Shown piece after piece: positions 1-64,000 of a DNA stretch of 64,000 nt. Below the pieces are notes generated by a model. It was given only the letters and a program-made list of their open reading frames with translations, was not told the origin of the DNA and searched no databases. Source of the DNA: Terriglobales bacterium (GTDB lineage: Bacteria > Acidobacteriota > Terriglobia > Terriglobales > Acidobacteriaceae). A program made the position numbers and the translations under genes. The stretch covers positions 1-64,000 of the forward strand of contig DASTZZ010000025.1 of assembly GCA_035764005.1 (NCBI GenBank), given 5' to 3'. Every line of letters begins with the position of its first letter. The first letter of the stretch is position 1.

Positions 1-650
1 AACTTCTTCATGTAATCCTTGCCGTTGCTGGCGACGAGCGAGGGCGAGAGGACAACCGCGTTGGGGTCGATCTGCTTGATCGTTTGGTACGCCACCTGTG
101 CCATCTGCACCATTTGGCCTACGCTGCCCGTCCAGTAGCCATCGAGATCAACTTCGTTCCAGATCTCGTAAGCATCGATCTTGCCCTTGTAACGCGTCGC
201 GAAGGTGGTGATGAAGTCCTGCCAATCCTGGATGTTGCTTGGTGGAGCGGTCGCGCCCGGAAGTCCTTGAGTTCCAACTCGGGAAGGATCGGTCGAAGTC
301 CACTGCGGCGTATTTCCCGCGCAGTAGATCATTTTGATGTTGTGCTCCTGTGCCAGCGCTACGTACTGATCCATCAGGCTGAAGTCATATTGTCCACGCG
401 CGGTTTCGATCTGCGGCCAGCTCACCCCGGCATCCCACACGCGCCAATAGCCGAACGTGATCGACGGCCAGTGATGAATAGCGTCATGCATGTGCATGCC
501 GAATCGTTGAGTCACTTTTGCATCAGCACCCGCGGTAAGTGTGGACGGAATACTTCCCGGAACTCCGCGCCCGCACGAGAGTGATGCCAGCGCCAGGGCT
601 CCAGCGCATACGAGAGTCGTCAGGGCGTGTTTCGATTTGAGTGACTGCAC
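1..650 (-). CDS. Glycoside hydrolase-like lipoprotein (3' end outside window)
   Basis: This frame stays open from a GTG at 650 to the left edge of the window, giving 216 visible residues. The N-terminus is a hydrophobic export signal; Cys26 could be lipidated, although the lipobox is not canonical. After it comes what looks like the first half of a TIM barrel: a strand with RVWDAGVSW near residue 70, then YEIWNE at 161-166. The Glu of such a WNE motif is the usual acid/base residue in clan GH-A hydrolases, for example families 5, 39 and 42. The second catalytic Glu would lie outside the window. It is probably an envelope-anchored enzyme acting on polysaccharide. Substrate and exact family cannot be judged from this half. 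Confidence 0.7.
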   Translation of the reverse strand, partial: MQSLKSKHALTTLVCAGALALASLSCGRGVPGSIPSTLTAGADAKVTQRFGMHMHDAIHHWPSITFGYWRVWDAGVSWPQIETARGQYDFSLMDQYVALAQEHNIKMIYCAGNTPQWTSTDPSRVGTQGLPGATAPPSNIQDWQDFITTFATRYKGKIDAYEIWNEVDLDGYWTGSVGQMVQMAQVAYQTIKQIDPNAVVLSPSLVASNGKDYMKK

Positions 651-753
651 GATGAGACCCCGAGAGGAGCTATGCAGTCTGATGTGAGCTAAGAACCTCT
701 TGTTTTCTCGCAGGAATGCGTAATCGTTTGAAGCTGGTCGGCTTGTCTGGAAA

Positions 754-825
754 GTGAGTACCCTTCGCGGTAGCGAATGGGTGAATGACGACGCGGTTCA
801 TGACCCGTCCGCTACCTACACCCCA
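754..825. repeat. Palindromic repeat, family A (CAGTACCGTTCGCGG type), degenerate copy
   Basis: The segment TTCGCGGTAGCGAATGGGTG is followed about 20 bases later by CCGTCCGCTACC, forming an imperfect hairpin. The same unit occurs near 5407, 20823, 39440 and 57151. It lies in the 318-base gap between two divergent genes, where I see nothing else coding. Confidence 0.65.
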
Positions 826-968
826 CGAGCCAACGTCGAGCTCGCGGCGACCCCGGACCGGGGGAGGTTATTGACACGCACACAGAAATTCCAGAGTACG
901 CATGGCATTCCTCCATGTCCCAGTTGCATCTCAGCCCATATCCACAAGAAACAAGGCAAAGAGAGTTG

Positions 969-2090
969 ATGATGCCGGAGACTTCTATCGCGCAGACCCT
1001 GCCACAGCCGCGTCGACGACTGAATTCCAAGCAGGTCATCACATTAGTGGTCATTGGATTGATTGGGCTGCTCATCTTCTTTCAGTGGCGCTCCTGGCAA
1101 ACATTCGATTGGGGAACATTTACAGCCGAGACCAGCGGTCTGGCATGGGCTCCGCTGATTATCGCGGTGATCCTCTCTCTGCTTACGTTTCCATTGCGTG
1201 CCTGGCGCTGGCAAATCTTTTTGCGTCCCATGCGCGAAGCGGAATTCCGCGACGTGTTCTCGCCGACTCTCATCGGCTTCACCGGCCTTGCACTCCTCGG
1301 ACGTCCGGGAGAACTGGTGCGTCCGTACATGATCGCGCGTCGCACCAATCTGAGCATGACGTCGCAAATGGGAGTATGGATGGTAGAGCGCATCTTCGAT
1401 ATGGGTGCGTTCATCGCCATGGCGGTAGTGGCGTTCCTCTTCGCCAGCGGCCTTCCCGATTTGAGACAATTCCGCGTTGCGGCGTGGATCGCTGTGGGAG
1501 TCACTGTAGGCATGGCTGTGCTCGCCTTTGCCGTTTGCCGCGCGCGCCAGAGGATATTTCGCTGGCTGGAGAAAGCGGTCGCTCTACGTTTTCCAGCGAG
1601 CCGGCGTGTGTTGCGCCGAGCCGAAGTTTTTGCCGAGGGCCTGAATACGGTTAAGGACACGGGCTCGTTCCTGCAGCTGTCGCTGACTTCTATCGCAATC
1701 TGGGTGATTACGGCATGGTCGTATGTGGCGACGCTGCGCGCTTATCCATCGATGCATCATGCGTCCTACGCCGTGGCCATGCTGCTGATGGGATTCAGCA
1801 TGATCGGCGGCTTGGTGCAATTGCCCGCTGTAGGGGGAGGCGCGCAGCTGGCGACCATCGTGGCGATGGTCGATCTGCTGGGATTTCCTCGAGAACTCGC
1901 AGTGAGCGCCGGCATCTTGCTGTGGCTGGTGTCGTTCCACGCTGTGACTCCGATCGGCCTTGTGCTGGCGCGCCGCGCACACGTCTCCCTCAGCGGTTCC
2001 TCGATGCCACAGGCAAATGCCGACGCAAAGAGGGAAGAGCGGGGTTCGCAAGAGGCGCCACCCCGTGACCTCTATCCGTTGCCTTCGTGA
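969..2090 (+). CDS. Flippase-like / lysylphosphatidylglycerol synthase TM-domain protein (UPF0104 type)
   Basis: An integral membrane protein of about 373 residues with a first membrane helix near residues 20-40 and roughly eight hydrophobic segments overall. Positively charged loops such as RAWRWQIFLRPMRE and the segment GRPGELVRPYMIARRTN resemble the lysylphosphatidylglycerol synthase transmembrane family, whose members are mostly uncharacterised and often sit near lipid or glycan genes. The frame is open from an ATG at 915, but the paired ATG codons at 969 and 972 follow a purine-rich AAAGAGAG stretch and fit better. The C-terminal 30 residues are polar and cytosolic-looking. The function is unproven; a role in lipid or isoprenoid-linked glycan transfer is inference. 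Confidence 0.7.
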   Translation: MMPETSIAQTLPQPRRRLNSKQVITLVVIGLIGLLIFFQWRSWQTFDWGTFTAETSGLAWAPLIIAVILSLLTFPLRAWRWQIFLRPMREAEFRDVFSPTLIGFTGLALLGRPGELVRPYMIARRTNLSMTSQMGVWMVERIFDMGAFIAMAVVAFLFASGLPDLRQFRVAAWIAVGVTVGMAVLAFAVCRARQRIFRWLEKAVALRFPASRRVLRRAEVFAEGLNTVKDTGSFLQLSLTSIAIWVITAWSYVATLRAYPSMHHASYAVAMLLMGFSMIGGLVQLPAVGGGAQLATIVAMVDLLGFPRELAVSAGILLWLVSFHAVTPIGLVLARRAHVSLSGSSMPQANADAKREERGSQEAPPRDLYPLPS

Positions 2091-2187
2091 TCTTCGTGTT
2101 CGCTCTTCGCTTTTAGCTTTTCAACACTCCCGGTTCGCCATTCAGTTAATCCAGCTTGGGAGCTTGAGTCTCCCCCGTCTACTCTAA

Positions 2188-2220
2188 TTGAAAATGAATT
2201 TCAATTTCATTTTCAATTGA
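2188..2220. promoter_or_regulatory. Candidate Fur-family operator
   Basis: A near-perfect 33-base palindrome has 13-base arms (AATTGAAAATGAA and TTCATTTTCAATT) around a 7-base centre. The arms match the TGAAAAT-N-ATTTTCA pattern of Fur-family boxes, and overlapping 7-1-7 sites can be drawn at 6-base steps, as is common for Fur operators. It ends just before the ATG of the gene at 2227, so binding would block transcription. Fur, Zur or a related regulator is inferred from sequence pattern only. Confidence 0.5.
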
Positions 2221-2226
2221 GGAAGA

Positions 2227-3099
2227 ATGCAATCGGAAGGATCTCGTTCCCGTTCGTGTCCTTTAGCAGTGGTTCTTATAGCGATGGGTCTTTTCGCCAT
2301 CACAGCAGCAGCGCAGGAAACCTATTTCGTCACTTACTCCCATGAGATGGAAGAACCAGGAAATCTGGAGGTCGGCGTGAAGTCCGTCGTCGGATCGCCA
2401 TCGGGAGGCAATGCATTTATCGGCAACGCTCTCGAATTTGAATACGGAGCGAAAGCCTGGTGGACTTCTGAACTGTACCTCGACGGACAAAGCACAGCTC
2501 ACGAGAGCACGGTCTTTACCGGCTTCCGTTGGGAGAATCGTTTTCGTCCGCTGCTCGGCGAACACTGGATTAATCCCGTGCTGTATCTCGAGTTCGAGAA
2601 CGTCAATTCGGCCGACAAATCGTTGCTCGAAGTTGTCGGCCACGACGGTCGCGCGGACTTCCTTGAACGGAATGACCGAAGTGAGAGAGAGCGAGAGGCG
2701 GAGTTGAAACTGATCCTCTCAAGCAACGTGCGGGGATGGAACTTCTCGGAGAACATCATTGCGGAGAAAAATCTTGCCAATGAGCCATGGGAGTTCGGGT
2801 ATGCGCTGGGAGCGAGCCGGCCGTTAGCTCTGAAAGCGGGAGCCAGGCGGTGCATCTTCTGTCGCGAGAACTTCTCGGCCGGCGCCGAGCTGTATGGCGG
2901 ATTGGGAGAGCGCTACAGCTTCGGACTTCGCGACACCTCGCATTATCTCGCTCCAATTGCAGAGTGGCGCATGCCGAGCGGGACGACGTTCAAGGTCTCT
3001 CCTGGTTTTGGACTCAACGACAACAGCCATGGATTTCTGTTCCGCTTTGGGATTTCCTATGAGCTGAACCAGATTGCCTCGACTTTGAGGGGGCACTGA
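2227..3099 (+). CDS. Putative outer-membrane beta-barrel protein
   Basis: A 290-residue exported protein with a signal peptide ending near AITAAAQ (residue 30). The mature part alternates polar and aromatic residues in short strands (for example [41 protein letters not shown]), as in outer-membrane barrels. A CIFC pair sits near residue 208 and might bind a metal or form a disulfide. It starts immediately after the 33-base palindrome and is followed after two bases by a cytochrome c gene, so the two are almost certainly cotranscribed. A role in metal-linked outer-membrane transport or electron transfer is inference. I do not recognise a named family. Confidence 0.6.
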
Positions 3100-3101
3100 C
3101 G

Positions 3102-3482
3102 ATGCGCACAAAGATTATCGCGCTCTCATTGGTGCTGTTGCTTGGAGCAACCGCTATTGTGGCCAAAGTCGGAGACGGCTCGTGGCTGATGAAGGTTCCG
3201 GAGGCGGCGCGCATGCGTCCAAATCCCATGGCCGCCGATCCGGAGTCCACGGCCGCAGGAGAGAAGCTATTCCAGCAAAACTGCGCGGCTTGTCATGGAC
3301 GGGAGGCGGAGGGGCGGGACAAGCATCCCAATCTGCATTCTGAACGATTGAAAACGGCTACGCCGGGCGAGCTGGAATGGCTACTGAAGAATGGCAGTCT
3401 CAAAAACGGAATGCCTTCCTGGAGTCGTTTGCCCGAGGAGCAGCGCTGGCAATTGGTCACCTTCTTAAAGTCGCTGGAATGA
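3102..3482 (+). CDS. Periplasmic monohaem cytochrome c
   Basis: A 126-residue class I c-type cytochrome. The signal peptide covers residues 1-21, the haem attachment motif CAACH is at 61-65 and Met104 (in NGMPSW) is the likely distal ligand. The C-terminal helix [11 protein letters not shown] is typical. It starts two bases after the stop of the barrel protein, so it shares that operon and the Fur-like operator. It should act as a soluble periplasmic electron carrier, and the pairing with an outer-membrane protein suggests a dedicated partner. The partner oxidase or reductase is not in view. Confidence 0.85.
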
Positions 3483-3654
3483 GTACGCAGCTTTGCCTGA
3501 GTACGACAGGTGTGATAGGGTTAGCGCAATTCGAACCGCTTCCTATCACCGTTTTCCGGTATTCCCGCTGCAAGATAGCTGTTGCTAATGTCAGCGCAAA
3601 GTGGCGCGGAATGTCGCACGCAAAGCGGTTATGGTTGAGTGATCACAAGGGCCA

Positions 3655-4059
3655 ATGAAGGATCTTTCCAACTCTGCAGCTGTGGGCCGCGCGCCGGAAG
3701 AGGTTCCGGAGCAGGTGCAAGATGATTTCATCAGCAGGAAGCTCATTCGTCCTGCACTCTCTGTACCTCAGCGTCGCGATCCCAATGGCGATCGACCTCT
3801 AACCAGCGCCGAGCAGCGCGTGCCTAAGCGTGGCAATACCCAGGAGCAGACGCACGCCGAAGCCTTCTACTTCCAAAAGCAGATGCAGGTCCGCACTCCG
3901 ATGGTGGTCGTGCTGAAAGATGGCGAAGAGATCCACGGCTGGATCGATTGGTACGACCGCAATTGCATCAAGCTGAATCGCAGCGGCCAACCAAATCTGC
4001 TCGTTTATAAGCAGAGCATTCGGTACATGTTCAAAGCCGGCGAGAACGGGAAGAAATGA
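3655..4059 (+). CDS. Hfq-like Sm-fold RNA-binding protein with long N-terminal extension
   Basis: A 134-residue protein. Residues 1-66 are polar and probably disordered; residues 67-128 form an Sm/Hfq-like domain. In Hfq the Sm1 strand set and the Sm2 motif YKHAI line the RNA-binding pore. Here Sm1 reads VRTPMVVVLKDGEEIHGWIDWYD and Sm2 reads VYKQSI (118-122), so the usual His is Gln. The size and extension differ from classical Hfq of 70-100 residues. It may be the lineage's Hfq or a divergent paralog. It stands alone, followed by a palindromic repeat. Confidence 0.7.
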   Translation: MKDLSNSAAVGRAPEEVPEQVQDDFISRKLIRPALSVPQRRDPNGDRPLTSAEQRVPKRGNTQEQTHAEAFYFQKQMQVRTPMVVVLKDGEEIHGWIDWYDRNCIKLNRSGQPNLLVYKQSIRYMFKAGENGKK

Positions 4060-4072
4060 TTCTGGACGCCTC

Positions 4073-4243
4073 TGTCATTCCGAACCGCGTGTTTTGCGGT
4101 GAGGAATCCCTATAGTCACAACTATTGTGTGAGCGCACCATCGTTTGATTCTGAGATCATTGGACGTCCTTAAAGTGCGCGCTCTCTGCGCCTGGAATAT
4201 TGTAGGGATTCCTCATCGCCAAAAACAGGCGGTTCGGAATGAC
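4073..4243. repeat. Palindromic repeat, family B (TGTCATTCCGAAC type), copy 1
   Basis: Outer arms TCATTCCGAACCGC and GCGGTTCGGAATGAC are inverted, with inner arms TGAGGAATCCCTA and TAGGGATTCCTCA, giving a 171-base element that could fold into a long cruciform. It lies tail-to-tail between the Sm-like gene and the Sua5 gene. Four more copies are in the window (8056, 16919, 60717, 61553). Confidence 0.85.
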
Positions 4244-4254
4244 GGCGCTGGAGA

Positions 4255-5328
4255 CTAGGAATTCTGCGCCGCACGAGTCAAACGATCTCGTACAGCCAAG
4301 CCCATACCGTCATCCGATGGTAGCGGGCACAATATGATGCTCACCCCCGGCTTGTCGAGGTAACGAAGTCCCGCGAACAAATTTCTTCCGAGCTGTTGCC
4401 AATCTCCCCAGGATCCCCAGGCAAAGAGAACAATACCGCCTGCCGACAGGGTTGTCTCATCGATCCAGTCGTCAGGAGCCATGATTCCGACGTACTGGCC
4501 ACGTTCTCCCTCCGAACCGACGTAGTCGCGAACGGCGTTGAGCAGGGCAGCGCGTTCGCCATCAATCAAGACGAGACGTGCGGTTGGCGCGTAGTGCCTT
4601 GCCGCGAGCCCCGGAGAGGCGAGAGCCTGGGGTGATGCAGCCTGCGCTGGAGGCGAATAGAGCTCCACTGGACCGACAACGGCTTCTATCTGCTCGCGGG
4701 TGACACCGCCCGGTCGAAGTAGCAATGGCGGCGTGCGCAGCGGGTCTAGCACAGTGGATTCAACTCCGATTTCCGTCGGCCCTGCATCGAGCACAGCATC
4801 GATGCGGCCGTCGAGTTCGGTGACGACATGTTCTGCGGTCGTTGGGCTGATACGTCCGAAGCGATTTGCGCTCGGAGCCGCCAGCGGCAGATCTGCCGCG
4901 GCGATAAGCGCATGCGCAACCGGATGTGCCGGCATACGGACCGCGATCGTCTCCCGCCCGGCGGTTACCGACGACGGAACATTTGCCGATTTGCTAAAGA
5001 GTAATGTTAGCGGTCCTGGCCAAAAGCGTTGCGCGAGCTTCTGTGCCGTTTCGGGAATTTCGACGGCCACCCTGCCGACCATTTCAAAATTTGAAACATG
5101 CACGATGAGAGGATCCCACGTGGGACGTCCCTTCGCCTCGAAAATGCGCGCCACCGCGGCAGGATCGAGCGCGTTGGCCGCCAGTCCATAGACGGTCTCG
5201 GTGGGAATCGCGACCAGACCGCCTCGGCGGAGCATTGCCGCACACTCGGCGACCGCCGGAGTTTCAGGAGTCAACTTGTCGCCGGACCGAATCGTGAGGC
5301 GTAGGGTCTTCACGCAAGAAAGATACAC
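4255..5328 (-). CDS. L-threonylcarbamoyladenylate synthase, Sua5 type
   Basis: This enzyme makes threonylcarbamoyl-AMP from threonine, bicarbonate and ATP, the first step of t6A37 formation in ANN-decoding tRNAs. The 357-residue length is the Sua5 form: a YrdC domain at about 20-210 (AIPTETVYGLAANA near 41, WDPLIVHV near 70, a Ser/Asn-rich APSANRFG segment) plus a C-terminal Sua5 domain to the end. The start could also be the GTG five codons downstream. It is a single gene between repeats, convergent with the Sm-like gene and divergent from HU. Confidence 0.9.
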   Translation of the reverse strand: MYLSCVKTLRLTIRSGDKLTPETPAVAECAAMLRRGGLVAIPTETVYGLAANALDPAAVARIFEAKGRPTWDPLIVHVSNFEMVGRVAVEIPETAQKLAQRFWPGPLTLLFSKSANVPSSVTAGRETIAVRMPAHPVAHALIAAADLPLAAPSANRFGRISPTTAEHVVTELDGRIDAVLDAGPTEIGVESTVLDPLRTPPLLLRPGGVTREQIEAVVGPVELYSPPAQAASPQALASPGLAARHYAPTARLVLIDGERAALLNAVRDYVGSEGERGQYVGIMAPDDWIDETTLSAGGIVLFAWGSWGDWQQLGRNLFAGLRYLDKPGVSIILCPLPSDDGMGLAVRDRLTRAAQNS

Positions 5329-5363
5329 AAGAGAGACTGGAGACCTGAGATCGAGTCGTCAGA

Positions 5364-5534
5364 ATTTCATGATTTCGCGATTTCGTGATTTCGCGAATAG
5401 CCACGGTCAGTACCGTTCGCGGTGAGCGAATGGGTAAACGACAACTCCGTTCACAACCTGTGCCTATAGCGGGAGTGTACTTTCCTAGGTGTGCCAAATC
5501 ACGAAATCGCGAAATCACGAAATCGCGAAATGCG
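5364..5534. repeat. Inverted repeat of ATTTCGCG/ATTTCGTG heptads enclosing a family A half-copy
   Basis: The left arm (5364-5397) alternates ATTTCGCG and ATTTCGTG, and the right arm (5495-5531) is its inverse. Between them, 5407-5440 carries a family A unit (CAGTACCGTTCGCGG). The element fills most of the 317-base gap between Sua5 and HU, so the HU promoter must lie within or just after it. Confidence 0.75.
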
Positions 5535-5645
5535 AACACTCCTGGCGCGCCAAGCTCCGAATCCTGCCGTTGACTTTGAGCCGCTACTCCTCTAGCATCT
5601 GCCTTCAATTGCGCCAGCATCAGAAAACCGTCGGCGGAGCGATTT

Positions 5646-5915
5646 GTGATCAAACTCGACATCATCAATGAAGTGGTGAACAAGACCGGCATTACCAAGA
5701 CCAAAGCGGAAATGGCTGTCGAGACTGTTTTTGAAAGCATGAAAAAGGCGCTGTCCAGCGGCGATCGCATCGAGCTGCGCGGCTTCGGCGTCTTCAACGT
5801 GCGCCCGCGGAAGACGGGAATCGGACGCAATCCCCGCACCGGCGCGGAAGTCAGCATCCCGCCAGGCAAGGCCGTGCGCTTCAAGCCCGGCAAAGAGCTG
5901 CAGTCGATCGAATAG
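5646..5915 (+). CDS. HU-family nucleoid DNA-binding protein
   Basis: An 89-residue DNA-bending protein that coats and architecturally organises the chromosome. It has the HU fold in full: N-terminal dimerisation helices (residues 3-40), RGFGVF at 45-50 and the beta-arm motif GRNPRTG at 60-66 with the conserved proline that intercalates into DNA. Translation starts at a GTG (5646) preceded by GGCGGAGC. HU or IHF-like identity cannot be separated by eye. The M50 protease gene follows 42 bases later. Confidence 0.92.
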   Translation: MIKLDIINEVVNKTGITKTKAEMAVETVFESMKKALSSGDRIELRGFGVFNVRPRKTGIGRNPRTGAEVSIPPGKAVRFKPGKELQSIE

Positions 5916-5957
5916 CCACAAGGACGATGTGGGAGAATAAGTTTTTCTCTCATCCTG

Positions 5958-6959
5958 ATGTCTGACTCCGGCTATCCCATTCAGGTCCTTGATCCGGCGG
6001 CTCCCCATCACGTCCATATCATTTTTCCTACCAGGCGAAGATATTGGCTGCACCTGTTGCTGTTTCTGGCGACAATCTTCAGCACTCTGATTGTCGGAGC
6101 GAGGCTGGAGTACAACTACATCAACGACGCACCCCAGTTCACCACCGACGACGATCTGTTGCCGGTAATGTGGACTCTTCGGCATCCTTCACGTCTACTG
6201 CTCGGCATTCCCTTCAGCGCGGCCCTCTTATGCATCCTTCTGGCGCACGAGATGGGACACTTTGTATACGCCAGGCGCCACCGCGTTTACGCGACGCTGC
6301 CGTTCTTTTTACCGGCACCGACGGTGATCGGGACCTTCGGCGCTTTCATTCGCATTCGCTCTCCCATCCCGGATCGAATCGCTCTGATGGATATCGGCAT
6401 TGCGGGACCGATAGCCGGATTTGTAGTTGCAATTCCTATTTTGGTCGGATCGCTGATCTTGTCGCCTGCCATGGGACACGGCTCCGGATCACCGCTAGGT
6501 CTGCCGCTAATTTTTCAGTGGACGTGGCGAGCGCTCCATCCCTTTTCGCATACGCCGTTGTCACAGGCGAATCTTCACCCGAGCGCAATTGCGGCGTGGG
6601 TTGGGATGTTGGCAACGGCACTTAATCTGTTGCCGGCCGGGCAACTCGACGGCGGTCACATCGTTTATTCCATCTTCCCGCGCTTGCATCGCCTGGCGAC
6701 GCTGCTCACTGCGGCGGTTCTCTTTCCCATGGGCTTCTTCTTATGGGGAGGCTGGCTGCTGTGGGGGGTAGTCCTGTTGCTGCCATGGATGCAGCATCCT
6801 CCTGTTCCCCAATTTCCGGCTGTCGATCGCAAACGTCGCCTGCTTGGAGTCGCCGCGCTCCTGATGTTTGTTGTCAGTTTTCCGCTGGTGCCTTTCGCCG
6901 GCCACAGTCCCTGGGAGCAGCTTCGGCCGTGGGTTGTCGCTCACATACATCGGAGATGA
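5958..6959 (+). CDS. Site-2 protease family (M50) membrane metalloprotease
   Basis: A 333-residue polytopic protein. The zinc motif HEMGH is at 97-101 within a membrane helix, and the second motif appears as AGQLDGGH near 225, replacing the usual NPDG region and supplying the Asp ligand. There is no PDZ domain, so it is not an RseP-type protease. It resembles the short S2P proteins that cleave membrane-bound substrates in regulated intramembrane proteolysis. The substrate is unknown. It follows the HU gene on the same strand and converges with the gene ending at 6964. Confidence 0.85.
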   Translation: MSDSGYPIQVLDPAAPHHVHIIFPTRRRYWLHLLLFLATIFSTLIVGARLEYNYINDAPQFTTDDDLLPVMWTLRHPSRLLLGIPFSAALLCILLAHEMGHFVYARRHRVYATLPFFLPAPTVIGTFGAFIRIRSPIPDRIALMDIGIAGPIAGFVVAIPILVGSLILSPAMGHGSGSPLGLPLIFQWTWRALHPFSHTPLSQANLHPSAIAAWVGMLATALNLLPAGQLDGGHIVYSIFPRLHRLATLLTAAVLFPMGFFLWGGWLLWGVVLLLPWMQHPPVPQFPAVDRKRRLLGVAALLMFVVSFPLVPFAGHSPWEQLRPWVVAHIHRR

Positions 6960-6963
6960 CGTA

Positions 6964-7599
6964 TCACAAAAATTCCAGATGAAATTTGCTGATGCGATTG
7001 CCCGCGCCATCCGTGACCAGCAGCACGATGCGGTCGTCCGGACGCACACTGCCGAGATCGAAGCTGGCGCGGTAGATGCGTTCGTCCGACAACTCATCGG
7101 CAGGAATGCCGATCATCTTTGTCGCAACCGGCCCAAGTTCCCGCATCTGCATGCCGCGAAAAACCTGAAGCCGAAAATGAACATCGAGCAGAAACTGATT
7201 GAGATCTTTGGTAGTTTCCACCGGCAGGGGATTGGAATCGATTACTTTGTCGCGCGCGCTTACGGTTACGCGGAAATTGATGATGCGCGGCAACTCCGTA
7301 ACCGGCTGTCCCGAGACGTCGAGTAGAACGGCATTCTCATGCCGGCTTTCCAGTTTCCATCCTTCGAATTGCGGAGCTTCAGCCGTCGCGAGGACTTGAA
7401 CCGCGCGACGGGCGGGTTCCAGGACGAGGACCTCAGACCCGAGCGGAATGCGTCTGTGCAAGTGCCAGGTTCCACCGGCCATGAGCATGATCGTGTGATC
7501 CGATTGCGCGGCGAGAAGGGAAGCCAGCAATAGAACGCTCAAGATTGCGGCGAACAGCGCAGCGCCTGCTCTTCTGACCGACTTTCGCGAGGTGGGCAT
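6964..7599 (-). CDS. Exported protein of unknown function
   Basis: A 211-residue protein with an N-terminal hydrophobic segment (about residues 12-31, ending LLAAQ) that is either a signal peptide or an anchor. The remainder is beta-rich and soluble, with no Cys and no motif I recognise. Its stop is only four bases from the end of the convergent M50 gene. Codon use resembles the neighbours, and the opposite-strand frames are weaker, so I take it as real. Confidence 0.6.
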   Translation of the reverse strand: MPTSRKSVRRAGAALFAAILSVLLLASLLAAQSDHTIMLMAGGTWHLHRRIPLGSEVLVLEPARRAVQVLATAEAPQFEGWKLESRHENAVLLDVSGQPVTELPRIINFRVTVSARDKVIDSNPLPVETTKDLNQFLLDVHFRLQVFRGMQMRELGPVATKMIGIPADELSDERIYRASFDLGSVRPDDRIVLLVTDGAGNRISKFHLEFL

Positions 7600-7718
7600 C
7601 TAGAGGTGCTCAGGTGAAGCAAAATCTGCTTCTCGGTAACTTTGGATGTCAATCCGAGTTCGGAAAGATGCTGCAGCTCTGACCAGCAGTTTCCAAACGG
7701 TCATCTCGAACCATCTAA

Positions 7719-8045
7719 ATGAAGGTGAGACCCGCGGCTGACAAGATTCCCAATCGAGAGCTGATTCCGTTCGAACCGGACGAGGCAACGCCGCTTGACC
7801 TCTATACCCCCACTCATGGCAATATCCTCGCCATGATGGCCGAGAGCGGTACGCACTCCGAAGATGATGAGGCTCGCCTGCACGGTGAAGCTATCGAAGA
7901 CGATCACGCCGTAGCCGCAAGCCTGCCGGTCGAGCATTCGGTCGTGGACGAGTCAGGGCACATGGACCACCATCGGAAGCCAATCGTTTCAATTCACGGC
8001 AAAGATGTGGATGAACACGAACTCGATCACAAAGACGCAGCTTAG
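7719..8045 (+). CDS. Small acidic His/Asp-rich protein of unknown function
   Basis: A 108-residue ORF very rich in Asp, Glu and His, with a C-terminal half containing clusters such as GHMDHHRKP and KDVDEHELDHKD. It has no signal peptide or hydrophobic segment. The composition suggests metal binding or a disordered tail protein, which is inference. It begins 119 bases after the divergent gene start at 7599 and is followed by a family B palindrome. The antisense frame at 7701-7937 is also open, so the call is tentative. Confidence 0.4.
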   Translation: MKVRPAADKIPNRELIPFEPDEATPLDLYTPTHGNILAMMAESGTHSEDDEARLHGEAIEDDHAVAASLPVEHSVVDESGHMDHHRKPIVSIHGKDVDEHELDHKDAA

Positions 8046-8055
8046 CTTCCTTCTA

Positions 8056-8201
8056 GTACTGTCATTCCGAACACCCGGTGTTGGCGGAGGAATCCCTACG
8101 ATCTTCGATAGTGTTTCCTCACGAGTATTGGAGTCGATAGGGATTCCTCACTCCAGCGCACGCGAAATACACGCGTGCGCATCCGTTCGGAATGACAGTA
8201 C
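8056..8201. repeat. Palindromic repeat, family B, copy 2
   Basis: Outer arms GTACTGTCATTCCGA and TCGGAATGACAGTAC are perfect inverses, with the inner GAGGAATCCCTA / TAGGGATTCCTC pair. The right arm ends a few bases before the stop codon of the M56 sensor gene at 8208. Confidence 0.85.
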
Positions 8202-8207
8202 GGGTGA

Positions 8208-8984
8208 TTACGTCATATCCCGCTTAGTAATCGCAGCCAGGGTGCGATTGCGGTCGTATTCCGTGCCAATCGAGTCCGCAGCTTTGATATACGCATCCCG
8301 TAACGCACCCTGCATCTGATACTGCTTTGCCGCTTCGGTTAAGACGCGTGCTTTCTCGTAGTCGGTCCCGATCTTCTGCGTCTCATTCAATACGCGAAGG
8401 ACAGAATCGTTGGCCAATTTGTGTTGCTGGATCAGCGCGATCAGGTCGCGGGAGCGCTCGTAGTCGGTTCCCACCGAATCGACGAGCGAGAGATATGTCG
8501 CGATCTGCTTCTCGTCGAAGTTGTGCGACTCACTGACCGAGAGCAGTATGCGCGACTTCTCGTAATCGGTTCCAATCGTCGAGGCCGATCGGAGGACCTG
8601 GCTGACTGCTTCAGGAGTCAGCTTCTGGTGCTCCATCAACGCCATCAGTGAGCGCGAATGCTCGTAGTCGGTGCCAATGCTGCTGGCGAGATCAAGATAG
8701 CTCGATATTTCACTTTGATCGAACGTGCTGAGTCCGGCGAGAGTTGTAAGGATTCGCGATTTTTCGTAGTCGGTTCCGATGTGCTTGGCGGATTCGAGCG
8801 TCCCACGCACGATCTGGGGCGACAGGTTCGGACGCTTAAGTAGCTCAATCAGCACACGTGCATGCTCGTAGTCAGTACCTAATTTGTTGGCGCCGTTGAG
8901 AAATGCCACTCGCTGCGCTTCGTCGTTGAGGTCGTATCGCTGAGCAATCGTGAGCAAAACTTGAGCGAGGCTGTAATCGGTGCC
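8208..8984 (-). repeat. Eight tandem 34-codon repeats within the M56 sensor gene
   Basis: Each unit starts with GTDYE or a variant followed by [KHR][SA]R.L, then a second helix of about 15 residues ending in a small residue plus Ile, Val or Leu. Seven complete units and a short eighth (GTEYDRNRTL) run to the C-terminus. The constant length with no indels argues for a single solenoid. Confidence 0.85.
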
Positions 8985-11237
8985 GATCTCCTCGCGCGCC
9001 TGATTGAGAGCTTTCACCAGCAGAGGCGCAGGCAGAGTCGCGTTCTCAAACAACTTGGTGAAGTACACCTGGCGCACGTAATCGGACTGCAGCTGCGTGA
9101 TCTCAGTCAAGACAGCTTCCGGACCGCCTTGCTTCAGCAGGGCCGGGACGCGCGTGGAAGCAGAGAATCCCGTCGCGCGCTCCAGCTGGAGTAATAGTTT
9201 CGAGAGCCATGCGCGCGCGTCTGCGTCGAACTCGTGTTTCGAGCCATTGACGCTGTAATCGTAGTTGAGTTGGCCACCGTTGCCAGACTCAACGCGAACG
9301 CGTCGCAGATCGCCGCCGGTACGTTCGCTCAATTCGAAATAACCGCCAGGGGATATGCTCTCAATCGCAGTCGCTTCGGGACTAAAGCGCACGTCGCCGG
9401 CAGCTCGCGCTTCGATGCTGCAACCATCTCCGCTCCAAGTTGCCGTCCACGTGCGATGGCCGTTGTTTTCAGTATGACTGTTGACGCTGCTTTGGTTGAC
9501 TTCCGTTCCGTGGAAGCAGTCGAATGCCGATCCCGAGAACCCGCCACGCATTGACTCGGCCGTTCTTAGTCCCAATTCTCCCGCAACACGTAAGGCGGGA
9601 TAGCGGACGAGCGCGATCTCAGATCCGGCCCCATGCGGCTGAACTACTACGATCCGTTGGTCTTCCGCTTTGGTGACCTTCAATTCAGTTCCGTTTTGGG
9701 CGAAATCTTCTCTCCTGCAAACGGTGGGGCTGGAGAGCGCTTCGTCATCGAGCTCCACATCGACTTTGCTGTTAGTTCCGCCTGGGCATTCGACTACTTT
9801 GCCGTAGCTCTTCAGGCGGTCGCGGTAGAACTCAAGCACTTTGGAAGGTGCATCATTAGAAAAATATGACGCTGCTGCCAAGCGATGAACGTGAACCCCA
9901 TCGGCGAGTGACACTGTGCCACGCCCATCCGTGTGGTCGCCAGCGACTGCATTTGGATAAATCGCAATTCCTATTACGGAATTTTCGTTGTCCATCGAGA
10001 TATGTGAAGATGGCGGCTCCGCCAAGGGCGCAGCCATGTCGACAGCAGGACTCCCGGGTGCTGCGTCAGCCGGAGGGGGCGTTCCCCAAGTTTCATGACC
10101 GGGGCGGGTTTCAAGTCGCGCTGCCGCCAAAGGGAGCGCCACACCTAACACGAAGCCGATGAAAGCGAGGCTCGTTGTCCGCCTTGGCACACCATGAGTT
10201 ACGCGCGCGTTCAGCAATGCCATTACGCGCCCCTCGAGCTGCGAACGCCGCGCCATAGCCAGAGCCGCTGCCGGTTGTGGCCGAACCAGCGTGGAGACGA
10301 TCTCAACTAACTCGTGCGCGTAATCGGAAGCAGCCGTGCCGTATGCCAGGACATAGTCATCGCAGGCGCGCTCGCGCTCAGCACGCATGGTGCGAGCGAC
10401 CATCCATACCAACGGATTGAACCAGTAAACCGCCGCTGCCAGCGACGCAAGAAATTGTGTGAATGCGTCGCCGCGTTTAATGTGCGCGAGCTCATGGCAG
10501 AGCACGGCCTTGCGCCGAGTCTCGCTCCACTCGCCGGACTGAGGCGAGAGAACAATCTTTGCGCTCAGCGCTCCGACCGCAATCGGAACGTCGAGGTCAT
10601 GGCTGGCCAACAACGTGACTTCTTGCTTGATGCCGAGATCGCGACATAGCCAGCGCAAGTGTGACGACAGCGGAATCGAATCTACCGGAACGGATTTCTT
10701 GAGCAGCCTGCCGAGCTGCAGATGAATCACGAACATTCGCAGCAAACAACCTGCGCATCCAGCGATCCACAAAATGACCAGAATCCCACGCCAATTCGTC
10801 GTGTGGGTCGTTGCCTGCGTCGTTTCTACTGCTTGGGATACGACAACGCTCGAGGCAGCTTCGCCGTTCGCGGCAGGAGTTATGGCTTCGCGTTTTGCCG
10901 CGCGTGCTATCGGCTGCCGAGCTTTGATTGGCTGAGAAGGAAGGATGACCTGCGAGCTGCTCTCAGCCACAGCCGAAGTGATGTGTTCGGATTTCGCAGT
11001 ATTCGAGCTTGGCGGCAGAATGGGTACTCTGAGGCCGGGCAACAGCATGGATGCGAGTGGCAGCAGAAGAATTCCGGCGATGCTGGCCACGTAAACGAGA
11101 TGTCGCAGCGCTGCAGACGCGCGCCGGAAGAGTTGGCCGGCGGCGAGCGCGATCAGCAGCAACAGCGACGTCTTCACTGCAATCGTGGCTAGCCAGGGTA
11201 GGTACTGCGCAAAGTCGTGAGTAGTCTTCGCAACCAT
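8208..11237 (-). CDS. BlaR1-like M56 membrane metallopeptidase sensor with C-terminal GTDY repeats
   Basis: A 1009-residue sensor protease. N-terminal membrane helices (about 10-70 and 150-175) flank a Ser/Ala/Gln-rich linker. The zinc site HELAH is at 248-252, followed by ERACDD near 288, as in BlaR1/MecR1, which cleave a cognate BlaI repressor on stimulation. A long extracytoplasmic-looking region follows. Residues 752-1009 then hold eight GT[DE]Y-headed units at a spacing of exactly 34 residues (the first is 35), each about two helices, TPR-like in length but with their own consensus. No penicillin-binding domain is evident, so the ligand is probably not a beta-lactam. The start overlaps the BlaI stop. 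Confidence 0.88.
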   Translation of the reverse strand: MVAKTTHDFAQYLPWLATIAVKTSLLLLIALAAGQLFRRASAALRHLVYVASIAGILLLPLASMLLPGLRVPILPPSSNTAKSEHITSAVAESSSQVILPSQPIKARQPIARAAKREAITPAANGEAASSVVVSQAVETTQATTHTTNWRGILVILWIAGCAGCLLRMFVIHLQLGRLLKKSVPVDSIPLSSHLRWLCRDLGIKQEVTLLASHDLDVPIAVGALSAKIVLSPQSGEWSETRRKAVLCHELAHIKRGDAFTQFLASLAAAVYWFNPLVWMVARTMRAERERACDDYVLAYGTAASDYAHELVEIVSTLVRPQPAAALAMARRSQLEGRVMALLNARVTHGVPRRTTSLAFIGFVLGVALPLAAARLETRPGHETWGTPPPADAAPGSPAVDMAAPLAEPPSSHISMDNENSVIGIAIYPNAVAGDHTDGRGTVSLADGVHVHRLAAASYFSNDAPSKVLEFYRDRLKSYGKVVECPGGTNSKVDVELDDEALSSPTVCRREDFAQNGTELKVTKAEDQRIVVVQPHGAGSEIALVRYPALRVAGELGLRTAESMRGGFSGSAFDCFHGTEVNQSSVNSHTENNGHRTWTATWSGDGCSIEARAAGDVRFSPEATAIESISPGGYFELSERTGGDLRRVRVESGNGGQLNYDYSVNGSKHEFDADARAWLSKLLLQLERATGFSASTRVPALLKQGGPEAVLTEITQLQSDYVRQVYFTKLFENATLPAPLLVKALNQAREEIGTDYSLAQVLLTIAQRYDLNDEAQRVAFLNGANKLGTDYEHARVLIELLKRPNLSPQIVRGTLESAKHIGTDYEKSRILTTLAGLSTFDQSEISSYLDLASSIGTDYEHSRSLMALMEHQKLTPEAVSQVLRSASTIGTDYEKSRILLSVSESHNFDEKQIATYLSLVDSVGTDYERSRDLIALIQQHKLANDSVLRVLNETQKIGTDYEKARVLTEAAKQYQMQGALRDAYIKAADSIGTEYDRNRTLAAITKRDMT

Positions 11238-11626
11238 CAGCGTCCCTCCTGCTTAGCTTTCTGAATGGCCTGGAGAAGTCTCTGCCGGTCTACTTCCGGC
11301 AGTTCCGAATCGGGAAGTTCGATCAGCGCGGCGGCAGCTTCCGTGACCGATCCGCTGAAGAAGGTCTTCACCACATGGTCCAGCGCCGAAATGCGCGCCT
11401 TGTTCCGGTCAGTGGTAGGCAAGTACACGTACTTCAGACCGTCCTGCACATGGCGTAGATAGCCTTTGTCTTCCAGAAATCCGAGCATCGCCCGCACTGC
11501 CGAATAGCTCGGTGGATCAGGCAGTTCCGCATGTACCTGGGAAACCGACGCACGTCCTAGACGGAAGACAATATCCATAATTTGCCGCTCGCGCCGTCCT
11601 AATTGCCATTGTGTGTTCTTGGTCAT
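11237..11626 (-). CDS. BlaI/MecI/CopY-family transcriptional repressor
   Basis: A 129-residue winged-helix repressor. Residues 5-80 form the DNA-binding domain (LGRRERQIMDIVF, SYSAVRAMLGFLEDKGYLRH), and the C-terminal helices form the dimer arm that the partner M56 protease normally cleaves. The TGA/ATG overlap with the M56 gene at 11237 indicates translational coupling. The 34-base dyad just upstream overlaps a sigma70-like promoter, so autorepression is expected. Confidence 0.92.
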   Translation of the reverse strand: MTKNTQWQLGRRERQIMDIVFRLGRASVSQVHAELPDPPSYSAVRAMLGFLEDKGYLRHVQDGLKYVYLPTTDRNKARISALDHVVKTFFSGSVTEAAAALIELPDSELPEVDRQRLLQAIQKAKQEGR

Positions 11627-11641
11627 TGAGGTCTACCTAAG

Positions 11642-11686
11642 TGCTAACTCACTAGCACATGCTAGCAGGTTAGCATCCCGTGTCAA
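11642..11686 (-). promoter_or_regulatory. BlaI-type operator overlapping the repressor/sensor promoter
   Basis: The 16-base arms TGCTAACTCACTAGCA (11642-11657) and TGCTAGCAGGTTAGCA (11660-11675) are inverted with 13 of 16 positions complementary and a two-base centre. On the minus strand a -35 TTGACA (11681-11686) and a -10 TAGCAT (11659-11664) are 16 bases apart, so the dyad covers the -10 and spacer. The rest of the gap to 11945 shows nothing convincing. Confidence 0.7.
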
Positions 11687-11945
11687 GGGCAGAGGACAAG
11701 ATTTTTTTGCGCTCGCCATTCCCTGAAGCTTCTCTGTTCGAGTTTCTTGATGCAAGGGAAGTGCGCCGCTACCTCGTTGAACTGACTCGGGTTAGGTGCC
11801 CGTCTTCCCTAAAGTCCCTGCCGCTTTCCCTGCTGCCTCGGAAATTTGCGATTCGGGCAGAATTCGACGGTTTAACGGAAATTCTTAAATCTGCCTTGTA
11901 TATATCCCTGTTTTTCAGTCGTGGCGGGAACGCAGGGTCTGAAGC

Positions 11946-12650
11946 TTAGACTTCTTTCGGGATGGAGAGTGAGCCGAGATCCTCGGCGGCAGCCTGCGTA
12001 GTGATTGAAGAGGAGTCGGAGTTGGCGACTGGCTCGCAGCAGATGCCGGTCAGCCACAGAGCCGCCATTGTGTGCGCGACTTCGTCGAGATCGTAACTCT
12101 GATACTTGCTTCCGCCGAAGAGCTCCTGAACAAGATAATGATGGAAGCACATACCGATGAATCCGCGTGCAGCCAGCACTGGATCGGCTTTGCGGAACTT
12201 TCCTCCTTCCATTTGCCGGCGAATGTAAGAGGCCAGCAGCTCATACCACTCGCTCATATACATCTTGAAAAAGCGCTGTGAAAGACGATGGTTTTCGAGG
12301 GCGCTGAAGAGTAGCAGGCGGCTTTTGCCAGGATCCTGGAAGTTCCGATTCAGGACATCGCGCGCAATGGCGGTAAAGATCTCGATGGGCTCCGCATCAC
12401 GTCCGAGCTTCTCTTCGAGGCGCTGCTTTATATCTCCGGAGGCGCACTTCGCGCTCAGGACTTCCCAATAAAGGTCATCCTTGCTGCCAAAATGGCGGAA
12501 GACAATGGCCTCAGTAATGCCGGCCGAATCGGCGATCTGGCGCGTGGTGACGCCGTCGAAACCGTATCGCGCAAACATCTCGGTGGCGACTTCGAGGATC
12601 TGCTTCTTCCGGTCTGGAGACGAGAGCCTGGTCATGCGCAGCTTCGACAA
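11946..12650 (-). CDS. TetR-family transcriptional regulator
   Basis: A 234-residue regulator with an N-terminal helix-turn-helix at about residues 15-62 (ILEVATEMFARYGFDG, TTRQIADSAGI, FRHFGSKDDLY), the classic TetR pattern. The C-terminal ligand and dimer domain is not assignable. Translation could instead start at the second Met (12635). It is divergent from the dienelactone hydrolase gene with a 153-base gap, so that gene or its own promoter is a plausible target. The effector is unknown. Confidence 0.88.
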   Translation of the reverse strand: MSKLRMTRLSSPDRKKQILEVATEMFARYGFDGVTTRQIADSAGITEAIVFRHFGSKDDLYWEVLSAKCASGDIKQRLEEKLGRDAEPIEIFTAIARDVLNRNFQDPGKSRLLLFSALENHRLSQRFFKMYMSEWYELLASYIRRQMEGGKFRKADPVLAARGFIGMCFHHYLVQELFGGSKYQSYDLDEVAHTMAALWLTGICCEPVANSDSSSITTQAAAEDLGSLSIPKEV

Positions 12651-12803
12651 TTTTATGCCACTTTACTGGCGGAAATCGCGATTTCCATATCATCAGCAGA
12701 AACATCGATCTGCTGGCGTTTTCGCCTCGCGGAGATGAAGTAGTACACTCTTGCGTCGGCCGCTGGCCGCGATGTCCATTTTCCTATTTGGGACGAGGTA
12801 TAC

Positions 12804-13628
12804 ATGAAACGCGTTCTTTTGCTGATTGCGCTGTTTACGTTTTCCGCAACGCTCGTCGCGCAGGACTGGGCGAAGGCGAAGCTGGAGAAATCTCCACGCC
12901 ATCGGGAATGGGTGACGGTGAAGCACGACGGGCGTTCCGTTGAAGCATTCGTCGCCTATCCGGAATCAAAAGACAAGCGTCCGGTGGTGCTGGTGATTCA
13001 TGAAATCTTCGGCATGTCCGACTGGGTGCAGGAGCTGGCAGACGAGCTCGCGGAAGCCGGCTACATCGCCATCGCGCCTGATCTCCTTTCGGGAATGGGT
13101 CCGAAGGGAGGACGCACTAACTCGTTTGCCGGCCAGAGCGAAGTCACGGAAGCTGTGAGTCATTTGAATCCGGATCAGGTCACAGCCGACCTGAATGCGG
13201 TCGCCGATTATGCGCTGAAGCTGCCTTCAACAAACAAGATCTTATTTGTGACCGGTTACTGCTGGGGCGGAGGACAAAGCTTCCGCTTCGCTACCAACCG
13301 TAAAGATCTAAAAGCAGCATTCGTCTTCTACGGACCTCCGCCGGCGAAGGACGCGATGAAGAACATCACTGCGCCGGTTTATGGTTTCTACGCTGGCAAC
13401 GACAATCGCATCGATTCCACGATCCCGCAGGCGAAAGAAGATATGGCTGCCGCAGGGAAGACGTATGAACCGGTAGTTTATGAAGGCGCTGGCCACGGCT
13501 TCATGCGCGCCGGTGAAGCTCCGGATGCGAGCGAGGGCAATAAAAAAGCTCGCGATGAAGCGTGGGATCGCTGGAAAAAATTACTGACACGGTCCGAAGG
13601 GCCTAGCGATTTGAAGGTTATGCCTTAG
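12804..13628 (+). CDS. Exported dienelactone hydrolase-family enzyme
   Basis: A 274-residue alpha/beta hydrolase with a signal peptide (1-19, cut near LVAQ). The nucleophile is Cys153 in GYCWGG, the hallmark of dienelactone hydrolases; the later GNDNRID segment and GAGHGF motif supply the Asp and His of the triad. Homologs hydrolyse dienelactones or other small esters, but the periplasmic location suggests a different substrate. A GAGG ribosome site precedes the ATG. It runs head-to-tail with the amidohydrolase at 13666, 37 bases apart, probably in one transcript. Confidence 0.85.
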   Translation: MKRVLLLIALFTFSATLVAQDWAKAKLEKSPRHREWVTVKHDGRSVEAFVAYPESKDKRPVVLVIHEIFGMSDWVQELADELAEAGYIAIAPDLLSGMGPKGGRTNSFAGQSEVTEAVSHLNPDQVTADLNAVADYALKLPSTNKILFVTGYCWGGGQSFRFATNRKDLKAAFVFYGPPPAKDAMKNITAPVYGFYAGNDNRIDSTIPQAKEDMAAAGKTYEPVVYEGAGHGFMRAGEAPDASEGNKKARDEAWDRWKKLLTRSEGPSDLKVMP

Positions 13629-13665
13629 GCCGTCCTGTCTATGGGAATTTTGCGGAGAATCGAGA

Positions 13666-14868
13666 TTGAGATCTCTACTCGTTGTTCTGGCGCTGTCTCT
13701 GGCTGCTTTCCCGCAGGAGCGTGTCACCACCATTGACGTCAACAAGGCATTCGACGGCCGCGGCCGAGTCCTGCATAAAGTTCGGATTGAGGTTCGCGGT
13801 GACAAGATCATCTCTGTTCGTGAATTAGGAAACGCTGAGTTTCCGCGCGCCGACTACGATTTGCGCGATCTGACCGTCATGCCGGGATGGATCGACAGCC
13901 ATGTTCACATCACGTGGCACTTCGGACCGAATGGACACTTCGGAGAAAAGGACGAATCGCCTGAGCGCGCAGCGCTCGAAGCCGAAGGCAATGCCTGGCG
14001 CACACTTCAAGCCGGATTCACAACCATCCAAAGTCTCGGCTCTCCGGAGGATAAGCCGCTTCGTGATGCGATCAACTCCGGCGTCGTTCCCGGTCCGCGA
14101 ATTCTCACGGCCATCGATCCGCTCAGCGACGAAAAGCTGACTCCGGATCAAATTCGTGAATATGTCCGCCGAGTGAAGTCCGAAGGCGCCGACGTGCTGA
14201 AGATCTTCGCCTCGCGCAGCATTCGCCAGGGCGGTGGCCAGACTCTCAGCGACGAGCAGCTCAAAGCCGCATGCGCAGAAGCCCGCGCTCAAGGCCTGCG
14301 CTCAATCGTGCACGCCTATAAGAGCGCAGTGAAGGCTTCTGCCGATGCGGGCTGCACGGAAGTCGAGCATGGCAGCCTCACGACCGAGGATGATCTTCGC
14401 GATATGGCAAACAAGGGGACATGGTTCGATCCGCAGGTTGGATTGGTGATTCACAACTATCTCGATAATAAAGAGAGGTTTCTCGGATTCGACGGCTACA
14501 CCGAAGATGGCTTTCAGAAGATGGAAGAGGTTCTCCCGCTCAACGTGCAGATGTTCAAGCGCGCTCTCGCCATGCCAGGTCTGAAGATCATCTTCGGAAC
14601 CGATGCAGTAGCAGGCGCTCACGGGCGCAATGCCGAAGAGTTCATCTATCGTGTACGCGACGGCGGACAAGATCCGATGGAGGCAATGATCTCCGCACAG
14701 TCATTGGCCGCTAAAGCGATGGGATTAGACAATCAAATTGGCAGCTTGGCTGCAGGAATGCAGGCCGACATCATTGCGCTAGACGGCAATCCTACAGCCG
14801 ACATCACAGCCGTGCGTCATGTAGTTTTCGTCATGAAGAGTGGAAAGGTGTATCGGGACCAGCGTTAG
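13666..14868 (+). CDS. Exported metal-dependent amidohydrolase
   Basis: A 400-residue amidohydrolase-superfamily protein with a short signal peptide (1-17) and a TTG start preceded by CGGAGA. The metal-binding HVH is at 79-81, followed by a candidate bridging Lys (VLKIFASRS), a His in IVHAYKS, EHGSL and the catalytic Asp in FGTDAV. This is the order found in imidazolonepropionase- and prolidase-like members. The substrate cannot be assigned; dipeptides or cyclic amides are possible. It probably forms a secreted hydrolase pair with the upstream gene. Confidence 0.85.
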   Translation: MRSLLVVLALSLAAFPQERVTTIDVNKAFDGRGRVLHKVRIEVRGDKIISVRELGNAEFPRADYDLRDLTVMPGWIDSHVHITWHFGPNGHFGEKDESPERAALEAEGNAWRTLQAGFTTIQSLGSPEDKPLRDAINSGVVPGPRILTAIDPLSDEKLTPDQIREYVRRVKSEGADVLKIFASRSIRQGGGQTLSDEQLKAACAEARAQGLRSIVHAYKSAVKASADAGCTEVEHGSLTTEDDLRDMANKGTWFDPQVGLVIHNYLDNKERFLGFDGYTEDGFQKMEEVLPLNVQMFKRALAMPGLKIIFGTDAVAGAHGRNAEEFIYRVRDGGQDPMEAMISAQSLAAKAMGLDNQIGSLAAGMQADIIALDGNPTADITAVRHVVFVMKSGKVYRDQR

Positions 14869-14942
14869 CTCCCGTGACCTTGATTTACAACCTTCGTGAC
14901 CTTCGTGTTCGCTCTTCCAAGGTTCTGTGATTAAATCCCCCA

Positions 14943-16904
14943 ATGGGCCGCATTCGCGTACTCTCCGACAATGTCGCGAACAAGATCGCTGCCGGAGAAG
15001 TCGTTGAGCGGCCAGCCTCCGTCGTCAAAGAGTTGCTCGAGAATTCCCTCGATGCAGGCGCAACGCGCATCCGCATCGAAGTCGAAGGCGGCGGCAGGAA
15101 GCTCATTGCTATCGCCGATAACGGCTGCGGCATGGGACAAGACGACGCCATGCTCGCCTTCGAGCGCCACGCCACCTCGAAGATTCACGATGCTGATGAC
15201 CTGTTGAATATTGCAACGCTGGGCTTTCGCGGCGAAGCGTTGCCGTCGATCGCCTCAGTGTCCCGCTTCACACTAGAAACGTGTCAGCCCGAGGACAAAG
15301 CCGGCACTCGCCTCGAAATCGCGGGCGGGAAGCTGCTTAAAGTTGAGGAAACCGGAGCGCCTCCGGGCACGGCGATCATGGTCCGCGATCTCTTCTTCAA
15401 TACTCCGGCACGCAAGAAATTCCTCCGCTCAGAATCAACCGAGCTCTCGCAGATAGCGTCACTTGTGACTCACTACGCACTCGCGCATCCGGACAAGCAC
15501 TTCGAATTGCACTCGGCGACGCACAACATGCTCACGGCGTCCCCCGTGAAGACGCATGCCGAGCGGCTCTATCAGATCTTCGGACGCGAAACGCTCGATC
15601 AGCTCATACCGGTAGCCGCGGAAACCGACCTCGAGCGCGCAGGAATCCCCGAACCTCCGCCATGGCGGCGCGCAGAAGATTACGAACCGCCGGTTGCGGG
15701 CAAGATTCGGCTGCACGGCTTTGTTTCAAAACCGGAATTGCAGAAGCTGAATCGCAATTCCATCTTCGTCTTCGTGAATCAGCGGCTCGTGCGCGATCGT
15801 CTCGTCCAGCATGCGTTGACCGACGCCTATCGCAACATCATTCCGTCAACCGTTTTTCCAGTGGTCCTGCTGTTCCTCGAGTTGCCGCCGACGGAAGTCG
15901 ATGCCAACGTCCATCCCGCGAAGACGGAAGTGCGCTTTCGCCAGCAGACGTTCATTCACGATTTCGTTCGCGATTCCGTGCGGGCGGCGCTAATGAAGGC
16001 GCGGCCCGTTCCGCAGTTCACGCGCGAGATCATTGCCCAGCCCACTGCCGCTGCGGCGCTCTCACCCGGCGCCTCCTTGCCGCGAAATGACGGCGCGGCG
16101 CAGGAAGTGTCGGCGTTTGCGCTCAGCGCTCCGGTGCTTCCGGCACGAACCGCCACTCTGGAGTTCGACAATGCTTTTGAACTCGAGGGAAGCGGAATCA
16201 GCGCTGCTCCCCATCTACCTGCAATCGGAGTGGAGCAGCTTGAACGTCAACGGCTCAGCCAGACGTCGCAATGTGGCGAACTCATCAATGAGGTCGATGA
16301 AGCGGAGCAGGGAATTGCACCCCAACTTGCGTCTTTGCGCCCGCTGGGACAAGTGCGCGACTCGTTCATTCTGGCCGTCAATCAAGAAGGCTTGTGGATC
16401 ATCGACCAGCACGTTGCTCACGAGCGCATCCTCTTCGAGCGCGTGCTGAAGCAGCGGGAAACGGAATCCATTCCGGTGCAGAAGATGCTGATGCCCATTG
16501 TTGTAGAACTCACGCCGGGGCAGCAGGCGGTGTTTGCGGAAATTTCCGACGAACTCACTCGCAATGGCTTTGAGGTGGAACTGTTTGGATCGCGAACGGT
16601 TGTCGTAAAAGCCGTCCCGGCCGGTGTCGAGAGCTGCGACATCGAGCAGATGCTCGGCGAGCTTCTTGTCGAATTCGAGCGCGAGCAGCAGCGGATCAAC
16701 CTCGGCGAAGTTCGTCATCGCATCGCCGCATCGATCGCGTGTCACGCGGCCATCAAGGTCAACATGCCGCTCGATCAGAACAAAATGGAGTGGCTGCTGA
16801 GGGAGCTGGCGAGGACAGAGTGTCCCATGTCGTGCCCCCACGGCCGCCCGGTGGTGCTGAGATATTCTGTGAAGGACATTCAGCGGGCGTTTAAGCGAAT
16901 TTAG
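14943..16904 (+). CDS. mutL: DNA mismatch repair protein MutL, endonuclease-type
   Basis: MutL couples mismatch recognition by MutS to strand removal. The 653-residue protein has the GHKL ATPase at the N-terminus (KELLENSLDAG near 30, DNGCGMG near 60, GFRGEALPS near 97) and a C-terminal dimer domain. The metal-binding motif DQHVAHERILFE near residue 488, with ACHAAIK and CPHGRP near the end, marks the endonuclease class found in bacteria lacking MutH. The middle linker is Pro/Ala-rich. The start is the ATG that directly gives MGRIRVL. Confidence 0.96.
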   Translation: MGRIRVLSDNVANKIAAGEVVERPASVVKELLENSLDAGATRIRIEVEGGGRKLIAIADNGCGMGQDDAMLAFERHATSKIHDADDLLNIATLGFRGEALPSIASVSRFTLETCQPEDKAGTRLEIAGGKLLKVEETGAPPGTAIMVRDLFFNTPARKKFLRSESTELSQIASLVTHYALAHPDKHFELHSATHNMLTASPVKTHAERLYQIFGRETLDQLIPVAAETDLERAGIPEPPPWRRAEDYEPPVAGKIRLHGFVSKPELQKLNRNSIFVFVNQRLVRDRLVQHALTDAYRNIIPSTVFPVVLLFLELPPTEVDANVHPAKTEVRFRQQTFIHDFVRDSVRAALMKARPVPQFTREIIAQPTAAAALSPGASLPRNDGAAQEVSAFALSAPVLPARTATLEFDNAFELEGSGISAAPHLPAIGVEQLERQRLSQTSQCGELINEVDEAEQGIAPQLASLRPLGQVRDSFILAVNQEGLWIIDQHVAHERILFERVLKQRETESIPVQKMLMPIVVELTPGQQAVFAEISDELTRNGFEVELFGSRTVVVKAVPAGVESCDIEQMLGELLVEFEREQQRINLGEVRHRIAASIACHAAIKVNMPLDQNKMEWLLRELARTECPMSCPHGRPVVLRYSVKDIQRAFKRI

Positions 16905-16918
16905 AGCGTTTGCAGCTT

Positions 16919-17090
16919 TGTCATTCCGAACCGCTGCTGTTGCGGTGAGGAATCCCTGCGAACGCCTGTGCTCGTCGGAAAGGACCAGAATATTTCCCGA
17001 TTCTTGCGTGTCGAGATAAGGTTCGGTCGCGTAAGAATTTTCAAGACGATAGGGATTCCTCACCGCAAAAGACCGCGGTTCGGAATGACA
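16919..17090. repeat. Palindromic repeat, family B, copy 3
   Basis: Outer arms TGTCATTCCGAACCGC and GCGGTTCGGAATGACA enclose inner arms GGTGAGGAATCCCT and AGGGATTCCTCACC. The element fills the gap between mutL and the next co-directional gene, so it may end or attenuate mutL transcription. Confidence 0.85.
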
Positions 17091-17100
17091 ACAGGACACA

Positions 17101-18006
17101 ATGACTGAACTCGAACTGCAACATCTTCGGCGCGAGAAATGGCGGGTGGATGGCGAACCGCTCCGCACGCTGGAAGACACTCGCGAGTTCGTCGATTCCG
17201 TTGGCATGTGTCTTATGTATCCGATCCGCCCTGCAGCGGTGCTGCCGACCTTCATCGCAGCATTCATCGGCTCAGACGCCAAACTGCCGGAGCGAAAGAC
17301 GGCATTCTCTGATCCCCGAGCGGGCCAGGCAGAAGACCTGGTCTGGCGACTGCTGCGGCAGAGAGCCGCGTTTCCGGCACAACTCTCAGGGGAAACTCTC
17401 ATCGTCTCATCCGAGAGCTTTCCCTATTTCTATGCACTGGCCAGCGACCGCCAACCCAAAAAACCGATTCACAGTCGAGCTCGAGGCAAGGCTTCTCCAC
17501 TAACCGAGCACGTCTTCAGAAAGCTCGAAGAACGCGGACCACTTACGCGCGCGCAGCTTCAGGAACAACTCGGCGGCGCTTTGTCCGAAGCGGGACTCGA
17601 TCGCGCTCTGCAGGAGCTGTGGACAGCTCTCAAGATCACGCCGATCGATCACAATCCCGAAACGGGATACACATGGGACAGCTATTACCGTTGGGCTACA
17701 GACGCTGTGAACGAAGGCGTGCGCCTGTCCGACGCTGAAGCTCTTTCCGGTCTGATCTCCAAGTATCTCGAAGCAGTGATCGCGGCCACGCAAGAGGAGA
17801 TTGAAAGCGTTTTCTCTGCTTTTACCTCTCGTGCGCGAGTGGCCGAGGTAGTTCGCGCGCTGCTTGCGGCCCGCGAATTTGCGTACACTCCGAGTGAGAC
17901 TCGCACATTGATCACTGTGGCCCAGATCCCGGCTCGCGGTACCCCGCAGCCCGCCCGTACCGAATCGGGAAATCGGCAGACTGCGTTGAGGAGACGGAAT
18001 GGCTGA
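17101..18006 (+). CDS. Winged-helix protein, possibly AlkZ/YcaQ-related
   Basis: A 301-residue soluble protein. The arrangement WRVDGEPLRTLEDTREFVDSVG near the start, a central winged-helix-like stretch (LTEHVFRKLEERGPLTRAQLQEQL, residues 137-160) and a tail with VAEVVRALLAAREF suggest a relative of the AlkZ/YcaQ glycosylase family. I do not see the catalytic QxQ motif of those enzymes, so activity is uncertain. Its end overlaps cmk by eight bases, and mutL lies upstream, which fits a loose DNA-metabolism context. Confidence 0.5.
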   Translation: MTELELQHLRREKWRVDGEPLRTLEDTREFVDSVGMCLMYPIRPAAVLPTFIAAFIGSDAKLPERKTAFSDPRAGQAEDLVWRLLRQRAAFPAQLSGETLIVSSESFPYFYALASDRQPKKPIHSRARGKASPLTEHVFRKLEERGPLTRAQLQEQLGGALSEAGLDRALQELWTALKITPIDHNPETGYTWDSYYRWATDAVNEGVRLSDAEALSGLISKYLEAVIAATQEEIESVFSAFTSRARVAEVVRALLAAREFAYTPSETRTLITVAQIPARGTPQPARTESGNRQTALRRRNG

Positions 18007-18697
18007 AGCTCCTGCCCCGCGCGGTTTGGTGATCGCCATTGACGGACCCGCCGGCGCCGGCAAAAGTACGCTTGCCTCCCGCCTTGCCCGCAAGCTGGGC
18101 TATCTGAATATTGAGACCGGCGCCATGTACCGGGCGCTCGCACTGAAGGCCATCGAAAACGATATCGACGTCGATAACGAAAAAGCTCTTGTCGATCTAG
18201 CCTGGAATTCGAAGATTACGCTTGAGCCGCAGATCGATGGGAATCGTGTGAAGCTCGACAACACCGACGTGTCACAGCGCATTCGCGAGAAGGATGTTAC
18301 CGAGGCTGCCTCACGCGTTTCTGTCCATCCTGGTGTCCGCGAATGGATGGTGCGCAAGCAGCGCGACCTCGGAGCTTCCGGGGGAGTGGTGATGGAGGGT
18401 CGCGACATTGGAACGGCTGTATTTCCAAACGCGGAGGTGAAGATCTTTCTCGACGCCGCTCCGGAAGTTCGCGGTAGCCGTCGCTTTCATCAGGCTCCCA
18501 CCTCGGAACCTTCAGCAGCTGTTTTGGCGGAAATGCGCGCGAGAGACGAGCGCGACCGTACCCGTCCAGTCTCGCCATTGGTTCCTGCGGGAGACGCCGT
18601 GCTGATTGACTCGACCGACCTGACTCTCGATCAGGTGATTGAGGCGGCTGAGAACATCGTCAGAGAGAAGCTGGCGGCATCGGCTCAGCCGGAGTAG
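17999..18697 (+). CDS. cmk: Cytidylate kinase
   Basis: It phosphorylates CMP and dCMP using ATP. The 232-residue protein has the P-loop GPAGAGKST at 17-25, the ETGAMYRALALKA segment of the CMP-binding domain near 40, and GRDIGTAVFPNAEVKIFLDA near 135, all typical of bacterial Cmk. It overlaps the preceding gene by eight bases, implying translational coupling. The 300 bases after it, up to the ABC exporter, show no gene or clear signal. Confidence 0.95.
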   Translation: MAEAPAPRGLVIAIDGPAGAGKSTLASRLARKLGYLNIETGAMYRALALKAIENDIDVDNEKALVDLAWNSKITLEPQIDGNRVKLDNTDVSQRIREKDVTEAASRVSVHPGVREWMVRKQRDLGASGGVVMEGRDIGTAVFPNAEVKIFLDAAPEVRGSRRFHQAPTSEPSAAVLAEMRARDERDRTRPVSPLVPAGDAVLIDSTDLTLDQVIEAAENIVREKLAASAQPE

Positions 18698-18997
18698 AAC
18701 GGTAGCAGTGAAGAAGATCCCAAGATCCCCCTGCAGCAATGGCATGATCTGGCCGCCGCAGTCTCTTTCGACCCCGCCACTCATCAGCTCTGCTTCCGCG
18801 TGTTTTGAGTAAGCACTTTGGCTCCGACGTGACACGGGTGCTGACACACGAGAGAAGAGCGGTGCGGATCTAAGTAATTGCTCCCACATTGCTCACGCAA
18901 AACTCAGGCGCGGGCCTGATGTGATCGGGGCACTGGGGGAAATATCATTGAGATCACGGGCATCACCCGCCGTGGCGGGAGGCTCTCTTTAACGACA

Positions 18998-20803
18998 TTG
19001 CCCAATCGCACGCATTCCAATCGCTCGGTCTTCCTTAAGCGCCTGCTCGAATTGGCCCGGCCAAGCTATGCCCATCTGATCGGGATCTTTCTTCTCGGCG
19101 TACTTTCGGTGCCGATCTCGATCCTCATGCCTGTGCCGCTGAAGATCGCGGTCGACAGTGTGATTGGAACTCATCCACTTGCTCCGATCTTGAACCGTCT
19201 GGTTCCGGCAAGATTTGCTGGGACGGAAGTGGCCAATCTCGCAGTCGTGATGATCGTGCTGATTGGCCTCGCAATCCTGAGCAACCTGCAGACACTCGCC
19301 TCATGGCTGCTGCAGACCTACACGGGCGAGCGCCTTGTCTACGAGCTGCGCAACCGGCTCTTCTGGCACGCGCAGCGTCTTAGTCTTTCCGCGCACGACC
19401 GTCGTGGCGTAAACGACATCGCCTATCGCATTCAGCATGACGCGCCGGCGATTCAGTTCATCTTTATTCAAGGCGTGCTGCCGCTGATGACCTCGGTGCT
19501 GACCTTCGTCGGAATGTTTTACATCGTCGCGCGCATTGATAAGTCAATCGCCGTGGTCGCTCTGGTCATTTCGCCGGCACTGATGATTGCCGCCCGCCGG
19601 TCCAGCCGGCGAGTTCGCAAAGCCTGGCAGGGAGTCAAAAGCCTTGACAGCTCCGCCATGCTGCTGATGAACGAAGCCCTGGCCTCGATTCGCGTGGTGA
19701 AGGCCTTCAACACGGAAGATTTCGAGGACAGCCGTTTCCGCCTGCGCTCCCGCGAGCGCATGAAAGAGCAGTTGCGACTGGCGTCGATTCAAGCCGGCTA
19801 CCATCTTCTGATCTCCTTCGCGATTGCCGCTGGCAGCGCAGCCGCATTGCTCATCGGAATCCGCCACGTGAAGATGGACATCATCACGCTCGGCGATCTG
19901 TTACTGGTGATGGCATATGTTGCGCAGCTCTACAGTCCGCTGCAGATCATCAGCAGCAAGCTTCCAGAATTGCAGTCCTGGCGCGTGAGCCTGGAGCGCG
20001 CGTTTGCGTTGTTCGAAGAGAATCCCGAATTAGGACAGAGCCACGCGCTACATGCGCCGGTCGATCGCGTTTCAGGCCAGGTAAGCTTCGAAGATGTCAC
20101 CTTCGCCTATGCTTCCGGAACCAAAGCGCTGGACGATGTATCGTTCAGCATTCCCGCAGGCACAAAGGTCGGCATCGTAGGCCAAAGCGGCTCGGGCAAG
20201 ACCACGCTCGTCAATCTGCTCGCGCGCTTCTACGAACCCAGCAGCGGACGCATCCTGCTTGACGGCATTGATCTGCATAGCTTTGGCATCGCCGCGCTGC
20301 GCCAGCAGCTCGCGATTATCAGCCAGGAGCCGGTGCTCTTTTCCGCGACCATCGCCGACAACATTTCTTATGGGCGTCTCGACGCCAGCCGCACGGATAT
20401 TGTGGCCGCTGCCACTGCAGCCCATGCCCATGATTTCATTATGGGACTGCCGCAAGGCTACGACACCAAGATCGGCGAAGGCGGCTCACGACTCTCCGGC
20501 GGACAACGCCAGCGGCTGTCCATTGCGCGAGCATTTTTGAAAGATGCTCCTCTTCTTATTCTCGATGAACCAACGAGCGCGCTCGACGTCGGCACCGAAG
20601 CCGATCTGATTGCCTCTCTTCAGGAAGTCATGCGGGGACGAACTGCGTTCGTCATTGCCCATCGTCTAAACACCATCCGCAACTGCGATGTGCTGCTGGT
20701 GATGGAAAAAGGCAAGCTGAAAGACATGATCTGGCAGAACGAGGAGCAGGCCGCGAGGCCAGACTCGATGGAAGCGCTGTTGAGATACAGTCCGACAGCC
20801 TAG
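18998..20803 (+). CDS. ABC exporter, fused permease and ATPase (MsbA-like)
   Basis: A 601-residue half-transporter: six membrane helices across residues 20-320 and an ATP-binding domain after about 350. Walker A GQSGSGKTT is near 394, the signature LSGGQRQRL near 498 and Walker B LLILDEPTSALD shortly after. Such type IV exporters form homodimers moving lipids, peptides or drugs outward; the substrate is unknown. The frame begins at a TTG with a GGGAGG stretch farther upstream than ideal, so the exact start is uncertain. It stands alone, followed by a palindromic repeat that may end its transcript. Confidence 0.9.
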   Translation: MPNRTHSNRSVFLKRLLELARPSYAHLIGIFLLGVLSVPISILMPVPLKIAVDSVIGTHPLAPILNRLVPARFAGTEVANLAVVMIVLIGLAILSNLQTLASWLLQTYTGERLVYELRNRLFWHAQRLSLSAHDRRGVNDIAYRIQHDAPAIQFIFIQGVLPLMTSVLTFVGMFYIVARIDKSIAVVALVISPALMIAARRSSRRVRKAWQGVKSLDSSAMLLMNEALASIRVVKAFNTEDFEDSRFRLRSRERMKEQLRLASIQAGYHLLISFAIAAGSAAALLIGIRHVKMDIITLGDLLLVMAYVAQLYSPLQIISSKLPELQSWRVSLERAFALFEENPELGQSHALHAPVDRVSGQVSFEDVTFAYASGTKALDDVSFSIPAGTKVGIVGQSGSGKTTLVNLLARFYEPSSGRILLDGIDLHSFGIAALRQQLAIISQEPVLFSATIADNISYGRLDASRTDIVAAATAAHAHDFIMGLPQGYDTKIGEGGSRLSGGQRQRLSIARAFLKDAPLLILDEPTSALDVGTEADLIASLQEVMRGRTAFVIAHRLNTIRNCDVLLVMEKGKLKDMIWQNEEQAARPDSMEALLRYSPTA

Positions 20804-20822
20804 ACCTTAAATGGTCACCGGA

Positions 20823-20900
20823 GTCAGTACCGTTCGCGGTAGCGAATGGGTGAATCAGCAGCAACGCGTTACACCCATCCGCTACCGCGGACGGCACTGA
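20823..20900. repeat. Palindromic repeat, family A, complete copy
   Basis: The arms TCAGTACCGTTCGCGGTAGC and GCTACCGCGGACGGCACTGA form a long imperfect hairpin, with GAATGGGTG / ACACCCATC next inside. It sits after the ABC exporter gene and before the threonine-operon leader. Confidence 0.85.
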
Positions 20901-20990
20901 TCTGCTCCCACTCTGCTGAAACAAAAGCACTTCCCGAAACCGAACATCCCTCTGTCATCATACGGCGTCCAATAGTAACTAACGCCTGAG

Positions 20991-21019
20991 TTGACGGCTG
21001 CCGAAGTCTGCTCTAGGAT
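20991..21019 (+). promoter_or_regulatory. Candidate promoter of the threonine operon
   Basis: A TTGACG -35 hexamer (20991-20996) and TAGGAT -10 hexamer (21014-21019) are separated by 17 bases. The predicted start near 21026 would leave only about four bases before the leader ATG, so the leader would be almost leaderless. Otherwise the true promoter lies further upstream and AGGA at 21015-21018 serves as ribosome site. Confidence 0.4.
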
Positions 21020-21029
21020 GTTTGCATTC

Positions 21030-21116
21030 ATGAACGCCATTCGCCGAATTTCGATTGAAATTACAATTACACGCACAAGTATGCCCACAATCGAATCGGC
21101 GGAGGGATGTAGTTAA
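21030..21116 (+). CDS. Threonine-operon leader peptide
   Basis: A 28-codon ORF with ATG at 21030 and TAA at 21114. It contains six Ile and four Thr codons, concentrated in the run IEITITRTSMPT (residues 9-20), comparable to the Thr/Ile-rich ThrL leader of enteric bacteria. It lies 28 bases before a strong terminator that precedes aspartokinase, hom, thrC and thrB. Ribosome stalling at Thr or Ile codons would be the sensor of charged tRNA. This is inferred from sequence architecture, with no similarity search. Confidence 0.75.
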   Translation: MNAIRRISIEITITRTSMPTIESAEGCS

Positions 21117-21172
21117 GCAATAAAAGTTCCGAAGAGACAAAAACCCACCGCCGAATCGGCGGTGGGTTTTTT
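21042..21172 (+). promoter_or_regulatory. Transcription attenuator of the threonine operon (three exclusive hairpins)
   Basis: Segment 1 (CGCCGA and TTCGA, 21042-21054) can pair with segment 2 (TCGAATCGGCG, 21091-21101), an 11-pair protector hairpin with a two-base bulge and the control codons in its loop. Segment 2 (21096-21106) can instead pair with segment 3 (CCCACCGCCGA, 21144-21154) as antiterminator, with one mismatch. Segment 3 with segment 4 makes the terminator. Segment 2 is almost identical to segment 4, as expected for competing partners. Confidence 0.7.
21141..21172 (+). terminator. Intrinsic terminator of the attenuator
   Basis: AAACCCACCGCC and GGCGGTGGGTTT form a perfect 12-pair stem around the loop GAATC, followed by TTTTTTATTTTG. 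It ends 31 bases before the aspartokinase start codon, so without antitermination the operon would not be transcribed. Confidence 0.88.
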
Positions 21173-21203
21173 ATTTTGCGGAATGGAGCAACTGGAGGAC
21201 TCC

Positions 21204-22625
21204 ATGCTGGTAATGAAGTTTGGCGGTACCTCGGTGGAATGCGCGGAGAGCATCAGCCGCGTTGCAGAGATTGTCCGCCATCGGCAGCACATGCAGCCGG
21301 TGGTTGTGGTGAGCGCGCTGGCGCGAATTACCGACCAACTGCAATCGCTCGGCGCGCTCAGCAAAGCAGGCAAGCTCGACGAAGCCCTGCGTCTGCTCGA
21401 CGCAATGGAAAAGCGCCACGCCGAAGTTGCTCATGCGCTTCTGGACGGGAGATCGGCGGAGGTGCTCGCGATTCTAAAACCGATGTTCGAAGAAGTCGCC
21501 GCCCTGCTCAGAGCGGTGGCCGCGATTAGCGAGCTCAGCCCGCGAACCTCCGATCGGCTGCTGAGCTTCGGCGAGCGCTGGTCGAGCGTGCTGGTGAGCG
21601 AGGCGCTGCGCGAGCGACATCTGCCGGCAGACTTCGTCGATGCCTGCGAGGTGATCGTTACCGACGACGATCACACTCACGCCGCTCCCCTCGTGGACGT
21701 GATTGCCTCCCGGGTTCAATCCCGACTCAAATCTGTAGTCAAGAAAGGTTCCATTCCCGTAATGGGAGGTTTCATCGGAGCGACGCAGGAGGGCGTCGTC
21801 ACTACTCTCGGACGCGGAGGCTCTGATTTCACTGCGTCGATCGTAGGCGCGGCGCTCGGCGCGGAACGCATCGAGATATGGACGGATGTGAACGGCATGA
21901 TGACCACTGATCCGCGCATCTGTCCTGACGCCCAGAACATCGATTCCATCAGTTTCGAAGAGGCCGCCGAGCTGGCCCATTTTGGAGCGAAGGTGCTGCA
22001 TCCCAAGACGCTGCAGCCTGCAGTTGAGAAGGGCATTCCCGTTTACGTACTGAACTCGCGCCATCCGGAGAACCGCGGCACTCGCGTTGAAACGGTGAAC
22101 TGCAATGGCGAGCCGCGCGTTCGCTCGATCGCCTGTAAACGCGGCATTCGTCTCGCAGAAGTTTTTGCCAAGCAGGGACTCGACGCCAAGTTGACTTCTT
22201 CGATCTTCGCCATCGCCGAGCAGCAGGATTGCCTGGTTGATCTCGCGGCGGTGTCCCGCTCGAATCTCTCGTTATTGCTGACTTCGCCACAGTCTGCAGA
22301 GTCGTTGGCGAAGGCACTCGACGGCGTTGCCAGTGTCAAAATTACCGAAGGCGTCGCGCTGGTCTCCGTAGTAGGACGCAACGTCGCGCGCGATCCGGTG
22401 ATCTCAGCCTGCGCCCTGAGCGCTCTTTCGGGATTGCCGGTGAAGATGATCTTTCACGGGGCCTCCGACATGAACCTCAGCTTCGTCGTTGATGAGAGCC
22501 ATGCCGACGAGGCGGTTCGCCGCATGCATCGCGTGATGTTCCCGGCGCCGGTGAGCGTGTCGGGTCCGGAAGTCATTGTGCATGACAGCTTCGGACTCCC
22601 ATCCCTGCAGGTGGCGGAGGCATAA
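21204..22625 (+). CDS. Aspartate kinase
   Basis: It phosphorylates aspartate, the first step to threonine, methionine and lysine. The start chosen is the ATG at 21204 because GGAGG sits five bases upstream; a longer frame from 21162 would begin inside the terminator hairpin. The 473-residue protein opens with LVMKFGGTSV, has a kinase domain to about 290 with GRGGSDFTA and WTDVNGMMTTDPR, and ends in paired ACT domains for feedback control. It is monofunctional, unlike the ThrA fusion of enterics. The hom gene follows after three bases. Confidence 0.95.
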   Translation: MLVMKFGGTSVECAESISRVAEIVRHRQHMQPVVVVSALARITDQLQSLGALSKAGKLDEALRLLDAMEKRHAEVAHALLDGRSAEVLAILKPMFEEVAALLRAVAAISELSPRTSDRLLSFGERWSSVLVSEALRERHLPADFVDACEVIVTDDDHTHAAPLVDVIASRVQSRLKSVVKKGSIPVMGGFIGATQEGVVTTLGRGGSDFTASIVGAALGAERIEIWTDVNGMMTTDPRICPDAQNIDSISFEEAAELAHFGAKVLHPKTLQPAVEKGIPVYVLNSRHPENRGTRVETVNCNGEPRVRSIACKRGIRLAEVFAKQGLDAKLTSSIFAIAEQQDCLVDLAAVSRSNLSLLLTSPQSAESLAKALDGVASVKITEGVALVSVVGRNVARDPVISACALSALSGLPVKMIFHGASDMNLSFVVDESHADEAVRRMHRVMFPAPVSVSGPEVIVHDSFGLPSLQVAEA

Positions 22626-22628
22626 ACG

Positions 22629-23927
22629 ATGGCAAGCCAAACGGTCGTTCTCTCTCAACCCGCTCCCCTGTCGGTCGCTCCGGCAGCTGCGCGCAAGGTC
22701 GCGCTTCTTGGCTTTGGAACCGTAGGAAGCTCCGTCGCGCGCATTCTCACTTCGGGAAATGCTCCCGGATTGGAACTTACTCATGTTTTCAACCGCAATG
22801 TACAACGCAAGCAGGTTTCGTGGGTGGATTCATCCGTTTTCTGGACCGAAGACGTCGATGCCGTGCTGGATAGCGACGCCGACGTGCTCGTCGAAGTCAT
22901 AGGCGGGGTAGAGCCTGCGTACTCGTGGGTGAAGGCCGCCCTCGAAGCAGGCAAGTCGGTGGTCACGGCGAACAAGCAGCTCATCGCGCGCTTCGGACCG
23001 GAACTGCTGGCGGTCGCTGCCGAGAACGGAGGCCAACTGCTTTTCGGGGCTTCGGTTGCCGGCGGAGTTCCCGTCATCACCGCCGTCGAGCGCGGACTCG
23101 CGGGTGACGAACTGCAATCGGTCTGCGGCATCCTGAACGGGACCTGCAATTACATCCTCAGCAAGATGGAAACCGGACAGCCATTCGCCGTGGCACTCAA
23201 GCAGGCTCAGGAGTTGGGTTATGCCGAAGCCGATCCGACCGATGATGTCGCCGGTTACGACACGCGCGCCAAGCTGGTGATCCTCGCACGCGTCGCGCTC
23301 GGTGCAGAGGTTCCGGTCGAAGCCGTGCCATGCACTCCGATCTCGCATGTACAGCCAATCGACTTCGAGTACGCGCGCGAGCTTGGCTGCACGATTCGTC
23401 AGATCGGCGAAGCGCACGTAAATGGTGACGAGGCCTTCGCGACGGTTGAGCCCATGCTGGTTCGCCAAACTTCGGCACTCGCGCGAGCACAAGGATGCGA
23501 GAACGTTGTAATCACCGGCGGCAAGCTCGGAGGCAACACCGCCTTTTCCGGTCCGGGCGCGGGCGGCGATGCAACCGCGGTCGCGGTCGTCTCCGATCTG
23601 CTGACTCTCTCGCACAATCCTTCACGTACGGCGCTGCGGCCTGCACGAGATTTTGAATTGGCAAAAGACTGTGTTGCACCGTACTTTCTGCGCTTTGTGG
23701 TAAAGGACCGTCCAGGAATCGTGGCCAGCATCGCCAGCGTCCTGGCGAAGTTTCACATCAACGTCGATGCCGTATTTCAGAAGCCGGGATTCGATAAGAG
23801 CGCGCTTCCGTTCGTCGTGACTGTGGAGGCGTGCAGAGGGGTGAAGCTGGCGGCGGCTCTGGAAGAGATCGCGCACAGCGAGTTTCTGGTTGAAGCGCCA
23901 TTGAAGCTCAGGATTTTTGCGGATTGA
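22629..23927 (+). CDS. hom: Homoserine dehydrogenase
   Basis: It reduces aspartate semialdehyde to homoserine with NAD(P)H. The 432-residue protein has the Rossmann motif LLGFGTVGSS near 30, the GGVEPAY and NKQLIA segments, the catalytic core ILNGTCNYILSKM with YAEADPTDDVAGYD near 170-215, and a C-terminal ACT domain (FVVKDRPGIVASIASVLAKF) for threonine feedback. A GGAGG lies ahead of its ATG, three bases after the aspartokinase stop. The next operon gene follows after a 330-base gap occupied by a long palindrome. Confidence 0.96.
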   Translation: MASQTVVLSQPAPLSVAPAAARKVALLGFGTVGSSVARILTSGNAPGLELTHVFNRNVQRKQVSWVDSSVFWTEDVDAVLDSDADVLVEVIGGVEPAYSWVKAALEAGKSVVTANKQLIARFGPELLAVAAENGGQLLFGASVAGGVPVITAVERGLAGDELQSVCGILNGTCNYILSKMETGQPFAVALKQAQELGYAEADPTDDVAGYDTRAKLVILARVALGAEVPVEAVPCTPISHVQPIDFEYARELGCTIRQIGEAHVNGDEAFATVEPMLVRQTSALARAQGCENVVITGGKLGGNTAFSGPGAGGDATAVAVVSDLLTLSHNPSRTALRPARDFELAKDCVAPYFLRFVVKDRPGIVASIASVLAKFHINVDAVFQKPGFDKSALPFVVTVEACRGVKLAAALEEIAHSEFLVEAPLKLRIFAD

Positions 23928-24024
23928 TTTAGACATTCCGCATCGGTGTGTGGAACACGAAACCGCAGCGGGTGCATTGAAGAAAAGCGGAGCTGAAAAA
24001 AGGGATTTCCGCTGAACGAGAATC

Positions 24025-24220
24025 AAGGCCCAAAGGGCCGGAAGAAGTGCAGCCCAGGGCGTAAGCCCTGGGTAGAAATCCACGGAACGGAGCCCCGAAG
24101 GGGCGGCATACCTTTTTCGCAGGGAGACAAGATGCCGCCCTTTCAGGGCTCGGATCGGATACGGCGGATGACCCAGGGCTTACGCACCTGGGCTGCGCTT
24201 CTTTCGGCCCTTCGGGCCTG
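24025..24220. repeat. Long inverted repeat inside the threonine operon (family C)
   Basis: The left half (GGCCCAAAGGGCC, GAAGAAGTGCAGCCCAGGGC, TAAGCCCTGGG) is mirrored on the right (CCCAGGGCTTACGC, CTGGGCTGCGCTTCTTTC, GGCCCTTCGGGCC). A central CCGAAGGGGCGGCA / TGCCGCCCTTTCAGG pair completes it. It fills most of the gap between hom and thrC and must be read through if the four genes share one transcript. Confidence 0.85.
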
Positions 24221-24257
24221 CTGTCCGCTGGATTTGAAATTTTTGTAACTGAAACAT

Positions 24258-25472
24258 ATGCAATTGCAGTGCAGCAATCACGAATGCCGTCACGCGCTCG
24301 ACCGGGAGTTCGCGTCATTCGAGTGCCCCAAGTGCGGCGATCTGCTGGAGATGTCCAGCAACGGCTTTCGTCCTGACGCGGGAAAACTGCGGCGCCTCTG
24401 GCGCGACCGCCGCGCTTCCAATGCTCCGGAAGATCGCAGCGGCGTGTGGCGCTTTCGCGAGTTCCTTCCGCAGTATCTCGACGAGAGCATCGTCACGTTG
24501 GGAGAAGGGAATACTCCGCTGCTCGCCGGCGCGAACACCGCCGAATACGCCGGCGTGAGTCGGTTGCAATTCAAGCATCTGGGCTGGAATCCGACCGGCT
24601 CATTCAAAGATCTCGGCATGACCGTTGGTGTAACAGAGGCGCGGCGGCGCGGCGCGAGGATAGTTGCCTGCGCTTCAACCGGCAACACCGCAGCTTCGAT
24701 GGCAGCGTACGCAGCGCGCGCCGGCATGACTGCCCGCGTGTATCTGCCGAAAGGCAAGCTCTCACGGGCGAAGGTAGCGCAATCGTTCGACTACGGTGCC
24801 GAGGTGGTCGAGATCGACGGCAACTTTGACGACGCGCTCGCACAGATGATGCAGCGCAAAGATTCCGGCGAATACTTCCTTAATTCCATCAATCCATTTC
24901 GTATCGAAGGCCAGAAGACGACGATGTTCGAGCTGATGGAGCAGCTTGATTGGAATCCTCCAGACTTCGTCGTTGTTCCGGGCGGCAACCTCGGCAACTC
25001 TTCCGCTTTTGGGAAGGCCCTGAAAGAGCTGCACTCGGCAGGATTCATCTCCAAGGTGCCGCGTCTTGTTATCGTGCAGGCAGCAGGAGCAAATCCTCTT
25101 GTGCAGACCGTGGCGGCAGGAGCCCAGTCATTGACAGTCGTTTCCAACCCAACAACTTGCGCGACAGCGATCCAGATCGGCTCTCCACGTTCCTGGCGCA
25201 AAGCGCTGCACGTTCTGAGTTTCACAAAGGGAATCGTGCTCGACGTGAACGACGAGGAGATTCTCGAGGCGAAATCCATCATTGGACGCGACGGCATCGG
25301 CTGCGAACCTGCTTCGGCGACGACGCTGGCGGGCATTCGTCGTCTGCGGCAGCGCGGAGCAATCGAGCGCGATGCGCAGGTAGTAGCGATCCTCACCGGG
25401 CACGTGCTGAAGGATCCCGACATCGTCCTCAAGATGCACGAAGGCAAGGCAGTTCGGAAGGCAGACTCATGA
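24258..25472 (+). CDS. thrC: Threonine synthase
   Basis: A PLP enzyme that converts O-phosphohomoserine to threonine. The 404-residue protein starts with a short zinc-ribbon-like segment (CSNHECRH, CPKCGD), then the PLP Lys in SFKDLGM near 115, the STGNTAASMAAYAARAG loop and GGNLGNSSAFGKAL. This matches the shorter class of bacterial threonine synthase. Its TGA overlaps the ATG of thrB (ATGA at 25469), so the pair is translationally coupled. Confidence 0.95.
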   Translation: MQLQCSNHECRHALDREFASFECPKCGDLLEMSSNGFRPDAGKLRRLWRDRRASNAPEDRSGVWRFREFLPQYLDESIVTLGEGNTPLLAGANTAEYAGVSRLQFKHLGWNPTGSFKDLGMTVGVTEARRRGARIVACASTGNTAASMAAYAARAGMTARVYLPKGKLSRAKVAQSFDYGAEVVEIDGNFDDALAQMMQRKDSGEYFLNSINPFRIEGQKTTMFELMEQLDWNPPDFVVVPGGNLGNSSAFGKALKELHSAGFISKVPRLVIVQAAGANPLVQTVAAGAQSLTVVSNPTTCATAIQIGSPRSWRKALHVLSFTKGIVLDVNDEEILEAKSIIGRDGIGCEPASATTLAGIRRLRQRGAIERDAQVVAILTGHVLKDPDIVLKMHEGKAVRKADS

Positions 25473-26395
25473 GTTCTCAAGAATTGGAAGGCGCTGAGAT
25501 TATGGTGCCGGGATCGATTGCCAACATCGGTCCCGGCCTGGATACGCTGGCAGTGGCGGTGCAGCTTTACCTGCGCCTGCGCGTTGTTCGCGTGAGCTCC
25601 TCTGAGCGTGGAGCATTGCATTTTCGTTTTGGGAAGCTTCCGCTCAATGGCGAGAATCGCATCGAGACCGCCTTTCGCAAGCTCGCGGTCGATCAGCACG
25701 ATTTTCCTTCCTTACACCTGGAAGTCGAAAGTGACATTCCCATGGGTTCCGGCCTTGGCAGCAGCGCGGCTGCGACTATCGCTGGTTTCAGGCTCTACGA
25801 ACTTCTCTATGGTGAGCAGACTTGTGAATCTCTTCTAACCGCAGCCACAGAACTCGAAGGACACGCCGACAACGCGGCGGCTGCGCTCCTCGGCGGGCTG
25901 GCTGTTTGCTGCCAGAAGCAGGACGGATCGGTATGTGCGTTTTCCAGTCCATGGCCTTCTTCGCTGAGATTCGTCGTGCTCACCCCGGAAGTGGCACTCT
26001 CGACCGAGCGTTCGCGCAAGGCGTTACCGCAGGCTGTTCCATTGAAAGATGCGGTCGCAAACATGCAGCGCGTCCTTTTGCTATTGCAGGCGCTGCAAAG
26101 TGGCGACGATTCGCTGCTGGCAGAATCTCTCGCCGACCGTCTCCATCAACCGACGCGTGAGCCGCTTGTGCCTGGACTGAATGCGGCACTCCGGCTCTCG
26201 CACCCAGACTTGCTCGGCGTCTTTCTCGGCGGCTCTGGACCATCCATCGTAGCCTTGGCGCGCGAGAGATGCAGTGAGATCGAGGAAATGCTTGCGCAGA
26301 GCTACCATCCACTGGGGATTCCATTTCGGACCTCGATTCTGCACGTCCACAATCCGTCGGCGACTATGATTGCGCCGCTTCTGTGCACTTCGTGA
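25469..26395 (+). CDS. thrB: Homoserine kinase
   Basis: A GHMP-family kinase that makes O-phosphohomoserine for threonine synthase. The 308-residue protein starts at the ATG that overlaps the thrC stop; the longer open frame upstream is not coding. It carries VPGSIANIGPGLDTLAVAV near the start and the ATP-binding PMGSGLGSSAAA near 92, with a C-terminal FLGGSGPSIVAL segment. With aspartokinase, hom and thrC it covers the threonine branch except aspartate-semialdehyde dehydrogenase, which must lie elsewhere. Confidence 0.95.
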   Translation: MSSQELEGAEIMVPGSIANIGPGLDTLAVAVQLYLRLRVVRVSSSERGALHFRFGKLPLNGENRIETAFRKLAVDQHDFPSLHLEVESDIPMGSGLGSSAAATIAGFRLYELLYGEQTCESLLTAATELEGHADNAAAALLGGLAVCCQKQDGSVCAFSSPWPSSLRFVVLTPEVALSTERSRKALPQAVPLKDAVANMQRVLLLLQALQSGDDSLLAESLADRLHQPTREPLVPGLNAALRLSHPDLLGVFLGGSGPSIVALARERCSEIEEMLAQSYHPLGIPFRTSILHVHNPSATMIAPLLCTS

Positions 26396-26400
26396 AAATC

Positions 26401-26519
26401 ACCGGAGGATCGGCGAACACGAAGGTCACGAGGCGCAACAGAAGAGGTCACAAATGAACCGCTTCTTAGTGACCTCTTGTGTTGCGCTTCGTGACCTTCG
26501 TGTTCGCCGTTCTCCGGTC
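26401..26519. repeat. Inverted repeat, family D (GAACACGAAGGTCACGA type)
   Basis: The arms ACCGGAGGATCGGCGAACAC / GTGTTCGCCGTTCTCCGGT and GAAGGTCACGAGGCGCAACA / TGTTGCGCTTCGTGACCTTC pair over about 50 bases. Half-copies with CCTTCGTGACCTTCGTGTTCGC are at 14894-14920 and 2080-2110. It separates thrB from amt. Confidence 0.8.
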
Positions 26520-26636
26520 TATGCACATAAGAAAAACTGATTTTCGCAATCAAAAGATTCAATTCAGAGAACATCTAAATCCGGCACACTCACAGCTAAG
26601 CTGTTGTTCATCTTTTTCGGCGCATTTCACAAAACA

Positions 26637-28055
26637 ATGAACAAAGATCTCCTTCGCAGACGGCTGTGGCTGTGTGGCGGCAGTGTCTTTGTGGTACTGG
26701 CTACCCGCATCGCTGGTGTGGCACAAAGCGCGTCTCCCGATCGCATCGCGCAACTGGAACAGCAGGTAAAAGCCGCACAGTCATCGGCGGACAATGCGTG
26801 GATGCTGGTGAGCGCGGCGTTGGTCCTCATGATGACCGGCCCGGGCCTGGCTCTTTTCTATGGCGGCTTGGTGCGCAAGAAGAACGTGCTGGCGACCATG
26901 CTGCAGAGCTTCGCCATGATGGCGCTGATCACTGTGATCTGGGCGATCATCGGCTACAGCCTGTGTTTTGGGGCAGGGAACAGCTTCATCGGTGGACTGC
27001 ACAACATGTTTCTGCACGGAGTCGGCATCGCTCCCGATCCTGACTACGCCGCGACCATTCCTGCGCAAACCTTCATGATTTACCAATTGATGTTTGCCAT
27101 CATCACGCCGGCTCTGATCACGGGTGCCTTTGCCGAACGCATGAAGTTCAGCGCCATGCTGCTCTTCATGACCTTGTGGTCGCTGGTTGTCTACGCCCCC
27201 ATGGCTCACATGGTGTGGGGCAAAGGTGGGTGGCTGAACGCCGCGCTTGGAGGACGTTTTCCCAGTTTGGATTTCGCCGGCGGAACGGTTGTTCACGTGA
27301 CCTCCGGAGTCTCGGCATTGGTTTGCGCCGCTTATCTTGGACGCAGGCTTGGTTATCCCAAAGAGCCGATGCCGCCACACAGCGTGGTGCTGAGTTTTGT
27401 CGGTGCATGTCTGCTGTGGGTAGGATGGTTCGGTTTCAATGCGGGGAGCGCGCTGGCGTCGAGCGGACTGGCTACGAGCGCGTTCGTGAACACGCACTTT
27501 GCCGCGGCGGCTGCTGCTTTAGGTTGGGCTGTTGCTGAATGGGTGCGCAACGGCAAGCCAAGCGCCCTCGGTGCTATTTCGGGAAGCGTCGCCGGACTGG
27601 TGGCGATTACTCCCGCTGCCGGATTTGTTACTCCGATGTCGTCGTTGGTGATTGGGGCAATTGCGGGAGTGTTCTGCTACTTCATGGTGGCGAAAGTCAA
27701 AGCCTGGTTCAGATATGATGACTCGCTCGACGCCTTTGGCGTTCACGGCGCTGGTGGAACTATCGGAGCGCTGCTCACGGGGATCTTTGCCACGAGCAGC
27801 ATCAATCCGATTTATCACGACGCGCAAGGCAATGTGCTGCCCTCTGGAGTCGTAGATGGTCACTGGGGTCAGCTTGGAAATCAGTGCATCGCCGTGCTGA
27901 TCGCGTGGGGAATCGCGATTGTGGGCACGCTGATTATTCTGAAGATCGTCGATGTGCTGATTGGGCTGCGAGTTCCCGCAGATCACGAAGTCCAAGGACT
28001 CGATCTCAGCCAGCACGGCGAAGAAGGTTATTATTGGGAACTCTCGGCGTCGTGA
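26637..28055 (+). CDS. amt: Ammonium transporter, Amt family
   Basis: A trimeric membrane channel for ammonium uptake. The protein of about 472 residues has an N-terminal signal-like segment, a short charged stretch (IAQLEQQVKAAQSSADNAW) and eleven helices typical of Amt, with GPGLALFYGGLVRKKN, NTHFAAAAAALGW and FGVHGAGGTIGAL carrying the conserved pore histidines. The ATG at 26637 is preferred over the upstream TTG at 26604. It is followed by a PII gene, the usual partner that blocks the channel, but a 230-base palindrome lies between them. Confidence 0.94.
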   Translation: MNKDLLRRRLWLCGGSVFVVLATRIAGVAQSASPDRIAQLEQQVKAAQSSADNAWMLVSAALVLMMTGPGLALFYGGLVRKKNVLATMLQSFAMMALITVIWAIIGYSLCFGAGNSFIGGLHNMFLHGVGIAPDPDYAATIPAQTFMIYQLMFAIITPALITGAFAERMKFSAMLLFMTLWSLVVYAPMAHMVWGKGGWLNAALGGRFPSLDFAGGTVVHVTSGVSALVCAAYLGRRLGYPKEPMPPHSVVLSFVGACLLWVGWFGFNAGSALASSGLATSAFVNTHFAAAAAALGWAVAEWVRNGKPSALGAISGSVAGLVAITPAAGFVTPMSSLVIGAIAGVFCYFMVAKVKAWFRYDDSLDAFGVHGAGGTIGALLTGIFATSSINPIYHDAQGNVLPSGVVDGHWGQLGNQCIAVLIAWGIAIVGTLIILKIVDVLIGLRVPADHEVQGLDLSQHGEEGYYWELSAS

Positions 28056-28069
28056 GAGCCCATTTTAAC

Positions 28070-28300
28070 CGTGGAGACGGGGCACGGAGGAAACCCAAAA
28101 ACACAATTGAACACGGAGGACACGAAGGGCACGGAGATTTTTTCCTCCTATAACGAAAGAGGCGCAAATTTTTCAGAGCAAAAGAAAGATCGTCGTTCGA
28201 CCAGGCAAGCTGCAGCACGTAGACTTGAACCTTCGTTCCTCCGTGTCCTCCGTGTTCAATTTGCCTTTAGCGCTTTCTTGTCGTCCGTGGCTCCGTGGCG
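28070..28300. repeat. Inverted repeat, family D-like (CACGGAGGACACGAAGG type), between amt and PII gene
   Basis: The left arm contains CGTGGAGACGGGGCACGGAG and TTGAACACGGAGGACACGAA. The right arm contains TTCCTCCGTGTCCTCCGTGT, TCAATTTGCC and CCGTGGCTCCGTGG. The centre is less ordered. It occupies nearly all of the amt-PII gap. Confidence 0.75.
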
Positions 28301-28333
28301 AAAAAGAGGCAGCAATTTCATAACGAGGCATTC

Positions 28334-28678
28334 ATGGGAATGACGAAGATAGAGGCGATCATCCAGCCATCGAAGCTGGAGCCGGCGAAAGAAGCGCTGC
28401 TCGAGATCGGCGTCGAAGGGATGACCATCATCGAGGTGCGCGGCCATGGCCGGCAGAAGGGGCACACGGAAATCTATCGTGGACGCGAGTATACTGTGGA
28501 CCTTTTGCCGAAGATCAAACTGGAACTCGTGCTGTCGGACGAACTGGTCGACCGGGCAGTACAGACCATTATTTCTGTCACGCGGACCGGACGCATCGGA
28601 GACGGAAAGATTTTCCTCTCGCGTATCGATGAAGCCATTCGCATTCGCAACGAGGAGCGCGGCCTGAACGCTCTGTAG
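28334..28678 (+). CDS. PII nitrogen-regulatory protein
   Basis: A trimeric signal protein that senses 2-oxoglutarate and ATP/ADP and controls Amt and glutamine synthetase. At 114 residues it has the normal length. The motif MTKIEAIIQPSKLE opens it, and the T-loop carries GHTEIYRGREYTVDLLPKIK, including the Tyr that GlnD uridylylates; the B and C loops are present (VTRTGRIGDGKIF, EEAIRIRN-like). The ATG at 28334 follows CGAGG. Context with amt and glnD confirms the role; GlnB or GlnK cannot be decided. Confidence 0.93.
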   Translation: MGMTKIEAIIQPSKLEPAKEALLEIGVEGMTIIEVRGHGRQKGHTEIYRGREYTVDLLPKIKLELVLSDELVDRAVQTIISVTRTGRIGDGKIFLSRIDEAIRIRNEERGLNAL

Positions 28679-28687
28679 GCGCAGTGC

Positions 28688-31267
28688 ATGTCTGTGGTCC
28701 TCTCCAGCGGCGAAGTACGTGAGCGGTATGAATCCGGTCTCGGCGCGCTGCGCAGAGAGTTCGATTATTCCGGCAACGGCGTCGCCGTTATCTCCGGACG
28801 CACCGCTCTCGTCGATGACGTCGTCCTCACCTGCTATAACCAGCTTGTCGAAAAAGAGATCGTTCCTCCGAATTGCGTCTCCATTGTTGCTCTCGGAGGA
28901 TACGGCCGAGGATCGCTGTTGCCGCATTCCGATGTCGATTTGCTCTTCCTCTTTCGGGACGCGAAGCATGAAGTGGCGTACAAGGATCCGCTCAGCCAGA
29001 TTTATCTCGATCTGTGGGATTTGAAGATTCGCGCCAGCGCTACGGCGCGTACAGTAGTCGAGTGCGGCAAGCTCGATCCGGAGAATCCCGAGTTTACCGT
29101 CTCGCTGCTCGATTCGCGTTTTCTCATCGGCGACCGCGAGCTCTTCGACGAAGTTCGCAATAAGGTCTTGCCTGGCCTGATGCGGAAGTCGGGCACCGCG
29201 CTGATGAGTCTGGTTTGCGAGTCGGCGCGGACGCGTCACGCGAAATACGCAAATACCATCTACCACCTGGAGCCGCAGGTAAAAGAAGGACCTGGAGGTC
29301 TGCGCGACTACAACCTCGCAAACTGGCTGGCTCTGGCGAAGTCGTTTCGATTTTCCGGATTGTGGCCCGCGCCTGAATCGCTATTTCAATTTCCTCTGCG
29401 CGCCGAGCTGAATTCCGCTTTTGATTTTCTAATCTCGGTGCGCTGCTTCCTGCATTACCGCAACGGACGCGACGACAACCAGTTGAGCTGGGAAACGCAG
29501 GACGCGGCGGCGGAGAAGGGAATCGGCGCTCCTTCGGTGTCGGTCCAACCGGCGCAATGGATGCGCGACTATTTTCGCAACGCGCGTACGATTTACGGCG
29601 CCTGCTTGCAATTGATCGATGATGCCATCCGCACGCCCGTCTCCTTCCGTGATCGATTGCGAGGTATGCCGCGGAGGGCGCCGGGAGCGAAAACAGAGCC
29701 TCCCTTAGCTGCGATTCTGCAGCTTCAAGATGTGCCTTCCGCGAAGACAGCACTGGCAATTTTCCAACGCATGGCTACCGAGCCTTTGCAGCTCAGCGTT
29801 GATGCGCAGCGGCTTCTGCGCGCGTCGGCGTCGCAGTTCGCGAGCGCGTCACAGGAATCTGCATGGCTGGAGCTCAATCCCATTCTCGTCGGACGCCTCG
29901 CCGGAAGCGCGCTGCGCGCCATGCGCGACTCCGGCTATCTCGATGTGCTCATCCCCGAGCTTAAGCTCATCGACGCCCTCGTAATCCGCGACTACTTCCA
30001 TCGCTACACCGTCGATGAGCATTCGATCCTTACGATCGACACGCTCCATGGGCTCGGGGAGTCTGAATCGGAATGGGCGCAACGCTTCGGCGAAATTCTG
30101 CAGGAGTTGGATAAACCTGAAGTCTTGTATTTGGCTCTGATACTGCACGATGTAGGAAAGGGGATCGAAGGTGAGAACCACGTCGAGGGGAGCCTCAGAA
30201 TTGCGAAGGAAGTTCTGTTACGATTCAAACTCGAACCGCAGGATCAGCAGACGGTACTGTTCCTGATCCGAAATCATCTGGAGATGTCCGCCTCAATGCG
30301 GCGCGACATCTTTGACTCGAAAGTGATCGGCGCGCTCGCGGCTAAAGTCGAAACGCCGGAGCAGCTAAAGATGCTCACGCTGCTCACGTATGCCGACATC
30401 TCTTCGGTGAACCCAGAGGCAATGACAGAATGGAAGGCCGAGACGCTGTGGCATCTTTATGCCTCCACGGCAAATTTCCTCAATCGACACGTGGACGATG
30501 CCATCGTTCAGGGCACACTCGATTCTGAGAGCAGCGGCAAGTTTTATTCATTTCCTTCAGAACTGGCAAAGCAATTGGAGCCATTCCTCGAAGGGCTGCC
30601 GCAGCGATACCTGAAAATCTACAGCTCGGAGCACATTGCTCAGCACTTCAAGTTGTTCTCGAAGTTGCAGCACAACGGTGTTGAATTAAGCCTGCTTCCA
30701 CACCGCGATCTCTACGATTTGACGATTCTTAGCGGCGACAAGCCCGGCTTGTTCGCCACGATTGCGGGTGCGCTCTCCGCGTCGGGAATGGAGATCGTGA
30801 AGGCCAATGCTTTTTCGAACAGCAGCGGCATCGCCGTTGATTCGTTTTATTTCAAAGATCGCTTTCGCGCCCTTGACCTGAACGCCTCCGAGCACGAGCA
30901 GCTAAAGGAGAAGATTGCGCGGATCATCCGAGGCGAGCGTTCGCTCGAGGAACTGATCCGGTCCAGAACAGGATTTCTCCGTCCGGCCACGCCGAAGGTG
31001 CAGATCGAAACCAAAGTGCTTCTGGAAAACGACTCGTCAACGCACAGCACAGTGCTGGAGGTTGTGGCCCAGGATCGGCCCGGGCTTCTGTATCAAATCG
31101 CCCAATCCCTGGCGCAGCTTGGCTGCAACATCGAGATCGCCCTCATCGACACCGAAGGGGAGATGGCGCTCGATGTCTTCTATCTCACTGCGCATGGGAG
31201 AAAACTGTCGAACGAAATGCAAAATCGTTTGCACGACCTGCTGCAAGAGAAGCTCAGCGGTGGATAA
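28688..31267 (+). CDS. glnD: PII uridylyltransferase / uridylyl-removing enzyme GlnD
   Basis: A bifunctional glutamine sensor. The 859-residue protein has the nucleotidyltransferase motif [18 protein letters not shown] near 72-90, the HD phosphohydrolase motif [13 protein letters not shown] near 482 and two C-terminal ACT domains ([32 protein letters not shown]). It begins nine bases after the PII stop, so sensor and target are cotranscribed. The presence of both the Tyr target in PII and intact GlnD motifs suggests uridylylation control operates here. Confidence 0.95.
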
Positions 31268-31881
31268 ATCAACTGAGTAGAAGATGTCAGGGCTGTCGGA
31301 AAAAGTTCTTGAGGATTCCGAAGGGCGGTCATGAAGAGGACGTCCGCACTGCTTGGGATACTTGGTTCGCCCATGGCTCCGCCCCCGGGTATCGGCCAAA
31401 AAGCAATCTCCAAACGGCTACAATCAGCCCTCATGTCTTCTGGTGGCACGGTGCTGGAAGCTCTCGTAGGGGGAGAAGGTTGCAGGCGGCCGTCGGCAGC
31501 GTTTTATGCACGCGTCGGCAAGGATGTGCTGCGTCGGTTCGTTCCGGGCAAGAGCCTGCGGTGTGCGATCGAAGAGTCTGCTGCTTTCCTGATTCAATTG
31601 CTCGGCGGAGATGAAAAGCAAAGTCGTTTTAATGAAGGAACTCTCTTTTGCATTTCGCAGCCGCTGCCGGATGCGTCGAGGTAGTAGCGGCGCCGCTAAA
31701 GCTCGGTACTGATCCAAATATCTGGGTGGCGGCGAACACATGACAATCTACTGTGTCGCAAACAGTGCGCTTCGGAAACCGGTCCCGAGATCGTGCGCGG
31801 GCCGATGATCAGCGGCCGCCTCGATGATTCTGCTAAGTTGCCTCGCCGTTATGCGGCGGGGCACGAGGGTACACTTCCTCT
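31268..31881. other. Gene-poor gap after glnD with no confident coding
   Basis: About 610 bases contain several short overlapping frames, the longest 117 residues (31331-31684), with no recognisable motif, weak start signals and no consistent frame. One plus-strand frame around 31650-31742 has a protein-like tail (EVVAAPLKLGTDPNIWVAAN) just before a stop, hinting at a decayed gene. I see no clear promoter or terminator. Confidence 0.4.
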
Positions 31882-32250
31882 ATGATCCGCCAGATCGTAC
31901 CTCTGTTCTTCACCACCAACATTCCACGCACGATTGCTTACTACAACGACAAGCTTGGCTTCGAATGTCTGGGGACGTGGATGGATCCTCCGGTTTACGC
32001 CATCGTGGCACGCGACCAGCATGCGATTCACTTCCGCTGCGCCCCGGCGCCCACAGCCAATCCGGACAAATACGCGGACGAACTGCTCGACGCCTACCTG
32101 CATGTCGAAGATGCAGACGCGCTTTATGCCGAGTATTCAGCCAAATGCGTTGAGTTCACTCGAGGACTCTCCAACATGCCTTGGCACTCCCGAGAGTTTG
32201 TAGTGAAGGACTGTGATGGCCGTCTGCTGGCTTTCGGCGCCAGGTTGTGA
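31882..32250 (+). CDS. VOC-superfamily (glyoxalase/bleomycin-resistance-like) protein
   Basis: A 122-residue single-domain protein built from two beta-alpha-beta-beta-beta modules: TIAYYNDKLGFECLGTW in the first and SREFVVKDCDGRLLAFG in the second. This is the vicinal-oxygen-chelate fold used by glyoxalase I, dioxygenases and antibiotic-binding proteins. The final strand ends LLAFGARL instead of the common Glu metal ligand, so binding rather than catalysis is possible. The specific substrate is unknown. It converges with the small protein gene at 32317. Confidence 0.8.
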   Translation: MIRQIVPLFFTTNIPRTIAYYNDKLGFECLGTWMDPPVYAIVARDQHAIHFRCAPAPTANPDKYADELLDAYLHVEDADALYAEYSAKCVEFTRGLSNMPWHSREFVVKDCDGRLLAFGARL

Positions 32251-32316
32251 GATCGGACCCCCATCGTCTTAGTCGCAACAAATTCCCAGTTCAGGAAGCA
32301 ATGAATTGGATCTGCA

Positions 32317-32481
32317 TCAAGCCAGATCGGCGTCAACTTCTGGGAATATCCATGTGATCTGATGCAACGTATCTGACTTCCCGGAAGGAAACTCGATGAC
32401 CCGGGAATTTCTCGGAGTGTCGCCGCCTTTCGTTTCGAAGCTAAAGCCTTCAGGAATGTAGAACTCAATTAGCTTGCCCAT
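32317..32481 (-). CDS. Small conserved-looking protein of 54 residues, unknown function
   Basis: A short frame preceded by AAGGAGA seven bases before its ATG, the strongest ribosome site in this stretch. The peptide opens MGKLIEFYIPEGF, has a polar centre with TPRNSRVIEFPSG and ends ITWIFPEVDADLA. It has no signal peptide. I recall similar short proteins with a KLIEFY opening and a VIEF motif in acidobacterial genomes but cannot verify this here. The gap 32482-32833 upstream shows nothing certain; an unsupported 74-residue minus-strand frame (32469-32693) overlaps the start. Confidence 0.55.
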   Translation of the reverse strand: MGKLIEFYIPEGFSFETKGGDTPRNSRVIEFPSGKSDTLHQITWIFPEVDADLA

Positions 32482-32833
32482 ACTTTCTCCTTACCGCCGT
32501 TCGCGTTTGGGCAAAGCCAAAGATGCTTAAGTCCCATGTCGGGTACAGCGCTACAAAAACAAACACTGTTTCGATGCGAAAGACTTTGCCCGGATTCGGC
32601 AAATAACCATTCAAAACTCTGATCATCCACATAAGCAGTTGCCGTGTCATGAATTCGAATCACAACTCCCTGGCAACGTTCGGTTCCGGCCACTGCTGTT
32701 CATAGGCGAACATCGCCTGGGAAGTGTCTCTGCTCGTACATCGTTGATATTGGGCTAAGTACACGATGGACACCTGTTTGCTCTAGGTATTGAGTAGAAT
32801 GGGATCGCCCACCGCTGGGCTTGAAACTAGAGC

Positions 32834-33175
32834 ATGAATGCGAACAACCCACGTGATCTATTTCCTGGCGCACTGGAGATGATGATCCTGCGCACGTTGC
32901 GGCTGCAGCCGATGCACGGATACGCGCTCTGCCAGTACATCAAACGCGCTTCCGATGATCTGCTGCAGATTGAAGAAGGATCGCTCTATCCGGCGCTGCA
33001 GCGATTGCTCAAGAATGAACTGGTCACTGCGGAGTGGGGTGTTTCATCGACAAATAGACGCGTTCGCATTTACAGGCTCACTGCGAAGGGACGGAAGCAT
33101 CTTGCGCATGAGGTTTCGGCGTTTGAGCGCATGCTCGAAGGCGTGACTCGCGTGTTGGCTCCGGCAAAGTCATGA
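32834..33175 (+). CDS. PadR-family transcriptional regulator
   Basis: A 113-residue winged-helix regulator with the PadR pattern: [24 protein letters not shown] at 13-36, [18 protein letters not shown] at 47-64 and the wing [15 protein letters not shown]. In Acidobacteria such genes usually sit directly ahead of a large FtsX-type permease, as here, where its TGA overlaps the permease ATG at 33172. It probably represses its own operon in response to an unknown compound. Confidence 0.92.
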
Positions 33176-35826
33176 ACTGGATCACGCAGCTACGCAGACG
33201 AAACGATCTTTGCGACGATCTCTCGGCCGAGATTCGCGGACACCTCGAGGAGAGAACGCAGGAACTCATCGAGGCGGGAATGTCGCCTGCGGAGGCTGCC
33301 GCGAGCGCACAGCGCGAATTCGGCAACGCCACTCTCATCGAGGAACGCGGACGCGAGACCTGGCATTGGATGTGGATCGAAGATTTTCTTGCCGACGTGC
33401 GCTATGGCTTCCGCGCACTGCGCAAAAATCCGGGATTCACGATTGTGGCGGTGCTTACGCTGGCGTTGGGCATCGGCGCGAACAGCGCGATCTTCAGCCT
33501 GGTGAATGCGGTTCTTCTCCGCTCCTTGCCCTTTCCCGAACCGGAACGACTCGTCAGTTTCAGCGCACACAATTGGTATCCGCAAGGTGGCTTTGTCGCC
33601 ATGCGATCGAGTCTGCGAACCGTAGATGTGGCTGCATACCTGGAAGGTGAAGGACTCAACCTCACAGGGCAGGGCGATCCACAAAGACTCTACGGAACCG
33701 AGGTGTCGGCCGAGTTCTTTTCTCTTCTCGGAGTACATCCGAAATTGGGAAGAGTCTTTCAGAGTGGCGAGGACCATCCCGGACGCGATTCGAAAGTCAT
33801 CCTCAGTTCCGCGCTTTGGCAAGAGAAATTCCGCGGTGATCCCGGCATCATTGGCCGCCAAATCACTCTGGCGGGCGTAAGCCGCGAAGTGGTTGGCGTG
33901 ATGCCCGCCGAGTTCCAATTTGGGTCTCCGAAGACTCAGCTCTGGATCCCGTTCGCCTTCGACCCTCGCAGCGATACGTACTGGCAGCGAGACTGGGTTC
34001 CTATCATCGGCAGGTTGCGAGACGGAGCGACGCCTGCGGGGGCACAGGCGGAGCTTCAGGTATTTCAGAGCCGGCTGTTCGCGCTGTTTCCGGGAAAGCT
34101 GCCTTCGAGCACATGGCAGCCAGCGCGCGTGATCTCACTCCAGCAGCAGATTGTGGGTGACGTTCAACCGAAGCTGCTGATCCTGCTCGGAGCGATCACG
34201 TTGGTTCTGCTGATCGCATGCGCGAATGTAGCCAACTTGTTGCTGGCGCGCGCTGCATCGAGAAAGCGGGAGATCGCGGTTAGGGCAACGCTCGGCGCGG
34301 GACGATGGCGCATTTGCCGGCAGTTGTTAGCGGAGAGCGTCCTGCTGGGAATTGCCGGCGCGGCAATCGGACTGGCGCTCGCGTGGGTGGGCGTCGCGTG
34401 GCTCAAATCGGAACTGCCGGCGGAGAGTATTCCGCGATTGCCGACGATATCTATTGATCCGCTAGTACTGTTGTTTACGACCGCAGTCGGAATCTGCACG
34501 GGTTTTATTTTCGGACTCGCGCCGGCGCTGCAGCTATCCAAAGTTGATCTGACCGAGTCGCTCAAAACGGGATCGAAGAATACTGTGGGCGGCAGCCAGC
34601 GTTTACGCAGTGGTCTGGTCGTTTCCGAAATTGCACTGGCAGTCGTGTTGGTAACTGCGGCCGGGCTGCTGGTGAAAAGCTTGTGGCAGCTTGTCCACGT
34701 CGATCCCGGATTTCGCAGCGAGTCAATTCTGAGCGCCCGACTCACACCGAATCAGGCTTTTTGCGCTGACTTCAGCCGCTGCCAGTCGTTCTATAGCGCA
34801 TTGCTTGATCGAGTGCGAGCGCTGCCCGGAGTGCACGGAGCCGCGCTGGTGAATGCGCTTCCGCTGAATGGTCGTGTGGCGTTCATTGCGGCTCGGTTCG
34901 AAGGCTATCCGCAGGATACCGGCAATCAACCCGAACCTCTGATCTTCGACAGCGTGATTACGCCTGAGTATCTCTCGGTGATGCAGATTCCCCTGCTTGA
35001 AGGCAGAGGGTTCACGCCGTCGGATTCTGCGCCGAAGGCCGAGCCGGTGGCGCTGATTACCGCCTCAACCGCGCGCAAGTATTGGCCGGGAGAAGATCCC
35101 GTGGGAAAACATGTAAGGGCTGCGTGGGAGCCTCAAGATCCGCGCGACAACCATTGGCGCAGAATCGTAGGCGTGGTGCCGGATGTGCGCGAGGACAGCA
35201 TGGCTCAGACTCTGCCTGACTGGATCGCAGGAGCAATCTATGAACCGTACAGCGCGCATGCCGTGCTGATTGACCGGCGTCCTGCGACGGAGATGACCGT
35301 AGTGATGCGGAGCTCGAACGATGCTGCGAGCATCTCCGGCGCGCTGCGCGAGGCGGTGAGAGAGCTTAATCCTGAAGTTCCGGTAACCGAGGTTCAAACC
35401 TTGCGCGCTGTGGTGGATAAATCCGTTTCTGCACCGCGTTCGATCATGTTGCTGTTCGCAATTTTTGCCGGATTGGCGATCGTGCTTGGCGCAGTTGGAG
35501 TATATGGAGTGATTTCGTACTCGGTCGCGCAACGAACTTCGGAGATCGGCGTACGTATGGCCTTAGGAGCGAGTCGCGGCAAAATTCAATCCCTGATCTT
35601 GGGGCATGGGGCCCGAATCGCTTTGATGGGAGTTGGCCTTGGTTTGATGGGCGCGTTTTTGGCGACGAGGCTGATGGCGAGTTTGCTATACGGCGTCACC
35701 GCTACTGATGGAATGACCTTTATTGCGGTGGCTGTTCTGCTCTCGCTCGTGGCGCTGGCTGCGGCCTACTTCCCGGCACGCCGGGCAATGAGACTTGATC
35801 CGCTGGTTGCGCTTCGATATGAATGA
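33172..35826 (+). CDS. Large duplicated MacB/FtsX-type permease (ADOP-like), 884 residues
   Basis: An ABC-transporter permease without its own ATPase. Residues 1-75 form a cytosolic N-terminal extension, followed by the first helix and MacB-type periplasmic domain ([18 protein letters not shown] near 110) and two sets of three helices with the FtsX signature ([21 protein letters not shown] near 355 and [18 protein letters not shown] near 785). The family is greatly expanded in Acidobacteria; substrates are unknown. The PadR overlap suggests regulated expression. Confidence 0.9.
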
Positions 35827-36190
35827 TCCGGATCAGCTTTGGAGCTATACGTCCGGCGGTGGCCCCAGCATAGCGATATTTCCCGAGTCCCTATGTTTCT
35901 GCGGAGCATCAAACGCGGTGGGGTAAGTCCCTTTTTGGAGCCTGTCTGGTGAGCGAACGGATGTGGCCGACTCTGAATTACGCTGATATTACGCTGTTAT
36001 TTATTTTCTCGCGATGGCTGAAGGTGTAGTGAAACGAGCTAATCGATTGATGTGTGTGCATTTGTGCAAGATGATCCGTTCTTCGAATGGGCGGATTGCG
36101 ATTTTACGCTGTTAATTACGCTGTTCCCAAACGCACCAGGAAGAGGTTTGGATTGCCTCCCAAGTCGGGCGCTGTTACGGCCAACGCCGT
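35827..36190. other. Intergenic gap with four TTACGCTG direct repeats
   Basis: No credible gene. TTACGCTG occurs at 35978, 35989, 36104 and 36116, i.e. two close pairs with 11- and 12-base spacing, one helical turn, about 115 bases apart. The gap is tail-to-tail between the permease and the VWFA gene. The pairs could be protein-binding sites or remnants of an element. Confidence 0.4.
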
Positions 36191-37285
36191 TCAGCTCGCC
36201 GCCGCGTAGTATCCCTTCCGTGCCTGCACCTTGTAGCCGTCTTTCGTCTTGATCTCTACCTTCCGGTAAGTGCCGTCGTGTTTGTCGTTGGTCGGTGTGT
36301 AGCCGATGCTGTATTGGCTGCGCAGCTCTTCCGAGATCTGATCAAAGGCCTTCTGCAATTTGTCCTGATTGTTCCCGACGTGGATTACTCGCCCGCCGGT
36401 TTCCTCGGAGAGCTTCCTCATCAGACCGGAGCCGGTGCCCATGGCAACGCCACTGTCGCTGATCAGCAGCACGTAGACGATCACGTCCGACTTCTGCGCC
36501 GCTTCAAGGGCGTCCTGCAGCTTTAACTGGCTGCCTTGGTCTTCCCCGTCGGTTAGCAGAACCAAAGCCTTGCGGCCTACTTCGCTGCGCAGCTTGTCGT
36601 GTGCGGCGAGATAGACCGCGTCATAAAGAAGAGTGCCTTTGGGTGGAATGTCTACTGGGCCTTGGCCAATTCCGGGGATTCCGCCTACTGCGCCGCCGGC
36701 ATTGATTTTGGCGGCGTCCATGCCCTTGCGAATATCGCGACCGTTGTTGGTGTAGTCCTGCAGGAGATCTACATTTACGTCGAAGCTGATGAGGAAGGCT
36801 TCGTCTTGCTTCCGCAGCATTCGTTGCAGGAACTGCGCCCCAACTTCTTTCTCAATCGGCAGCACGCGCTCCTGGCTGGCTGAGGTGTCGAGCAGGATGC
36901 CGATGGTCAGCGGAAGATTAGATTCCGCTTTGAAGTATTTAATTGTTTGCGGTTTGCCGTCTTCGCTTACCTGAAATTCATCTTTTGCCAGATTCGGCAA
37001 TAGCTGTCCCTTTTTATCCTTCACGTTGAAGAGAAGATTCACGACATCGACGTTAACCTTCAGCGTCTGCATAGGGTTATCGTCGCTTGGCTGGGTACGA
37101 TTGCGAATCACCGGCGAGCTGCCCTCGTCGCTGTTGGTCTGGGGGCCAGTGTCGGGATTCTTGGGCGGAGGCAGATCTTGAGTTTGTGGGAACGCAGGCA
37201 CCCACAACATCATCAAAGCAGAGAAGAGCAGCACAAAGCGTATCCAGCGGCTGGACGCACTGGGAACAGCGTGACAAAACTTCAT
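36191..37285 (-). CDS. VWFA-domain exported protein, acidobacterial type
   Basis: A 364-residue protein with a signal peptide (about 1-33, ending PAFPQ), a Pro/Asp-rich linker and a beta strand region containing NVKDKKGQLLPNLAKDEFQVSEDG, typical of the acidobacterial VWFA-related family. The von Willebrand A domain follows, with an intact metal motif DTSAS near 131 and LLTDGEDQGS near 245. The C-terminus (YRKVEIKTKDGYKVQARKGYY) matches the family. The role is probably protein binding in the periplasm or outside. It is divergent from a second member at 37398. Confidence 0.88.
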   Translation of the reverse strand: MKFCHAVPSASSRWIRFVLLFSALMMLWVPAFPQTQDLPPPKNPDTGPQTNSDEGSSPVIRNRTQPSDDNPMQTLKVNVDVVNLLFNVKDKKGQLLPNLAKDEFQVSEDGKPQTIKYFKAESNLPLTIGILLDTSASQERVLPIEKEVGAQFLQRMLRKQDEAFLISFDVNVDLLQDYTNNGRDIRKGMDAAKINAGGAVGGIPGIGQGPVDIPPKGTLLYDAVYLAAHDKLRSEVGRKALVLLTDGEDQGSQLKLQDALEAAQKSDVIVYVLLISDSGVAMGTGSGLMRKLSEETGGRVIHVGNNQDKLQKAFDQISEELRSQYSIGYTPTNDKHDGTYRKVEIKTKDGYKVQARKGYYAAAS

Positions 37286-37397
37286 AGTTGAGGCCCGGCT
37301 TTTTGCTAAGCTTTACACAATTCTATAGCTTCGTACGTTCAGACACACCAATGGGACGCATAGTCGCGGTATCTGCTTCTGCGCGGAGGACGAATTG

Positions 37398-38669
37398 ATG
37401 CGAGTGGGACGGTTTACCGCACTGATAACGACCATCGTGCTTCTCTGCACGTGGCTTCCGGCGCAATCACAGAAACAGAATTTGCCCGACGCCCCACAGC
37501 CCCAGCAGACGCTGCCTCCGGTACCGGCAACGGAGTCGAGCTCGCACGACACGCCTCCACCCGCGCCTACGGCCCAGCCGACGGAAAACAAAACAGCGGA
37601 ACCTGCTTCCACTCCGGCGCCAGCGACGCCGGAAACCAGTAAGGCTCCGGTTTCAACTCCACAAGAAGTCCGGAACCCCGAGACACCTGATACGCAGCGG
37701 CTCTATACCCTTGGCGTCAACGTTAACTTTATTGAGATTCCGGTCACGGTAAAGGACGATTCAGGTCGAATGGTTGAAGGCCTGCTGCCCAGGGATTTCA
37801 CTGTCTACGAAGACGGAGTGCGCCAGAAGCTGAGCTTTTTCACGAGCGATCCGCTGGCGATCTCAGCGGCGGTCCTCATCGATGTGAGCATGCCCGCGAC
37901 TGAGTTGCGCAAAGTGCAAGCCGGACTGCAAGCGCTTCAGGCAGCATTTAGTCCGTATGATGAAGTTGCGGTGTACACCTACGGAAACTCCGTGACTCGG
38001 GAGTCTGGATTTAATGCCGCCGGAGGTCGCTTGGGGGATGCCTTGAACCGCGTGGCCCAGGATAAGCATGGCACCTACAGCGGAGTGCCGGTCAGCGGCG
38101 GCCCGTTTGGGGCGGGTCCGACTGTGAATGGACATCCGATGGACCCCAGCGTTCCCCAGACGCCGATCATCCCACGCGAGCGCCACGTCCTCAATGATGC
38201 TGTGCTGGAAGCAGCGTTAGATTTGTCCAAAGTCCCGCCCGGCCGGAGGCGGATCATCATGGTCATTGGGGAAGGCCGTGAGGTCGGCAGCGACGCCTCT
38301 TACGCAGACGTTCTGAAAGTGTTGCTTACGAACAAAGTCAGCGTGTACGGCATTGGCGTTGGCACCGCCGGAGTTCCACTTGTGCGCAAGCTGGAACAGA
38401 TCAATCTTCCCGGAACGGGAAATTCGAACATCCTGCCGAAATATGCCAGCGCTACTGGAGGCGAGGTTTTCAGCGAAATTACTCGCCAGGCAATCGAGCA
38501 GGCTTATGCGTCGGTGACCGTCGTCGCGCGCAATCAGTACACGCTCGGCTATTACACGCAGGCTACGCTCGCGGACAACTACCGCGACATTGAGGTCCGA
38601 ATTGATCGTCCTGGACTGCGCGTAACGGCGAAAGCGGGCTATTATCCACTGCCTCCCGGGCGGAAGTGA
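37398..38669 (+). CDS. VWFA-domain exported protein with degenerate metal site
   Basis: A protein of about 423 residues related to the divergent neighbour. It has a signal peptide (to about 27), a 70-residue Pro/Thr/Ala-rich linker, the family strand VKDDSGRMVEGLLPRDFTVYEDG, and a VWFA domain. The metal motif reads DVSMP where DxSxS is expected, so one Ser is lost. The tail RDIEVRIDRPGLRVTAKAGYY is conserved. The ATG at 37398 is preferred because GGAGGA lies seven bases upstream. The pair probably arose by duplication and may act as partners. Confidence 0.87.
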   Translation: MRVGRFTALITTIVLLCTWLPAQSQKQNLPDAPQPQQTLPPVPATESSSHDTPPPAPTAQPTENKTAEPASTPAPATPETSKAPVSTPQEVRNPETPDTQRLYTLGVNVNFIEIPVTVKDDSGRMVEGLLPRDFTVYEDGVRQKLSFFTSDPLAISAAVLIDVSMPATELRKVQAGLQALQAAFSPYDEVAVYTYGNSVTRESGFNAAGGRLGDALNRVAQDKHGTYSGVPVSGGPFGAGPTVNGHPMDPSVPQTPIIPRERHVLNDAVLEAALDLSKVPPGRRRIIMVIGEGREVGSDASYADVLKVLLTNKVSVYGIGVGTAGVPLVRKLEQINLPGTGNSNILPKYASATGGEVFSEITRQAIEQAYASVTVVARNQYTLGYYTQATLADNYRDIEVRIDRPGLRVTAKAGYYPLPPGRK

Positions 38670-38814
38670 CCCCAAGTAGTTACCAGCGGAACCCTCGCTG
38701 CGCGCCTCATCTGAATGTTACGTTTGCCGATATGTTATAAGAACTTAGGTCAGGCAATTCTTCTTCCAAAGTTTCATTGCTGCCAGCGTGCGGCTCACCT
38801 GTGAGGACGGCTAA

Positions 38815-39399
38815 TTGAGCTTTATCAATTTCGCAGCTCGCGAAATCAACTGCAAAATCGTCTATTACGGGGCCGGTCTAGGCGGCAAGACTACCAACCT
38901 TCAGCATATTTTCAATAAGACCAATGAAAAGCAGAAGGGCAAGATGATCTCGCTGGCCACCGAGACCGATCGAACCCTCTTCTTCGATTTTCTGCCGCTG
39001 GACCTCGGCACAGTTCGCGGCTTCAAGACGCGATTCCATCTCTACACCGTACCCGGACAGGTGTTCTATGACGCCAGCCGCAAGCTCATTCTTCGCGGCG
39101 TTGATGGTGTGGTCTTCGTAGCGGATTCACAGCCCGAGCGCATGGACGCCAACATCGAAGCGCTCGACAATCTGCAGGACAACCTCAAAGAGCACGGCTA
39201 CGACTTCACCAAAATTCCCTACGTTCTCCAGCTCAACAAACGCGATCTGCCCAACGTTCTTCCGGTAGATCAACTGAAAAAAGAGCTGCTAAAGAAGAAC
39301 GAACCAGTCTTTGAAGCCGTCGCCTTCCAAGGCAACGGCGTTTTTGAAACCCTCCGCGAAGTCGCAAGACAGGTACTTGTCGAACTGAAGAAGGGTTGA
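38815..39399 (+). CDS. MglA-like small Ras-type GTPase
   Basis: A 194-residue GTPase resembling MglA, which sets cell polarity and motility in Myxococcus. It has P-loop [10 protein letters not shown] near 20, the switch region [21 protein letters not shown] near 65-85 and the guanine-binding LNKRDLP near 141. It starts at TTG with GAGG just upstream. No MglB (Roadblock) partner is adjacent. In Acidobacteria such proteins occur alone; a role in localisation of surface machines is inference. Confidence 0.9.
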
Positions 39400-39401
39400 T
39401 T

Positions 39402-39566
39402 AGAGCAATTTCACGTTGCTGTATCCGAGTTGCGTTAGGTCAGTACCGTTCGCGGTAGGGAATGGGTGCTTTCTTCGAGATCAGATGAACCCATCCGCTA
39501 CCGCGGACGGTACTGACTGATTTCAGGAATCACCGACTCAGTCACAGCAATTGTGAAATTGCTCTA
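39402..39566. repeat. Nested inverted repeat: TAGAGCAATTTCAC arms enclosing a family A copy
   Basis: The 14-base outer arms TAGAGCAATTTCAC and GTGAAATTGCTCTA are perfect inverses. Inside them, 39440-39516 is a complete family A hairpin (TCAGTACCGTTCGCGGTAG with CTACCGCGGACGGTACTGA). The element ends the MglA-like transcript region and precedes the groEL terminator. Confidence 0.85.
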
Positions 39567-39662
39567 GCCGCGGGCGAAGCCCGATTCGGGAATCCAAAGA
39601 AATCCATCAACTCTCATCGAATTGAAGCTGCCGATCAGCGATCTCGCTAATAAGCAAAATAA

Positions 39663-39690
39663 AAGCCCCGCATTTCCGCGGGGCTTGATT
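39663..39690 (-). terminator. Intrinsic terminator after groEL
   Basis: On the minus strand AAGCCCCGCGGAAATGCGGGGCTT, a nine-pair GC-rich stem, is followed by TTATTTTGC. It lies about 33 bases after the groEL stop codon. Confidence 0.8.
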
Positions 39691-39722
39691 TTGCCTTGAG
39701 CTTAGCAGCTCAGAAGCTGCTT

Positions 39723-41402
<1,680 letters not shown>

Positions 41403-41463
41403 TTAACCGCTTACTGCGGCCGATCATGTCTGAGCCGGCGTAGTGCCGGCGAAACGTCTCGTG

Positions 41464-41577
41464 GAGCTTCTAAGCTGCTAAGCTTCTCAGCTCCTAAGCT
41501 TTCAAAAACCGAAGGTCCATCGCTGCCTTTGGCTGTTGGCTTAGAAGCTCAGCAGCTAAGCAGCTTAGGAGCTTCTG
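41464..41577. repeat. Inverted repeat of AGCTTCTAAGCTGCTAAGC units between groES and groEL (family E)
   Basis: The left arm (41464-41501) is built from AGCTTCTAAGCTGCTAAGC-like units and the right arm (41539-41577) is its inverse, ending at the groES stop codon. The same kind of element occurs at 62479-62593, and a short fragment at 39697-39722. It could stabilise or partly terminate the groES message. Confidence 0.8.
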
Positions 41578-41898
41578 TTAACTTGCTTTCCTTACCGACT
41601 TCGCGGCGCCGGAGAGGATTCCGAGCACTTCTTCTTCGCGGATGATCAGCAGCTCTTCGCCGTCGATCTTGATCTCGTTACCTGCGTACTTGCCGAAGAG
41701 AATGCGATCGCCTTCTTTCACGTCTACAGGCTGTCTCTCGCCCTTGTCGTTCTTCTTGCCAGCACCAACGGCAATCACTTCACCCTCCTGCGGCTTCTCC
41801 TTCGCAGTGTCGGGAATGATGATGCCGCCACGAACGGTTTCGCCCTCTTCAACGCGGCGAACCAGAATGCGGTCATGCAATGGAGTTAGCTTTGCCAT
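41578..41898 (-). CDS. groS: Co-chaperonin GroES
   Basis: The lid of the GroEL chamber. The 106-residue protein starts [18 protein letters not shown], has the mobile loop ([18 protein letters not shown] near 20-37) and VGAGKK, typical of GroES. The C-terminal tail of about 10 residues is slightly longer than usual. It is the first gene of the operon, downstream of an HrcA-type operator with a 140-base leader. Confidence 0.97.
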
Positions 41899-42037
41899 GT
41901 CCTAATCGACTCCTTGTGAGTTGTCTAAAATTTGAAGTTGTGTTTCCAAGCTGTTGAAAATACGAGCAAACTTTGATCGCTATCCGTGAGCGACAACCGG
42001 GGAAGCAGGCCGTCAGGACAGCGGGCGCGAGTGGCTG

Positions 42038-42092
42038 TTAGCACTTACGCCTTACGAGTGCTAATTGTAGATAGGCTGTTCTGAGTTGTCAA
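42038..42092 (-). promoter_or_regulatory. CIRCE operator and overlapping promoter of groES-groEL
   Basis: TTAGCACTT and GAGTGCTAA (42038-42064) are separated by nine bases, matching CIRCE except one base. On the minus strand a perfect -35 TTGACA (42087-42092), 17-base spacer and -10 TACAAT (42064-42069) end at the CIRCE, so transcription would start inside the operator. HrcA, itself not in this window, should repress it at normal temperature. Confidence 0.92.
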
Positions 42093-42231
42093 GAAGCTAG
42101 TTGTGAAACTTGAGTGAAAGACACTCAATGCGAGAACCTCGGCAGAAATCCGACTCCAGATACGACTTTTGGTGGTCTCGACGTTACCACCGTACATTGA
42201 CCGCTCAGAGAGCGGCCGATAGTCTGCACTC

Positions 42232-42681
42232 ATGGCTCTCGCAGCGCAGGAAAAGACAAGCTCGCCGAATCCGCTGAATCTGGTCACCGCAAATGACTGG
42301 GTACTAATCAAGGCTGGTGCTCGCCAGATGAAGTTCAACGCGGGGGACGTGCTCATTCATCAGGATTCTCCAGGCGGAACGCTCTTCCTGTTGCGCAGCG
42401 GAAGCGCCCGCATCGAAGCCAATGGAGTTCTACTGACTAAGATTGGGCCGGGGCAGATTTGCGGCGAGATCGCGTTCCTTGAAAACTGCCTATGCAGTGC
42501 CACGGTGATCGCAGAAACCGAAGTCGAAGTGGACGCGATCGACTGCGCCGAGCTGCATCGCATCTTCCGCATGTTCCCGCACGTAGGAGCCAGGTTCTAT
42601 CAGTCGCTCGCTGTGCTACTGTCACGCCGCCTGCGCGAAACATCGCACAGCTTCCTCGAAGCCCAGAAGCGCCGATTTTAA
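42232..42681 (+). CDS. Cyclic nucleotide-binding-domain protein
   Basis: A 149-residue protein almost wholly made of one cNMP-binding fold (residues 25-125): FNAGDVLIHQDSPGGTLFLLRSGSARI, IGPGQICGEIAFLENCLCSATVIAETEVEV. The phosphate-binding segment GEIAFL...SATV is close to the CAP family. There is no helix-turn-helix, so it is not a Crp-type regulator by itself; it may act as a ligand-sensing partner. It begins opposite the groES operator, and its stop touches a palindromic repeat. Confidence 0.8.
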   Translation: MALAAQEKTSSPNPLNLVTANDWVLIKAGARQMKFNAGDVLIHQDSPGGTLFLLRSGSARIEANGVLLTKIGPGQICGEIAFLENCLCSATVIAETEVEVDAIDCAELHRIFRMFPHVGARFYQSLAVLLSRRLRETSHSFLEAQKRRF

Positions 42682-42817
42682 CGGAACCGCGGGCGGTAGC
42701 CGGGGGGGGCAGCCGCTTCTGTTGCGGCTGCGCTCGTTTCCGAATGCCGAGGATGTCACAAGTCCGGAGCTGGCCATTCGCCATCTCCGGCCCACCCCTA
42801 CCGGCGCCGGTTCTGTT
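42680..42817. repeat. Palindromic repeat, family F (ACGGAACCGC... type), copy 1
   Basis: The arms AACGGAACCGCGGGCGGTAG and CTACCGGCGCCGGTTCTGTT are inverted, with inner CAGCCGCTTCTGTTGCGGCTG and CCGGAGCTGGCCATTCG/CGCCATCTCCGG hairpins. It lies between convergent genes. The CTA at 42798 is the stop codon (TAG on the minus strand) of the hydrolase gene. A second copy is at 59158. Confidence 0.85.
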
Positions 42818-43817
42818 GTTGCATGGCTTCCACCATTTCCCGAATTGCATCCACCACCAACTCGGGTTCGTCGAGCTGGATCCAATGCCCGCTTTTTTCT
42901 GCCATCACTATTTTGGTCCTGGTTGAAATTCGTCGAGCGTATGCGTCCTGATCAGTCGGATGCTCATTCTGCGCACCGACGAGCATTGTGACTGGCAAGC
43001 CCAAAACGGGAAAGTCGGAAGATTCAACGATGCTCTGCGCCAGGCACTCGAAATGCCGCGCCATGCCTTCGAAGCTCTTGGACTGCTTCCAGTGGCAGGC
43101 GACCAGAGGCCAAGTCTCTTCCGGCATTTTGCGCACCTGCCCGCCAATGCGATCGGTGACCTCAGCGGCCCGCCCGCTCCATGCTTTCGCTGCAGCCCTC
43201 GGCAGCAGACGGTTGCCGGCGAGAAGCAGGTTCAGGCAAACGCGAACCACGCCCAGCCGCGCTGCCAGCGCTCCCCGGCGTGCCAGCCGAATACCGTGCG
43301 CAATCATTCGTTGCTGCTGTTCGGTGATGGGAGTCCATTCGGCTGGATCAAGAGGATCGACCAGCACCAGCCCGGCAGTCTCATTGCCGAACTCTGACGC
43401 GAATGCACGCACAATCAGCCCACCGAACGAGTGTCCGACCAGGATGTAAGGCGCAGGAATATGAGCAGCCTGAAGTAAAGCATGAAGCTGGCGCGCCAAA
43501 GCTGTTGGTGCGCATGGCTGATTGCACAAATCGCTCCAGCCCAGGCCAGAGCGATCGTAGCTGCAGACACGCGCGAATCGAGCGGCCTCGTTTTGCACTC
43601 TGCGCCAGTTGAGCGACGAAGCCGAAATTCCCGATTCGAGAATGACAGATGGCCCGGAGCCGATTTCGTAAAGATGAAGCCGATGCCCGCCGACGTCGAT
43701 CAGCCGGCCCGGAGCAGGGAAGCGGCGCTGGTCAGATCGCAAGCCGAGCGTCTGATAGACGATGCCGCAGACCACCAGCAGCACTGCAATTCCGATGGCG
43801 ATAGCAAAATAGAGCAC
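42798..43817 (-). CDS. Alpha/beta hydrolase with N-terminal membrane anchor
   Basis: A protein of about 339 residues with a hydrophobic N-terminus (YFAIAIGIAVLLVVCGIVY) and an alpha/beta-hydrolase domain. The nucleophile is Ser in VGHSFGG near 137, and the later GAQNEHPTDQ and EKSGHWIQLDEP supply the Asp and His of the triad. The start at GTG 43817 is tentative; the frame is open far upstream, but that part overlaps another gene. The C-terminal residues QNRRR and the stop are encoded by the palindromic repeat. Its start lies nine bases after the stop of the upstream membrane-protein gene. Confidence 0.75.
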   Translation of the reverse strand: MLYFAIAIGIAVLLVVCGIVYQTLGLRSDQRRFPAPGRLIDVGGHRLHLYEIGSGPSVILESGISASSLNWRRVQNEAARFARVCSYDRSGLGWSDLCNQPCAPTALARQLHALLQAAHIPAPYILVGHSFGGLIVRAFASEFGNETAGLVLVDPLDPAEWTPITEQQQRMIAHGIRLARRGALAARLGVVRVCLNLLLAGNRLLPRAAAKAWSGRAAEVTDRIGGQVRKMPEETWPLVACHWKQSKSFEGMARHFECLAQSIVESSDFPVLGLPVTMLVGAQNEHPTDQDAYARRISTRTKIVMAEKSGHWIQLDEPELVVDAIREMVEAMQQQNRRR

Positions 43818-43825
43818 GCGGAGGA

Positions 43826-44548
43826 TCAGTCCGAGACGGCGAGTTCGCCGGGGAGGATCGGACGCGTGCGTGGCAGATAGCCTCTCACTGCCAGCGCACC
43901 CATAAACGCGAGCACGCCGACAAATCCGCAGAGACGAAGCATGTCGAACGCTCGGCCTCGCGGCAGCCACCACCACAGCAATCCCAAAATGGGCTGCGCG
44001 ACGACACACGCCCACACGGTGCCGTAGAAGTATCGGCGCTCGTGTCCTTCTCCGACAGTGGAGCGCTTTACGCGTGGAAGCAGACCGAGAGCTCCGAGAA
44101 TCCAAAAGGTTGCGGCCAGAGGAAAGTAGAAATGCGAGTAGATCTGCTGCAATCGCCAGTGTCCCGTGATGATCGCGCCGATGAGTCCGCTGATATTCAG
44201 CACGGCGTAGGTGACCAACTCGCTCCACGCAAGCGTGTAGCAGATGCGTCGATAAAGAGGATTAGGACGGTCCTCGGTAAAGCGGATGATGTACGGCTTG
44301 GGTTCCACTCCGGGAAGCTGACCGCACAGTGCTGCAATACCAGTTCCGATCATCACAACGCCGAGCGATGCAGCCATATACGGATGCAGTCCGTGCGCGA
44401 AGAGATCGAAAGTAAACGGGCCGGGAGCGAGATAGAAAACGGCGATCCAGATAGGCCAATGCGCGAAGCGGTAATGCAGTTTGTTGCGCTCGCGAATCTT
44501 GCGCTCACTGGCGTACTCGAAGCGGACGGCGACGGAGGAGTTCGACAT
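43826..44548 (-). CDS. Polytopic membrane protein of unknown function
   Basis: About 240 residues. The ATG at 44548 gives MSNSSVAVRFEYASERKIRERN, an amphipathic start; the longer frame overlaps the preceding gene and is discarded. Five to six hydrophobic segments follow (WPIWIAVFYLAPGPFTFDLF, AASLGVVMIGTGIAALCG and others). No motif is recognised. It lies between the nuclease-like gene and the hydrolase, and is probably cotranscribed with both. Confidence 0.6.
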   Translation of the reverse strand: MSNSSVAVRFEYASERKIRERNKLHYRFAHWPIWIAVFYLAPGPFTFDLFAHGLHPYMAASLGVVMIGTGIAALCGQLPGVEPKPYIIRFTEDRPNPLYRRICYTLAWSELVTYAVLNISGLIGAIITGHWRLQQIYSHFYFPLAATFWILGALGLLPRVKRSTVGEGHERRYFYGTVWACVVAQPILGLLWWWLPRGRAFDMLRLCGFVGVLAFMGALAVRGYLPRTRPILPGELAVSD

Positions 44549-44567
44549 CAGCAAAGGGCTCCGCCGG

Positions 44568-45425
44568 TCAATATCCCACAGAGCTTGCGGCCACATCAAC
44601 CGCAGTGCCGATTCCATACTTGAGCGCGAGGAAACGTTGCAGAGAAGCCGGCAACGTTTCGGCCAGTTCCTGCCAGGTGAGCAGCTTGCAGCGTGTGCGC
44701 AGTTGCGATGTTGAGATTGCGCCGAGCACTTCAAACCAATCCTGAATCAGATCAGTGCGACGCGCGTCGGTGATGAGGCAAAAGCTTGCGCTGTGCGTGT
44801 TTGCGGCGAGCACGTTGCGCAGCAACTGGTAGCAGCGGTATTGCTTCCGCGAGCGAGGGAGCTGATTCAGGTGGAAGACGTCGCGAAAATCCAAGTACTC
44901 GTGCATGCGTTTGAAATCGCAGTTCTCGAATGATGATTCCGTCAGCTTGGACTCGACGAGAAGGGAACCGAGCTTCATGTCCACTTCTGTTCTGTCGAAC
45001 TTTTCGTTCGCGAGAGGAACACGAGCGCGCCATCCGAAGATTGGGACTGCAGGTCCGTCGAGCCCAAGCAAGCTGAGCACCCGATAAGAGCTGCGCACGC
45101 GCGGATGGCAGAAGACATTCATCAGCAGCGCGTCCGAGCTGCAGCATGAATCGAGTTCGCAAAGGCGCCGATCGTCTTCGAGGTTCCGCAGCTTGTCGGG
45201 AACGGTTAAAACTTTGCCCAAACGCTTGCGCCAAATCGATCGCCGAAGAATCGCACGATAGCTTGCAGGATGGAAATTGCCGTGAGTCTGGCGTTCGAGA
45301 TCAGGATCAAAGACAACGCTCCCGAAATCGAAGTGGCTACGGCGGAAGTAAATCCGATTTGCCTGCGCATACTCCACGGCTCGTTGAGTAATTTCCTGCC
45401 GGAGTTGTGAGGCTTGAAGCGACAT
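44568..45425 (-). CDS. Putative PD-(D/E)XK nuclease-like protein
   Basis: A 285-residue soluble protein. The segment RTEVDMKLGSLLVESKLTES near 145-165 fits the E...D...ExK core of PD-(D/E)XK nucleases, and RKQYRCYQLLRNVLAA with later DARRTDLIQDWFEV resembles proteins annotated as putative restriction endonucleases related to PGN_0703. There is no methylase nearby, so a restriction role is not established. It is divergent from the GAF protein. Confidence 0.5.
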   Translation of the reverse strand: MSLQASQLRQEITQRAVEYAQANRIYFRRSHFDFGSVVFDPDLERQTHGNFHPASYRAILRRSIWRKRLGKVLTVPDKLRNLEDDRRLCELDSCCSSDALLMNVFCHPRVRSSYRVLSLLGLDGPAVPIFGWRARVPLANEKFDRTEVDMKLGSLLVESKLTESSFENCDFKRMHEYLDFRDVFHLNQLPRSRKQYRCYQLLRNVLAANTHSASFCLITDARRTDLIQDWFEVLGAISTSQLRTRCKLLTWQELAETLPASLQRFLALKYGIGTAVDVAASSVGY

Positions 45426-45468
45426 TGCTTGAATTATTCATCATATTCTGACTACTTCCTTATAGGCC

Positions 45469-45649
45469 TGTCATTCTGAGCGCGTCCTTTTGCGCGAAGG
45501 ATCTCCGGCGATGTTTCGCACTTAGCTGTCGTCGGCATGGCTCTTCCACCATAAAGTCGACAGCGATTGCCGAGGAGCCTCGCGGAATCCGTCTTCGCTA
45601 TAAGCATCGCAGGAGATCCTTCGTCCGCTGAGGCGGACTCAGCATGACA
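45469..45649. repeat. Palindromic repeat, family G (TGTCATTCTGAGC type)
   Basis: The outer arms TGTCATTCTGAG and CTCAGCATGACA are near-perfect inverses, and the inner CGAAGGATCTCC / GGAGATCCTTCG pair encloses a less regular centre with the symmetric CATGGCTCTTCC region. It lies in the divergent gap between the nuclease-like and GAF genes, where I see no other feature. Confidence 0.8.
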
Positions 45650-45822
45650 GAGCAGAAAGAGCGAGCGGAAATTCTAATGACCTGACGACGCAGTCGGCGT
45701 CGTCATCGCGGGACAACGCGCAGCGCAAATGTACCATTGCTGTCACTCGCACAGTGAGCGCGCGAAATTTATCTTCGACAAATCAGTTCCTACTTCGTCG
45801 GGATCGGGGCGCGCACTTCGGG

Positions 45823-46599
45823 ATGTCAAAATTCAGGGCCGCAGATGTTACCTTCCTGCAATTACAGAACACCGTATTTTGCGTGAGCTGTGAACTTATC
45901 AGCTACAACAACACAACCAAATGCCTGGCGTGCAGCAGCACGGCGCTGCTGAGCCTGTCGCGAGTGCTCGGCGGAGCGATTCGCGAACAGGATCGTGCTC
46001 GATTGATTGATGACGCTGTCATCAATCGGGTGGTCGAGAACATCCTGGAGAAGAACAAACCATCAGAGTTTGTCTCCGAAAGTTCAACCTTACTATGTGC
46101 AGAGCCGGCGATGACCGGCCTGACGTGCCGCACTCTGCCGCAAGCACTGCCGCAGCTTCAGCCCGCCATGCGCTGGGTATTGGAGCGTGCCTGCACAGCT
46201 ACTCGCGCCGACGGCGCCGCGCTCGCGCTTGCGCGTCGAGGAAAGCTCGTTTGTCATGCCCATGCCGGAGCATCGGTTCCCGATCTCGGAGTTGAGATCG
46301 ACCTGAACCGCGGCATCTCCGGCCTTTGCGCTCGTACTGCAATGAGCTGGCGCTGCGATTCATCGGAGCACGATCCCTATGTGGATCGCACACGCTGCCG
46401 CGAGTTAGGAACGCAGTCGGTGTTGGCCGCGCCGGTTTCTCATCTCAACAGCGTGCTCGGCGTGCTCGAAATATTCTCCGGTCAGAAGAACGCATTTTCC
46501 GATCAGGATGTCGCCACGGTCCAATTGCTAACCGGTCTTCTGGTCGTTGCGATTACTCGTGGAAGTCGTGCCCCTGACATAGCGGAAATTGTTGCCTAA
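45823..46599 (+). CDS. GAF-domain sensor protein with N-terminal zinc-ribbon motif
   Basis: About 258 residues. After a short N-terminal strand, CVSCELISYNNTTKCLACSS looks like a zinc ribbon with two CxxC pairs. A GAF domain follows at about 110-245 (LPQLQPAMRWVLERACTATRADGAALAL through FSDQDVATVQLLTGLLVVA), the kind that binds cyclic nucleotides or small molecules. No output domain is attached. A start at GTG 45754 is possible, but the ATG at 45823 gives a family-like N-terminus. Confidence 0.72.
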   Translation: MSKFRAADVTFLQLQNTVFCVSCELISYNNTTKCLACSSTALLSLSRVLGGAIREQDRARLIDDAVINRVVENILEKNKPSEFVSESSTLLCAEPAMTGLTCRTLPQALPQLQPAMRWVLERACTATRADGAALALARRGKLVCHAHAGASVPDLGVEIDLNRGISGLCARTAMSWRCDSSEHDPYVDRTRCRELGTQSVLAAPVSHLNSVLGVLEIFSGQKNAFSDQDVATVQLLTGLLVVAITRGSRAPDIAEIVA

Positions 46600-46808
46600 C
46601 ACGGATCAGTTGGCTGGCCACAAAGCGACCGTGGCAAATAGTGGCGGAAGCTTGGCATGCACAATCCGCAAATGAGCGCGTTCCTGGCGTGCTGTGTCCC
46701 GATAGCGTGATCGGCCCTGAGCATTGCACAGCCCTCGCAACGATGGTGGATGGAAGCGCGGTACAAAATTACCGTAAACTGGGCGACACTCATATTCCGA
46801 GAAGCGGC

Positions 46809-47120
46809 ATGCGCGAGAACGGTTTTCTTAGCCGATCGAATGATCCGAAGATTCATTGGATTTACGCCACGCTGTTGATTGTCTCGGCATTCTTGATCGG
46901 CATTGCTGGTTTTGGATTCGCTGGCATGGGTCCTTGCGGAGCGGCAAAGCCATCGGTGCTCGCATTTAGCTCCGCCTGCTCTGCTGCCGCAATTTATTCC
47001 TCAATTCTGGTATTGACTTCCAACCAACGCGAGCTGCGACTACGAACAATTCCGTTCTACCTTGCTGTCCTAATCGCGATTGCGTTTGCTGGGCTGCAGG
47101 CGTTGATGTTCCTTGGCTGA
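46809..47120 (+). CDS. Small membrane protein of unknown function
   Basis: About 103 residues with three to four hydrophobic helices (IYATLLIVSAFLIGIAGFGF, SSACSAAAIYSSILVLT, FYLAVLIAIAFAGLQALMF). The longer frame from 46641 adds a segment unlike the rest and is not favoured. There is no clear ribosome site, so the start is uncertain. It lies between the GAF and GntR-type genes on the same strand. Confidence 0.5.
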   Translation: MRENGFLSRSNDPKIHWIYATLLIVSAFLIGIAGFGFAGMGPCGAAKPSVLAFSSACSAAAIYSSILVLTSNQRELRLRTIPFYLAVLIAIAFAGLQALMFLG

Positions 47121-47221
47121 AATGTTCATAGTGAGTGCCGGCTAGCTATTGACTCAAGCTCACAGTTCACATAATCGACGCCTGCGGCAGGACGAAAAGA
47201 GAACAGGTGCATACTTAAGCA

Positions 47222-48136
47222 ATGCGCCTCTGGATTTCGCACACCAGCGATATTCCCATTCGTGAACAGCTTGGAACGCAGATTGTGCTTGGCATCGTTA
47301 GCGACGATCTGAAACCGGGCAGTCGTCTTCCCAGCACGCGTGAGCTTGCGCGTCGATTCCGTGTTCACGCAAACACGGTCAGCGCTGCGTATCGAGACCT
47401 CGAACAAGCCGGGTGGTTGGAACTGCGTCGCGGCAGCGGTGTCTACATTCGGAGCAAAGCGAATGGAGCCCTGTCAGCAGAGCTGTCTCTCGATCACTTG
47501 ATCGCAGAACTGTTTCGTTCCGCCAGAGAATTGCAGGTTCCGCTGAGTGCAGTTCAGGCGCGGCTGCGCCATTGGCTCGAGTTGCAACCGCCCGACCATT
47601 TTCTGCTGATTGAGCCCGATGCCGAACTGCGAGAAATCGTCGCCGCCGAGATGCGAGCGTCAGTAACGTTTCCCGTCAAAGTCGCTGATCTAAGCGCCTG
47701 CGACGACGCGGATGCCCTTCACGCCTGTATTCCAGTCGCCCTTCCAAGCAAGGTTGAGACCGTGCGGAAAAGATTGCCCGCCGGAACCGATCTCCTTCCG
47801 CTGCGCGTGCGTTCTGTTACAGACTCTCTGGGTTCATGGCTTCCGGCGCGACAAGACGTACTCATCGCCGTTGTCTCGAGTTGGCCCGATTTTCTGAAGC
47901 GAGCCCAGACGATGCTGATCGCCGCCGGATTCGACGCCGATGCTCTCATCGTCCGCGACGCGCGACTCAACGGCTGGCAGAAAGCTCTTCCGCAGGTTAC
48001 AGCCATCGTGTGCGATACACTGACCGCGACCAAGCTGCCAAAGAGCTGCAACGCTCTCCCGTTTCCCGTTTTGGCGTCGTCTTGTTTGTTGGAACTCCAA
48101 CAATACGAAGAGTTCATTCGCAAGCCTCTGTCGTAG
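47222..48136 (+). CDS. GntR-family transcriptional regulator
   Basis: A 304-residue regulator. The N-terminal winged helix is at about 10-75: IREQLGTQIVLGIVSDDLKPG, LPSTRELARRFRVHANTVSA and GWLELRRGSGVYI, the YtrA/GntR style. The C-terminal 200 residues are not an obvious aminotransferase or UTRA domain; the segment with periodic Val/Leu and DVLIAVVSSWPDFLKRA resembles a periplasmic-binding-like fold. The effector is unknown. Hairpins of a large repeat follow the stop. Confidence 0.82.
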   Translation: MRLWISHTSDIPIREQLGTQIVLGIVSDDLKPGSRLPSTRELARRFRVHANTVSAAYRDLEQAGWLELRRGSGVYIRSKANGALSAELSLDHLIAELFRSARELQVPLSAVQARLRHWLELQPPDHFLLIEPDAELREIVAAEMRASVTFPVKVADLSACDDADALHACIPVALPSKVETVRKRLPAGTDLLPLRVRSVTDSLGSWLPARQDVLIAVVSSWPDFLKRAQTMLIAAGFDADALIVRDARLNGWQKALPQVTAIVCDTLTATKLPKSCNALPFPVLASSCLLELQQYEEFIRKPLS

Positions 48137-48161
48137 TGCGGCATCGTCAACGATCTCGCCT

Positions 48162-48409
48162 GAGTGCCGCGTTGTTTGCGGCACGCCTGGGAATAGCCTG
48201 GCGTCGCAACGCCGGGTACGCCTACAACGGCCACTGAGTCCCGCGTTCTTTTGCGGGACGACTGTGTTTCTCTTCCGCCGCGCAAAAGCCAATCGTCCCG
48301 CAAACAACGCGGGACTCTGTCTGGCGGTGTTGCTTACCCGGAGTTTCACTCCGGGCTACTTCCAAACGTGCCGCACAGGGTGCGGCACTCGGTGCGGCAC
48401 TCACTTCTC
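48162..48409. repeat. Compound hairpin-rich element (GAGTGCCGCGTTGTTTGCGGCAC type)
   Basis: Outer units GAGTGCCGCGTTGTTTGCGG and GTGCGGCACTCGGTGCGGCA pair across about 250 bases. Inside are GTCCCGCGTTCTTTTGCGGGAC / GTCCCGCAAACAACGCGGGAC and ACCCGGAGTTTCACTCCGGG stems. No ORF is convincing. It separates the GntR gene from the glycine-zipper protein. Confidence 0.75.
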
Positions 48410-48502
48410 CTACAGGGGTTGTGACATTCGCGATAGTGTCACAATCGCCGTCCCGCTCGACTGGTCGGCTCTCTACACTCGTGCGCAGTACAGGAGAGAG
48501 CC

Positions 48503-49240
48503 ATGAAAGAACTCAGCCGAGCCGGAGTCCTCGCGCTAACGTTGTTGTCCACGATCTGCATAGGCGCCCAATCCGCACCGCCCGCCCAACCAGCTTCGCC
48601 ACAAACGGGCGAGTTGACGATGATTACCATTCCCGCCGGCACAAAGGTGCTGCTGGCGACCACGACTTCGCTGAACACGATTTCGGCAACTAATGAATCG
48701 AGTCTCTATCTTGAGACTGTCTCCGACGTGATCGAGCAGAACCGGTTGGTTGTTCCCGTCGGCAGCCGTGTGCAGGGCTCAGTGATCAAAACTGGGCGTC
48801 CCGGAAGGATCAAGGGCCGCGCTAACCTGCAATTCCATTTCGATCGAGTCATCCTGCCCAACAACTATGTTGTTCCTGTCTCGGGAAGACTCGTCAGTCT
48901 TGCCGGAAGCGAGTACGAAACGAAACGCTCAGGCACGCTTCAGCCTGTCGATCAGATCGACAAAGACGCTAAGACCATCCTCACCTCGGTCGGCACCTCG
49001 GCCGGCATAGGAGCTTTAGCAGGAGGAGGCAGAGGCGCCTGGCAGGGAGCGGCGATCGGCGCCGCATTTGGCATTGGTATCGCGATGTTCAAGCGTGGAG
49101 ACGACATTCACCTTATGACCGGCACGCGCATGGAAATGATCCTCGAGCACGATGTGAGCATTCCCAGCTCGAAACTTGATTTTCGGAGCAAAACCGAACC
49201 AAAGAACCTGCCACCGGAGCCTTGGTATCCGCATCATTAA
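48503..49240 (+). CDS. Exported glycine-zipper protein, VirB10-like
   Basis: A 245-residue protein with a signal peptide (residues 1-22, ending ICIGAQ) and a Pro/Ala linker. The middle region (IPAGTKVLLATTTSLNT, PVGSRVQGSVIKTGRPGRIKGRANLQFHFDRV) resembles TrbI/VirB10-type beta domains, and GTSAGIGALAGGGRGAWQGAAIGAAFG at about 172-198 is a glycine zipper that could insert into a membrane. No other secretion genes are nearby, so a stand-alone envelope role is likely. Its function is unknown. Confidence 0.65.
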   Translation: MKELSRAGVLALTLLSTICIGAQSAPPAQPASPQTGELTMITIPAGTKVLLATTTSLNTISATNESSLYLETVSDVIEQNRLVVPVGSRVQGSVIKTGRPGRIKGRANLQFHFDRVILPNNYVVPVSGRLVSLAGSEYETKRSGTLQPVDQIDKDAKTILTSVGTSAGIGALAGGGRGAWQGAAIGAAFGIGIAMFKRGDDIHLMTGTRMEMILEHDVSIPSSKLDFRSKTEPKNLPPEPWYPHH

Positions 49241-49462
49241 TTCGAGCCTAAATGCCGGGGTGCCTCACCGATCAACGGTTTCCCGATGCTCGCAGTGATT
49301 TACGCAGCAGGCAGACTCTTTTGGGAAGCTGATACTGTTGTTGCGGCAATTCTACCGTTCAAGCACAAAGGTGCGGCCATATGGGTGTTCGTCTTGTCCA
49401 ACTGCTGCGCGTCGCCTCCGCAGGACTAATGTTCACCAGTACCTGTTCAGCAAAGTCGCCTA

Positions 49463-51049
49463 ATGCCTTCAACCGTTAGTGATGTTCTGATCGTCGGCGC
49501 CGGGCCGACAGGTCTTGTCTTAGCGTTATGGCTCACGCGGCTGGGCGTACGCGTGCGAATCATCGACAAGGCTTCGGAACCGGGGACCACGTCGCGTGCT
49601 CTTGCTGTCCAAGCTCGAACTCTGGAGTTCTACCAGCAGATCGGCCTCGCCGATGCCGTCGTGGAGCGCGGACGCAGGGTGATCGCTGCAAATCTCTGGG
49701 TGCATAGCAAAAAGTCTGCTCGCGCTGTGTTCGGCGAGTTGGGCGAGGGCATAAGTCCATTTCCCTACGCGCTGGTCTTCCCACAGGATGAGCACGAGAA
49801 ATTGCTCATCGAGCGCCTCGCTCAGCTTGGCGTCAGTGTCGAACGCGACACAGAGCTTGTAAGTTTCGAAGAAACCGCCGATCGCGTGCTGGCGCGCATC
49901 AATCTTCCTAATGGAGCGACGGAAGCCTCTGAAATTGCCTACATCGCCGGATGCGACGGCGCGCACTCCACTGTCCGCCAGGCATTGAACATTGGATTTC
50001 CCGGCGGAATCTACACACATCTGTTCTACGTCGCCGACGTGCAAGGCAGCGGTCCGGCGATGAACGGCGATCTCCACGTCGCGCTCGATCGAGCCGACTT
50101 CCTTGCCGTGTTTCCACTGAGAGGCGAAGGAAGAGTGCGACTCGTCGGCACCGTGCGCGACGAAGCCGCACAAGGACGCGACCAACTCGACTGGGAAGAC
50201 GTCGGTAAGACTGTCATTGAGTCCATGCGGGTCAACGTCGAGCGCGTGAACTGGTTTTCGACTTACCGCGTGCATCATCGCGTAGCCGAACGCTTTCGCC
50301 ATGGACACGCGTTTTTACTCGGTGACGCCGCGCACATTCATAGTCCGGTCGGCGGACAAGGCATGAATACCGGAATCGGCGACGCTGTGAATCTCGCCTG
50401 GAAACTTGCGGCCGTGTTGCAAGGCAGAGCTGAAGCTTCACTTCTCGACAGTTATGAACCAGAACGAATCGCGTTTGCGCGACGATTGGTTGCGACCACC
50501 GACCAGGCGTTTACTGCCGTCACGAGTCCAACCCTGACCGCACGGCTGATTCGACTCGACATGGTCCCTTTGCTATTCCCACTGCTCTTCAAATTCAAAC
50601 AAGCTCGACGCTACCTGTTCCGCACGGTTTCACAAACAGTGGTGAATTATCGCGGAAGCAGCCTGAGCGAAGGCCGCGCCGGATCAGTTCATGGCGGCGA
50701 CCGACTGCCCTGGGTGAAGGTAACGATTAACGGAATCGAACATGACAATTTCGAGCCGCTGACTTCGCTCGACTGGCAAGCCCATCTGTATGGTCAGTCG
50801 ACATCTGAGCTGGAAACGTTCTGCGCCCAGCGAAATCTTCCACTGCACGTCTTCCCATGGAGTCCCAAAATGGGCCGCAGCGGCTTGCAACAAAACGCCC
50901 TTTATTTGGTGCGTCCCGATGGGTATGTTGCTCTCTCCGATCCTTCAGCTACTGTCACGGGAGCAGCTTCGTATCTGGATCGTCGCAATTTACGATTTCA
51001 GACGAGAGAGGCTGCCAGAGGTCCATTCGTGATTCCATACCAGAAGTGA
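49463..51049 (+). CDS. FAD-dependent aromatic hydroxylase-like monooxygenase
   Basis: A 528-residue flavoprotein with the dinucleotide motif GAGPTGLVLALWL at about 12-24, the second motif GCDGAHSTVRQALN near 163, and the FAD-phosphate motif GDAAHIHSPVGGQGMNTGIGDAVNLAWKL near 290. These are features of class A aromatic hydroxylases and of PheA/TfdB- or RdmE-like enzymes acting on phenols or polyketides. A C-terminal thioredoxin-like part (to 528) is also usual. The substrate is unknown; it is not in a clear pathway cluster. Confidence 0.88.
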   Translation: MPSTVSDVLIVGAGPTGLVLALWLTRLGVRVRIIDKASEPGTTSRALAVQARTLEFYQQIGLADAVVERGRRVIAANLWVHSKKSARAVFGELGEGISPFPYALVFPQDEHEKLLIERLAQLGVSVERDTELVSFEETADRVLARINLPNGATEASEIAYIAGCDGAHSTVRQALNIGFPGGIYTHLFYVADVQGSGPAMNGDLHVALDRADFLAVFPLRGEGRVRLVGTVRDEAAQGRDQLDWEDVGKTVIESMRVNVERVNWFSTYRVHHRVAERFRHGHAFLLGDAAHIHSPVGGQGMNTGIGDAVNLAWKLAAVLQGRAEASLLDSYEPERIAFARRLVATTDQAFTAVTSPTLTARLIRLDMVPLLFPLLFKFKQARRYLFRTVSQTVVNYRGSSLSEGRAGSVHGGDRLPWVKVTINGIEHDNFEPLTSLDWQAHLYGQSTSELETFCAQRNLPLHVFPWSPKMGRSGLQQNALYLVRPDGYVALSDPSATVTGAASYLDRRNLRFQTREAARGPFVIPYQK

Positions 51050-51088
51050 TTGGGAACTAATTCTGCCGCCTAGGCGTCTAAGCCTTCC

Positions 51089-53515
51089 ATGGCTGACTTC
51101 GGCCATGATCTTCGGTATTCCGTTCGCAGCCTCCGCCTTACGCCTGCCTTCACTCTTGTTGCGCTACTTGTACTTGCCCTGGGCATAGGCGTGACTACTG
51201 CGATGTTTTCAGTAGTCAATGGTGTCTTGCTGCGTCCACTTTCGTATCCCGATCCGGGACGACTGGTTTGGCTGGGAATGTCCTGGCCGAGCCTTCATGA
51301 AGAACTGCTGCCCGGCGCGGACTATGTGGAATGGAAGCAGCAAAATCGTACGCTGCAGGGCATCGCGGCCTTCGGGCTCAGCGGCACGCAAGAGTTCGAC
51401 TTTCGGGCCGGCAAAGTGCCGCAGCGTATCGCTGGCGCGCGTGTCACCGGCAACTTCTTACAGGTCCTCGGAGTACAGCCCAGCATCGGCCGGACGTTTA
51501 CTGCCGACGAAGATCAGCCGGGAGGTCCGCACGCTCTAGTGCTGAGTTATCCATTCTGGATGCGAGAGTTTACAGGGCAGAGCTCCGCGGTTGGATCGAA
51601 GGTCGTGCTCAACGAGGAGCCATACACGATCGTGGGCGTCATGCCCAAATCGTTCCGCTTTCCTGGCGATCTGGATTTCGATGCTCTTGTGCCCATGCAG
51701 CTCAATGAGGCTGCCCAACTCAATCGCAAGCAGATGGGGATTCTTCACGCGATTGGACGCGTGAAGCCAGGTGTCTCGCTGGACCAGGCACGCGCCGATC
51801 TCGGAAGACTGCTTGCGAATGCGCAACACCGCTTCCCATTCTTTTATCGCAATGACAACAAGCTCGTGGTAGTTCCATTACAGGAACACGAGACCGGGCG
51901 CGTACGTCTCCTGCTTTATGTACTGTTCGGCGCCGTGGGATTTGTGCTGCTCATCGCTTGTGCCAACGTTGCGAATCTACTGCTCACGCGAGCCGCTGGG
52001 AAACAGCGGGAGGTCGCCGTGCGACTGGCGTTGGGCGCGAGTCGCGCACGATTGTTGCGACAGTTCATTATCGAGAGCTCGATCCTCAGTTGTGCCGGCG
52101 GCTTGGCGGGCATCGCGATTGCTGCCGGACTAACTCGCGCGATGCACGCCTTCGGAGCCAGCGAGATCCCGAGGGCAGATTCGGTTCACATCGACTGGCG
52201 AGTGTTGTGCTTTGCCCTGGCTGTTGCGCTCGTTACGGGAATTCTCATGGGCCTCGCCCCGGCATTCGCAGCGTGGTCAGCTCGCTGGCAGGAATCGCTG
52301 AAGGAGGGCGGCTTGGCCATGACGCGCTCCAGCGGATTCCTGCGCCAGTCGCTCGTAACCGCTGAGATAGCGCTATCAGTTGCGCTCGTACTTGGCGCGG
52401 GACTACTGGTAAAGAGCTTGTGGAAGTTGCAGCACCTGCCGCTCGGCTTCCAACCGCAACGCGTTCTGGCCGCGCACATCTCTCTCACCGGACCTCAATA
52501 CAAAGAAAAGGAGCCGGAGCTCCAATTCTGGAATCGTGCCGTCGATGGCTTGCGAGCTCTGCCGGGCGCGGAGTCGGTCGCCATTTCCAGCGCGGTGCCG
52601 CCCAAGGGTCCACTCATGCTGATGGTTTTTTCGCGCTCCGACGCTCCTCCGCCACAGCCCGGTCATCGCGGCGACAACATTCTGCTTCATCCGGTCGATG
52701 CGGAATACTTCAAGACCATGGGCATACCGCTCATTCGTGGTCGTCTCCTGGCGGACAGCGATACCCAGGACTCGCCGCTGGTTGCTGTCGTAAATCAGGC
52801 ATTTGCCCGAAAGTACTTCCCAAATGAGGAAATCGTCGGCAAGCAAGTCATGGGTCACATTAACAGGGACTGGAAGACCATTGTCGGCGTAGTCGGCGAT
52901 GTAAAAAACGATGGCATCGCCGCGGAAGTTCAGCCGGAGGTCTACCTGGCATATCAACAAACCGTTCAATGGCAGCTGCAAAGCATGTATGTTGTCGTGC
53001 GCACAGCGATCAAACCTGACTATCTGATCCCGGAGATGCGCAAGGTAATCGCTGCGATCGATCCCGATCGCCCGGTGGTCTTCAAGACGGTAGAAGAGAA
53101 CCTCGACACATTTCGCAGCCGTCCCCGTTTCAACGCAGCCGTGTTTACTGCATTCGCTGTGATAGCTCTGCTGCTCGCGATGTTCGGTGTATACGGCGTG
53201 CTCTCCTATGCGACGGCGCAGCGAACCAGAGAGATTGGAGTCCGCATGGCTCTCGGAGCCTCTCCCGCACGCATTTTGTGGTGGTCAATCTATGGAATTG
53301 TTCCATTGACCATATTGGGAATTGTCCTCGGCCTTACAGGAGGCTGGATTTTGAGCCGATATGTTGCGTCATTGCTGTATCAAGTCCAACCGCATGACGC
53401 AGGAACCTTGGTCACGGTGAGCGCGCTACTCACGGTCACCGCGTTAGCGGCAGCTCTATTGCCCGCGCGTAAGGCTGCACTCGTCGATCCCGCGATCTCT
53501 CTGCGGAGTGAATAG
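51089..53515 (+). CDS. Large duplicated MacB/FtsX-type permease, 808 residues, no PadR partner
   Basis: It has the same architecture as the permease at 33172 but lacks the N-terminal cytosolic extension, starting directly with DLRYSVRSLRLTPAFTLVALLVLALGIG. The first periplasmic domain precedes LLLTRAAGKQREVAVRLALGA near 300, and a second FtsX block contains [17 protein letters not shown] near 715. No regulator is adjacent; the monooxygenase upstream is separated by 39 bases and could be cotranscribed. The cognate ATPase is not here. Confidence 0.88.
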   Translation: MADFGHDLRYSVRSLRLTPAFTLVALLVLALGIGVTTAMFSVVNGVLLRPLSYPDPGRLVWLGMSWPSLHEELLPGADYVEWKQQNRTLQGIAAFGLSGTQEFDFRAGKVPQRIAGARVTGNFLQVLGVQPSIGRTFTADEDQPGGPHALVLSYPFWMREFTGQSSAVGSKVVLNEEPYTIVGVMPKSFRFPGDLDFDALVPMQLNEAAQLNRKQMGILHAIGRVKPGVSLDQARADLGRLLANAQHRFPFFYRNDNKLVVVPLQEHETGRVRLLLYVLFGAVGFVLLIACANVANLLLTRAAGKQREVAVRLALGASRARLLRQFIIESSILSCAGGLAGIAIAAGLTRAMHAFGASEIPRADSVHIDWRVLCFALAVALVTGILMGLAPAFAAWSARWQESLKEGGLAMTRSSGFLRQSLVTAEIALSVALVLGAGLLVKSLWKLQHLPLGFQPQRVLAAHISLTGPQYKEKEPELQFWNRAVDGLRALPGAESVAISSAVPPKGPLMLMVFSRSDAPPPQPGHRGDNILLHPVDAEYFKTMGIPLIRGRLLADSDTQDSPLVAVVNQAFARKYFPNEEIVGKQVMGHINRDWKTIVGVVGDVKNDGIAAEVQPEVYLAYQQTVQWQLQSMYVVVRTAIKPDYLIPEMRKVIAAIDPDRPVVFKTVEENLDTFRSRPRFNAAVFTAFAVIALLLAMFGVYGVLSYATAQRTREIGVRMALGASPARILWWSIYGIVPLTILGIVLGLTGGWILSRYVASLLYQVQPHDAGTLVTVSALLTVTALAAALLPARKAALVDPAISLRSE

Positions 53516-53584
53516 CCGCGCGCCTGCTGCGAACGGTCGAGGCAGAAAAGGACCTCGGCCATACACCGGCATGCACAACTGGGT

Positions 53585-53773
53585 TTACTCGTTCGAGTCC
53601 TTCCAGTCCTTCTCTTCAAAGACTGGCGCGATAACGTCTCCTAAGAACTTGATTTCTGCCTTCATAGAACCAAGCAAGCAGCCCTTGTTGGGCTTTGGAG
53701 GCCGTGGCGTCCCATCAGCGACAGGCTTACTCGCACCCATAGCACCTTTGCTCTTCTGAAGTTTCTTCAGCAA
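53585..53773 (-). pseudogene. Truncated Phd/YefM antitoxin-like remnant
   Basis: A TTG-initiated frame of 62 residues. The order LLKKLQKSKG, SKPVADGTPRPPKP, LLGSMKAEIKFLGDVIAPV and EEKDW parallels the middle and C-terminus of Phd-type antitoxins (KPVA... and LKGKI...DFDAPL). The expected N-terminal DNA-binding part is missing because a stop codon lies just upstream in frame. No toxin is next to it. This reading is tentative; the frame could instead be a small novel gene. Confidence 0.3.
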
Positions 53774-53864
53774 GGCTAGAAACTTTGCCCTAAATTTCGG
53801 AAGTCACTTCCTTCATAAACAGTTATGACGATGTGAGCAAAACGAGGCAACCGAAATATCGCCA

Positions 53865-56312
53865 TCACTCATATCTGAGACAGATTATCGGATCTATGCG
53901 AGTCGCGTGCCGGGCTGGCAAGAGAGCAGCGAGAAAACTCACGGCCAACATGAGCGCAATTGCTACTGCAAAGACCTGAAAGTCGTTAGGCGCGACTCCC
54001 CAGAGCAATTTTCGAATCATTCCTGCGCCTGCTCGCGCCGCTGGAATTCCGAAAGCGATGCCGATTGCAACCGCGATGGCGCTCTCCCCCAAGATCATTC
54101 GCAGCGTGTTATGCGGCTGCGCGCCAAGCGTTATGCGAATACCAATTTCGCGCGTTCTCTGCGACGTCGCATACGACGTCACCCCGTAGACGCCGATCAT
54201 CGCCAGCAGTGCGGCAAAGATGCCGAATGCTGTTGCCATCCACGCGACTGAACGATTCTGTTCCACCATGGCTCGAGTTTCATCGCTGAGAGGATGAAGC
54301 TCCAGCGCGAGATTCGGATCCAAGCTGGTCGCCGAATCTTGCAACCGTTTCGTCAGATCGGACAACGGCCCGGCGAATCGCACCTCGTAGCGACCCATGG
54401 GAGCGCAGGCCGAGCATTGCGAAGCAGGTCGGTAGAAGACAGGCAGTGGACCGTAATTTGGTCCATTGAAATCTATGCTTCTGGCGATGCCTACAACTTT
54501 CACTGAGTACGCGCGTCCATCCTCGCCGTCGTCGTTTTCATGAAAAGTCAAACCGATTGGATTTGTTCCGTGAAACCACATGCTCGCCGCTTGCTCGCTG
54601 AGAATGGCAACTGGAATTGACCTGTCGTTGTCGTTCTCACTGAAGTCCCTTCCGGCCAGCATCGCAGTACGTCTGGTCGCAAAAAAATCAGGAGAAACGA
54701 AAAACCGATAGGCCCGAGTTTGGTGCTCTGATCCTCCGGGCTGAAGAATCTTGATTTCCGGGGGCGTGCTCGCGGAAGAGTTCGCCGTCCGGGATGCAGA
54801 GATAACGCCGGGCACGGAGCGAAACGTATTCAGAAGTTCACTACCCTCGACTACCTCACGATGAGCGTCGTTGCTTGCGCTCTTCATGCCCACTCTAGCA
54901 ACCAACACACCGTTGGCTTCGTATCCAGGATCTTTCGCCATGAGCCCATGCAGCGTTCGCACGAGAAGACCTGCGCTGTCAAACAGCGCAATCGAAAACG
55001 CGACTTGTACCGCAATCAGCACGAGGTTTGAGAGCCGGTTCCTGCCGCTTGAAGTCGCCGAAGCCTGCTGCATTGCTGAATACAGCGGAACTCTACTCGC
55101 GCGAATCGCCGGAGCCAGTCCGAAGAGAAGCGCAGATACCACCGTCGCGCCGACCGCAAATAGAGCGAGTTTAAGATCCCACGACAGATCGAGCGCAGTT
55201 AGATAGCCCGATGAAATCACCGGAAGCAGTGCGCGGCTGCCCCAATGCGAGAGAAGCAGGCCGCCTGAAGTTCCGGCAATCGACAAGACAAGGCTCTCCA
55301 CCAGAAGCTGGCGGACAACTCGCCACCGCGTAGCGCCGAGCGCGAGGCGCGTAGCCATCTCTCCTTCGCGCCGCGTTGCGCGGGCTAACAGCAGATTGCC
55401 CAGATTGGCGCAGGCAATAAATAGAGCGACTCCGGCCATGACCATCATCATGAGCACGATATCGCTGACGTAGCTCCGCGACATTCCCGCAGGCATGGGA
55501 TGCGCATCCAGCGTTCCGCTCCAAGACTTAGAAAAGGACTTGTATATGTCCACACCGGCAACCCGCAACCATGCGTCGGCCTGATTGATGGAGACGCCGG
55601 GCTTCAGTCGGCCAACAATGACCAATGCATTTGAGTGATCCAAAGTCGGCTTCGCATTGCCGTTGAACCAGGTTCCATAGTCGTGAAACGCTCTCTGCAT
55701 CTCCAGCGGAGCAAAGATTTCCGGATCCTTTCCGACTTCCAGACCGAAAAACGATTGCGGAGCCACGCCGACGATCTCGAAGGCATGTCCATTCAGAATG
55801 ATCGTTTGGCCGAGAGCAGCTCGTGACTGGCGGTACTCCCGCTGCCAGAGTGTGTAGCTGATCATGCACGCGGGCATCGCTCCGGGTCGGTCGTCAGCCA
55901 CGGTTAAAGTTCGGCCTGCGATGGCCGACACTCCAAGGGTCTCGAAGTAGCTTCCACCTACGTACAAACCTGGAATTTGCTCGCTCTGTCCGTTGCTGGT
56001 CAGAGCGAACTGGCTGTCCCATGGATAGTAGGCGAGCACGCCGGAGAAAGGTCCGTCTCTGTCCTGCAAACCTTTCCATACCGCGTGTGGGTGGTAAGGC
56101 GCTCCGTTGCTGCGTGTTATCTGAATGAGTCGCTCCGGCTGAAACACCGGCAGCGGCCTCAGGATGAGCGCATACATCACCGAAAAGATCGCGACGGTAC
56201 CGCCGATTGCTAACGAGAGAGACAGGATGGCGATGGAGGTTAGCCCGATACTGCTGCGCATGGACCGGAATGCGTCGCGGACGTCCTGCGTGATCGAACT
56301 GAGGGAGGACAT
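53865..56312 (-). CDS. Large duplicated MacB/FtsX-type permease, 815 residues
   Basis: A third member of the family: the first membrane helix SIAILSLSLAIGGTVAIFSVMYALILRPLP, then a MacB-like domain with TLTVADDRPGAMPACMISYTLWQREY, an FtsX block with LLARATRREGEMATRLALGA near 310 and a second block with ATSQRTREIGIRITLGA near 730. Opposite orientation to the permease at 51089 places them tail-to-tail, 350 bases apart. Divergence between the two suggests old paralogs, not a recent duplication. Confidence 0.88.
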   Translation of the reverse strand: MSSLSSITQDVRDAFRSMRSSIGLTSIAILSLSLAIGGTVAIFSVMYALILRPLPVFQPERLIQITRSNGAPYHPHAVWKGLQDRDGPFSGVLAYYPWDSQFALTSNGQSEQIPGLYVGGSYFETLGVSAIAGRTLTVADDRPGAMPACMISYTLWQREYRQSRAALGQTIILNGHAFEIVGVAPQSFFGLEVGKDPEIFAPLEMQRAFHDYGTWFNGNAKPTLDHSNALVIVGRLKPGVSINQADAWLRVAGVDIYKSFSKSWSGTLDAHPMPAGMSRSYVSDIVLMMMVMAGVALFIACANLGNLLLARATRREGEMATRLALGATRWRVVRQLLVESLVLSIAGTSGGLLLSHWGSRALLPVISSGYLTALDLSWDLKLALFAVGATVVSALLFGLAPAIRASRVPLYSAMQQASATSSGRNRLSNLVLIAVQVAFSIALFDSAGLLVRTLHGLMAKDPGYEANGVLVARVGMKSASNDAHREVVEGSELLNTFRSVPGVISASRTANSSASTPPEIKILQPGGSEHQTRAYRFFVSPDFFATRRTAMLAGRDFSENDNDRSIPVAILSEQAASMWFHGTNPIGLTFHENDDGEDGRAYSVKVVGIARSIDFNGPNYGPLPVFYRPASQCSACAPMGRYEVRFAGPLSDLTKRLQDSATSLDPNLALELHPLSDETRAMVEQNRSVAWMATAFGIFAALLAMIGVYGVTSYATSQRTREIGIRITLGAQPHNTLRMILGESAIAVAIGIAFGIPAARAGAGMIRKLLWGVAPNDFQVFAVAIALMLAVSFLAALLPARHATRIDPIICLRYE

Positions 56313-56395
56313 GGTCTCTGTTGGCGGTGCGCACCCTCGACTTCTTCCCAGAGTGCGCTTTCACAATCTATTCCAATGTGGGAAAACTGAATGCG

Positions 56396-56863
56396 CTAAT
56401 TCTTGACCGTCAGATTATCGGAATTAACCGCCTTCTTGCCCGAGACGCCTTCCAGGCCAGCCAGCACTCCACGGTAGTCGTTCTTGTCGCACTGCATGGC
56501 CAGGCCGCCTTTTTTATCGCCGTCTGCCCATGTGATTCCGACAAAGTGTTTCTTCGATTTGCTGAGCGCGGTGAGGGCTCCGATACCGAGAGAGAAGACT
56601 GCGAGTCCCACTGCCGTTCCTATGCGGCGATGAACATCCTGTCCGTAGCTGATCTCGGTGATCGAGGAGGCGGGTATCGTGAGAACCTCGTTCTTTCCTT
56701 TTACAAACTTCACGTTAGTGCCTTCGATGTACATCTTGACCGTGGTTCCGGTCTTCAGGTCGGGCACCGAGCCGCCGTCGTAGGTGACCTTGTAGCTGTT
56801 GTTGGAAGCGAAGACCGAAATGGGAATTGCCAGGCAAAGAATCAGGGCGAGAATGTTTTTCAA
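56396..56863 (-). CDS. Exported protein of unknown function
   Basis: About 155 residues. I favour the TTG at 56863 because GAGGTG precedes it and the peptide then begins at a signal sequence (ILALILCLAIPISVFASN); the longer frame to 56989 adds an unlike N-terminus. The mature part contains SYKVTYDGGSVPDLKTGTTV and AGLAVFS-like hydrophobic residues near the middle (TAVGLAVFSLGIGALTAL). No known domain is evident. It lies downstream of nothing obvious; the gap to 57506 contains only repeats. Confidence 0.55.
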   Translation of the reverse strand: MKNILALILCLAIPISVFASNNSYKVTYDGGSVPDLKTGTTVKMYIEGTNVKFVKGKNEVLTIPASSITEISYGQDVHRRIGTAVGLAVFSLGIGALTALSKSKKHFVGITWADGDKKGGLAMQCDKNDYRGVLAGLEGVSGKKAVNSDNLTVKN

Positions 56864-57150
56864 GAAGCACCTCTTATGCGGGCCGCAGGACTTGCGATCT
56901 CCGGTTGCCCGAGTCATGGAATGGATTTTCGAAGTCACGATAGCAGTAAATCTGGCGTGGGCGTGTGTGACTGAGGTAACCAGGCGCAAGATGGTAAATG
57001 TGCGGGCTTCGAGTTTTCGCGAAGGTTTCTATCGCCGCAATTAGAGGTTCGCCCCCAGGACTCTCCGGGGCACGACCAAGTGTTTGACTGAAATTTTCAT
57101 TTCGGTAGAGCCAAGCGCGACAAGTACACGTGGGAGTTGCGATCGGCTGT

Positions 57151-57182
57151 GCTGACCCATTCGCTACGCCGCGAACGGTACC
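57151..57182. repeat. Palindromic repeat, family A, half-copy (inverted)
   Basis: ACCCATTCGCTACGCCGCGAACGGTACC is the family A arm in reverse orientation. Nearby, GTCAGGGTTACGC recurs at 57254 and 57298 with the palindrome CAGGGTAACCCTG between. No gene is evident in 56864-57506 otherwise. Confidence 0.6.
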
Positions 57183-57506
57183 GACGCGCGTCTGCTTTTC
57201 CGGGCGTGCTCCCAACCTCCCACCCTTACCGGAATGCTGCCCAACCCAGCGGAGTCAGGGTTACGCTCTGGAAATTGCAGGGTAACCCTGGGGAAAAGTC
57301 AGGGTTACGCAGCTCGGCGATGCGTTGCTGCAATTCATCCGATATGCGAAGTATTACTTGCAAGTTGCTCATTCAGGTACTGATGACGGCTACTTAATCG
57401 CCGCTGAACCGCTACCCTGATGAGTAGCCGCCGAATGCAACTTTCGATTGTCACGTCAACCACTAGCGTTGGGAGCGAGGGGCCAATCCCGGTAATATCA
57501 ACTCGT

Positions 57507-59138
57507 ATGCAGAGTTTTTCCTGTTCGGTGTCAACCTGCCGATCGCTCATCGATTCGATCCGATGGTGCTGTCTTGCGTCCGTCCTGCTGACCTTAACTT
57601 CAGTTGCGCTTCTCTCGCAGCAAGCTCCCGCCCGAAAAGGAACGAATGCACCGCCAAGTTCCGGCAAGGGCGACATCGGCGTGCAGGTAGAGCCGGCAGC
57701 ACCTCCATCAGAAAAAAAGATCACCCCGCAGGAGGCTCAGGAGCTGTTTGCTTCGATCGATGACACACTCACTTGGCTCAGCAAAGACACCGGCTACGCG
57801 ATCAAGAAGAAGGTCACCGGGGAGCTCGCCAGCCGCGAGCAGGTGGCCAAGTACGTCGACGAGAAGATGAACGAGGATGAGGACGCGAAGCGTCTGGAAC
57901 GTTCGGAGATCGTGCTGAAGAAATTCGGGCTGCTGCCGCGCGAGTTCAATCTCCACAAGTTCCTCATCGACCTGCTGCAGGAGCAGGTAGCCGGCTACTA
58001 CGACGTAAAGACCAAGAAGATGTATCTGCTCGACTGGCTCTCGGCCGACGCGCAAAAGCCGGTGCTGGCACACGAGCTCACGCACGCGCTGCAGGATCAG
58101 AACTTCGATCTGAAGAACTGGGAGAGTCCGAAGGCTCCCAAATCGGGAGATAAAGAGGAATACACCTTCGACGAGGACGAGGCCTCCACCGCGCGAAGCG
58201 CCGTTGCGGAAGGGCAGGGAATGGTGACGCTGGTCGATTACATGCTCCGCGGGTCGGGAACAACGCTCGCCGAGGCTCCGCAAGTGGCCGATGCGATGCG
58301 CAAGGCGATGACGTCGAATAGCGATTATCCGCTGTTGGATAAAGCGCCGCTGATGATTCGCGAATCGCTGGTTTTTCCTTACGGCGATGGGCTCACGTTT
58401 GAATCTGCTTTGCTGCAGCGGGGTAAAGATGCCGCGTTCTCGGGAGCATTCCGTCGTCCGCCGCAGGATACGCACGAGGTGATGGATGTTGCGGCTTATC
58501 TTCATAACCGGCCCGCACAGTGGATGGTGATCCCGGATCTGCGTCCCGAATTGGGACCAAAATACCAGAAGTACGATGAAGGCTCGATCGGTCAGCTCGA
58601 CACCCGCATCCTCGCGCAGCAGTACGCCGATCAGTCCGCGGCGAAAGACATGGCGGAAGCCTGGCGCGGAGGCGCTTACTATGCTGCCGAGAATAAAGAT
58701 CCCAGGCTGACCGGCACTGCTCGTATCGGGCTGCTGTATCTTTCGCGTTGGGACGCGGACGATTCCGCCGATGCTTTCGCCAAAATCTACGCAGACTACC
58801 TGCCGCAGCGGTACTCGTCGGTAAAGAAGGTCGCGCACAAAGACGCAGCTTGTGCCGATTCAGACTGCAACAGCTCTTATTTCTTTCAAACCGAAGAAGG
58901 ACCAGTGAGCATCGTGCGCATCGATGGCGCCGGCGTTCTCGTGTGCGAAGGCTTTGATTTCGATGTTGCAGGCAAGCTCGAGCAGAAGCTGCTCACCGCG
59001 AATCCCGCAAAAACCGTGCAGGTGAAACTGCGCTCGCTCATGTCCCCGCTGCGAACTTCGGCGGTGATTCAGGAGGCGGTGGCACGCATGGTTGTTGACA
59101 ACGTTGAAAAGGTTATTCCCATAATGGGAATGCATTAA
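57507..59138 (+). CDS. Exported zinc metalloprotease-like protein
   Basis: A protein of about 543 residues. A signal peptide (IRWCCLASVLLTLTSVALLSQQ) follows the Met chosen here; an earlier ATG at 57420 adds an odd 29-residue lead. The catalytic motif HELTHALQDQ lies near residue 190, preceded by VAGYYDVKTKKMYLLD, which fits an HExxH gluzincin-like enzyme. Its length and the low similarity elsewhere give no clear family. The C-terminal part is rich in Ala and polar residues. It should act in the periplasm or at the surface. Confidence 0.68.
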   Translation: MQSFSCSVSTCRSLIDSIRWCCLASVLLTLTSVALLSQQAPARKGTNAPPSSGKGDIGVQVEPAAPPSEKKITPQEAQELFASIDDTLTWLSKDTGYAIKKKVTGELASREQVAKYVDEKMNEDEDAKRLERSEIVLKKFGLLPREFNLHKFLIDLLQEQVAGYYDVKTKKMYLLDWLSADAQKPVLAHELTHALQDQNFDLKNWESPKAPKSGDKEEYTFDEDEASTARSAVAEGQGMVTLVDYMLRGSGTTLAEAPQVADAMRKAMTSNSDYPLLDKAPLMIRESLVFPYGDGLTFESALLQRGKDAAFSGAFRRPPQDTHEVMDVAAYLHNRPAQWMVIPDLRPELGPKYQKYDEGSIGQLDTRILAQQYADQSAAKDMAEAWRGGAYYAAENKDPRLTGTARIGLLYLSRWDADDSADAFAKIYADYLPQRYSSVKKVAHKDAACADSDCNSSYFFQTEEGPVSIVRIDGAGVLVCEGFDFDVAGKLEQKLLTANPAKTVQVKLRSLMSPLRTSAVIQEAVARMVVDNVEKVIPIMGMH

Positions 59139-59157
59139 TCGACTGGGCGCCGAGATG

Positions 59158-59294
59158 CAACGGAACCGCCTCCGGTAGGCGGTGGGGCAGCCGCGCTTCG
59201 CGACTGCGTGTCTGCACAATGCGTGCAGCATCGTTGCAGTCGGAGCTCGCCATTCGGCGATCTCCGATCCACCGGCTACTGCCGGCGGTTCTGT
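59158..59294. repeat. Palindromic repeat, family F, copy 2
   Basis: The left arm CAACGGAACCGCCTCCGGTA and right arm TACTGCCGGCGGTTCTGTTCC are inverted, with inner GCAGCCGCGCTTCGCGACTGC and CGGAGCTCGCCATTCGGCGATCTCCG hairpins. CTA at 59276 is the stop codon of the TlpA-like gene. Like copy 1, it lies between convergent genes. Confidence 0.85.
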
Positions 59295-59806
59295 TCCGTC
59301 TGCAGCTTCTCCAGGTACGAGATGATTGATGGGCTCGTCCACTCCACCGGCCCGATGAATTTGCGACGGACGATGCCTTTGCGATCGATGATGTATGTCT
59401 CCGGCCAGCCCCATGTTCCGTAGATGTCGCTGCTCTTCTGCGCGGGATCGTTCACCGTGATCAGATCGACGTGATGATCACGCACGAAGCGGCGGTAAGC
59501 ATCTGGATCGTGATCGGTGGCAACAGCAAGAACTGTGACTTTATTTCCGAGTTCATGCTGCATCTGTATAAGCGAGGGCATTTCCTCAATGCATGGCGCG
59601 CACCAACTTGCCCAGAAGTTCAGGACCACGACTTTGCCTTTGTAGTCGTGCAGTGAGATCGTGCGCTGGGCATCAGACACAGTGAAATCCGGTGCCGAGT
59701 GGCCAACCCATTCGGGATGCATGCCGCGGTCGCATCCCGTCATGGCAAGAAAAACTGCAACGAAAGTCAGCTTGGCGACTCTGATTAGAAGGGAACTGCT
59801 GGTCAC
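59276..59806 (-). CDS. TlpA-type thioredoxin-fold lipoprotein
   Basis: A 176-residue periplasmic thiol-disulfide protein. A lipobox AMTGC ends the signal, with lipidated Cys25. The thioredoxin domain carries WCAPC at 68-72 (FWASWCAPCIEEMPSL) and the cis-Pro segment GTWGWPETYIID near 130. Such proteins reduce apocytochrome c or other periplasmic disulfides. The last residues QNRRQ and the stop are encoded by the palindromic repeat. It is divergent from the first PTPS gene. Confidence 0.9.
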   Translation of the reverse strand: MTSSSLLIRVAKLTFVAVFLAMTGCDRGMHPEWVGHSAPDFTVSDAQRTISLHDYKGKVVVLNFWASWCAPCIEEMPSLIQMQHELGNKVTVLAVATDHDPDAYRRFVRDHHVDLITVNDPAQKSSDIYGTWGWPETYIIDRKGIVRRKFIGPVEWTSPSIISYLEKLQTEQNRRQ

Positions 59807-59848
59807 AACCGTATAATAAAGGTATCACGCGTAAACTCAAGGCACAGC

Positions 59849-60259
59849 ATGGTTTATCTCACGCGAAAGGCTGAGTTTTCGGCTTCGCACTTTTATCACA
59901 ATCCCAAGCTCTCCCCGGAAGAAAACCAGCGCATTTTCGGCAAGTGCAACAATCCGCACGGGCACGGACATAACTACACCCTGGAGGTCACGGTCGCTGG
60001 AGATGTGGATGCGCGCTCCGGATTCGTAATGGACTTGAAACAGCTGAAGGACATCATGAATCGCGAGGTGATCGACGTACTTGACCACCGGCACCTCAAC
60101 AAAGAAATACCGGAGTTTCGCGACAAAATTCCCACAACGGAAAACCTCGCCATCGCCATTTGGAACCGGCTGGCAGGGAAGTTGAACGGCACCAGACTGC
60201 ATCGAGTACGGCTGTATGAGACCGATGATCTGTATGTGGATGTGTACGGCGAGAAATGA
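59849..60259 (+). CDS. 6-pyruvoyl-tetrahydropterin synthase family protein, complete active site
   Basis: A 136-residue T-fold pterin enzyme. Zinc ligands His14, His39 and His41 are in FSASH and HGHGHNY; the catalytic Cys33 is in FGKCNNPHGHGH; the Asp79-His80 pair is in VLDHRHLN; Glu124 anchors the pterin. The CNNP(H/N)GHGHNY string is closer to the eukaryotic PTPS pattern than to QueD. The substrate is 7,8-dihydroneopterin triphosphate; the product may be 6-pyruvoyl-tetrahydropterin or a related pterin. Its stop overlaps the start of a second paralog. Confidence 0.88.
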   Translation: MVYLTRKAEFSASHFYHNPKLSPEENQRIFGKCNNPHGHGHNYTLEVTVAGDVDARSGFVMDLKQLKDIMNREVIDVLDHRHLNKEIPEFRDKIPTTENLAIAIWNRLAGKLNGTRLHRVRLYETDDLYVDVYGEK

Positions 60260-60681
60260 AAGCGCACCTGACAAGACGGTACAAGTTCTCGGCCTCGCAT
60301 CGATTGCATTCGCCGGAACTCAGCGACGAGCAGAACCGCGCGACGTATGGCAAATGCAACAACCCGTATGGGCACGGGCACAACTACAAAGTGGAAGTCA
60401 CGGTAAGCGGTGAACCTGATCCCGATACGGGAATGATCTGTAATTTGGCCGATCTCGACAGCTTCGCCGAACGCGAACTGATGCCGCGCTTCGCCTTCAG
60501 CAATCTGAATGAATTGGACAACTTTCGTAATCAGGTGCCAACAACTGAGAATCTTTCGCGCGAGCTGTTTCATCTCTTTCGTGACCGTTTCAGGTTGGCA
60601 AAAGTAGAGAAAGTCCGGATCGAAGAGACGATGATGAACTCGTTTGAATACGCCGGTGGAAGGGAATTAGGAGCGGAATAA
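60256..60681 (+). CDS. 6-pyruvoyl-tetrahydropterin synthase family paralog lacking the Asp-His pair
   Basis: A 141-residue paralog overlapping the previous gene (ATGA at 60256). The zinc ligands (His15, His40, His42), Cys34 in GKCNNPYGHGH and Glu124 are kept, but the catalytic Asp-His is replaced: the aligned segment reads PRFAFSNLNELDNF, so Asp becomes Ala80 and His becomes Phe81. The rest of the fold (VPTTENL, KVRIEET) is intact. It could be a different-reaction enzyme, a partner subunit or a pterin-binding protein. Confidence 0.85.
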   Translation: MKAHLTRRYKFSASHRLHSPELSDEQNRATYGKCNNPYGHGHNYKVEVTVSGEPDPDTGMICNLADLDSFAERELMPRFAFSNLNELDNFRNQVPTTENLSRELFHLFRDRFRLAKVEKVRIEETMMNSFEYAGGRELGAE

Positions 60682-60716
60682 CGTGGAGTCGGCCGCTGCG
60701 GCTGTTTGTCATTCCG

Positions 60717-60841
60717 AACGTATGCTCACGCGTGCAGTTCGCGTGAGCAGGAGTGAGGAATCCCTACTGAGGCATGAACAATAGGAAATTACGGATGTCG
60801 ATAGGGATTCCTCACGCCAACATCAGGCGTTGGGAATCACA
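60717..60841. repeat. Palindromic repeat, family B, copy 4 (degenerate)
   Basis: The left arm TGTCATTCCGAACG is matched by a decayed right arm GCGTTGGGAATCACA; the inner GTGAGGAATCCCTA and TAGGGATTCCTCAC pair is intact. It separates the PTPS pair from folE. Confidence 0.75.
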
Positions 60842-60899
60842 GGTGAGAGTACACGAGCAATGGCAGCCACGTTAGGCGAGCGTCATGAAAGGAGATCGA

Positions 60900-61538
60900 G
60901 TGAAGTCTGCAGCAGTGAAGCGTGTGATGACGATGCCAAAGAGCACAACCAACGGAACCGAGAGAGCGCAGGCAGAGCTGGAGAAGGCGTATTTGCGGGT
61001 ACTAGAAAATATCGGCGAAGATGCCGATCGTGATGGCTTGAAGCGAACTCCCGAGCGCGTAGCCAAAGCCATTCAGTTCCTGACGCGCGGCTACCAGGAA
61101 GATCCTGCCAAGTTGTTGCGTGGCGCGCTGTTCGATGTCGATTACGACGAGATGGTCATCGTCAAAGACATCGAAGTCTTCAGTCTATGCGAACATCACA
61201 TGCTGCCCTTCTTTGGGAAAGTGCATGTTGCGTATCTACCGAAAGGACGCGTGATCGGTCTGAGCAAGATTCCACGCTTGGTCGATGTCTTCGCACGCCG
61301 TCTGCAGGTTCAGGAACGGCTGACCAAGCAGATCGCCGATGCGATCCAGGACGCAATCGAGCCGATCGGCGTTGGAGTGGTGATCGAAGCTCGCCATCTC
61401 TGCATGATGATGCGCGGCGTCGAGAAGCAGCATTCTGCGACGGTGACTTCCTCAATGGTGGGAGCCTTCCGCGAACAGCAGCAGACGCGCGAGGAATTTC
61501 TGTCACTGATTCGCTCCGGCAAGCCGAATGGATTCTGA
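60900..61538 (+). CDS. folE: GTP cyclohydrolase I
   Basis: It converts GTP to 7,8-dihydroneopterin triphosphate, the entry to folate and tetrahydropterins. The 212-residue protein has the zinc ligands in [11 protein letters not shown] and the later Cys in RHLCMMMRG, plus [12 protein letters not shown], all typical of type IA. Start is the GTG at 60900 because AAAGGAG lies six bases upstream; an ATG 15 bases earlier has none. It feeds the PTPS enzymes encoded just before it, and a palindrome lies on each side. Confidence 0.95.
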
Positions 61539-61552
61539 ACCGTTTCCTTTAT

Positions 61553-61746
61553 TGTCATTCCGAACCGCACGTTCTTGCGGTGAGGAATCCCTACGGACTT
61601 CCATGCTGGACAGCGGAGCCAAGAAGGTCATTAGATTTGCGGGTACAGCAGCCAGGCACGGCGGATTCAGCCGATAATCGTCAATCGAACTTCATTACAG
61701 TCGATAGGGATTCCTCACCGCGAAAGGCGTGCGGTTCGGAATGACA
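61553..61746. repeat. Palindromic repeat, family B, copy 5
   Basis: The outer arms TGTCATTCCGAACCGCACG and CGTGCGGTTCGGAATGACA are perfect inverses; the inner GCGGTGAGGAATCCCTA / TAGGGATTCCTCACCGC pair is also intact. It lies between folE and the SDR gene, giving folE a family B element on both sides. Confidence 0.88.
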
Positions 61747-61758
61747 AAGGAAAGCTGA

Positions 61759-62475
61759 ATGCCTGACCTGAACGGAAGAACCGCGGTCGTAACCGGAGGA
61801 AGCCGCGGTATCGGATTGGGAATCACGCGCGAGCTTGCCCGCAACGGCTGCCGCGTGGTGATTGCCGGACGCGATCCGCAGGCCCTTGAGTCTGTTATTG
61901 CGCAGCTCAAGGCTGAAGGGCTCTCGATTTCCGCCAAGCGTTGCGATGTCTCTGATCCGGATCAGGTACACGAGTTCTTCCATGCCGTGCGCGAGCGTAT
62001 GGGCGTACTCGACTTCCTCGTCAACAACGCCGGCGCGGCGCACGCGCTGACGAACGTCGATCGGCTCGCGCCGGAAGAGTTTCGGCGCGTAATCGATGTG
62101 AATCTTATTGGAACTTTTCTCTGCTGCCGCGCGGCGATCCCGCTGATGAGTACAGGAGCGGTGATTGTGAACAATCTATCCGTAGCAGCACACCAGGCAT
62201 TCGCAGGAATGGCGGCTTACAACGCCTCCAAGGCTGGCGCGCTGGCTCTTACAAATGTCTTGCGTGAAGAACTCAGAGATAAGGGGATTCGCGTCCTGGC
62301 GCTCGTCCCTGGTGCTGTTGATACCGACATCTGGCAGCAGTTCTGGCCCGATGCACCGCGCGAAAAGATGATGTCCGTTCACGACGTAGCACGAGCCGTC
62401 GCACTCGCCCTCTCGATGCCGCCGAACACGTCGATTGACGAAATCAGAATGGGACCGGCGAGTGGAACGTTGTGA
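61759..62475 (+). CDS. Short-chain dehydrogenase/reductase, possible pterin reductase
   Basis: A 238-residue SDR with the cofactor motif TGGSRGIG at 13-20, NNAG near 93 and the catalytic Ser-Tyr-Lys in VNNLSVAAHQ and YNASKAG. A basic residue after the cofactor motif (GRDP) favours NADPH. Following PTPS and folE, it could be a sepiapterin-reductase-like enzyme finishing a tetrahydropterin, which is inference from position only. AAGGAA precedes its ATG. Confidence 0.85.
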   Translation: MPDLNGRTAVVTGGSRGIGLGITRELARNGCRVVIAGRDPQALESVIAQLKAEGLSISAKRCDVSDPDQVHEFFHAVRERMGVLDFLVNNAGAAHALTNVDRLAPEEFRRVIDVNLIGTFLCCRAAIPLMSTGAVIVNNLSVAAHQAFAGMAAYNASKAGALALTNVLREELRDKGIRVLALVPGAVDTDIWQQFWPDAPREKMMSVHDVARAVALALSMPPNTSIDEIRMGPASGTL

Positions 62476-62478
62476 AGG

Positions 62479-62593
62479 AAGCTGCTTAGCTTCTAAGCTG
62501 CTCACCTTCTGAGCAAAACCAGTGGCCCTCGACAAGCGTTGTTCCAATCTTGAACTCGCCTAGAAGCTGAGGGGCTTAGAAGCTAAGCAGCTC
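62479..62593. repeat. Inverted repeat of AGCTTCTAAGCTG units, family E, second copy
   Basis: The left arm (62479-62514: AAGCTGCTTAGCTTCTAAGC then TGCTCACCTTCTGAGC) is mirrored by the right arm (62558-62593: GCCTAGAAGCTGAGGGGC then TTAGAAGCTAAGCAGCTC). It lies tail-to-tail between the SDR and rhomboid genes and touches the rhomboid stop codon. Confidence 0.8.
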
Positions 62594-63306
62594 TAATACG
62601 TGAATCTGGAACGCGGTCGCACGCGTTGAGGCATGAGTTTGATCATGATCAGTCCGGCAAGGAATCCGCCGACGTGAGCCCAGAATGCGATGCCTCCGCC
62701 CCCGGTGCGATTGGAATAGGCGATCGAGGTCGCCGCGCCACTCAGAAATTGCAGCACAAACCAATATCCCAAGACGATCCAAGCGGGCAGCCAGATGAAT
62801 GTGAAGAAAATGATCAGAGGAACCAAGGTCAGAACGCGGGCGGAGGGGTAGAGAAGAAAATATGCGCCCATGACTCCCGCAATTGCGCCACTGGCTCCCA
62901 CACTGGGAATGGTCGAATTCGGATTGAGCGCGATGTGCGCGAGTGATGCGGCCAGGCCGCTGACTACATAAAAAATCAAGTAGGAGAAGTGTCCTAAATA
63001 GTCTTCGATGTTGTCGCCAAAAATCCAAAGCACCCACATGTTGCCGATCAGGTGCAGCCATGAGGCGTGAAGAAACATCGAGGTCAGCAATGGAACCGCG
63101 GACGCATGTGACACATTGAGATTGGCCAAACCTAGGGCAGACAGCACACGGGCAGGCTCGACACCGAATTCGTATACAAATGCTTCGCGACTGTGCGGCC
63201 CTAGCACCAGCGCCTCGTACAGGAATACAAGCGTATTCAGCGCGATGAGCAGGTAGTTGATGAAAGGCGTCGAGAACTTCGGTGTGTCGTCGCGAATCGG
63301 TATCAT
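62593..63306 (-). CDS. Rhomboid-family intramembrane serine protease
   Basis: A 237-residue polytopic protease. The nucleophile Ser is in VGASGAIAG near 138 and the partner His is in AHVGGFLAGLIMIKL near 213; the membrane-entry motif HLIGNMWVLWIFGDNIE is present near 84-100. It cleaves substrates within the membrane. Substrate is unknown. It is a single gene, divergent from truB with a 92-base gap. Confidence 0.93.
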   Translation of the reverse strand: MIPIRDDTPKFSTPFINYLLIALNTLVFLYEALVLGPHSREAFVYEFGVEPARVLSALGLANLNVSHASAVPLLTSMFLHASWLHLIGNMWVLWIFGDNIEDYLGHFSYLIFYVVSGLAASLAHIALNPNSTIPSVGASGAIAGVMGAYFLLYPSARVLTLVPLIIFFTFIWLPAWIVLGYWFVLQFLSGAATSIAYSNRTGGGGIAFWAHVGGFLAGLIMIKLMPQRVRPRSRFTY

Positions 63307-63398
63307 GAGGGAGCGCTGTCAACAGTCCTTAGAACGTAACATATTGCCGAATCACGCTTCCTCGATGTAGTCGGCTCTGCAGCAGCCGGAAAAATGGA

Positions 63399-64000
63399 AT
63401 GATCGACGCCATTCTGGTAGTCAACAAGCCGAGCGGAATGACGTCGCACGACGTCGTGGCACGCGTACGTAGGTTGATAGGGGAGCGCTCGGTGGGGCAC
63501 TTAGGCACGCTCGATCCGCTGGCCACCGGAGTCCTGCCGCTGCTTATCGGACGCTACACCCGGCTCGCGCAGTTCTTCGGAAGCGCCGATAAGAGCTATG
63601 AGGGCATAATCCGGCTCGGATTTGCTACGGATACCCACGACGCCGACGGCGAGCCAGTCGGGCCAATCACCCAGGAAGTTGAAGTAACACTCGAAGAACT
63701 GCAGCATGCTGCACGAAGATTTACCGGAACTATCAAGCAAACACCGCCGCACTTTTCAGCCAAGAAGATTGCAGGAGTTCCGGCGTACAAGTTGGCACGA
63801 AAGAAGCAGGATGTTGAGCTCACCGATGTGCAAGTGCACATCGAGAGCTTTGAAATCTCCCGGCTTGATTCCGACCGCGCGTTTTTTGCCGCCAAAGTAA
63901 GCGCCGGTACCTACATCCGTTCGCTGGCGCATGACTTAGGGCAGCTCCTGGGTGTCGGTGCCCACGTTGCCGAACTGAGGCGCACGGCGTCCGGTGAATT
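63399..64000 (+). CDS. truB: tRNA pseudouridine(55) synthase TruB (3' end outside window)
   Basis: The frame opens at ATG 63399 and runs off the window, giving 200 residues. It has NKPSGMTSHDVV at 9-20, the catalytic Asp39 in GHLGTLDPLATGVLP, and the later YEGIIRLG and YIRSLAHDLG segments. It converts U55 of tRNA to pseudouridine. A GGA precedes the start. Confidence 0.95.
   Translation, partial: MIDAILVVNKPSGMTSHDVVARVRRLIGERSVGHLGTLDPLATGVLPLLIGRYTRLAQFFGSADKSYEGIIRLGFATDTHDADGEPVGPITQEVEVTLEELQHAARRFTGTIKQTPPHFSAKKIAGVPAYKLARKKQDVELTDVQVHIESFEISRLDSDRAFFAAKVSAGTYIRSLAHDLGQLLGVGAHVAELRRTASGE

Follow-up and report, generated by a model that had tools for sequence, protein, structure and literature searches.

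The closest known system to the one considered here is the enteric thrL leader (Rfam RF00506, Thr_leader), in which, as at the present locus, a Thr/Ile-rich leader peptide and a terminator switch precede aspartokinase and the thr genes. In E. coli, the specificity of this attenuation is set by the Thr and Ile codons (Lynn 1987, as cited in the available part of PMC7041290). Leaders with regulatory codons are also found in the Actinobacteria, for which the accessible portion of PMC1262725 describes attenuators of trp and leuS as well as leader peptides of ilvB and cys, terminators being present at trp and ilvB, and leaders with runs of Cys codons before the cys operons; that portion of the survey gives no conserved structures for the histidine, threonine or methionine operons. 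As for the Acidobacteria, a 2010 survey (PMC2965389) contains, in the excerpt available, almost no predicted attenuator with an associated function, and the corresponding excerpt of PMC4833913 records that leader genes of this group peak in the vicinity of structural genes, without mention of threonine. A preliminary description of the present locus knew of no acidobacterial case, and indeed no threonine attenuator of Acidobacteria was found in the open-access literature searched, although priority remains uncertain.

The locus lies in a stretch of 64,000 nucleotides from a Terriglobales bacterium (GCA_035764005.1, contig DASTZZ010000025.1, positions 1 to 64,000), referred to below as the window. 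We interpret it as a ribosome-mediated transcription attenuator controlling aspartokinase-hom-thrC-thrB, with a probability of about 0.9; the regulation itself is unproven, there being no expression data.

Architecture of the thr leader region

The elements of the region, all on the forward strand, are the following:

20991..21019, +, predicted promoter (TTGACG at 20991-20996, 17-nt spacer, TAGGAT at 21014-21019)
21030..21116, +, leader peptide ORF of 28 codons, MNAIRRISIEITITRTSMPTIESAEGCS, then TAA
21040..21057, +, segment 1, the protector 5' arm (from the fold and a swap control over 24 loci)
21096..21106, +, segment 2, the protector 3' arm and antiterminator 5' arm (from the duplex and swap control)
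21144..21154, +, segment 3, the antiterminator 3' arm (21144-21153 doubling as 5' arm of the terminator core)
21157..21172, +, segment 4 (21157-21166) and T tract (21167-21172) of the intrinsic terminator
21204..22625, +, aspartokinase, the first structural gene (NCBIfam asp_kinases; GGAGGA at 21194-21199 before the ATG)
22629..23927, +, homoserine dehydrogenase, hom (NCBIfam PRK06349.1)
24258..25472, +, threonine synthase, thrC (NCBIfam thrC)
25469..26395, +, homoserine kinase, thrB (NCBIfam thrB)

All four genes score above the NCBIfam cut-offs and follow the terminator in the order first proposed for them. The leader is likewise present at 21030-21116 as originally claimed, with four Thr codons (12, 14, 16 and 20, all ACA) and six Ile codons (4, 7, 9, 11, 13 and 21), and its stop is separated from the aspartokinase ATG by 87 nt that include the strong terminator. 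Two further features of the neighborhood may be recorded in their own right: an Acido-Lenti-1 RNA (Rfam RF01687) at 24026-24072 on the minus strand, in the gap between hom and thrC (45.6 bits, cut-off 37), and a long imperfect inverted repeat lacking a U tract at 20819-20910, between the ABC-transporter gene and the thr promoter, where a microRNA-family match far below its cut-off probably reflects the hairpin only.

The three mutually exclusive RNA pairings of the preliminary description were found where it had placed them. Its 12-pair terminator exists, the count being only close: a core of 10 pairs (21144-21153 with 21157-21166, 3-nt loop) is extended by five A/U pairs to 15 in all (-26.2 kcal/mol), and the structure ends 31 nt ahead of aspartokinase. 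The antiterminator proposed between 21096-21106 and 21144-21154 pairs at 10 of its 11 positions, with one A/A mismatch, and its duplex energy of -20.2 kcal/mol (z -5.2) is equalled by 0 of 200 shuffles. The protector pairs as suggested but extends further than the 21042-21054 with 21091-21101 first given, joining 21040-21057 to 21088-21103 (21040-21047 with 21096-21103, and 21050-21057 with 21088-21095). Taken by itself the protector fold is only moderately better than shuffles (z -1.8); the fold of the whole region (z -4.8) is matched by 0 of 200. Additionally, 3 of 100 shuffles yield an ORF with as many Thr codons as the leader of the window, a borderline result for this sequence alone. Given these two values comparison with other genomes was needed, and it is conservation rather than the single sequence that excludes chance. 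Counted against the attenuator reading is the greater stability of the terminator over the antiterminator in isolation (-26.2 vs -20.2 kcal/mol), by reason of which kinetics must decide the outcome, as it does in known attenuators too.

The predicted promoter is the sole promoter-like site in 20700-21300 with both strands scanned (0.4 expected); its score is reached by 0 of 100 shuffles, its TTGAC and TAGGAT are invariant across four same-genus sequences, and it implies a 5'UTR of about 4 nt. Among the 26 loci of the family survey described below, the best sigma-70-like site ends 3-15 nt before the leader start in 22 (predicted 5'UTR of at most 9 nt), the loci without such a near site being L156, L180, L186 and L224; in 18 of the 26, the near site is also matched by no more than 10 of 100 shuffles. 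The search was confined to 75 nt upstream of the leader start, a short range that favors near sites, and near-leaderless translation of the leader is a prediction, no start having been mapped.

If the attenuator operates as envisaged, transcription would begin only a few bases ahead of the ATG of the leader, which would be translated at once. With charged tRNA-Thr (as well as tRNA-Ile and probably tRNA-Met) in ample supply, the ribosome would reach the stop and cover segment 2, upon which segments 3 and 4 would form the terminator; with charged tRNA scarce, it would stall at the control codons and keep segment 1 away, such that segment 2 could pair with segment 3 and the polymerase continue into the operon. 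In the absence of translation, segments 1 and 2 would be expected to pair and the terminator to form. The transcription start, translation, stalling, termination and the identity of the amino acids sensed are all inferred in this scheme.

Conservation, covariation and codon content

The genus was sampled by six genomes, the window's own (G000) comprising 131 contigs. Four of the six, counting the window's, have hom and thrC behind an aspartokinase of this type; the aspartokinases of the relatives are 65-69% identical to that of the window, and promoter, leader, segments and terminator are kept in all three relatives with the orthologous operon. Locus L086, of the same-genus genome G135, was identical to L001 over 1750 nt spanning the aspartokinase and its upstream region and was dropped. 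The fifth member of the genus (G151) has a Thr leader, MNRSRNIATTTSMCTTRTATRFSGEPVN, before a homoserine-kinase-like gene (named by eye), and in the sixth (G150, 88% complete) just a different aspartokinase was found. Such a comparison of orthologous upstream regions had been proposed at the outset as a check, and its outcome is favorable: the orthologous operons retain leader codons and stems, with concerted changes at paired bases. Conservation in the alignment extends to the promoter elements, the terminator and the greater part of segments 2 and 3, and UCGGCGG with CCGCCGA in the window corresponds to CUGGCGG with CCGCCAG in L001 and L084, L085 being an exception in which CCGGCGG faces CCGCCAA and the last two pairs are lost. 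The expected conservation of both kinds of control codon holds for Thr but for only one Ile: codons 12, 14, 16 and 20 are Thr in all three relatives, whereas in a by-eye peptide alignment only one of the six Ile is kept (codon 7), with two replaced by Met, one by Thr, one by Ala and one by a gap; at codon 13, where the window has Ile, the three relatives have Thr or Ser. The leader start is TTG in two of these three. As negative controls, a covariance model of the 26 loci (R1), with E allowed up to 5, gave no match in the neighborhood of the genus's second aspartokinases, and no leader was found before any of five close homologues of ilvB in the genus.

At the level of the family, hom was searched in 150 genomes and matched in 121 (aspartokinase in 147 of 150), and the regions upstream of hom were taken from 80 genomes hand-chosen among the stronger matches. 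With the window, L001, L084 and L085 these make 84 loci, 83 of which were parsed (L228 was left out for want of a hom start): 25 in which an aspartokinase precedes hom by less than 900 nt, and 58 in which none does. A Thr leader and terminator occur together in 22 of the 25 aspartokinase-first loci, the device not being found in the other three (L181, L200, L231), and directly before hom in 4 of the 58 hom-first loci. The latter figure undercounts thr operons with a leader because leaders or R1 matches stand before more-upstream aspartokinases: by position, R1 matches just before an aspartokinase further upstream in G003 and G038, and in G029 the Thr leader that it matches belongs to an aspartokinase lying some 4 kb upstream of hom. 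The first leader and terminator scan missed bulged terminators, and segment 3 was then located by pattern, which biases the locus set toward similar arms. A scan of aspartokinase loci was insensitive, missing L096 and L104 though their genomes, G100 and G073, carry the device (L198, L180), and it supplied a single new case (L010, leader MTLISTATISATRDPAGWIRLS). In all 26 loci the leader stop lies 28-40 nt before the terminator 5' arm, which was partly a condition of selection, and the promoter-like site, leader and hairpin recur jointly before thr operons in many genera of the family.

L084 and L085, being closely related to L001, were excluded when codons, swaps and shuffles were counted, leaving 24 of the 26 loci. 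In these, segments pair better with partners from their own locus than with swapped ones, with a mean of 8.31 vs 7.65 (sd 0.12) of 11 positions for the antiterminator and 8.0 vs 7.06 (sd 0.15) for the protector, neither being reached in 500 swaps; the ungapped placement used here puts segment 2 elsewhere than the duplex prediction does in some loci (e.g., L157, L220). Singly, the antiterminator is matched by no more than 10 of 200 shuffles in 21 of the 26 loci and is weak, with more than 10 as good, in L157, L179, L185, L197 and L198. When the leader is folded without segment 3, 17 of the 26 loci have a z no higher than -2, and the window is one of the nine that do not. Further, segment 2 is often CUUCUGG or near to it, yet is read in differing frames, as Leu-Leu (L222), Phe-Trp (L180), Ser-Ser-Gly (L220) or Ala-Ser-Gly (L199); hence, it is the RNA and not the peptide that is conserved there.

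Thr makes up 18.4% of the 708 codons of the 24 leaders (start excluded), as against 4.6% in seven genes of the window (4.0-fold), and 81 of the 130 leader Thr codons are ACA, the rarest Thr codon of those genes (13 of 135). Relative to the same genes, Met is raised 2.6-fold (5.9% vs 2.3%, p 3e-8), Ile 1.8-fold (9.9% vs 5.5%, p 3e-6), and Cys, Arg and Ser 2.0-, 1.7- and 1.6-fold. This background is small, being seven genes of one genome; independent of it are the counts of trinucleotides by frame in the leader interior, which are 77/6/0 for ACA, 40/0/1 for ATG (36/0/1 past codon 7) and 42/1/1 for ATT. The leaders and their frame were picked partly by Thr content, for which the frame counts and shuffles submitted to the same choice serve as controls: the Thr-richest ORFs of the 24 loci contain 137 Thr vs 22.6 (sd 6.9, maximum 42) in 100 shuffles, 53 Met vs 5.5 (maximum 14) and 70 Ile vs 16.1 (maximum 32). 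On average, 12.1 of the 24 shuffled loci hold any such ORF, and the rest were summed as zero, which widens the contrast.

The position of these codons was assessed by a stall simulation, in which everything as far as 12 nt beyond the first base of the A-site codon was treated as unavailable and the remaining RNA, to the end of segment 3, was folded. For the window, the antiterminator forms with stalls at codons 2-20 and not from 21 on, a permissive stretch that includes all four Thr and five of the six Ile codons. Over the 24 loci, such stretches comprise 501 of the 708 codons and hold 119 of 130 Thr (OR 5.6, p 5e-10), 39 of 42 Met (p 7e-4) and 56 of 70 Ile (OR 1.7, p 0.1). The permissive stretch is effectively the leader before segment 2, and since the sequence of segment 2 is constrained, part of this placement may follow from that.

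These data bear on what the leader would sense. Response to threonine only, with Ile and Met incidental, is a variant of the attenuator and does not exclude it; with Thr by far the most enriched residue, five of the six Ile positions of the window not Ile elsewhere in the genus, and Arg, Ser and Cys somewhat raised as well, it stays possible, if rather doubtful, in the face of the significant enrichment of Met and Ile, the frame specificity of ATG and ATT, the permissive placement of Met and more weakly of Ile codons, and the Met-rich leaders found elsewhere before asd-like and O-acetylhomoserine sulfhydrylase-like genes (names by eye). The label "Thr/Ile leader" of the preliminary description should probably be amended to Thr/Ile/Met; with enrichment extending to Met codons, all three amino acids may be read jointly by the switch.

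Other explanations dispense with leader-controlled termination altogether or make it secondary. The upstream ABC-transporter ORF (18998-20803) ends on the same strand as the hairpin, and apart from this terminator and a shorter version of it, 20700-21300 has no U-tailed hairpin on the plus strand; the hairpin could in principle be the 3' terminator of that gene and the ORF a chance occurrence of the sort that 3 of 100 shuffles provide. However, it lies about 340 nt beyond the gene, the joint recurrence of promoter-like site, leader and hairpin before thr operons in many genera tells against such an origin, and so do the swap and shuffle controls, leaving this explanation very improbable. Slightly less so, though still highly unlikely, is action of the leader through translational coupling or reinitiation, or through a trans-acting peptide, for which the trpL peptide sets a precedent: against it stand the 87 nt and strong terminator before the aspartokinase ATG and the divergence of the peptide sequences while RNA pairing is kept. 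Control of downstream translation by a short leaderless ORF is nonetheless described for mycobacteria in the available part of PMC9031893. Finally, the structured nature of the leader region is all that would commend a small-molecule riboswitch or RNA-binding protein as the agent controlling the terminator, a proposal scarcely tenable given that no Rfam match reaches the gathering score in the leader or comes near the cut-off in a relaxed search, that conservation outside the segments and the stretch around the stop codon is little (by eye), and that the codon signal is frame-specific.

The ribosome-mediated attenuator, by comparison, meets the sequence tests of its class, with a leader enriched in codons for the product, a terminator before the first gene, a covarying and mutually exclusive antiterminator and protector, and control codons placed to free segment 2. 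Its basis in the ORF, the possible helices, their conservation and covariation, and the codon placement is observed, and the interpretation first offered for the locus is to this extent supported by the comparative test.

Similar leaders rich in other codons

At E 0.01, R1 has matches in 112 of 298 genomes from the order and in 33 of 396 from the phylum. Equating these matches with Thr attenuators was rejected, as many carry other codons: among the 22 inspected, Thr leaders number 4, as against 15 for Cys and 3 for Val, two of the last being identical. Outside the family, 17 genomes have a match, and one was inspected in each of 14; seven look like Cys/Met leaders (L302, L303, L308, L309, L311, L317, L320), and seven were set aside as lacking a plausible leader (L305, L310, L312, L315, L316, L318, L321). 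Of the weaker matches in the genus, seven were examined besides L282; three of these are His/Pro leaders (L283, L285, L288) and four are not leaders (L287, L289, L292, L293).

The genes behind Cys leaders encode CysD and a NirA/sulfite-reductase-like protein, the latter scoring below the cut-off of its family; acetolactate synthase follows a Val leader. The Cys-rich leaders with a like scaffold (L262, L263, L266-L268, L271-L278, L280, L281) are followed by sulfite/nitrite-reductase-like, rhodanese-like (by eye) and CysD genes. A Cys leader of this kind lies about 5.5 kb from the Thr leader and opposite to it in each of G123 and G082, and comparable pairs of matches appear, by position only, in five further genomes. 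Cys-rich leaders also occur before a peroxiredoxin-like gene (by eye), which does not belong to amino-acid synthesis (L313, L314, L319; e.g., MTTISNTLSLRCCCCGCLAGVRG). In acidobacterial families other than that of the window, Met-rich leaders precede asd-like and O-acetylhomoserine sulfhydrylase-like genes, again named by eye (L308, MATRFLSPRPATMSMPMMAMRMTSIGGRIVSGP; L320, MAMAMRGPTGGGGALM).

In the genome of the window, R1 found only the present element and its reverse complement, and the following leaders were found via their genes instead:

G000:C77 just above 20113 (L331), His-rich leader MRQLHHHRHYHHVANVSADRL before hisI, with terminator and antiterminator
G000:C95 just below 49768 (L336), Pro-rich leader MFLRSFNPPIPCPPPACARWCGWMEDA before proC, with terminator
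G000:C25 just above 116837 (L325), Pro-rich leader MSQVFSTPSPNPCPSPVRRDRFGK before proB, with terminator

The genes hisI, proC and proB were identified by 84, 77 and 52% identity to relatives, with hisI and proC above and proB just below the NCBIfam cut-offs. The His leader is present in all five genus members with hisI (further loci L328, L329, L330 and L332), and another genus has one too (L300). The proC leader is present in four of four; the proB leader is present in two of four, the other two keeping the proB terminator at the far end of the stretch viewed (further Pro loci L322, L333-L335). In 18 loci for other amino acids, the antiterminator can form and most control codons fall in the permissive stretch. 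Relative to shuffles, the antiterminator is well supported at the His loci (z -2.6 to -5.3) but only weakly at proC (z -1.0 to -2.4) and at the Met leader L308 (z -1.8). None of nine such loci scanned matches an Rfam family at the cut-offs of that database. We know of no established proline leaders before proline-synthesis genes elsewhere, and none appeared among the papers listed in one literature search.

The thr attenuator is thus probably one member of a broader acidobacterial system. A more far-reaching reading, on which we find the case evenly poised, is that Acidobacteriota use a single re-codable attenuator architecture as a general amino-acid sensor, and that its thr version reads all three homoserine-derived amino acids. 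This architecture would consist of a near-leaderless leader, a stop about 30 nt before the terminator, and a terminator 5' arm pairing with the end of the leader; the codons exchanged on it would be Thr/Ile/Met (thr), Cys (sulfite-reductase-like genes, cysD and others), Val (ilvB), Met (asd-like), His (hisI) and Pro (proB, proC). Duplication accompanied by a change of codons may be how the scaffold spread.

Comparison with described attenuators

The acidobacterial leaders differ from enteric thrL in their Met codons, and the window has separate aspartokinase and hom genes, unlike E. coli, in which the two are fused. The preliminary description left the resemblance to ThrL as either convergent or ancient. 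This can be narrowed: as the window leader does not match Thr_leader (22.2 bits vs a cut-off of 55) and its Ile richness is mostly private within the genus, the likeness looks convergent and is best read as such. Additionally, thrL has an efficient ribosome-binding site, according to the part of PMC7041290 available, whereas the predicted acidobacterial 5'UTR is a few nucleotides.

In the latter respect, the leaders recall the mycobacterial polycysteine leaderless short ORFs (Canestrari 2020, as cited in the accessible text of PMC9031893), in which elongation likewise reads amino-acid supply; there, as far as that text goes, the control of downstream genes is translational, as opposed to the U-tailed terminator and antiterminator of the acidobacterial devices. 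Similarly, no terminators are reported for the actinobacterial cys leaders in the portion of PMC1262725 available, whereas the acidobacterial Cys leaders noticed here have them.

On the evidence of sequence comparison, these observations extend leader-peptide control of threonine synthesis to the Acidobacteriota and point to His and Pro switches in the same genome. They also offer a natural experiment, in which one RNA switch appears to have been re-coded for different amino acids, and render testable the number of amino acids (Thr, Ile, Met) read by a single attenuator. While attenuation itself is known, what is new in the thr attenuator, as compared with the described systems, is its Met codons, its predicted near-leaderless start and a scaffold unlike the Rfam Thr_leader.
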